A stretch of 24,167 nt of DNA. Origin: a virus. The notes beneath the pieces are model-generated. The model did not search any database. It was not told the DNA's origin and was given only the letters and a program-made list of their open reading frames with translations. Shown here in pieces: positions 1 through 24,167 of the stretch (position 1 is its first letter; each line of letters opens with the position of its first letter). The stretch spans positions 1-24,167 of the IMG/VR virus record IMGVR_UViG_3300023440_000027, one strand, 5' to 3'. The position numbers and the translations under genes were made by a program.

Positions 1-261
1 AGTGTATATCATATCTTTTGCAAGCATTGTGGCTTTTTCTGCCAACAATCTTTCGTATTCGCATTTTGCTCTCCACCCTTTCTCGGGCGTATCAATACCA
101 AGTACACGGATTTTTAATTTAAGTTCTGGCGGTAACCAACTCGGAGCTACATACAACGTATCGCCATCATATACTCCAGTTACCCTCCACCTATACTCTC
201 CTGCAACTACAACTTGCATCGATACAAGTATTAATATTAGTGTAACTACAATGTTACGCAT
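1..261 (-). CDS. Secreted thermonuclease-like (staphylococcal nuclease fold) protein, 3' end cut by window edge
   Basis: Eighty-seven codons are open to the left edge, so the C-terminus is missing. The start ATG shares its A with the TAA stop of the upstream gene (TAATG), implying translational coupling. Residues 1-20 look like a signal peptide: a short polar start, a run of Leu/Ile/Val, and an Ala-Gly cleavage site. Then comes the nuclease signature: YDGDT at residues 31-35 and RVLGIDTPE at 52-60. These match the calcium ligands Asp21 and Asp40 and catalytic Arg35 and Glu43 of staphylococcal nuclease (here Asp34, Asp57, Arg52, Glu60). The second catalytic Arg lies beyond the window. Family members cut DNA and RNA with calcium. 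An exported phage copy could act in the periplasm or outside the cell, which is inference. The fold assignment is strong; the role is open. Confidence 0.85.
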   Translation of the reverse strand, partial: MRNIVVTLILILVSMQVVVAGEYRWRVTGVYDGDTLYVAPSWLPPELKLKIRVLGIDTPEKGWRAKCEYERLLAEKATMLAKDMIYT

Positions 262-1730
262 TATTTGAATGCCTTAAATGCACGTATTAACTCATTTTCG
301 AGCTGGGTCGACTCTTGCTGTAGCTTAGACATTGCATTGTCACCTTTGTTATATTTGTTAGCATTTGCGGGATTTTTCTGATTATTTAAGCCACCGCTGT
401 TGGTGTTTACCATAAACTCAGTATCTTGATAATCACCGCGTGCTTCACTATCATTTTCTGTTGAATTTGCCCATTCGTCAACTTGCTTGCCTGCTAATGT
501 TGTAATAATATCTAAACTTTCATCAAATGTATTATTGCAGTCTGTGCATTCAGTACGTTCACCGTCGTCGTCATCACAATATCCTGTGCCACCGCATGTA
601 GAGCATGTGCTTTTTTCTTCTAATTTTTCTTCGCCACTTTTTGCTGCATGATAACCGGTTGTAAATTCTCCGCTATCCGGACCCCACTCATCACTTACAT
701 TCACGTCAGTAATATGTCCACCGCGTTGTGCCAATTCATACCCTGCATCATATGCCGCTTGCTTACCTGCTTCCGGATCATAAAAATCAGATGCAGACTC
801 TTGCATATCAGGGTCAACTGGATCAGTCACCACATCAATTGCAGGATCATCTATTTCATTCGGTGCATCAAAGCTAATATCGTCTGTGTCAATGTCGTCT
901 GCACCAAATACATCGGCAGTTGCAATATTATAATCAACGCCAAAGTCGTCGATGCCATTTTCAATATCCGGAGTATTAGCTGCTGTGTCGGGTTCAAACT
1001 CTGTCGGACCATTTAATGGGTCTTCTAATGAATCTTCCGGTTCATCAAATTCTGCAGGTGTGTATCCAGTTGACGCAGGAGCTATGCCCATCGGACTAGT
1101 ATCAGATGTACCGCTAGGTGTAAGGCCTGCATTTCTTAGCACAGATGAAATGCTTTCGGCTTCGTCTGCAGGACTGCCTTGAGTTGCATTTATAGTAAGT
1201 GTACCATCTACTGCGGCTGTTGCCATAATATCTTCAGATAACATTGCACGCTCTTTTTCTTTACCTTCATGCAGATTAATATATGCATTATATTCTTGAT
1301 GCACATCCCCGGGCGTATCATTCAACTGATCAGAATCTTCTATTGCATCAGTGTCGGCTTCTGCTACCGGACTTGCATCTTCTAATCGATCTAGTACAAT
1401 ATCGTAAATTTGTTCAAAATCGTCATCTGGATGCAATCCCATCGAAACCACAACATCATCGTATAGTTCTTGTATTTTTGTAATTGCAACAGTTTCACCC
1501 GGTGTATTACCATGTGAACTAACTAGCCCGTATAGTAAATACGGGTCGCCAGTTGCAACAATATCTGCTATAATTTGATCAGCTTCTTTTTGTGCATTTG
1601 CATCTTCTTCTAGTGAAGCCGACAATGGATTCTGTGTTGTTTCTGCACTGTTTATTGCATCACTGAAGTCTGCGGTTTCATTTGTAATTGCTAATTCTTT
1701 TAGTGTATCTAATACGTTATATAAATTCAT
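261..1730 (-). CDS. Unknown very acidic protein with zinc-binding Cys cluster
   Basis: I do not recognise this 489-residue protein as a named family. Residues 1-120 look helical. Residues about 100-315 are rich in Asp, Glu, Pro, Ser and Thr and are probably disordered. Residues 321-365 form a short motif (AAYDAGYELAQRGG, then FTTGYHAA) that loosely resembles ribosome-modulation-factor-like repeats. A Cys cluster follows, C376xxC379GGTGYC385 then C395xxC398, as in DnaJ-type zinc ribbons. The last 25 residues are a Lys/Gln/Glu-rich helix. It starts 8 nt after the upstream gene, whose stop overlaps the ribosome-binding site (TAAGGA), so the two are co-translated. Its placement with gp4 and gp16 suggests a late virion, scaffold or packaging role, but this is inference. 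Acidic disorder could also fit a decoy or chaperone-like protein. Confidence 0.75.
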   Translation of the reverse strand: MNLYNVLDTLKELAITNETADFSDAINSAETTQNPLSASLEEDANAQKEADQIIADIVATGDPYLLYGLVSSHGNTPGETVAITKIQELYDDVVVSMGLHPDDDFEQIYDIVLDRLEDASPVAEADTDAIEDSDQLNDTPGDVHQEYNAYINLHEGKEKERAMLSEDIMATAAVDGTLTINATQGSPADEAESISSVLRNAGLTPSGTSDTSPMGIAPASTGYTPAEFDEPEDSLEDPLNGPTEFEPDTAANTPDIENGIDDFGVDYNIATADVFGADDIDTDDISFDAPNEIDDPAIDVVTDPVDPDMQESASDFYDPEAGKQAAYDAGYELAQRGGHITDVNVSDEWGPDSGEFTTGYHAAKSGEEKLEEKSTCSTCGGTGYCDDDDGERTECTDCNNTFDESLDIITTLAGKQVDEWANSTENDSEARGDYQDTEFMVNTNSGGLNNQKNPANANKYNKGDNAMSKLQQESTQLENELIRAFKAFK

Positions 1731-1738
1731 AATATTCC

Positions 1739-2302
1739 TTATCTTGCAAACGATTTAACGTCTGGAAGTTTTGCTTTTTTATTGCTACCCATGGCACTCT
1801 TTGTACCTTGCGGTAGATCATTTGTTGTTTTTGCAGGGGGTGTATTTGGTGCTGCATACTCAATATTTGATTTATCTGCATTTTTAACATCTGCACTATT
1901 ATACTCGTCGCCTGCTTGCTTATCGCCTTCTGGTAATTCTGCTGTTAATATTGGTCCTTCCTCGCTTGCTCCGTCAATTGGTTCAACAAAATCCGACGAT
2001 ACAATATTAATACAATTATCGTCGATTCCCATGCCGGCAATAATACTTTGAATTTGTGCACTTGATGCTGGATAATTAAATTCTGCATCCATTGTATGCA
2101 CTTCGGCATTTTCAACGTTACTAAAACCCAATGGCTTTTTTTGTATTGGAGTTTTGTTAGCTGTAGAAAGTGATACTAAGTCAAATTGATCTAATTTCTT
2201 TTCTAGCTTCTTGCAAAAATCATCAGGCAATTCAGCGGCAATTTTAATGCGGTAAGTATATGTCTGGCGATTTTCGACTATGTACTGGTTAAGTGATTTC
2301 AT
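1739..2302 (-). CDS. Conserved protein of marine T4-like phages, function unknown
   Basis: This 187-residue protein begins MKSLNQYIVE and has a mixed alpha/beta N-terminal half (about residues 1-108). From memory, similar proteins with the KTPIQ...PL segment (near residue 50) occur in T4-like phages of marine bacteria, without a named function. Residues about 110-187 are rich in Ala, Asp, Pro, Asn and Lys and look disordered. The two-part layout, small domain plus flexible tail, fits a virion or scaffold component, but that is a guess. It has its own late-promoter-like box 25 nt upstream and a weak ribosome-binding site (AAAGAGA). Its stop codon overlaps the ribosome-binding site of the next gene, so they form a transcription unit with the 489-residue protein and the nuclease. 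Confidence 0.75.
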   Translation of the reverse strand: MKSLNQYIVENRQTYTYRIKIAAELPDDFCKKLEKKLDQFDLVSLSTANKTPIQKKPLGFSNVENAEVHTMDAEFNYPASSAQIQSIIAGMGIDDNCINIVSSDFVEPIDGASEEGPILTAELPEGDKQAGDEYNSADVKNADKSNIEYAAPNTPPAKTTNDLPQGTKSAMGSNKKAKLPDVKSFAR

Positions 2303-2327
2303 AATATATCTCTTTAATAATTTATTG

Positions 2328-2335
2328 TATTTATG
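2328..2335 (-). promoter_or_regulatory. Late-promoter-like box CATAAATA for the 187-residue gene
   Basis: The box reads CATAAATA on the minus strand, one base from the T4 late consensus TATAAATA. It ends 25 nt before the ATG at 2302, in the only gap between gp16 and this gene. T4-type late promoters need no -35 element, and none is obvious here. Confidence 0.7.
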
Positions 2336-2341
2336 TCGTTG

Positions 2342-2896
2342 TTATTCTTTTGTTGCAGTATCAGCATCGACAGCTTTATCTAATAGTTGACGTAACAATT
2401 CGTTTCTGTCTATAATATGGCCTTCGCCGTTTTCTGCGTTGTCGCCCAACGGTGCTTGTTTTACTGCATGTTTATCTATGTCGTGCTGTAACCGTAGTTG
2501 CTTAATCTGTAAATCTACCATCCGTAGCTTTTTATTAACCTTAGCATTCTTTGCAGTAATTGCATGACCTAATAAGCCACTTGCAACTCCAAATATTTCC
2601 GATGCTGTGCGAGAATCTACATTCATTCCTAGTGTCATTAATTCATTAAAGCTATCTACTGCTGCAGCGGCGAGATCATCCATTTCTTTATCACTGGATT
2701 CTAGCTCGCGTACTGACGGTAATGCACTATTAATCTTTTCTATCTGTATTAGCGTATTCTCCGAAATATTGCCTGGTATCACAGCTATTTCAGCATCATC
2801 TTTTAATAAATCTTCAGGTTCGTCGTCTGTAGCAGTAAAAAAATCTTTTACTGGTTCGGGTTCAACGTTGAATATCTCTTCTAATTGTTTTGTCAT
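2342..2896 (-). CDS. gp16: Small terminase subunit, T4 gp16-like
   Basis: The 184-residue protein has an acidic N-terminal tail and a central helical region (about residues 70-145) with the pattern SRTASEIFGVASGLLGHAIT followed by a Lys-rich heptad-like helix. This resembles the oligomerising helical core of T4 gp16 (164 residues; SPRHMEVFATLMGQ then the NREILKLHKDMKDI region). Small terminases bind phage DNA and regulate the gp17 motor/nuclease during head filling. No gp17 is visible in the window. The gene lies next to gp4, another head-maturation gene. A late-promoter-like box ends only 5 nt before the ATG and there is no Shine-Dalgarno sequence, so the mRNA may be leaderless. The assignment rests on pattern recall, not an alignment search. 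Confidence 0.7.
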   Translation of the reverse strand: MTKQLEEIFNVEPEPVKDFFTATDDEPEDLLKDDAEIAVIPGNISENTLIQIEKINSALPSVRELESSDKEMDDLAAAAVDSFNELMTLGMNVDSRTASEIFGVASGLLGHAITAKNAKVNKKLRMVDLQIKQLRLQHDIDKHAVKQAPLGDNAENGEGHIIDRNELLRQLLDKAVDADTATKE

Positions 2897-2901
2897 ATAT
2901 G

Positions 2902-2909
2902 TATTTATT
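2902..2909 (-). promoter_or_regulatory. Late-promoter-like box AATAAATA, leaderless type, for gp16
   Basis: On the minus strand the sequence is AATAAATA, then CATAT, then the gp16 ATG. The box overlaps the last codons of gp4 (stop at 2905). With T4-like spacing the transcript would start at or within a base or two of the ATG. No purine-rich ribosome-binding site fits in the 5 nt. Confidence 0.65.
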
Positions 2910-3345
2910 TACGGCCCTGGCTGGCTGCAAATATATCATTTTCGTTAACAACACGAAATGTTAGTCCAACTTGCTTACAATATTTTGCTGCCGCTTGCCA
3001 TTTTGCATGATTTACTGCAACTACTGCCCTTGTTTGCTGAGAAGCACGTTTAGATTCTACTAAGCTTTGACTACGCGGTTTTATTTCAACCATTTCAGCA
3101 AATGTTTGACCTGTTTTATCTTGATATGTTATTACAAAATCGGGTACGTATATTGATTGCTTTCCTTTTACCGGATTCATGTACGGAATACGCATTGGCT
3201 CACTCGCCCATTGTAACACAGATGGATGATTATCACAAAATTGCATAAACACAAATTCCCAGCTACTACGATATGTCGGATTTTTGCCACCTATAAATTT
3301 TTCTGGATTTTTTGGTACAAATATACCTTTTGCATACTTAGCCAT
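2905..3345 (-). CDS. gp4: Head completion nuclease, T4 gp4-like
   Basis: The 146-residue protein matches T4 gp4 (about 150 residues) in order of motifs: an N-terminal GIFVPKNPEKF segment, TYRSSWE (T4 has TYRSNWE), WASEPMRIPY (T4 WGSETAVIPY), a PDF/D strand, and EMVEIKPRSQ (T4 FIEIKPKKE). It ends with a KWQAAAKYC...LTFRVV region, as in T4 (KWKAA...IKFRIL). The E...PD...EIKP set fits a PD-(D/E)xK-type nuclease. In T4, gp4 with gp50/65 finishes the filled head so that tails can join. The start lies one base after the stop of the preceding gene (TAATATG). Confidence 0.9.
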   Translation of the reverse strand: MAKYAKGIFVPKNPEKFIGGKNPTYRSSWEFVFMQFCDNHPSVLQWASEPMRIPYMNPVKGKQSIYVPDFVITYQDKTGQTFAEMVEIKPRSQSLVESKRASQQTRAVVAVNHAKWQAAAKYCKQVGLTFRVVNENDIFAASQGRK

Positions 3346-3346
3346 A

Positions 3347-3694
3347 TTAAATTAGCACATTCCTTGCTGCAAATATATTAGGGTTCACTTTATTCGGTAC
3401 GCCTAGTAGAGTAGTCGGTTTACGGATCTCATTTAAGTACGATGCTATAGATGCTGTTAATTCTAGTTTGTTTGTTGTATTAAACGAGTTAATTAAATCT
3501 ATCGGAGAAACACTGTTTGCTGCTGCAATTTGAAATATTGCGGCTGTGAAGTTTTCAGCAGCAGTATTATTTTGCATCGAATCACGCAATATACTATATA
3601 CCATATCATATTCGTTAACTGGTATTGTAGCGTTAAAATTATAAAAATCGTCGCGAATTTGTACTGTGGTGCTAGTTTTATTTAGTTGTGCCAT
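3347..3694 (-). CDS. Small conserved tail-region protein, function unknown
   Basis: This 115-residue protein is predicted alpha-helical after a short beta-rich N-terminus (residues 1-25). Features are a DMVYSILRDSM helix, an ENFTAAIFQIAAANSVSP helix near the centre, and a C-terminal segment ending in NIFAARNVLI. From memory, proteins with this layout sit beside tail-tube genes in marine T4-like phages without an assigned role. It overlaps the end of the tube-like gene by 17 nt and is followed one base later by gp4, so it is translated from the gp19 operon. A tail assembly or connector function is plausible by position only. Confidence 0.75.
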   Translation of the reverse strand: MAQLNKTSTTVQIRDDFYNFNATIPVNEYDMVYSILRDSMQNNTAAENFTAAIFQIAAANSVSPIDLINSFNTTNKLELTASIASYLNEIRKPTTLLGVPNKVNPNIFAARNVLI

Positions 3695-4808
3695 TGTTAT
3701 TTCCTATATTCAGTCGGTTTGCTACGACAGGAACGATTGATGCAGGTTTATTTACTGGGAAGCGACCACGCGGACTATTAATGGCATCTTTTAATATTGA
3801 TGCGCCTTCATTTTTTAATATATTTTTAATGCCTGCCGACGACACTGTTCTTGCACTGATACCTGCTGTACGCACTGCACCTGCTATGTTGCCTTTTGAC
3901 AGGTCACTGATTATACTATTACTAGCATCCAATAAACCTGCTTGGCCAAAAATACTTGCCGAAGAACCGGCAGTACCTAAACTACTAGGCTCTTTATCAT
4001 ATCTAGCAGGAGATGCAAACCCGTCTACTGGTATACCCGATCTATCTATATTACCTTCGTAATATTTAACAGTCTCGTATGCCAAGGTCATGTTATTTGC
4101 CATTGTACCGCCTGCCTCTGAATAATTATATTCGTCGTGCTGGAAAGATGTAATATGGGGATTAATAAGAACATAACATACAAATCGCTTTTTATCCATG
4201 CCAAATATTTTAATCGAATTAAAAAAGATAGGTTTTGTTGCATCGTTTCCGAAGCCCCCGGCATCAACGCCGCCTGTTTCGCCGTCATAGCCCCATTCTG
4301 TAACAGATCGTTTGGCTTTATATAAGTCGCGCTCTCCATATTTAAAACCAGGGGCTGGTTGATTATTATTGTTAGCCCCCTGTTCTTTAAATGGGTACAC
4401 AGAATCCTTGAAGTAGTACGTCATATAATCGTACCATAGATTTCGTGTTAAGTTTGCGCTGTCATCATGCAACGATAGTGATATATCATCATAATTTATT
4501 TTAGTCTGAATTATACGTTTGCGGTTATACTGATTTAGCTCTTCTGTCTCTATGCTATATTTAGGTAACTGAATGTTTTTAACAAGTACGCCAAGATCAA
4601 TCTGGCTTTGTGCATCATACCGGGCTTGTAGCCCGGGTATCTCAGCTTTATTAATATCAAAATACACATGGTATTGGAACTTTAGCCGTGGTGCTAATTC
4701 GTATCCATTTGACAGGAACGTCTTTGATGCATGTGTGAAGTCCTTGAGGGTATTAACCCCCAAGAACCCGTTAACTACTTCGCTACCGAAGTTGCTAAAA
4801 ATATCCAT
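3678..4808 (-). CDS. Second tail-tube-fold protein, possible gp54-like tube initiator
   Basis: The 376-residue protein has a tube-type core: LKFQYHVYFDI (residues 42-52), a VKNIQLPKYSIETEELNQYN segment (76-95), KINYDDISLSLHDD (103-116), and a late strand pair around VCYVLINPHITSFQHDEYNY (210-229) followed by MTLAYETVKYY (240-250). This strand order is that of T4 gp19 and gp54. The C-terminal 110 residues are Ala/Ser/Gly-rich and probably flexible. Its ATG shares one base with the gp19 stop (TAATG), a sign of coupled synthesis. In T4, gp54 sits on the baseplate hub and starts tube polymerisation. I infer a similar tube-end or baseplate role; a tube-cap role is the alternative. The 17-nt overlap with the next gene indicates co-translation. 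Confidence 0.75.
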   Translation of the reverse strand: MDIFSNFGSEVVNGFLGVNTLKDFTHASKTFLSNGYELAPRLKFQYHVYFDINKAEIPGLQARYDAQSQIDLGVLVKNIQLPKYSIETEELNQYNRKRIIQTKINYDDISLSLHDDSANLTRNLWYDYMTYYFKDSVYPFKEQGANNNNQPAPGFKYGERDLYKAKRSVTEWGYDGETGGVDAGGFGNDATKPIFFNSIKIFGMDKKRFVCYVLINPHITSFQHDEYNYSEAGGTMANNMTLAYETVKYYEGNIDRSGIPVDGFASPARYDKEPSSLGTAGSSASIFGQAGLLDASNSIISDLSKGNIAGAVRTAGISARTVSSAGIKNILKNEGASILKDAINSPRGRFPVNKPASIVPVVANRLNIGNNNGTTK

Positions 4809-5425
4809 TAACCCGTAGCTGCTGAGCCTAATGTACGTCCAACTGCTGCGCCAACACCAGAACCAATCGGTGATTGTACTGCATTATCAATTTTAACAGT
4901 TAATGCAATCGTAGCTGCATCACTAGTAGCATAGTTTAAATCGCCGTAGTCTGCACCCGCTAAGTAGCAACCGTACATTTCCCATGTTTCCAATACAACT
5001 GGGGCATTAGTTCCGTTGCCACCATCTAAGATTTCTAGTTTAGTAGTAAACTTATAATCAATACCAGATGCCGCAGATGATTGTTCCATATGATCTAATT
5101 GTTTTTGTAACTGCTCGCCAACTAATTTAGATACATTACCTAATGCATCGTCACGTAAGTTAACAGACCAATCGCCCCACTCATGTTTGCCGGCTATATG
5201 TACTAGCGAGTTATATACATGTAGCGGAATATCAGTATGCGTTACACTTGGTCGTTTAGTATCAATTACTTGTTTTGTTAATTCTGACGAAGGTGCACTT
5301 ACACCAAAGCCTTCAAATGTTACTCTAAAACGATACTTTAACTTCGGCATTAATAAACCTTGAGTCGAAGAACTCTGGTCGTTGCTCAAAGGTACCGTCA
5401 TTTTTGTCAGGGATGCTGTAGCCAT
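4808..5425 (-). CDS. gp19: Tail tube monomer, T4 gp19-like
   Basis: The 205-residue protein has the length and layout of tail tube subunits: a short flexible N-terminus, LLMPKLKYRFRVTFEGFGV (about residues 24-42), ELTKQVIDTKRPSVTHTDIP (48-67), a WGDWSVNLRDD segment (82-92), a long helix (GEQLQKQLDHME), and a C-terminal LETWEMYGCYLAGADYGDLN region followed by a strand ending in KIDNAVQ. Tube subunits stack in hexameric rings inside the sheath and form the DNA channel. It heads the operon tube, tube-like, 115-residue protein, gp4. A late-promoter-like box lies 29 nt upstream and a good ribosome-binding site (AAGGAG) precedes the ATG. The homing endonuclease cassette separates it from its usual neighbour, the sheath gene. 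Confidence 0.92.
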   Translation of the reverse strand: MATASLTKMTVPLSNDQSSSTQGLLMPKLKYRFRVTFEGFGVSAPSSELTKQVIDTKRPSVTHTDIPLHVYNSLVHIAGKHEWGDWSVNLRDDALGNVSKLVGEQLQKQLDHMEQSSAASGIDYKFTTKLEILDGGNGTNAPVVLETWEMYGCYLAGADYGDLNYATSDAATIALTVKIDNAVQSPIGSGVGAAVGRTLGSAATG

Positions 5426-5454
5426 GTTATCTCCTTATTCCTTAATTATATAGT

Positions 5455-5462
5455 TATTTATG
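5455..5462 (-). promoter_or_regulatory. Late-promoter-like box CATAAATA for gp19
   Basis: CATAAATA on the minus strand lies 29 nt before the gp19 ATG, and AAGGAG follows at a normal distance from the start. It is back to back with the plus-strand box of the homing endonuclease; no other element is obvious between them. Confidence 0.75.
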
Positions 5463-5527
5463 CTAGGTTGACCATTTACAAATCATCATATTTAATATAT
5501 ACTTAAACTGTTGCAGGCATTGCCTTG

Positions 5528-5535
5528 CATAAATA
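5528..5535 (+). promoter_or_regulatory. Late-promoter-like box CATAAATA for the homing endonuclease
   Basis: CATAAATA on the plus strand is followed by a 31-nt leader with AAGGAT at 5553-5558, 8 nt before the ATG. It suggests the endonuclease is transcribed late from its own promoter, divergently from gp19. Confidence 0.7.
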
Positions 5536-5566
5536 GTTTATATAGGTACTACAAGGATATCGAGCC

Positions 5567-7129
5567 ATGCCAGTTACATGTCAACTATGCAAGAAAGAAT
5601 TTGCAAGTCTAATTTCGTCATCTCATTTAAAACAGCATAATGTATCGTCTGCCGAATACAAAGATATTCATGGCAAGGATTCATTGGCTAGTGCCGAATA
5701 CCGTAATCGACGTAGCGAAAGCAACCGCGGTAAAAATAATCCTAATTATGGCAATGCTATGACTGCAAAAACAAAAGAGGCAATTAGCACAGCAAACAAG
5801 GGAAAGACCGCTTGGAATAAAGGGAAAGAATGCACCCAATCTATCAAAGAGGCAATTAGTACAGCAAACAAAGGAAAGACCGCATGGAACAAAGGAAAGA
5901 CACACACAGAAGAAACAAAAAATAAAATCCGCAATGCCCGAAAAAAACAAATTATATCGCCCGAAGCAGTTCGCAAAGCCATAACTACCAAAAGAAAAAA
6001 CGGCTACGATTTTGCTCCGTTTAAAGGGCATACGCATAGTAAAAAAAGTAAGCTACTTATTAGCAATGCCACAAAGAAAACAGCACAACAAAAATCTGAC
6101 AATGCGTTAGCAGAATATAAAACACGCATAGGCAAACACGGGTATTCTATAATTTCGTCATCTGCATCTCATGCATCTATACAGTGCAGCAAAGGTCACA
6201 TATCAGAATTTACCAGACAATACTTAACACAATCTAAATTTAAAGACACAATTTGCCCTATATGTTACCCAAGGGACATTGTAGTAAGCAAAGGTGAATT
6301 AGAGGTACGTGAGTTTGTATCATCAATTGTGCCTATTGTCGCAAACGCACGAGGTATTATTGCTCCTCTTGAATTAGATATTGTCATCCCGTCCTTGCAC
6401 CTTGCAATCGAATACAACGGATTATACTGGCACTCGGAAATACACAAAGAAAACAATTACCATAAAATTAAAATGGAAAAATGTAACGAAGCCGGCTATC
6501 GCTTAATACAAATTTTCGAAGACGAATGGCTTAATAATAAAGATATTGTAAAATCAAGGTTAGCAGCACTATTAGGACAAAATAAGGTGCTATATGCACG
6601 AAAAACAAAAATACAAGAAATATCAGCAAAAGAAGCAAATGTATTTCTTAATCAAAATCACTTACAAGGAGCAGGTAGATCAAATGTAGCATACGGGCTA
6701 TTCGACAATGACTCACTAGTTGCAGTAATGACATTTCTCAATTCAGATATTTCCAAAGGAGTTAATGGATGGGAACTAAACCGATTTGCATCACGTCTAC
6801 TTACTAATGTAGTAGGCGGAGCAAGCAAATTGCTATCAGCCTTTATAAAAAATAATAACCCCAGTGCCATAACTACATTTGCAGATCTTCGCTGGAGCAA
6901 TAATTCGTCTTTCTACACTACTATAGGCTTTAATTTTGTTCATAATTCTGTGCCCGGATATTGGTATGTATTTAATAACGACATAAAACGAATCCACCGG
7001 TATACACTTAGAAAACCGCAAGGCTGTACATTATCAGAAAAGGACCTAAGAAAACAAGAAGGATATTATCGCATATATGATTGCGGCAATGCAAAGTATA
7101 TATGGGAGTCGCAAAAAAGCCCCAATTAA
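5567..7129 (+). CDS. Free-standing homing endonuclease: NUMOD3 repeats plus Vsr-like (EDxHD) nuclease domain
   Basis: Domains in this 520-residue protein: a Cys2His2 zinc finger (C5, C8, H20, H24); three NUMOD3-type DNA-binding repeats (about 57-73, 79-96, 102-121, the last two with GKTAWNKGK) and a possible fourth near 150-166; a Cys cluster (C207, C230xxC233); a Vsr/PD-(D/E)xK-like nuclease core at about 243-322 with LELDIVIP, AIEYNG, YWHSE and IFEDEW; and a C-terminal alpha/beta domain at about 351-470 resembling acetyltransferase-like modules often joined to such nucleases. Homing endonucleases cut cognate sites lacking the gene, so repair copies it in. It lies opposite to and between sheath and tube genes, with its own late promoter. 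Lys/Asn-rich composition differs from the neighbours. Its stop codon lies in the loop of the sheath terminator. No intron or intein is seen in either flanking gene. Confidence 0.88.
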   Translation: MPVTCQLCKKEFASLISSSHLKQHNVSSAEYKDIHGKDSLASAEYRNRRSESNRGKNNPNYGNAMTAKTKEAISTANKGKTAWNKGKECTQSIKEAISTANKGKTAWNKGKTHTEETKNKIRNARKKQIISPEAVRKAITTKRKNGYDFAPFKGHTHSKKSKLLISNATKKTAQQKSDNALAEYKTRIGKHGYSIISSSASHASIQCSKGHISEFTRQYLTQSKFKDTICPICYPRDIVVSKGELEVREFVSSIVPIVANARGIIAPLELDIVIPSLHLAIEYNGLYWHSEIHKENNYHKIKMEKCNEAGYRLIQIFEDEWLNNKDIVKSRLAALLGQNKVLYARKTKIQEISAKEANVFLNQNHLQGAGRSNVAYGLFDNDSLVAVMTFLNSDISKGVNGWELNRFASRLLTNVVGGASKLLSAFIKNNNPSAITTFADLRWSNNSSFYTTIGFNFVHNSVPGYWYVFNNDIKRIHRYTLRKPQGCTLSEKDLRKQEGYYRIYDCGNAKYIWESQKSPN

Positions 7130-7136
7130 GGGGCTT
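7117..7136 (-). terminator. Hairpin terminator downstream of the sheath gene
   Basis: A perfect 7-bp stem AAGCCCC/GGGGCTT with loop AATTAA. On the minus strand it is followed by six T residues, so it mainly ends the sheath transcript (stop at 7158). On the plus strand the T tract is poor. The TAA stop of the endonuclease gene lies within the loop. Confidence 0.8.
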
Positions 7137-7157
7137 AATGTTGTGCTGTTGTGCCAA

Positions 7158-10100
7158 TTATGCTTTGCTAATTTCGCCTGTGTTTTTAATACGTAGCGGA
7201 ATATAAATGAATTCAATGCCTTTTACTGGCTCAATAGCAATATCAATGTACAATTCATTTCTATCAATACGAGCCGGTGTGTTATTACTCTCGTCAACTA
7301 CTACCAAGTAGTCATATATACCACGTTTAGTAATCAAATCATTCATCAAGCTTTCTACAGTACGTTTAACTTCGTCTCGCGTTAACTTATCATTAGGTTC
7401 AAATAAGAACGGACGAGATAATACTTCTAGTCGTGTTCTAATATAAGCAATTAATCGAGCAACATTAATACGATCAAGTGCAGAATTACTAACAGTAGTT
7501 TTATTACCATAGTTAACTAATCCTGTACCTGGAATAAATGCCAACGGATTAACGTTATTTGCGTATAACACATCGCGCAACGATTCGCGTACACCAGTTG
7601 TGTGGAATTCACCTGTTGCTGCGTTTATGTATCCTAGGCCGTTAGCATTATCAATTAAGCCACGACGTGAACCAGCAGGTGCAAACCACGGAAACGATAC
7701 TTGGTCTGATCGTATAATTGTACGTAGTATCATATGGCTCGGTGGTACAACAACCGGACTACCTTTAAGATCGTTAGCAGAACCCGATGGCCAAAATACA
7801 CCAAGATACGGATCATTTGTTACTAGGCCGTCACCTGTAGGTAAACCTAACCCGTTTGCGTTAGTTGCCCAGTCAGTTAAGCTGTTTGCATTAGATGATA
7901 AACGCATTGGTGTATCACCAATTACAAAACCAGTTTGCTTACGGTCGTTATTTAACAATACCATATTGTCCATTAACTCTGGATAACCCGGGCAAGCTAA
8001 TAAATTAAATGGTCTACCTTCTTCACGGATATCTGTATTTGTATCAATACCTTCTTGCATTGCAGCAACAACAATCGATCGAACAGCTTGGCGACCCATA
8101 TACGGGCTACCGTCTGCTTTAAGACCACTTACTGTTACCCATGTTGCAGCAATTGCCGGTAGTGAATAATCTGCAAAGTCAACTGCATTAAAGTAATTTG
8201 ATTTATACTGTTTAACACCAAATCCGCTTCTACGTAGATTTACTGCAATCATGCCGCGCGGGTATAATTGTGCATCTGGCGCATCAATATCAAGATAATC
8301 ACTGTATTGCAAGTCTGAGATTAACGATTTAGGATCGCTAATTGGGTCAATTGTATCTGATGTTGCCCAACGGAAGTCACCGAACATAACGCCGTCTTGC
8401 GTTGTTTGATCAGTATTATCAAGCAAGTTCCAAGTATAAACACCGTTTACTACTTCCCAGCGTGAAATTTGAGGATAATTTTCTAAGTCGCTTGTATCAA
8501 TCCATAAATCGCCATCTGTTAACGGTGAGCCATCACTATGTACATCTGGAGCTGAAGCAGCTACCATTGGTCCTGTTGGCTCTGTTAGCGACAAATCGTA
8601 CCCGCGTGCATCACTAGTTACATTCTTATAACCTCTCCATGTAAACCCATCGTGTATCATAATATCAACTTCATCTGCTGCCGAATAATACCAATATGTA
8701 TCATTTGCCGGATTAACACTTGGACTAAGTTCATCTGCAATGTACACAAATTGTACCCAGTTACTAATAAGCAACACGCTCGGGTCTCCTGTGTACTGCT
8801 CGCGTACATTAGTAAGTGCAGTTGTGAAGCCTGCATCAGCAATCGGTGTACCGACTACTTCAGTTAATCTAATTATGCCGCCTTCTGTATGAGAAATAAC
8901 TATTTCGCCGTTACTATTGACTGATACAGCAACATTAGCAATACCTAATCCAAGTAGTGCTTGAGCAAAGTCAGCTGCTGTTGTGCCAGCTAGTGTTGCT
9001 GTGAGTGGTAAAGACCATAGCGAATCATTTTTGTTACTTACTTCTACAGTAAACTGGTCGTTTAATGTAAAAATCGGGTTAGGTGTATCACCTGTTACAA
9101 TTGTTTCGCCGCTTGCAATACGCGAAAATAGTTTCAATGTTGCTGTAAAATCTTCATTTACATCGTATTCAGCATACAATGTATTAACAGCAATATTTCT
9201 GCCACCGCCTGCTGGATCTAATGTTGCATTTGCTTCTAAATCGTTTGCATAAACAAATACCGATTTATCTTCAAATGTGCTAGTACTTGCATTAAATTGT
9301 TTAACTACTAAGTTCATTCCGTAATTTACAGCTGATGTTTTAATCCACACAGAACCTGATGCACGTGGATTTATATCGCTTTGTCTAAATTCTGGAACCA
9401 ATGTATGCGGAGATTGCTGTAGTGCAGGGCTATATAATGTACCTTCAATTAACCCTAAATCTGCAACTAATGTACCTGCACCGTTAAGAATAGATATTGC
9501 GCCATCTGCTGTAACACCGTTTGATGCTGCTAACAATGTTGCATACATTTCAACCCTGCCTGCAACTACGGCTGCTGTAACACCCGGTATTGCCGCATTA
9601 TTAATAGCTATTACCAAATCTGCTTGGTTGTTTGTTGGGGCTGTAACTGTAACGTTATTAATAATTATTGTGTTTGATACAGTTAATGCAGGATTTGCAA
9701 TCGTTGTCTGTATTGTTGCCCAGCTCGTCATCCATGCTTCGCTACCTACTAAAACCCATTCGTTTGCACGATTTTTGTAGTATAGCGGGTTACTTGTGCT
9801 TGTAGTTACAAGTGCGTATGTGCCAACTGTACCGATACTAGGAAGAGGTACGCCGCCTAAAACGTCAAGCGTACTTGTTATTACCAATGGTGTAACCGGA
9901 ACAAATGAATTTACATTAAGGTTCCATTCAAATATACCCCATGCTGTATTAGTTGTATCTAACCAGTAAGTGCCGTTATCTGGTAAACCTTTTGGTCGTG
10001 TTAGCGACGGTGTAAGTGCTGCAAGGTCAACATCAACACGCTGAACGTATGCTCTATTTGTTACGCCTAATACAGAAAATGCTGATAGTAAGCCATATTC

Positions 10101-10370
10101 ATTTAATTCGTATCCGTGTATCGGAGTACCAATTGATGTTTTGTAAAAGAACGGTTCGCCAAATGTACTAACTAACTCGCGCTGGCTAGTAATAATATAT
10201 GCTTTATTTGCATTGGCCTGTAATGTACCAGGTGCAATTGTTGTACCTGAACCATCTGTTTTGTTTAATGCTGTTGCTAGTAAAATGTACGGAATTGTCG
10301 ATACTGACGTTGGAGCATAAGTGCTCTCGTTAATAACGCTAATTTCTACACCTGGGCTATTTAATGCCAT
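7158..10370 (-). CDS. gp18: Tail sheath protein, T4 gp18-like, with large inserted region
   Basis: The start at 10370 (MALNSPGVEI) is preferred: AGGAG at 10379-10383 is 8 nt from it but only 2 nt from an ATG at 10376, which would add two residues. The N-terminus is sheath-like (SPGVEISVINES). The C-terminal 370 residues hold the conserved core, ending with FEPNDKLTRDEVKRTVESL, a KRGIYDYLVVVDE segment, RIDRNEL and a FIYIPLRI strand, as in T4 gp18. At about 1,070 residues it is far longer than T4's 659. The excess lies at about residues 125-660 and contains several Gly/Trp-rich strand modules (for example TYWLDTT, SVWIKTS, DLWIDTS). Sheath subunits wrap the tube and contract on infection; this insert should face outward by analogy with T4. 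A late-promoter-like box lies 46 nt upstream and a terminator follows. Confidence 0.93.
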   Translation of the reverse strand: MALNSPGVEISVINESTYAPTSVSTIPYILLATALNKTDGSGTTIAPGTLQANANKAYIITSQRELVSTFGEPFFYKTSIGTPIHGYELNEYGLLSAFSVLGVTNRAYVQRVDVDLAALTPSLTRPKGLPDNGTYWLDTTNTAWGIFEWNLNVNSFVPVTPLVITSTLDVLGGVPLPSIGTVGTYALVTTSTSNPLYYKNRANEWVLVGSEAWMTSWATIQTTIANPALTVSNTIIINNVTVTAPTNNQADLVIAINNAAIPGVTAAVVAGRVEMYATLLAASNGVTADGAISILNGAGTLVADLGLIEGTLYSPALQQSPHTLVPEFRQSDINPRASGSVWIKTSAVNYGMNLVVKQFNASTSTFEDKSVFVYANDLEANATLDPAGGGRNIAVNTLYAEYDVNEDFTATLKLFSRIASGETIVTGDTPNPIFTLNDQFTVEVSNKNDSLWSLPLTATLAGTTAADFAQALLGLGIANVAVSVNSNGEIVISHTEGGIIRLTEVVGTPIADAGFTTALTNVREQYTGDPSVLLISNWVQFVYIADELSPSVNPANDTYWYYSAADEVDIMIHDGFTWRGYKNVTSDARGYDLSLTEPTGPMVAASAPDVHSDGSPLTDGDLWIDTSDLENYPQISRWEVVNGVYTWNLLDNTDQTTQDGVMFGDFRWATSDTIDPISDPKSLISDLQYSDYLDIDAPDAQLYPRGMIAVNLRRSGFGVKQYKSNYFNAVDFADYSLPAIAATWVTVSGLKADGSPYMGRQAVRSIVVAAMQEGIDTNTDIREEGRPFNLLACPGYPELMDNMVLLNNDRKQTGFVIGDTPMRLSSNANSLTDWATNANGLGLPTGDGLVTNDPYLGVFWPSGSANDLKGSPVVVPPSHMILRTIIRSDQVSFPWFAPAGSRRGLIDNANGLGYINAATGEFHTTGVRESLRDVLYANNVNPLAFIPGTGLVNYGNKTTVSNSALDRINVARLIAYIRTRLEVLSRPFLFEPNDKLTRDEVKRTVESLMNDLITKRGIYDYLVVVDESNNTPARIDRNELYIDIAIEPVKGIEFIYIPLRIKNTGEISKA

Positions 10371-10416
10371 ATTCATATCTCCTAATGTGTATTACTGTCT
10401 AAGTATGTGATAGTAA

Positions 10417-10424
10417 TATTTATT
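10417..10424 (-). promoter_or_regulatory. Late-promoter-like box AATAAATA for the sheath gene
   Basis: AATAAATA on the minus strand, 46 nt before the preferred sheath start; AGGAG is close to the start. It is divergent from the plus-strand box of the HNH-like gene, with four GCCCTTT repeats between them. Confidence 0.7.
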
Positions 10425-10452
10425 ACAAAATGCACATCTTCGGTGATTAGCA

Positions 10453-10505
10453 GCCCTTTATTTTGCCCTTTATATAATTTTAGTTGCCCTTTTAGTTGCC
10501 CTTTT
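10453..10505. repeat. Four short direct repeats GCCCTTT(A/T) in a divergent promoter region
   Basis: Copies start at 10453, 10465, 10486 and 10498, with spacings of 12, 21 and 12 nt. The last two belong to a perfect 12-nt tandem AGTTGCCCTTTT (10482-10493 and 10494-10505). They lie between the minus-strand sheath box and the plus-strand HNH-like box. A protein-binding array or slippage product are both possible. Confidence 0.6.
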
Positions 10506-10507
10506 AT

Positions 10508-10515
10508 GATAAATA
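10508..10515 (+). promoter_or_regulatory. Late-promoter-like box GATAAATA, leaderless type, for the HNH-like gene
   Basis: GATAAATA is followed by ACTAT and then ATG at 10521. No Shine-Dalgarno site is present. The 5-nt spacing equals that at gp16 and at the 368-residue gene. Confidence 0.65.
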
Positions 10516-10520
10516 ACTAT

Positions 10521-10862
10521 ATGAGAAAGATATGCCCTGTGTGCAATACAAAACCCGTTGCAATCAACTATACAAAGAATAATATCGTGCACTATCGTAG
10601 CAAATGCGATGTGTGCACAAGGAAGAATAGAAAAATCGTGCCTAAATGGGTTAAGGTTGGATATAAGAAAAAAGCAGTATGTGAATGTTGCAATTTTAAA
10701 GCCGTATTCCCCGAACAACTAGATGTATGTTATCTAGATGGGGACCAAACGAACACTGCCCTTACAAATTTAAAGACAGTGTGTTTACTGTGCTACGTAC
10801 CTATTGTCACGTTGCATCTAGGATGGCAATTTAAGTCTAGGAAGATCGAAGCTGATATATAA
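10521..10862 (+). CDS. Small zinc-binding protein related to HNH endonucleases, catalytic His pair missing
   Basis: The protein from ATG 10521 has 113 residues. An in-frame ATG at 10506 and a GTG at 10407 lie upstream, but the promoter box at 10508-10515 would exclude both. Cys pairs are C5xxC8, C29xxC32, C54xxC57 and C88xxC91, consistent with two zinc sites of treble-clef type. The stretch LDVCYLDGDQTN, then NLKTVCLLC, aligns with the HNH pattern (V-H-H-I-D-G, then NL..LC..C), but the catalytic His-His is Cys-Tyr. From memory, similar proteins occur in marine T4-like phages. It may bind DNA without cutting, or be a decayed mobile endonuclease. The 3' end overlaps the end of the convergent dNMP kinase gene by 26 nt. 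Confidence 0.7.
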   Translation: MRKICPVCNTKPVAINYTKNNIVHYRSKCDVCTRKNRKIVPKWVKVGYKKKAVCECCNFKAVFPEQLDVCYLDGDQTNTALTNLKTVCLLCYVPIVTLHLGWQFKSRKIEADI

Positions 10863-11463
10863 GATCTGCTACTTTATTGTGTAAGTCATCTAGTGTGCCA
10901 TCATTTGATATTATATGATCAATATTAGATCCGACCCAGGCCCACTCACTAATATGAACGCCATACGCTTTCATTTTTTGAATTGCACCGGGATTCCCGG
11001 CATTAGCTGCAACAGCACTTGGGTACCACCTGGGCAACGGGCCACGTTGCACCCACCATATTTGTCCACCGGCATCTTTTACTGATGCAATTTCATTAGG
11101 GAACCGGCAGTCGCTAATAACAACATCCTGGTTCATTTTTTGTATTTTATTCTCAAGGGACGCAATCCATATATTATCATGGAAGCCATGTCTGCACACT
11201 TCTGTCCCCCACTGTTGCAATACCCAGCGCGGCGTTAGATCAGGTAGCTGTAATTTATTTGCCCACCATTCATCAACTGTTTCTCTCCATTCGCGGCCTT
11301 CTGGGCTTGTTCCTTCTAGTAACTGGCGGTCCCAATTAAATACATCGGCAACGGCATCTTTTAATGCTCCTGCATAACTCATTCTAGCAAAGCCATCTTG
11401 TACAAGACGGTCGGCAATTGTATCTTTTCCCGAGCTCATCCATCCCACAATTCCTATAATCAT
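10837..11463 (-). CDS. gp1: Deoxynucleoside monophosphate kinase, T4 gp1-like
   Basis: The 208-residue protein starts with a strand and P-loop, IIGIVGWMSSGKDTIADRL (residues 2-20), where K13-D14-T15 follows the phage dNMP kinase pattern GKDT. An LQQWGTEVCR segment and a VVISDCRFPNE segment fit the nucleotide-binding and lid region of T4 gp1 (241 residues). Such enzymes phosphorylate dNMPs for phage DNA synthesis. Its ATG overlaps the stop of the exonuclease gene (ATGA), indicating coupling. No terminator is visible after it, and its 3' end is antisense to the HNH-like gene. A nucleotide-metabolism gene next to neck genes is unusual relative to T4. Confidence 0.88.
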   Translation of the reverse strand: MIIGIVGWMSSGKDTIADRLVQDGFARMSYAGALKDAVADVFNWDRQLLEGTSPEGREWRETVDEWWANKLQLPDLTPRWVLQQWGTEVCRHGFHDNIWIASLENKIQKMNQDVVISDCRFPNEIASVKDAGGQIWWVQRGPLPRWYPSAVAANAGNPGAIQKMKAYGVHISEWAWVGSNIDHIISNDGTLDDLHNKVADLIYQLRSS

Positions 11464-11981
11464 TTAATTTTTGTTACCTTTAATTGTTTAATTGCATCCT
11501 GTAGCATTATAATTTGACGCTTGCAATCTTCTAATGCATGATGCGGTGCTTTAGGACTATTTAGATTTCCGCACAACGAATATACAGTGCGGCAATCTCG
11601 TACTTTAAAGAATTGCCACGGTAGTGTCATACCATAGCTTTTATACGCATGTTCAAGAATTGACATATCGTATGTCGGACCATTGGCCCAAACATGAGAT
11701 TTATTCCAGACAATTTTACTTAATTTTTCAAGTGCATCTTTAAGTGGGATTCTATTATCTGGGTGCAATGCTTCTTTACCTGCTTCTTTTTGTGTTCCCC
11801 ACCATTGTAGTGTTTCATTATTAATGTCGCGCCCTTCTTGCGATTCTGTATCAATGCGTGCATAAAAATGCTCTTCGGGTATAGTATCTGCAAACGGATC
11901 AAATACTTGAGCAGCGATTGTTAAAATCATTGCATCCGGACCTGTTGCCAGTCCTTCTATGTCTATCATTATTGCGCTCAT
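11460..11981 (-). CDS. DEDDh-type 3'-5' exonuclease (RNase T/Rv2179c-like)
   Basis: The 173-residue protein has the three exonuclease motifs: MIDIEGL with Asp7 and Glu9; HVWANGPTYDMSIL with Asp105; and HHALEDCKRQ with His147 or His148 and Asp152. The ETLQWWGTQKEA segment is typical of phage and bacterial Rv2179c-like exoribonuclease/exonuclease domains. These use two metal ions to remove 3' nucleotides; RNA or DNA substrate cannot be told from sequence. The start is fixed by AAGGA 6 nt upstream. That site lies inside the 3' arm of a long inverted repeat. The stop overlaps the dNMP kinase start by 4 nt (ATGA), so a shared role in nucleotide recycling is plausible. Confidence 0.88.
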   Translation of the reverse strand: MSAIMIDIEGLATGPDAMILTIAAQVFDPFADTIPEEHFYARIDTESQEGRDINNETLQWWGTQKEAGKEALHPDNRIPLKDALEKLSKIVWNKSHVWANGPTYDMSILEHAYKSYGMTLPWQFFKVRDCRTVYSLCGNLNSPKAPHHALEDCKRQIIMLQDAIKQLKVTKIK

Positions 11982-11983
11982 AA

Positions 11984-12035
11984 AAAATCCTTAGTGTCAT
12001 ATTTAATTACAATAATATAACATACTAAGGATTTT
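11984..12035 (-). promoter_or_regulatory. Inverted repeat masking the exonuclease ribosome-binding site
   Basis: Perfect 12-nt arms, AAAATCCTTAGT at 11984-11995 and ACTAAGGATTTT at 12024-12035, enclose a 28-nt AT-rich loop. In the minus-strand mRNA the gene-proximal arm contains AAGGA, the likely ribosome-binding site of the exonuclease, followed by six U and the AUG. The fold would hide the site. A weak terminator for gp13 is the alternative, since the U run also follows the stem. Confidence 0.6.
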
Positions 12036-12053
12036 GTCTAGTTAAACGGTAAA

Positions 12054-12812
12054 TTAGCCGATTATCATACCAAGCGGCATAGATCCGTCTACATACAATC
12101 GCAAATCTTCGATTAGCTGTGTAATTTCAACTGTGCCTTCATTTTTCATTTGTGCACCGTTAAGTGTTGTGCCCCCTTGCGGGCCTGCAATAGATGCAAA
12201 TTTTTCGCGTGCTTGTCCAATAATAGTTTTCGCAACTGCCAATGCATAATCTTTTACCCATTGGCCAGATTGCGGATTTTGTAATATCGTTTGCATCGGT
12301 TTATAATTATGGACATGCAGTGCAATAATTTCGCCCTCTGATTTGATTCTACGTATCAACGTTAATTTGTGTGTCGACGGATTAAATGTAAAATTAATAA
12401 AGCCGCCGAACATACGTGCAGTTAGTTCTTGGTAGCTTGCATATAATTCATAGCTTAATAGGCCGCCTGTTCTCCCTGCTTGCAGCAAATATGTATTAAG
12501 ATATCCTGCTTCAAATGGTTCAAATTCGTTTGCAGCACTATCTGACGATGTGCTACCAATAGTGCGTCTGTATATTGTCTGCACTGTTTGAATTTCGTCT
12601 GGTAATATATATTCGGCGGTGTTTGCTTCCAACTTTAAAAATGCATACGATTCTTCATATGCATTCTGCGAACGCTGACGATATACTGCAATTGCCGTTT
12701 CAACTGCTACCCGATAATGCGTCGGGTCTAATTCTAAATCAATAATATCGCCGCCTAAACGGGCATGTATATAATCAACTACGGTTTGCACTGCTTGCTC
12801 TTGCTCGGTCAT
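12054..12812 (-). CDS. gp13: Neck protein, T4 gp13-like
   Basis: The 252-residue protein resembles gp13 neck proteins of marine T4-like phages: a helical N-terminus (TVVDYIHARLGGDIIDLEL), an AVETAIAVYRQRSQNAYEES helix, a beta-rich middle (about residues 110-170), and a C-terminal segment WVKDYALAVAKTIIGQAREK followed by a Gly-rich loop (GPQGGTTLNG) and an EGTVEITQLIEDL helix. It is shorter than T4 gp13 (309). In T4, gp13 and gp14 close the filled head and form the tail-attachment site. Here it is on the opposite strand from gp14. It has its own late-promoter-like box and AGGAG 7 nt before the ATG. The identification rests on remembered family patterns. Confidence 0.75.
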   Translation of the reverse strand: MTEQEQAVQTVVDYIHARLGGDIIDLELDPTHYRVAVETAIAVYRQRSQNAYEESYAFLKLEANTAEYILPDEIQTVQTIYRRTIGSTSSDSAANEFEPFEAGYLNTYLLQAGRTGGLLSYELYASYQELTARMFGGFINFTFNPSTHKLTLIRRIKSEGEIIALHVHNYKPMQTILQNPQSGQWVKDYALAVAKTIIGQAREKFASIAGPQGGTTLNGAQMKNEGTVEITQLIEDLRLYVDGSMPLGMIIG

Positions 12813-12831
12813 AAACTTACTCCTGATATAT

Positions 12832-12839
12832 TATTTATC
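12832..12839 (-). promoter_or_regulatory. Late-promoter-like box GATAAATA for gp13
   Basis: GATAAATA on the minus strand ends 19 nt before the gp13 ATG; AGGAG lies between them at 12820-12824. It separates gp13 transcription from the upstream 371-residue gene. Confidence 0.7.
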
Positions 12840-12862
12840 GTAGCAGAAGTATATAAACATGA

Positions 12863-13978
12863 TTAATATGCATTTAAAATTATTGTATCTGCATTTAATC
12901 TACCTGTTAATTTAATTTCAATTGCTTTAATATTAGCCAGTGCCTTGCGAAGTTTTACCTTGCTCATTTTTTTAATTTCAGCTAACTGTTCTTTTGGTTT
13001 GCGTAATGTTTTTTGTATGCTTGTGCTTTCGTCGTATCCCACAATTGACATACCTTTTACAGTTAACGGTCCAGTCATATCGTCTGCTTTATAACAGCCT
13101 AGCTTACGTGTCTTAGTGTTATACACCCACAATGTAGTTGAATCAACAATCTTTGTTGGATTAATTGATACTAGTTTAAGATCATCATGCTGTTTTAAAT
13201 ATTTAAGTTTAGCAACAATTTTATCTTTGCTTCTTGGTTTAACTTTTCGCGTTGTTTTTCGTTGTGCTTTTTTAGATGCTGTGTAATGATCACATTCTTC
13301 AATTAAGTCGCTGTAGAACGCTATAAGACGTGTTATCTCTGCTGGTTTTATGTGAGCATAGCCCTCGTTTAACTGTTCGCAAGTTTTTGCTTTTACTTCT
13401 TGCAGTTCTTTTAGTTGGCGTGTATAATATTCAGAGATTTTAGGGGAGCTTGCCTGCGGTACTTCTTTAGATTGCAAGTATGATGCAATTTCACCTTTTG
13501 TATATTTTTCGCCGTCAATTACTTTATCTTCTATATGTGCAATATCTGTAAGAAAGCTATTCAATTGTATTGCAAGTCGGTCTTGAATTGTTAATACCGG
13601 TGCTTTAGGCTTACCGGTAGTATCTTCTTCTGGCTTTTCTGTTTTTCGTCCTAGTGCAATAGCTTGACGAAGCTTATCTTCGAACCAGGCGGTATGTTTT
13701 TCGCTTAAAGGTGCACCTTGCAATGCAAATTTTGCAACCGAGCATACTGTCATGCCTGTGTATTTTTCGCCTAGTTTTTTCCATTCAACTAATAGCTCCG
13801 GAGATATAGTTTTTATTGTTGATGCATACTGCGGTACTCGCTTCATTAAATCTTTTGTTGTATGCGCATAGTTATTATAATTTAGCACGTCTACTAGCTT
13901 GCGTTTATATTCAAGTGTACCTACTTCTTCGCCTGCATAAACTGGCTCTTTAGCAGTAAATGTTTTCTTTGCGGCCAT
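12863..13978 (-). CDS. Conserved Lys-rich protein of marine T4-like phages, function unknown
   Basis: The 371-residue protein is basic and mostly helical. Parts: a charged N-terminus; a helical region about residues 20-110; a linker (about 112-128) rich in Glu, Lys, Thr and Pro; a long coiled-coil-like stretch about 130-235; a very basic segment (KKAQRKTTRKVKPRSKDK, about 236-253); and a C-terminal domain (about 254-371) with the strand-rich VSINPTKIVDSTTLWVYNTK followed by SIQKTLRKPKEQL. From memory the C-terminal domain is well conserved in marine T4-like phages but unnamed. The basic patch suggests binding of DNA or RNA, or packaging with the genome, but this is inference. GGAGA lies 7-8 nt before the ATG. 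It shares a transcript with the 368-residue gene; I found no promoter box of its own. Confidence 0.75.
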   Translation of the reverse strand: MAAKKTFTAKEPVYAGEEVGTLEYKRKLVDVLNYNNYAHTTKDLMKRVPQYASTIKTISPELLVEWKKLGEKYTGMTVCSVAKFALQGAPLSEKHTAWFEDKLRQAIALGRKTEKPEEDTTGKPKAPVLTIQDRLAIQLNSFLTDIAHIEDKVIDGEKYTKGEIASYLQSKEVPQASSPKISEYYTRQLKELQEVKAKTCEQLNEGYAHIKPAEITRLIAFYSDLIEECDHYTASKKAQRKTTRKVKPRSKDKIVAKLKYLKQHDDLKLVSINPTKIVDSTTLWVYNTKTRKLGCYKADDMTGPLTVKGMSIVGYDESTSIQKTLRKPKEQLAEIKKMSKVKLRKALANIKAIEIKLTGRLNADTIILNAY

Positions 13979-14035
13979 TTATATTCTCCATTGATTAACT
14001 ATATGTATGCATTTTACAATATAAGATAATAATAG

Positions 14036-15142
14036 TCAACCGTTAAGTTGATTTTGTGCATTGGTTGTTATAAGCGAAAATAATTTCCCCGACGATACAT
14101 GCTTACTGTTGTGGTTAATTATGTCGATGTGAGATTGTAATATGGCAATAAGCTCATCTCTTGTATATTTTTTTACTAATCGATCTAATTCTATTTGCAA
14201 TGCAGAAATTCTGCCGAATAGCGATCTTTTTGTTTGATACGAATAATCTACTACATCATGCATAAATTTTATTCCTAGCTGTTCAAGTTTTTCTACGTTA
14301 TTATATCCTAGCGGTAATAAGATTTGTCCTAGCAGCAATGGCTCCAGCGTTTTTTCTGTAAATATTGTATACGGTTCATCATTTGCAGTTTCCCTAACTA
14401 TTCGAATCGGGGTAGCATTTACGGTTCTTTCAAGCGCTGTTTGTATTTTGCTAAAGCCAAATTGTATTGGTAATATATTTTTTTGTAATGTAGATTGCGG
14501 GTATGCTTGCATTGCACTATCGCAGAGTCGAGCATCTATGTAATCAGTTTTTTCTTCTATGTACTGTAATAAAAGTTCTCTAGAAGTAGTGTAACCTGCA
14601 TGATAGTTTAGTTGTATGGTCGAATTCAACGATAATATTATTGCAATTGCATCTCTTTCTTCATCTGAATTTGTTCCTCCATAGTAATCAAAATAATATG
14701 CATTATCTGTTGCTATTGGATTAACTGATGCCGACATATACATATTATGCATTACAGTAAAATATGCAGAATATTCCCATAGTAGCTCAAGTATTTTCGC
14801 TGGGCGGTGATGCATTATTCTGCAATATTCGTTATACCATGCTGTAGCACCCGCTGTATGTGTAGTTGCTATTATCACATTACTAATATCACCTGTTTGT
14901 TTACGTATACAATCATGCAATAATATTAGTGCAGTTGATATTAATGTCTCATCATACAATATTACTATCTTTTCGTCAAATGATTTTGTAAAGTCAACCT
15001 TAGTAAGCAATGTGTCAATTGCATTTTGTACAATAACATAGCTAGAATGCCCGGCTGACGGTCTAATATCAATTACTACAATAGTTGATATGTTTGCGTT
15101 ATTAAAAAATTGTTGAGCAAGTGGAGATATAGTATGTTGCAT
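14036..15142 (-). CDS. Glycosyltransferase-like protein (C-terminal fucosyltransferase-type segment), tentative
   Basis: I do not recognise the first 240 residues of this 368-residue protein: an alpha/beta region with strands at TIVVIDIRP (20-28), KIVILYDE (58-65) and NVIIATTHT (88-96). Residues about 258-300 read YTIFTEKTLEPLLLGQILLP, then a Tyr-Asn-Asn segment, an ELEQLG-like helix and VVDYSYQTK. This resembles the C-terminal segment of family-10-like glycosyltransferases common in phages (TEKT.KP...G..P....LG.....D.SYD). A Rossmann-like N-terminus would fit a GT-B enzyme acting on DNA bases, host surface glycans or virion proteins. The gene is preceded by a late-promoter-like box 5 nt from the ATG with no ribosome-binding site. 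It is divergent from gp14. Confidence 0.6.
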   Translation of the reverse strand: MQHTISPLAQQFFNNANISTIVVIDIRPSAGHSSYVIVQNAIDTLLTKVDFTKSFDEKIVILYDETLISTALILLHDCIRKQTGDISNVIIATTHTAGATAWYNEYCRIMHHRPAKILELLWEYSAYFTVMHNMYMSASVNPIATDNAYYFDYYGGTNSDEERDAIAIILSLNSTIQLNYHAGYTTSRELLLQYIEEKTDYIDARLCDSAMQAYPQSTLQKNILPIQFGFSKIQTALERTVNATPIRIVRETANDEPYTIFTEKTLEPLLLGQILLPLGYNNVEKLEQLGIKFMHDVVDYSYQTKRSLFGRISALQIELDRLVKKYTRDELIAILQSHIDIINHNSKHVSSGKLFSLITTNAQNQLNG

Positions 15143-15147
15143 ATATC

Positions 15148-15155
15148 TATTTATT
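15148..15155 (-). promoter_or_regulatory. Late-promoter-like box AATAAATA, leaderless type, for the 368-residue gene
   Basis: AATAAATA, then GATAT, then ATG on the minus strand. No Shine-Dalgarno sequence fits. It lies 15 bp from the divergent box for gp14. Confidence 0.65.
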
Positions 15156-15170
15156 GCCTTGGTACAGACA

Positions 15171-15178
15171 GATAAATA
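15171..15178 (+). promoter_or_regulatory. Late-promoter-like box GATAAATA, near-leaderless, for gp14-gp15-Nudix
   Basis: GATAAATA, then ATAGTT, then ATG at 15185 on the plus strand. No Shine-Dalgarno site is seen. This would drive the only multi-gene plus-strand operon in the window. Confidence 0.65.
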
Positions 15179-15184
15179 ATAGTT

Positions 15185-16336
15185 ATGCCAAGACTAAGTA
15201 TTTACAGACCCGATAAAGGTAACGATTTTAAATTTATCGACAAAGCAATTTCCGAGATGTATACTGTAGGCGGTGTAGATATACACGTTCACAAGTATTT
15301 AGGTCCTAAGGAAACTGCAACACCATCGGGCGATGCGACCCAGCCGACGTATGCAACACAATCTGAAAAAAATATACAAGATTTATTATTTTTAGAAAAT
15401 AGAGATAGATCGTATGAACCGGATATTTTTATTATGCGTGGCGTGTACAATGTGCAAGATATCGATTTCGATCTTAGCCAGTTTGGTCTATTTTTAAATA
15501 ACGATACGCTATTCATCACATTCCATTTAGATGATATGATACAGAATTTAGGCAGGAAATTAATGAACGGTGATGTTCTTGAATTGCCTCACTTAAAAGA
15601 TTTTTATGCCCTTGATAGCGATATGCCGGCGGCACTAAAACGTTTTTATGTTGTTACAGATGCAGCACGTGCAAGCGAAGGATTTAGTGCTACATGGTAC
15701 CCTCATTTATGGCGAGTAAAGGTTACACCGATTGTTGATAGCCGCGAATATGCAGATATTCTTGGTCAGGTTCAGGCTCAGGGCGATAAAAACACAGTAG
15801 AGGTCGACGGTGTGGGCGGTACAACGTTAGGCGATTTACTATCATCGTTCCAAAAAGATATTGATATCAATAATGCGGTTGTAACACAGGCTGAGGAGGA
15901 GGTAAAACAGAGTGGGTACGATGTTGATCCATTTTATGTTACTGCCCCTGCTACAAGTGATCATCCTGCAGATCAAGCAGGTGTAAATAATGACCAAAGC
16001 TATTACGAAGTTGGCTCGTATTTAACAGGGGACGGTATCCCGCCTAATGGTTCACCTGTAACACCAGGTATAGCATTTCCTGTGGTGCCTACCGACGGTG
16101 ATTACTGCTTACGCCTTGATTATTTTCCAAACAGATTATTTAGATTTAACGGTAGCAAATGGATTAAGATCGAAGACGATGTGCGTACTAATTTAACACC
16201 TGGACCAACATCAGAGACATTTCGTAGTCAGTTTGTTAATAATACAAATACTACAACAACATCGGATCGAGGAGATATTCCTGAACGTCAGAGTTTATCA
16301 GATGCGCTTCGACCTAAAGCAGACAACGGTGGTTAA
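15185..16336 (+). CDS. gp14: Neck protein, T4 gp14-like
   Basis: The 383-residue protein is longer than T4 gp14 (256). The gp14-type core is at about residues 76-195: SYEPDIFIMRGVYNVQDIDF, then FGLFLNNDTLFITFHLDDM (T4 FGMQVQDEVTLSINPNLF), NGDVLELPHLKDFYAL (T4 EGDLIYFPMDNSLFEI) and the LWRVKVTPI strand. The C-terminal third contains a strand module DYCLRLDYFPNRLFRFNGSK then WIKIEDDVR, and ends ERQSLSDALRPKAD, an ending I recall from marine T4-like phage gp14. In T4, gp14 with gp13 forms the neck ring that seals the head and receives the tail. It is followed 4 nt later by gp15. The promoter box is 6 nt from the start, so the mRNA may lack a leader. Confidence 0.82.
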   Translation: MPRLSIYRPDKGNDFKFIDKAISEMYTVGGVDIHVHKYLGPKETATPSGDATQPTYATQSEKNIQDLLFLENRDRSYEPDIFIMRGVYNVQDIDFDLSQFGLFLNNDTLFITFHLDDMIQNLGRKLMNGDVLELPHLKDFYALDSDMPAALKRFYVVTDAARASEGFSATWYPHLWRVKVTPIVDSREYADILGQVQAQGDKNTVEVDGVGGTTLGDLLSSFQKDIDINNAVVTQAEEEVKQSGYDVDPFYVTAPATSDHPADQAGVNNDQSYYEVGSYLTGDGIPPNGSPVTPGIAFPVVPTDGDYCLRLDYFPNRLFRFNGSKWIKIEDDVRTNLTPGPTSETFRSQFVNNTNTTTTSDRGDIPERQSLSDALRPKADNGG

Positions 16337-16340
16337 TTAA

Positions 16341-17762
16341 ATGGCAGATGATGTAAATTATTTTTACGATGGGCAGGTAAGACGATTCTTATTGCAGTTT
16401 GCAAGAATGTTTTCGCATTACCAAGTAACGTTCGGGCTTGATCCAACAGGTAATCCTGTATATAAGCGGGTGCCTATAAAATACGGCAATGCGTCTAAAA
16501 ATGCATCTGCCATTTTGCGAAATAATTCCGATAATACTGTGCTTAGTGCACCGCTGATGTCATTTTATATTGCAGGCATGGAGTATGACAGACAGCGTGT
16601 GCAGGAACCATACCATGTTGATAAGATGAATGTGCGCGAGCGCACTTACGACACTGGCACAGATACGTTTCAGGAACAGCAAGGTAATGCGTTTACCATA
16701 GAACGATTAATGCCTGTTCCGCATCGATTAAAGATTAATTTAGATATATGGACAACGAGCGAAGAGCAGAAACAAGAATTATTCGAACAGCTAACCTGGA
16801 TGTTTAATCCTTCATTTGAAATACAGTCTACAGATAATTATATCGACTGGACTAGTTTAACAGTGGTTGAGCGCGTAGGTTTAAACTGGAGCAGCAAGAC
16901 AGTACCGGTAGGAACCGACGAAGGTATCGACATAATGACATTTAATTTTGAGATTCCGATATGGATTAGTGCTCCGGCTAAAGTCAAAAAACTTGGTGTG
17001 ATTACTAAAATTTTAGCGGGGGTTTACAATGATACTGGTAGTTTTGTTAACGATATTGCCGGTAGTGATCTGCTAATCGGGGCTAGACAAAATATAACAC
17101 CGACTGGTTATAGATTATTATTGCTTAATGGTCAATTGCAATTAGTACCACAAACAGATATTATACAAAATGATAATCATAGTCTTGAGATTCCCGTTTT
17201 ACTTAATCCAAATATAGATAAGTGGCACCCTGTTGTTGATATGTTCGGTGGTTTACGAGATGGTATTAGTTTAATGCGGTTATTTAACAGTGATTCTAAT
17301 TCCGAAATAGAAGGTACAATTGCATTTAATCCAACTGATGACCGATACCTTACATTTATTGTTGACGCAGACACAATCCCAGCTAACACGTTACCGCCTA
17401 TCACAAAAGTAATAAATCCTATTCGTACCGGGCCCGGTACTAAATTGCAACCTTCGGGCAATTTTCCAGTGGCATCAGTAGGACAGCGGTATCTGCTATT
17501 AGACGACATCGGTAGCAGTTTAGATACAGAATTAGCCAAGGCTTGGCAAGGTACCGATGGTAGCGAGCTTATTGCTATTACTAATGATATCATCGAGTAT
17601 GATGGCGTTAAGTGGATAGTAGCATTTGATTCTCGAAACACATCTTCATTAGAATATATGACAAATATTACCACTGGCCTGCAATATAAATGGACTGGGA
17701 CCGAGTGGATTAAATCTTACGAAGGGATTTACGAAGCTGGTACATGGAATATTATTATATAA
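16341..17762 (+). CDS. gp15: Tail completion and sheath stabiliser protein, T4 gp15-like
   Basis: Residues 1-215 match T4 gp15 (272 residues): YFYDGQVRRFLLQFARMFSH (T4 YFYNSSFRRYATLMGDLFSN), KRVPIKYG (T4 IRVPITYA), a PVPHRLKINLDIWT strand (T4 PSPIKMIYELSIFT), and EQLTWMFNPSFEIQ (T4 EQILPYFQPHFNTT). gp15 hexamers cap the finished tail and bind the neck. Residues 216-473 are an added beta-rich region with strand modules such as IIEYDGVKWIV and LQYKWTGTEWIK, like those in gp14 and the sheath insert. The stop shares a base with the Nudix start (TAATG). Together with gp14 this is the classic T4 neck gene pair, here with extensions. Confidence 0.88.
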   Translation: MADDVNYFYDGQVRRFLLQFARMFSHYQVTFGLDPTGNPVYKRVPIKYGNASKNASAILRNNSDNTVLSAPLMSFYIAGMEYDRQRVQEPYHVDKMNVRERTYDTGTDTFQEQQGNAFTIERLMPVPHRLKINLDIWTTSEEQKQELFEQLTWMFNPSFEIQSTDNYIDWTSLTVVERVGLNWSSKTVPVGTDEGIDIMTFNFEIPIWISAPAKVKKLGVITKILAGVYNDTGSFVNDIAGSDLLIGARQNITPTGYRLLLLNGQLQLVPQTDIIQNDNHSLEIPVLLNPNIDKWHPVVDMFGGLRDGISLMRLFNSDSNSEIEGTIAFNPTDDRYLTFIVDADTIPANTLPPITKVINPIRTGPGTKLQPSGNFPVASVGQRYLLLDDIGSSLDTELAKAWQGTDGSELIAITNDIIEYDGVKWIVAFDSRNTSSLEYMTNITTGLQYKWTGTEWIKSYEGIYEAGTWNIII

Positions 17763-18202
17763 TGCAACCTGATATTAGTGCTGTTGGTGCATGGTTTTAT
17801 GCTCTTTCTACTAAGCGATATCTTTACCTAATGCGTAACGATCATAAGCACCCGTTTACATGGGGACTAGCAGGTGGCAAGGTAGAGGCAGACGAAAGCT
17901 TAATGACAGCATTGCTGCGAGAATGTAACGAAGAACTAGGCATAGTCCCTGCTATACAAAAAACTATTCCGATCGAGATGTTCACAAGCAACGATAACCG
18001 ATTTGCATATAATACGTTCTTTTGCATCATAGAAGAAGAATTTATTCCTGTATTAAATCACGAGCATTTAGGATACTGCTGGATCGATAGCGGTGTATTA
18101 CCTAAGCCAATGCACCCTGGGTTGTGGTCCACAATAAATTTAGACGAAATTTCTACCAAAATTAAGCAAGTAGAAGAGACAATCAACAAAAAAGCGGCAT
18201 GA
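17762..18202 (+). CDS. Nudix hydrolase
   Basis: The 146-residue protein carries a full Nudix box: G39-x5-E45-x7-R53-E54-C55-x-E57-E58-x-G60-I61, with GGKVEADE leading into LLRECNEELG. The Glu residues bind the catalytic metal. Nudix enzymes hydrolyse nucleoside diphosphates linked to other groups (for example oxidised dNTPs, NAD, ADP-ribose or RNA caps); the substrate is not evident. The start at 17762 uses the TAATG junction with gp15, as at two other gene pairs here. An in-frame ATG at 17744 inside gp15 would add six residues (MEYYYI). Translation is likely coupled to gp15, so the enzyme is made late. The stop codon lies in the loop of a terminator hairpin. Confidence 0.9.
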   Translation: MQPDISAVGAWFYALSTKRYLYLMRNDHKHPFTWGLAGGKVEADESLMTALLRECNEELGIVPAIQKTIPIEMFTSNDNRFAYNTFFCIIEEEFIPVLNHEHLGYCWIDSGVLPKPMHPGLWSTINLDEISTKIKQVEETINKKAA

Positions 18203-18212
18203 GCCGCTTTTT
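18189..18212. terminator. Bidirectional hairpin terminator between convergent Nudix and fibre genes
   Basis: A perfect 10-bp stem AAAAAGCGGC/GCCGCTTTTT with loop ATGA. T tracts follow on both strands, so it can end the gp14-gp15-Nudix transcript and the fibre operon transcript (last stop at 18240). The Nudix TGA stop overlaps the loop. Confidence 0.9.
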
Positions 18213-18239
18213 AATTAGTCATCGTTTATAGTGTAATAT

Positions 18240-18617
18240 TTAGTGTTTACCAACTAATACTTCAATTGTTCCAGATATTCCATTAAAGTTTTCTAGTGCT
18301 TTACCAATTACACTACCTACTGCCGGATTAGCTTCTGCACGTGCCGATCCATCTCCATTTGATACTAGCATATCACCTTTTTCAATTATACCAGTAACAT
18401 TACATGGTACTCGCCCAGTAAGTGCAACTGCTGCAACAAAGGTTGCATCAAGTGCATCGTTCATTAAGTAAGCCGGTGCTGTTGTAACAACACCTATTAC
18501 TTTTTTATCACCGCTTATAGTCGATTGCGTAACTTCTTTTGTACCTCCGATTGCCAATACTGTACCTGGGGCATATTCTGCATCAGCTATATAATTTTCT
18601 GCTAAGTCAGCATACCG
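18240..18617 (-). repeat. Duplicated C-terminal fibre domain, copy 1
   Basis: This segment encodes the 125-residue C-terminal domain and is highly similar in DNA to 19670-20047. A stretch of about 90 nt (18532-18624 versus 19956-20048) differs at roughly two positions by eye, although other parts of the two genes are unrelated. Confidence 0.8.
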
Positions 18618-19613
18618 TGCCGTAGTCGAAACTCCCTGGAAGGTGGTTGCATACACATTTGCATATTTTGCTGCAGGAGCACCTAAATTAATTGTATTAT
18701 CTAATTGGGGTGAAATACTACCGCTGTGAGCAAATCCTGCTGTAACATAGTTTTGAGATGCAATAGTTTGTAAATTGCCAAGCATACCAACTTTGAACAT
18801 ATCATCTACTTCGTCGAACACTATCTGATATGCTGGAGCTAACCCTCGATCTACTTGTATACCGGCAAGACCTGCTGTTACACCTGTGCCAACTTCGCCG
18901 CTGTTAGTAACAATAATATTATCAGCTGTTGTTACAGTAGTCGAATTAACTACTGTATTTGTACCGTTAACAGTTAAATTGCCTGTTACTGTTAAGTTAC
19001 CTGTGACACCTAGTGTACCCGATATAGTAGCATTACCGATAGTCGAAATAGTGGGGGCAGTTAATGTAATCTCAGTTGCAGATTGCAGTCTTGTTAGTGC
19101 ATTAGTACCCGATGTATCAATTATTATATCTGCTGTACTTGCCGTAGTTATAATGTTCACTAAGTTTGCAGATTGTATTCGGGTTGTACCTAAGCCTTGT
19201 GTACCGATTGTCATCGACTGATCTAAATTAGCAGTAATATCAATTGTGCCTGCATTTGTACTAATTAATGCTGTATTACCGATATTTAGTACATTAGTAA
19301 CTATATCACCAGTGTGTATCGATCTCCATTGTGCCGATACCGCACCAATATCTTGAGTGCCAGTAACCGTTGGCAATATATCACCTGTTGCAGTCATAGT
19401 TGCAACAGTTATGGCAGTATTTGCAAGCAATGCACCTGATGCGCTATCTACTGTTTTTACCCATGTACTGTTATTATATACATACAGTGCATTTATATCT
19501 GTTCTAAAATACAATTCACCTGCACTTGCATTAATTGGAAAAGTTGTGCCACTTGCTACTGTAAGGTTGGCTATCACAGATCCTTCATTTAAATTTAATC
19601 CATCAATTAACAT
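18240..19613 (-). CDS. Tail fibre/adhesin protein, short paralogue
   Basis: The 457-residue protein begins with a module (residues 13-57) ending GELYFRTDINALYVYNNSTW, common at the base of phage fibre proteins. The middle (60-320) is repetitive, Thr/Ile/Gly-rich, with NLTVTGNLTVNG repeats, as in trimeric beta-structured fibres. The last 125 residues (333-457: YADLAENYIADAEYAPGTVL, then GVVTTAPAYLMN, RVPCNVTG, KGDMLVSNGDG and VIGKALENFNG) form a conserved C-terminal domain shared with the next gene and with bacterial and phage surface proteins I recall; its function is not established. It probably sits at the fibre tip or acts in trimerisation. It is last in the fibre operon. The ribosome-binding site (GGGGA) is imperfect. 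Host recognition is inferred from the class. Confidence 0.85.
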   Translation of the reverse strand: MLIDGLNLNEGSVIANLTVASGTTFPINASAGELYFRTDINALYVYNNSTWVKTVDSASGALLANTAITVATMTATGDILPTVTGTQDIGAVSAQWRSIHTGDIVTNVLNIGNTALISTNAGTIDITANLDQSMTIGTQGLGTTRIQSANLVNIITTASTADIIIDTSGTNALTRLQSATEITLTAPTISTIGNATISGTLGVTGNLTVTGNLTVNGTNTVVNSTTVTTADNIIVTNSGEVGTGVTAGLAGIQVDRGLAPAYQIVFDEVDDMFKVGMLGNLQTIASQNYVTAGFAHSGSISPQLDNTINLGAPAAKYANVYATTFQGVSTTARYADLAENYIADAEYAPGTVLAIGGTKEVTQSTISGDKKVIGVVTTAPAYLMNDALDATFVAAVALTGRVPCNVTGIIEKGDMLVSNGDGSARAEANPAVGSVIGKALENFNGISGTIEVLVGKH

Positions 19614-19669
19614 TTTTATTCCCCGTTATATATTTTCCATGTTATACTACGTAAAGTAGTTATTTTATT

Positions 19670-20047
19670 TTATAATTTACCAACTAATACTTCAATTGTG
19701 CCAGATATTCCACTAAAGTTTTCTAGTGCTTTACCTATACCACGCCCGTATTGTGGGTTTGTCTCTGTACGTGCAAAACCGTTTCCGTTTGATACAAGAA
19801 TATCACCTTTTTTAATATTACCCGTAACTTTGCACGGTACCCTTCCTATCAATGCAAGTGCAACTACATATTCACCTTGTATATCGCTATTCATTAAATG
19901 CGCAGGATTTGTTGTTACTACACCTGCAACTGCTATATCGTTATCCACGGTTGATTGCGTAACTTCTTTTGTGCCTCCGATTGCCAATACTGTACCCGGG
20001 GCATATTCTGCATCAGCTATATAATTTTCTGCTAAGTCAGCATACTG
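19670..20047 (-). repeat. Duplicated C-terminal fibre domain, copy 2
   Basis: Partner of 18240-18617. The ends are also alike: both genes close with nearly identical sequence encoding an ALENF(S/N)GISGTIEVLVGK segment. Confidence 0.8.
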
Positions 20048-22411
20048 TGCTGTAGTCGATGTTCCGCTAAATGTTGTTGCATAAACTGTATTAAATTTAT
20101 TAGTAACCGTACCAATGTTTTGTGTAGAAGCACCTGTTGTAAATAGGCCACCCGATAATGTTAGGCTTCCCCCAATTGAACTATTTAGATCTCTACGAAC
20201 AAACTGCGTACTAGATAAGCCGGATAGTGTCGATGCATCAACATTTAATGCGTCAATATCTGCTTTTACTATGTTTGCGGTACCTGTTACTAAGCCTTTG
20301 TTGTCCACTGTCACTTTTGTAAATGTGCCCGGTACTATACTAGCATTTGCGCTAACAATACCTGCTTGTGCAAGAGTTGCGTTAGACCATGCTGTACCGT
20401 TCCATCGTAGCACGTTGCTCGGTGCTGCTGCCGTTACTGCAACATCAGAAAGGCTATCTAATGTATGGGTATGTGTACTAAATGTTGTCTGTGCTACTGC
20501 ATCAGTGATACCGTATCCAGCTAATGTAGTTGGATTTGTTCCTGCTATGATTCTGCCATGTATATCTGTTGTAACTGAACGATATGTGCCGGCGATTCCT
20601 ACATTAGTAAGTGATAACTGTGCACTAGTAAGTGCTGACTGGGATATACCGTCTGTTGTATTATATAAGCCGCCCGATGGATACACATCAATTCCTACTT
20701 CATCAGTTGGTAACTGAGCAATGCCTGCCCCAAGGTTTACATCAAGTTGGTTGCCTGTTTTACTTAGTCCGGCTCCGGCTGTAATACCAGATGCACCATT
20801 AAATTGTGTAAAAGTTGCTGGATCTAGTGTAGAAGTAATTGTAGCAGTCTGTGTCCAGCCTGTATCTGCTTGGGTCAACCCTTGCTCTACAAATATTGCC
20901 AATGAATTTAATGCTTGCAACGGTGTGGTAGATGTGAAATCGGCAGATCGAGACCATGCTGTTGCACTTACTATATAAATGCCATTTTCTACTTGGTTTG
21001 TTTGATTTTTAACTAATACCCGGTCGCCATTAGATAGCACAACGCCGTCTATTGTTTGCAACCCTGTTAACACAATATTGCTTGTTGTTGCTGCAATTGC
21101 AGAATCTTTCCATGATAAACCTGCAAGCGAAGAATCTACATATCCTTTGTTTACTGCATCAGTTGTGTTAACAGGAGCATCTACTATTTGTATTGATGTT
21201 CCTGTTGGAGCAATAATTTGCTCGCCAACGTTAAGCGTGAAACCTTTGCCGTAATCTAATTTTCCGCTAAGTGTAGATTGTAAATTCCAGGTAATACCAG
21301 TTAAATAATTTATTTCTGTAGATGTTGCTGTAATTGCATCTATCCAGGTATTCTGTGCGGGTGTTAAATGAAGTGCTGTATCTGTACTATGCGACAAAGG
21401 TGTTGCATCTGTAATGCTATATCCAGCTAATGTAGTCGGATTTGTTCCTGCTATTACTTGTCCTTTTGCATTTATTGTTGTTGATGTATAAGTTCCTGCT
21501 GTTGCTATGTCTGGTAATATCGCAGCACTTGTAACGTTTGTAGTGCCGTCAAATGTTGCCGACCAATTTATATCTCCAGTTAATGCAATTGATCTCGGCG
21601 TAGCAAGAGCTGATGCTGTAGTTGCATTACCTGCTAATGTACTGGATGTTGAAATTGTTATAACATTCGCCACATCGTCAAATGCTAGTAAAATGTTTGC
21701 ACCTGCAATAATACCTATTGTATCTAAATCAATGTTTGCTGAGATTGATTGCGAAATACCATCATTTAATGTTATAATATGACTATGTAAAATATCCGAT
21801 TTGCTGTTTAATTGAGATTGAATATTTGATGTAGAACCAGTTAAGTAATTTATTTCCGTGGATGTTGCTGTTATTGCATCTATCCATGCATTTTGTGCAC
21901 TTGTGATATGCAAGCTACTGTCTAATAAATGCGACGAAGGTGTTGCATCAGTGATACCATATCCAGCCAATGTAGTCGGATTTGTTCCTGCTATCACTTG
22001 GCCTTTTGCATTTATTGTTGTTGAGGTATATGTTCCTGCTGTTGCTATATTCGGTAGGGTTAGTACTATTGTATCTAATCCCGAACCGGATATATCTCCA
22101 GAAATAGTAGTACCGGTAATATACGCAGAAGTATCAATTTGCCATAGATTTTCAGCAGTTTTTCTTAGTAGTCCCGTGACACCTGTAAGGTTTGCAATCG
22201 ATGTTAAATCGCTGTCGCGCACTTGTGCTTCGCCTAATGCATTATCTACTACTTTTACCCAGGATGAATTATTATATATATGCAATGCATTAATATCATT
22301 ACGAAAAAACAATTCTCCTATTGCAGGTTGTGCAGGGAATACATTCCCACTTGCAATAGCCAAGTTCGATATAACGTTCCCGGCTAATGCAGTTGTTCCT
22401 GATACTATCAT
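19670..22411 (-). CDS. Large tail fibre/adhesin protein
   Basis: The 913-residue protein shares its first 57 residues (GELFFRNDINALHIYNNSSW) and its last 125 residues with the short paralogue. Between them: two copies of a module of about 77 residues (121-197 and 301-377) with AGTYTSTTINAKGQVIAGTN, AGYGITDAT and an EINYLTG segment; a partial third copy near 606-640; and a known fibre segment at about 417-540 (DAVNKGYVDSSLAGLSWKDS, DGVVLSNGDRVLVKNQT, ADTGW). Such modules form repetitive shafts and receptor-binding sections of phage fibres. AAGGA lies 7 nt before the ATG. The gap of 10 nt from the upstream small gene implies one operon. No chaperone gene is evident. Confidence 0.88.
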   Translation of the reverse strand: MIVSGTTALAGNVISNLAIASGNVFPAQPAIGELFFRNDINALHIYNNSSWVKVVDNALGEAQVRDSDLTSIANLTGVTGLLRKTAENLWQIDTSAYITGTTISGDISGSGLDTIVLTLPNIATAGTYTSTTINAKGQVIAGTNPTTLAGYGITDATPSSHLLDSSLHITSAQNAWIDAITATSTEINYLTGSTSNIQSQLNSKSDILHSHIITLNDGISQSISANIDLDTIGIIAGANILLAFDDVANVITISTSSTLAGNATTASALATPRSIALTGDINWSATFDGTTNVTSAAILPDIATAGTYTSTTINAKGQVIAGTNPTTLAGYSITDATPLSHSTDTALHLTPAQNTWIDAITATSTEINYLTGITWNLQSTLSGKLDYGKGFTLNVGEQIIAPTGTSIQIVDAPVNTTDAVNKGYVDSSLAGLSWKDSAIAATTSNIVLTGLQTIDGVVLSNGDRVLVKNQTNQVENGIYIVSATAWSRSADFTSTTPLQALNSLAIFVEQGLTQADTGWTQTATITSTLDPATFTQFNGASGITAGAGLSKTGNQLDVNLGAGIAQLPTDEVGIDVYPSGGLYNTTDGISQSALTSAQLSLTNVGIAGTYRSVTTDIHGRIIAGTNPTTLAGYGITDAVAQTTFSTHTHTLDSLSDVAVTAAAPSNVLRWNGTAWSNATLAQAGIVSANASIVPGTFTKVTVDNKGLVTGTANIVKADIDALNVDASTLSGLSSTQFVRRDLNSSIGGSLTLSGGLFTTGASTQNIGTVTNKFNTVYATTFSGTSTTAQYADLAENYIADAEYAPGTVLAIGGTKEVTQSTVDNDIAVAGVVTTNPAHLMNSDIQGEYVVALALIGRVPCKVTGNIKKGDILVSNGNGFARTETNPQYGRGIGKALENFSGISGTIEVLVGKL
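21281..22051 (-). repeat. Direct repeat within the large fibre gene
   Basis: Two copies of about 231 nt each (about 21821-22051 and 21281-21511), 540 nt apart, encode nearly the same module of about 77 residues. Stretches such as the part encoding INAKGQVIAGTNPTTLAGY are almost identical in DNA. A third, shorter copy lies near 20501-20596. Confidence 0.8.
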
Positions 22412-22421
22412 CTTTTAATCC

Positions 22422-22667
22422 TTATATAAATCTAGCCGAACCAGTATACAATTGCGTAAAACCGATTGTCATTTGGTTAGCAGTGTTAATAGTAATACTT
22501 TGCGGAATAATTTTTGTCATTGTACCATTTATATCTACAACTACATCTACAACTGCACCGTTTGGTAAATTTAGCGCATGATTAACCACCCAAGAACTGC
22601 TCGGCACTGCTTGCGTGTAATTATATCCTACCGCTTTTGGTATTGTTGCTGTAACTAATAATCCCAT
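22422..22667 (-). CDS. Small single-domain fibre-like protein
   Basis: The 81-residue protein consists almost wholly of one beta-domain: SSWVVNHALN, then VVDVVVDINGTMTKIIPQSI, then MTIGFTQLYTGSARFI. The same pattern (W/H..., HNL, a strand, IP.S, a strand, G.A.L) occurs twice in the next gene and once at the end of the outermost gene. Similar modules are frequent in phage fibre and adhesin proteins. It has the strongest ribosome-binding site in the window (AAGGAGG, 6 nt before the ATG), so it may be made in large amounts. A fibre-associated adhesin or cap role is inferred. Confidence 0.75.
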   Translation of the reverse strand: MGLLVTATIPKAVGYNYTQAVPSSSWVVNHALNLPNGAVVDVVVDINGTMTKIIPQSITINTANQMTIGFTQLYTGSARFI

Positions 22668-22677
22668 ATTGTCCTCC

Positions 22678-23280
22678 TTATACTAACAATGCTGTACCGA
22701 CTTGCGGTGTTGAAAAGGTAACTGTTACTTGAAAGTTACTATCATGTACAATGCTTTGCGGAATTGTTTCTACTTGCCCGATGAATATACGTACAACCGG
22801 CATATAACCTAAACCATGCGGTATAACCCAGGTTGACGATACTATTGTTTGCAAGTGTTCGTATGAATAATTCGGTTTTGTATTACCTTCTAACGACGGT
22901 TGTAATACTACTGCTCGTCCTACAGTAGCATTTGCGGTTGTTATAACTACTTGATTGTTAGATATAACTGTCACATCGTTTGGTATGAATAATTTTTGAT
23001 CTGGTCCATAACACTGTACCACCGGTGTTGCCGAATTTAAATTATGATCAATTGTCCATGTTGCACTATTGCTTGTCTGGTAATGTATGTGTGTACTAAT
23101 CTGCTGTGTCATCGGTATCCATGCTGGTACACCAGCAACTACTTCTGCACAAATATACATAATTTTGTTTTTAAATACAAATCTTCCTGGTACTGCTACT
23201 GCTGGAAAATTTGCCTCTACACCGATTACAACCTGCTGTAATTCATTATCAAGCATATTAATATGACCATATGACTTCAT
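22678..23280 (-). CDS. Fibre-like protein with two tandem adhesin-type beta domains
   Basis: The 200-residue protein has an N-terminal strand region (about 15-60) and then two copies of the module found in the neighbouring small gene. Copy 1 (about 66-126) has WTIDHNLN, FIPNDVTV and VGRAVVL. Copy 2 (about 141-200) has WVIPHGLG, TIPQSIV and VGTALLV. This is an internal duplication. Such domains are frequent in tail fibres and other surface-binding phage proteins. It heads the fibre operon: a late-promoter-like box ends 24 nt upstream, AGGAG lies 10 nt before the ATG, and a terminator precedes the promoter. It could form a baseplate-to-fibre connector or a small fibre. Confidence 0.8.
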   Translation of the reverse strand: MKSYGHINMLDNELQQVVIGVEANFPAVAVPGRFVFKNKIMYICAEVVAGVPAWIPMTQQISTHIHYQTSNSATWTIDHNLNSATPVVQCYGPDQKLFIPNDVTVISNNQVVITTANATVGRAVVLQPSLEGNTKPNYSYEHLQTIVSSTWVIPHGLGYMPVVRIFIGQVETIPQSIVHDSNFQVTVTFSTPQVGTALLV

Positions 23281-23304
23281 TATCTATCTTCTCCTAATTA
23301 ATAG

Positions 23305-23312
23305 TATTTATG
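23305..23312 (-). promoter_or_regulatory. Late-promoter-like box CATAAATA for the fibre operon
   Basis: CATAAATA on the minus strand, 24 nt before the ATG at 23280, just downstream of the terminator of the outer gene. It would drive the four fibre genes to the terminator at 18189-18212. Confidence 0.75.
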
Positions 23313-23340
23313 TAAGTTTATCATTAATACAGGCAAAATA

Positions 23341-23366
23341 AAAGGGGATAGTTTCCTATCCCCTTT
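23341..23366 (-). terminator. Hairpin terminator after the outermost fibre-type gene
   Basis: A perfect 11-bp stem AAAGGGGATAG/CTATCCCCTTT with a 4-nt loop. On the minus strand it is followed by a T-rich tract (TTTTATTTT). It lies 31 nt past the stop at 23397 and separates this gene from the fibre operon promoter. Confidence 0.88.
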
Positions 23367-23396
23367 CATTATCGTTGCGTACCTATCAATTTATAA

Positions 23397-24167
23397 TTAA
23401 ATCGGTGTGTATGGTGCAAGACCCATTACAACTACTTTAATTGCCAATGCAGTATTCAACGTAACTGTTAAGCCAGATGTTGAATTAAATGTTACACTGT
23501 TTGGAATGATTTGTTCATTTGTAACAGAATCAATAACAGTAACGTTATTGTACTGTGTACCAATGTTATGTGTAACAGTATGAGTTGTTGCACTTACACC
23601 ATCGTACAAGAAGTAGCCGTTTGCAACACGACTTGCAACTGCTGTTTGAACTGATGCAATTGTTGAATCAAGTATGTTTTCAGCATTCTTAACTGATGTA
23701 GCTGCTGCTATGTATGTTGTTGTGCCGTCTGCAACAAATGTACCTGTTGCTGATAAGCCAACTGCTGCTTCAATTGCGTCAACTTCACTTAGTAATGCTG
23801 TTGCGTTCAATTCTAATGTATCTGTACGGCCATCTATCTCATCAATTGCTGTTTGTACATCAGATGCAAACAAACCCGATGTAAAGTTATCATATGTAAC
23901 ATCTATTGCAGGATGGATATGATTACCTGGAGCTGCTGTAGTTGAAGTAATACCTAAGTCAACACCAATTGCATTAGCTGTAACAGTAACAGTACCCACT
24001 GTACCTGCTGTACCAGTTGCAGAAGCAACTGCTAATGATGCGCCGCCGCCGCCAATTAAACCATTACCGGCCACTGTTGCTGATAATTCAGTAGCAGTAA
24101 TACCGTTTGCTTTAAGGAATAAACCCGAAGTAGCATTTTGGTCAAACTGTGTTAGATTAGTTTTTAA
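23397..24167 (-). CDS. Virion/fibre structural protein, N-terminus beyond the window
   Basis: The frame is open to the right edge (257 residues visible), so the true start lies outside; the GTG at 24074 is an internal codon. The sequence begins LKTNLTQFDQNATSGLFLKA, continues through Gly/Ala/Thr-rich repeats, then a helical coiled-coil-like section (VQTAIDEIDGRTDTLELNAT and following; about residues 85-170 of the visible part), and ends with the HTVTHNIG...IIPNSV adhesin-type beta module also found in the two following genes. This fits a trimeric virion or fibre protein. A terminator hairpin lies just after the stop. I cannot assign a T4 counterpart from the visible part. Confidence 0.8.
   Translation of the reverse strand, partial: LKTNLTQFDQNATSGLFLKANGITATELSATVAGNGLIGGGGASLAVASATGTAGTVGTVTVTANAIGVDLGITSTTAAPGNHIHPAIDVTYDNFTSGLFASDVQTAIDEIDGRTDTLELNATALLSEVDAIEAAVGLSATGTFVADGTTTYIAAATSVKNAENILDSTIASVQTAVASRVANGYFLYDGVSATTHTVTHNIGTQYNNVTVIDSVTNEQIIPNSVTFNSTSGLTVTLNTALAIKVVVMGLAPYTPI

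Follow-up and report, generated by a model that had tools for sequence, protein, structure and literature searches.

A hairpin that encloses a promoter and covers the exonuclease start in a T4-like giant phage: a putative translation gate

The 24,167-nt stretch of viral DNA analysed here (IMG/VR record IMGVR_UViG_3300023440_000027, positions 1 to 24,167; hereafter the window) comes from a T4-like giant phage, and the best cultured relatives of its gp13 neck protein and of its 1072-aa tail sheath are Atu_ph07, Phosso, and PA5oct. Between the neck protein gene and a gene for an exonuclease lies a long inverted repeat, and the ribosome-binding site of the exonuclease is part of it. The locus raises the question of what the hairpin does to translation of the exonuclease and how the gene would be expressed at all. 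The reading preferred here, held with a probability of about two in three, is that the element acts as a translation gate built around a promoter inside the hairpin.

The locus and the hairpin in the window

The features of the locus are listed in Table 1. The exonuclease and kinase genes share an ATGA overlap at 11463-11460, and the gp13-like gene ends 72 nt before the exonuclease gene; the overlap and a gp13 stop shortly 5' of the hairpin had both been reported in a preliminary description made from the sequence alone, and both hold. Exonuclease relatives in the cultured phages of the collection are distant only (the best among the matches listed is below 40%), so a laboratory phage arranged in exactly this way was not found.

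Table 1. Features of the exonuclease locus and of the hairpin in the window.
Feature	Position	Strand	Description or basis
Deoxynucleoside monophosphate kinase (T4 gp1-like)	10837..11463	-	phrog_139, PF21448
Exonuclease gene	11460..11981	-	173 aa, Rv2179c-like 3'-5' exoribonuclease domain (DEDD type); PF16473 E 4e-34, phrog_255 E 1e-47
3' arm ACTAAGGATTTT, includes Shine-Dalgarno (SD) sequence	11984..11995	-	Exact sequence and fold
SD AAGGA of exonuclease	11988..11992	-	Sequence; pairing probabilities
Inner 8-bp stem with 10-nt loop	11996..12021 (12021-12014 / 12003-11996)	-	MFE structure; one G.U pair
Late-like TTAAATA, in loop	12000..12006	-	Ends 18 nt before ATG; atypical
Sigma70-like promoter	12012..12040	-	-35 TAGACA 12040-12035, 17-nt spacer, -10 TATTAT 12017-12012; 10/12 matches
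5' arm AAAATCCTTAGT	12024..12035	-	Exact sequence and fold; within the -35/-10 spacer
gp13-like neck / head-tail adaptor gene, putative source of read-through mRNA	12054..12812	-	phrog_211
Late-type motif ATAAATA of gp13	12832..12838	-	Ends 19 nt before gp13 ATG

The minus strand from 12040 reads TAGACAAAATCCTTAGTATGTTATATTATTGTAATTAAATATGACACTAAGGATTTTTTATGAGC. The perfect 12-nt arms that had been described at a spacing of 28 nt were confirmed by exact sequence, as was the AAGGA of the exonuclease in the gene-proximal arm. The 28 nt between them, described as a loop, are partly closed by the inner stem. When loops of 3-60 nt are allowed, no other perfect 12-nt inverted repeat occurs in the window, and dinucleotide shuffles gave a mean of 0.13 such repeats per shuffle, with at least one in 20 of 200. 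Folding of the minus-strand leader, proposed earlier as a check, gave an MFE of -17.3 kcal/mol at 37 C for the 55-nt element (z -6.4, with 0 of 200 shuffles equally stable) and a z of -4.1 when flanks were included; the stem, which had been called weak and A-U rich, is thus AU-rich but stable. With an E cutoff of 1, the Rfam 15 covariance models matched nothing in 11500-12500, and a scan of viral contigs for ATCCTTAGT..ACTAAGGAT returned 12 matches.

In read-through RNA from gp13, the SD was predicted to be paired with a probability of 1.00, with the exonuclease ranking first of 21 folded window genes in pairing of the SD region. For RNA that starts at 12005, the SD pairing probability was 0.26, which leaves the SD mostly free, and the AUG was still paired with downstream sequence in the short transcript (P 0.71-0.98). 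The proposal that pairing would hide the exonuclease ribosome-binding site is therefore well supported by folding, and start sequestration at the exonuclease recurs in relatives.

A predicted sigma70-like promoter and the late-like TTAAATA lie between the arms, and both had been missed by the preliminary description. Transcription from the promoter would start near 12003-12006, about 7 nt past the -10 box, and because the 5' arm falls within the -35/-10 spacer, such transcripts would lack it. Taken alone, the promoter match in the window is no better than chance (the scan gave 78 promoter-like sites vs 76 expected); the position of its TAGACA promoter is that of the conserved TAGACT promoter in the relatives described below.

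Several further genes of the window were recorded. A 520-aa ORF with NUMOD3 motifs (5567-7129, plus strand), likely a free-standing homing endonuclease, runs opposite to the tail tube and sheath genes that flank it. Between the sheath and kinase genes, and likewise opposite to them in direction, lies a small cysteine-rich ORF (10407-10862, plus strand); it probably starts at about 10521, a few nt after a late-type motif, and it had no Pfam match. A NUDIX hydrolase gene (PF00293; 17744-18202, plus strand) is found amid structural genes.

Promoter and start-covering hairpin in relatives

Relatives of the exonuclease were gathered from viral contigs and gave a set of 82 distinct leaders. In 63 of the 82 loci the gene immediately upstream, in the same orientation, is gp13, which in most loci ends about 45 nt before the exonuclease gene; a late-type motif within 60 nt of gp13 was present in 51 of 52 relatives, usually at a distance of 17-22 nt from the ATG. 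Read-through into the exonuclease is therefore expected, since gp13 adjoins it upstream, on the same strand, with a late motif of its own. The motif ATAAATA resembles the T4 late promoter and is found shortly 5' of many window genes; in seven long related contigs, the 45 nt preceding genes contained it 11-25 times in gene orientation vs 1-4 times as its reverse complement, which was used as the control because the reversed motif reads the same backwards and is invalid for this purpose.

At the exonuclease itself, a -10 box (TATAAT, TATACT, and near variants) ends 5-7 nt 5' of the ATG, mostly 5 or 6, in 79 of the 82 leaders. It is preceded by an extended TG (TGN) in 76 of these 79 and separated from the -35 box, most commonly TAGACT, by a 17-nt spacer in 72. 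With the -10 box so close to the ATG, the exonuclease mRNA of the relatives is probably leaderless. The window and its nearest relative, L002, are exceptions to this spacing, both with SD leaders. Some loci have another gene upstream, and there the exonuclease usually retains both its promoter and its hairpin.

In the relatives an inverted repeat encloses the -10 box and places its 3' arm over the AUG, typically as CATGCTA-TACTCT-TAGCATG. The mean AUG pairing probability was 0.88, with values above 0.5 in 92%, and in a longer context it was 0.86 for read-through vs 0.34 for leaderless RNA (n = 79). The AUG is also covered in some phages whose stems are quite unlike this one and lie in another register (GTCTGCTATAC/GTATGGCAGAC, TTGTGCTATAC/GTATGGCACAA, or AGTCCTGCT/AGCA-U-GGACT). 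One locus held out from pattern finding, L293, has the same element at its start (CATGCTAT-ACTC-ATAGCATG). Judged from sequence, dozens of related phages keep the layout of a hairpin with an enclosed promoter.

Covariation of the arms had been suggested earlier as a check and was borne out in part. Folding was weakened when 5' and 3' halves were swapped between loci (z -7.3, 0/5000). After clustering by protein identity, the result was 0/5000 at every threshold to 80% and 54/5000 at 70%, and the effect was lost at 65% (6 sequences); within the ATGAG group, with its nearly invariant stem, swapping had no effect. In one fixed register, 84% of cells were paired vs 22-50% in slid versions, and two-sided changes numbered 11 vs 6.0 in shuffles, so that covariation there is consistent but modest. 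L002 has no 12-bp stem and does not keep the arms, and conservation of the primary sequence of both arms was rejected on this ground. Pairing of its SD is weaker, at P 0.43-0.70 according to which stretch is folded, and is hardly lower in its own transcript (0.47-0.54).

Leaderless-type starts are not confined to the exonuclease. Each of ten long related contigs (G001-G010) has 2-16 genes at which the -10 box of a sigma70-type promoter ends some 6 nt short of the ATG, and a few of the other leaderless genes also have start-covering hairpins (337 aa in G001, 72 aa and 88 aa in G002, 205 aa in G005). A general rule that all leaderless genes have such hairpins was rejected, with a mean AUG pairing probability of 0.58 for co-directional leaderless genes vs 0.50 for ordinary genes. 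The swap test was passed by a set of 27 other leaderless genes taken together (z -3.7, 2/5000), and results were mixed as to a stronger effect beside co-directional upstream genes. Kinase genes directly after gp13, with the exonuclease absent, had no consistent start-covering hairpin.

The proposed gate and the alternatives

Under the preferred reading, long mRNAs started at the gp13 late-type promoter (at about 12832) would extend into the exonuclease gene, with both arms included. The hairpin would form just past the point where the gp13 ribosome exits and would cover the exonuclease SD, or the AUG in most relatives, so that read-through mRNA would give little exonuclease, while mRNAs from the enclosed sigma70-type promoter would lack the 5' arm and be translatable. 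Expression of the exonuclease would then depend on a promoter of its own, probably an early one, and the gene would be silent on the late structural mRNA; the kinase would share this fate only if translational coupling links it to the exonuclease. With the promoter inside the hairpin and its transcripts free of the 5' arm, the simplest switch would be the choice of transcription start. The likely timing is early on and late off, the reverse of that of lysozyme. The hairpin, its pairing with the SD, and the recurrence in relatives of a promoter together with a hairpin over the start are seen in the sequences and their predicted folds; use of the promoter, its timing, leaderless translation in the relatives, and the size of the effect on translation are what we infer from them.

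The timing would be the opposite if the enclosed promoter were late, as at T4 gene e, with the TTAAATA in the loop as its motif and the exonuclease blocked early and made late. The distance of this motif from the ATG is near that usual for the gp13 promoters of the relatives, and strong promoter-spanning hairpins were found at 27 of 147 SD-led late-motif genes vs 11.6 expected (0/5000 permutations). However, the base before TAAATA in the 51 gp13 late motifs of the relatives was A in 32, C in 13, G in 6, and T in none, which makes the window motif atypical; nearly every other exonuclease leader, that of L002 included, has a promoter of sigma70 type and lacks a late motif, and a gp55-type late promoter (TATAAATA) enclosed by the hairpin, a defining feature of the T4 gene e-type gate, was found neither at the window exonuclease nor at that of the relatives. 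A late gate is thus unlikely, if the strongest of the alternatives. Somewhat less probable still is an intrinsic terminator of the gp13 mRNA with no translational role. The preliminary description had allowed for a terminator, and in the window the layout of A-tract, stable stem, and U-tract (UUUUUU, 11987-11982) agrees with one. Against it, the 12-bp stem has only 3-4 G-C pairs, and the site is absent from the list of a terminator scan, which takes loops of 3-8 only. The hairpins of the relatives lie over the AUG and have no U-run (L002 has GAUUUG at that place), so a terminator cannot explain the conserved feature. Termination at the window hairpin may occur in addition to the proposed gate, with the same outcome.

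The repeat could also be a DNA element, either a dyad operator or a TRTG-type extended -10 preference that happens to pair with GCATG. The TG before the -10 box and the Y-R before it could reflect promoter preference, and G.U wobble, tried as proof of an RNA structure, proved weak, since most one-sided wobble changes are also plain transitions and so fail to separate RNA from DNA. On the other side, what is constant across loci is that the ribosome entry signal pairs with sequence 5' of the predicted transcription start, whereas the repeat has no one centre: loop lengths and registers vary, some stems enter the coding region or have a bulge, and in the window the symmetric arms are shifted so that the 3' arm lies on the SD farther downstream. 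Constant pairing with varied geometry is what a block on read-through RNA would be expected to show, unlike a fixed-geometry operator, which suggests an RNA-level rather than a DNA-level element. The positive half-swap test and the scarcity of start pairing beyond background at other leaderless sigma70 genes of related contigs (mean P 0.58 vs 0.50) also argue against a DNA element, which is about as improbable as a terminator. Least probable is the opening of the hairpin by heat, by a protein, or by ribosomes translating gp13, as the preliminary description had proposed. In its favour, the stem is rich in A-U pairs and ribosomes finish gp13 shortly 5' of it, but at -17.3 kcal/mol the element is stable at 37 C, it is kept in several relatives with another gene upstream, and no trigger is needed when a promoter lies between the arms and its transcripts lack the 5' arm.

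Known systems and late genes of the group

The preliminary description held that control of this kind would be unusual, which needs qualifying, since T4 genes e, soc, and 49 and I-TevI are documented to work in the same way. In T4, start-sequestering hairpins form on mRNA started upstream of genes e (lysozyme), soc, and 49, which have a late promoter beside the gene (PMC3014915). As in those genes, the SD and/or the AUG of the present locus lies in the 3' arm and the predicted promoter over the 5' part, so that its transcripts would lack the 5' arm, and the folding energies by the same procedure were similar, at -22.5 kcal/mol for the window, -18.8 for T4 e, and -19.5 for T4 49. Unlike in those genes, the enclosed promoter appears to be sigma70-type (early) within a late operon, most relatives appear leaderless with the AUG hidden, and the timing would be reversed. 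The homing endonuclease genes I-TevI, I-TevII, I-TevIII, segB, and Aeh1 mobE also have hairpins that hide the ribosome-binding site on read-through mRNA (PMC2988022), and it is freed, as proposed here, by use of a promoter in or beside the hairpin; those are mobile endonucleases with late or middle promoters, whereas here an exonuclease lies next to gp13 in a late operon.

For the leaderless starts, the comparison is with Deinococcus-Thermus, where the -10 region of leaderless genes adjoins the ORF (PMC12340547). The relatives of the locus are similar, with the -10 box a few nt from the ATG, but a start-covering hairpin is not mentioned for those genes in the abstract of that study (PMC12340547), and the window exonuclease differs from them in having an SD leader. 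No description of a start-covering hairpin around a leaderless-type -10 box was found in the open-access literature. Restriction-modification systems of the PvuII and other C-controlled types also have a predicted hairpin that occludes a ribosome-binding site between overlapping operon genes, in a model that has no enclosed promoter (PMC2997769). The hairpins predicted for pvuIIR (-4.6 kcal/mol) had no measurable effect when tested (PMC2997769), and this null result may be taken as a warning for predicted hairpins of this kind.

The odds are about even for the wider proposal that, across a large group of T4-like giant phages, hairpins with internal promoters gate translation according to the promoter from which an mRNA started, the most novel form being one in which the gene is leaderless and early, lies in a late operon, and has its AUG covered, so that its timing mirrors that of T4 lysozyme. 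If this is true, an early enzyme gene can sit in a late structural operon and remain unexpressed late with no protein involved, a mechanism of a few T4 genes applies also to a large group of uncultured phages and to genes that lack a leader, and start-covering hairpins with an enclosed promoter become a searchable signature.

Among SD-led late genes, those with a strong promoter-spanning hairpin include window gp13 and TTCCTGAGTTATGGTAAATATATCATAAACTCAGGAA (G010). Genome-wide mean SD pairing at late promoters did not differ from that of swapped controls (0.356 vs 0.344), so the average late gene is not special and a gate would concern a subset only; in the swap test, native pairs were somewhat in excess for background SD genes too (z -3.4), and the claim is therefore limited to the tail of strong hairpins.

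The gp13 late motif often lies between the arms of an SD-covering hairpin, as in the window (12812-12870; ACTTCTG..GATAAATA..CAGGAGT), L021 (GTTTCCT..ATAAATA..AGGAAAC), L052 (AATCCTTGC-TAAATACA-GCAAGGATT), L002, L003, L027, and L061. A different hairpin, 3' of the late motif and with the SD in its loop, was seen in the gp13 leaders L029, L032, L038, L065, and L069; its stems are apparently compensating (for example, TAGGGAC-AGGA-GTCCCTA), and it would form in gp13's own late mRNA. At 2907, 15153 (minus strand), 15173 (plus strand), and 10510 (plus strand) of the window, a late-type TAAATA stops about 5-7 nt short of an ATG, which suggests leaderless late starts.
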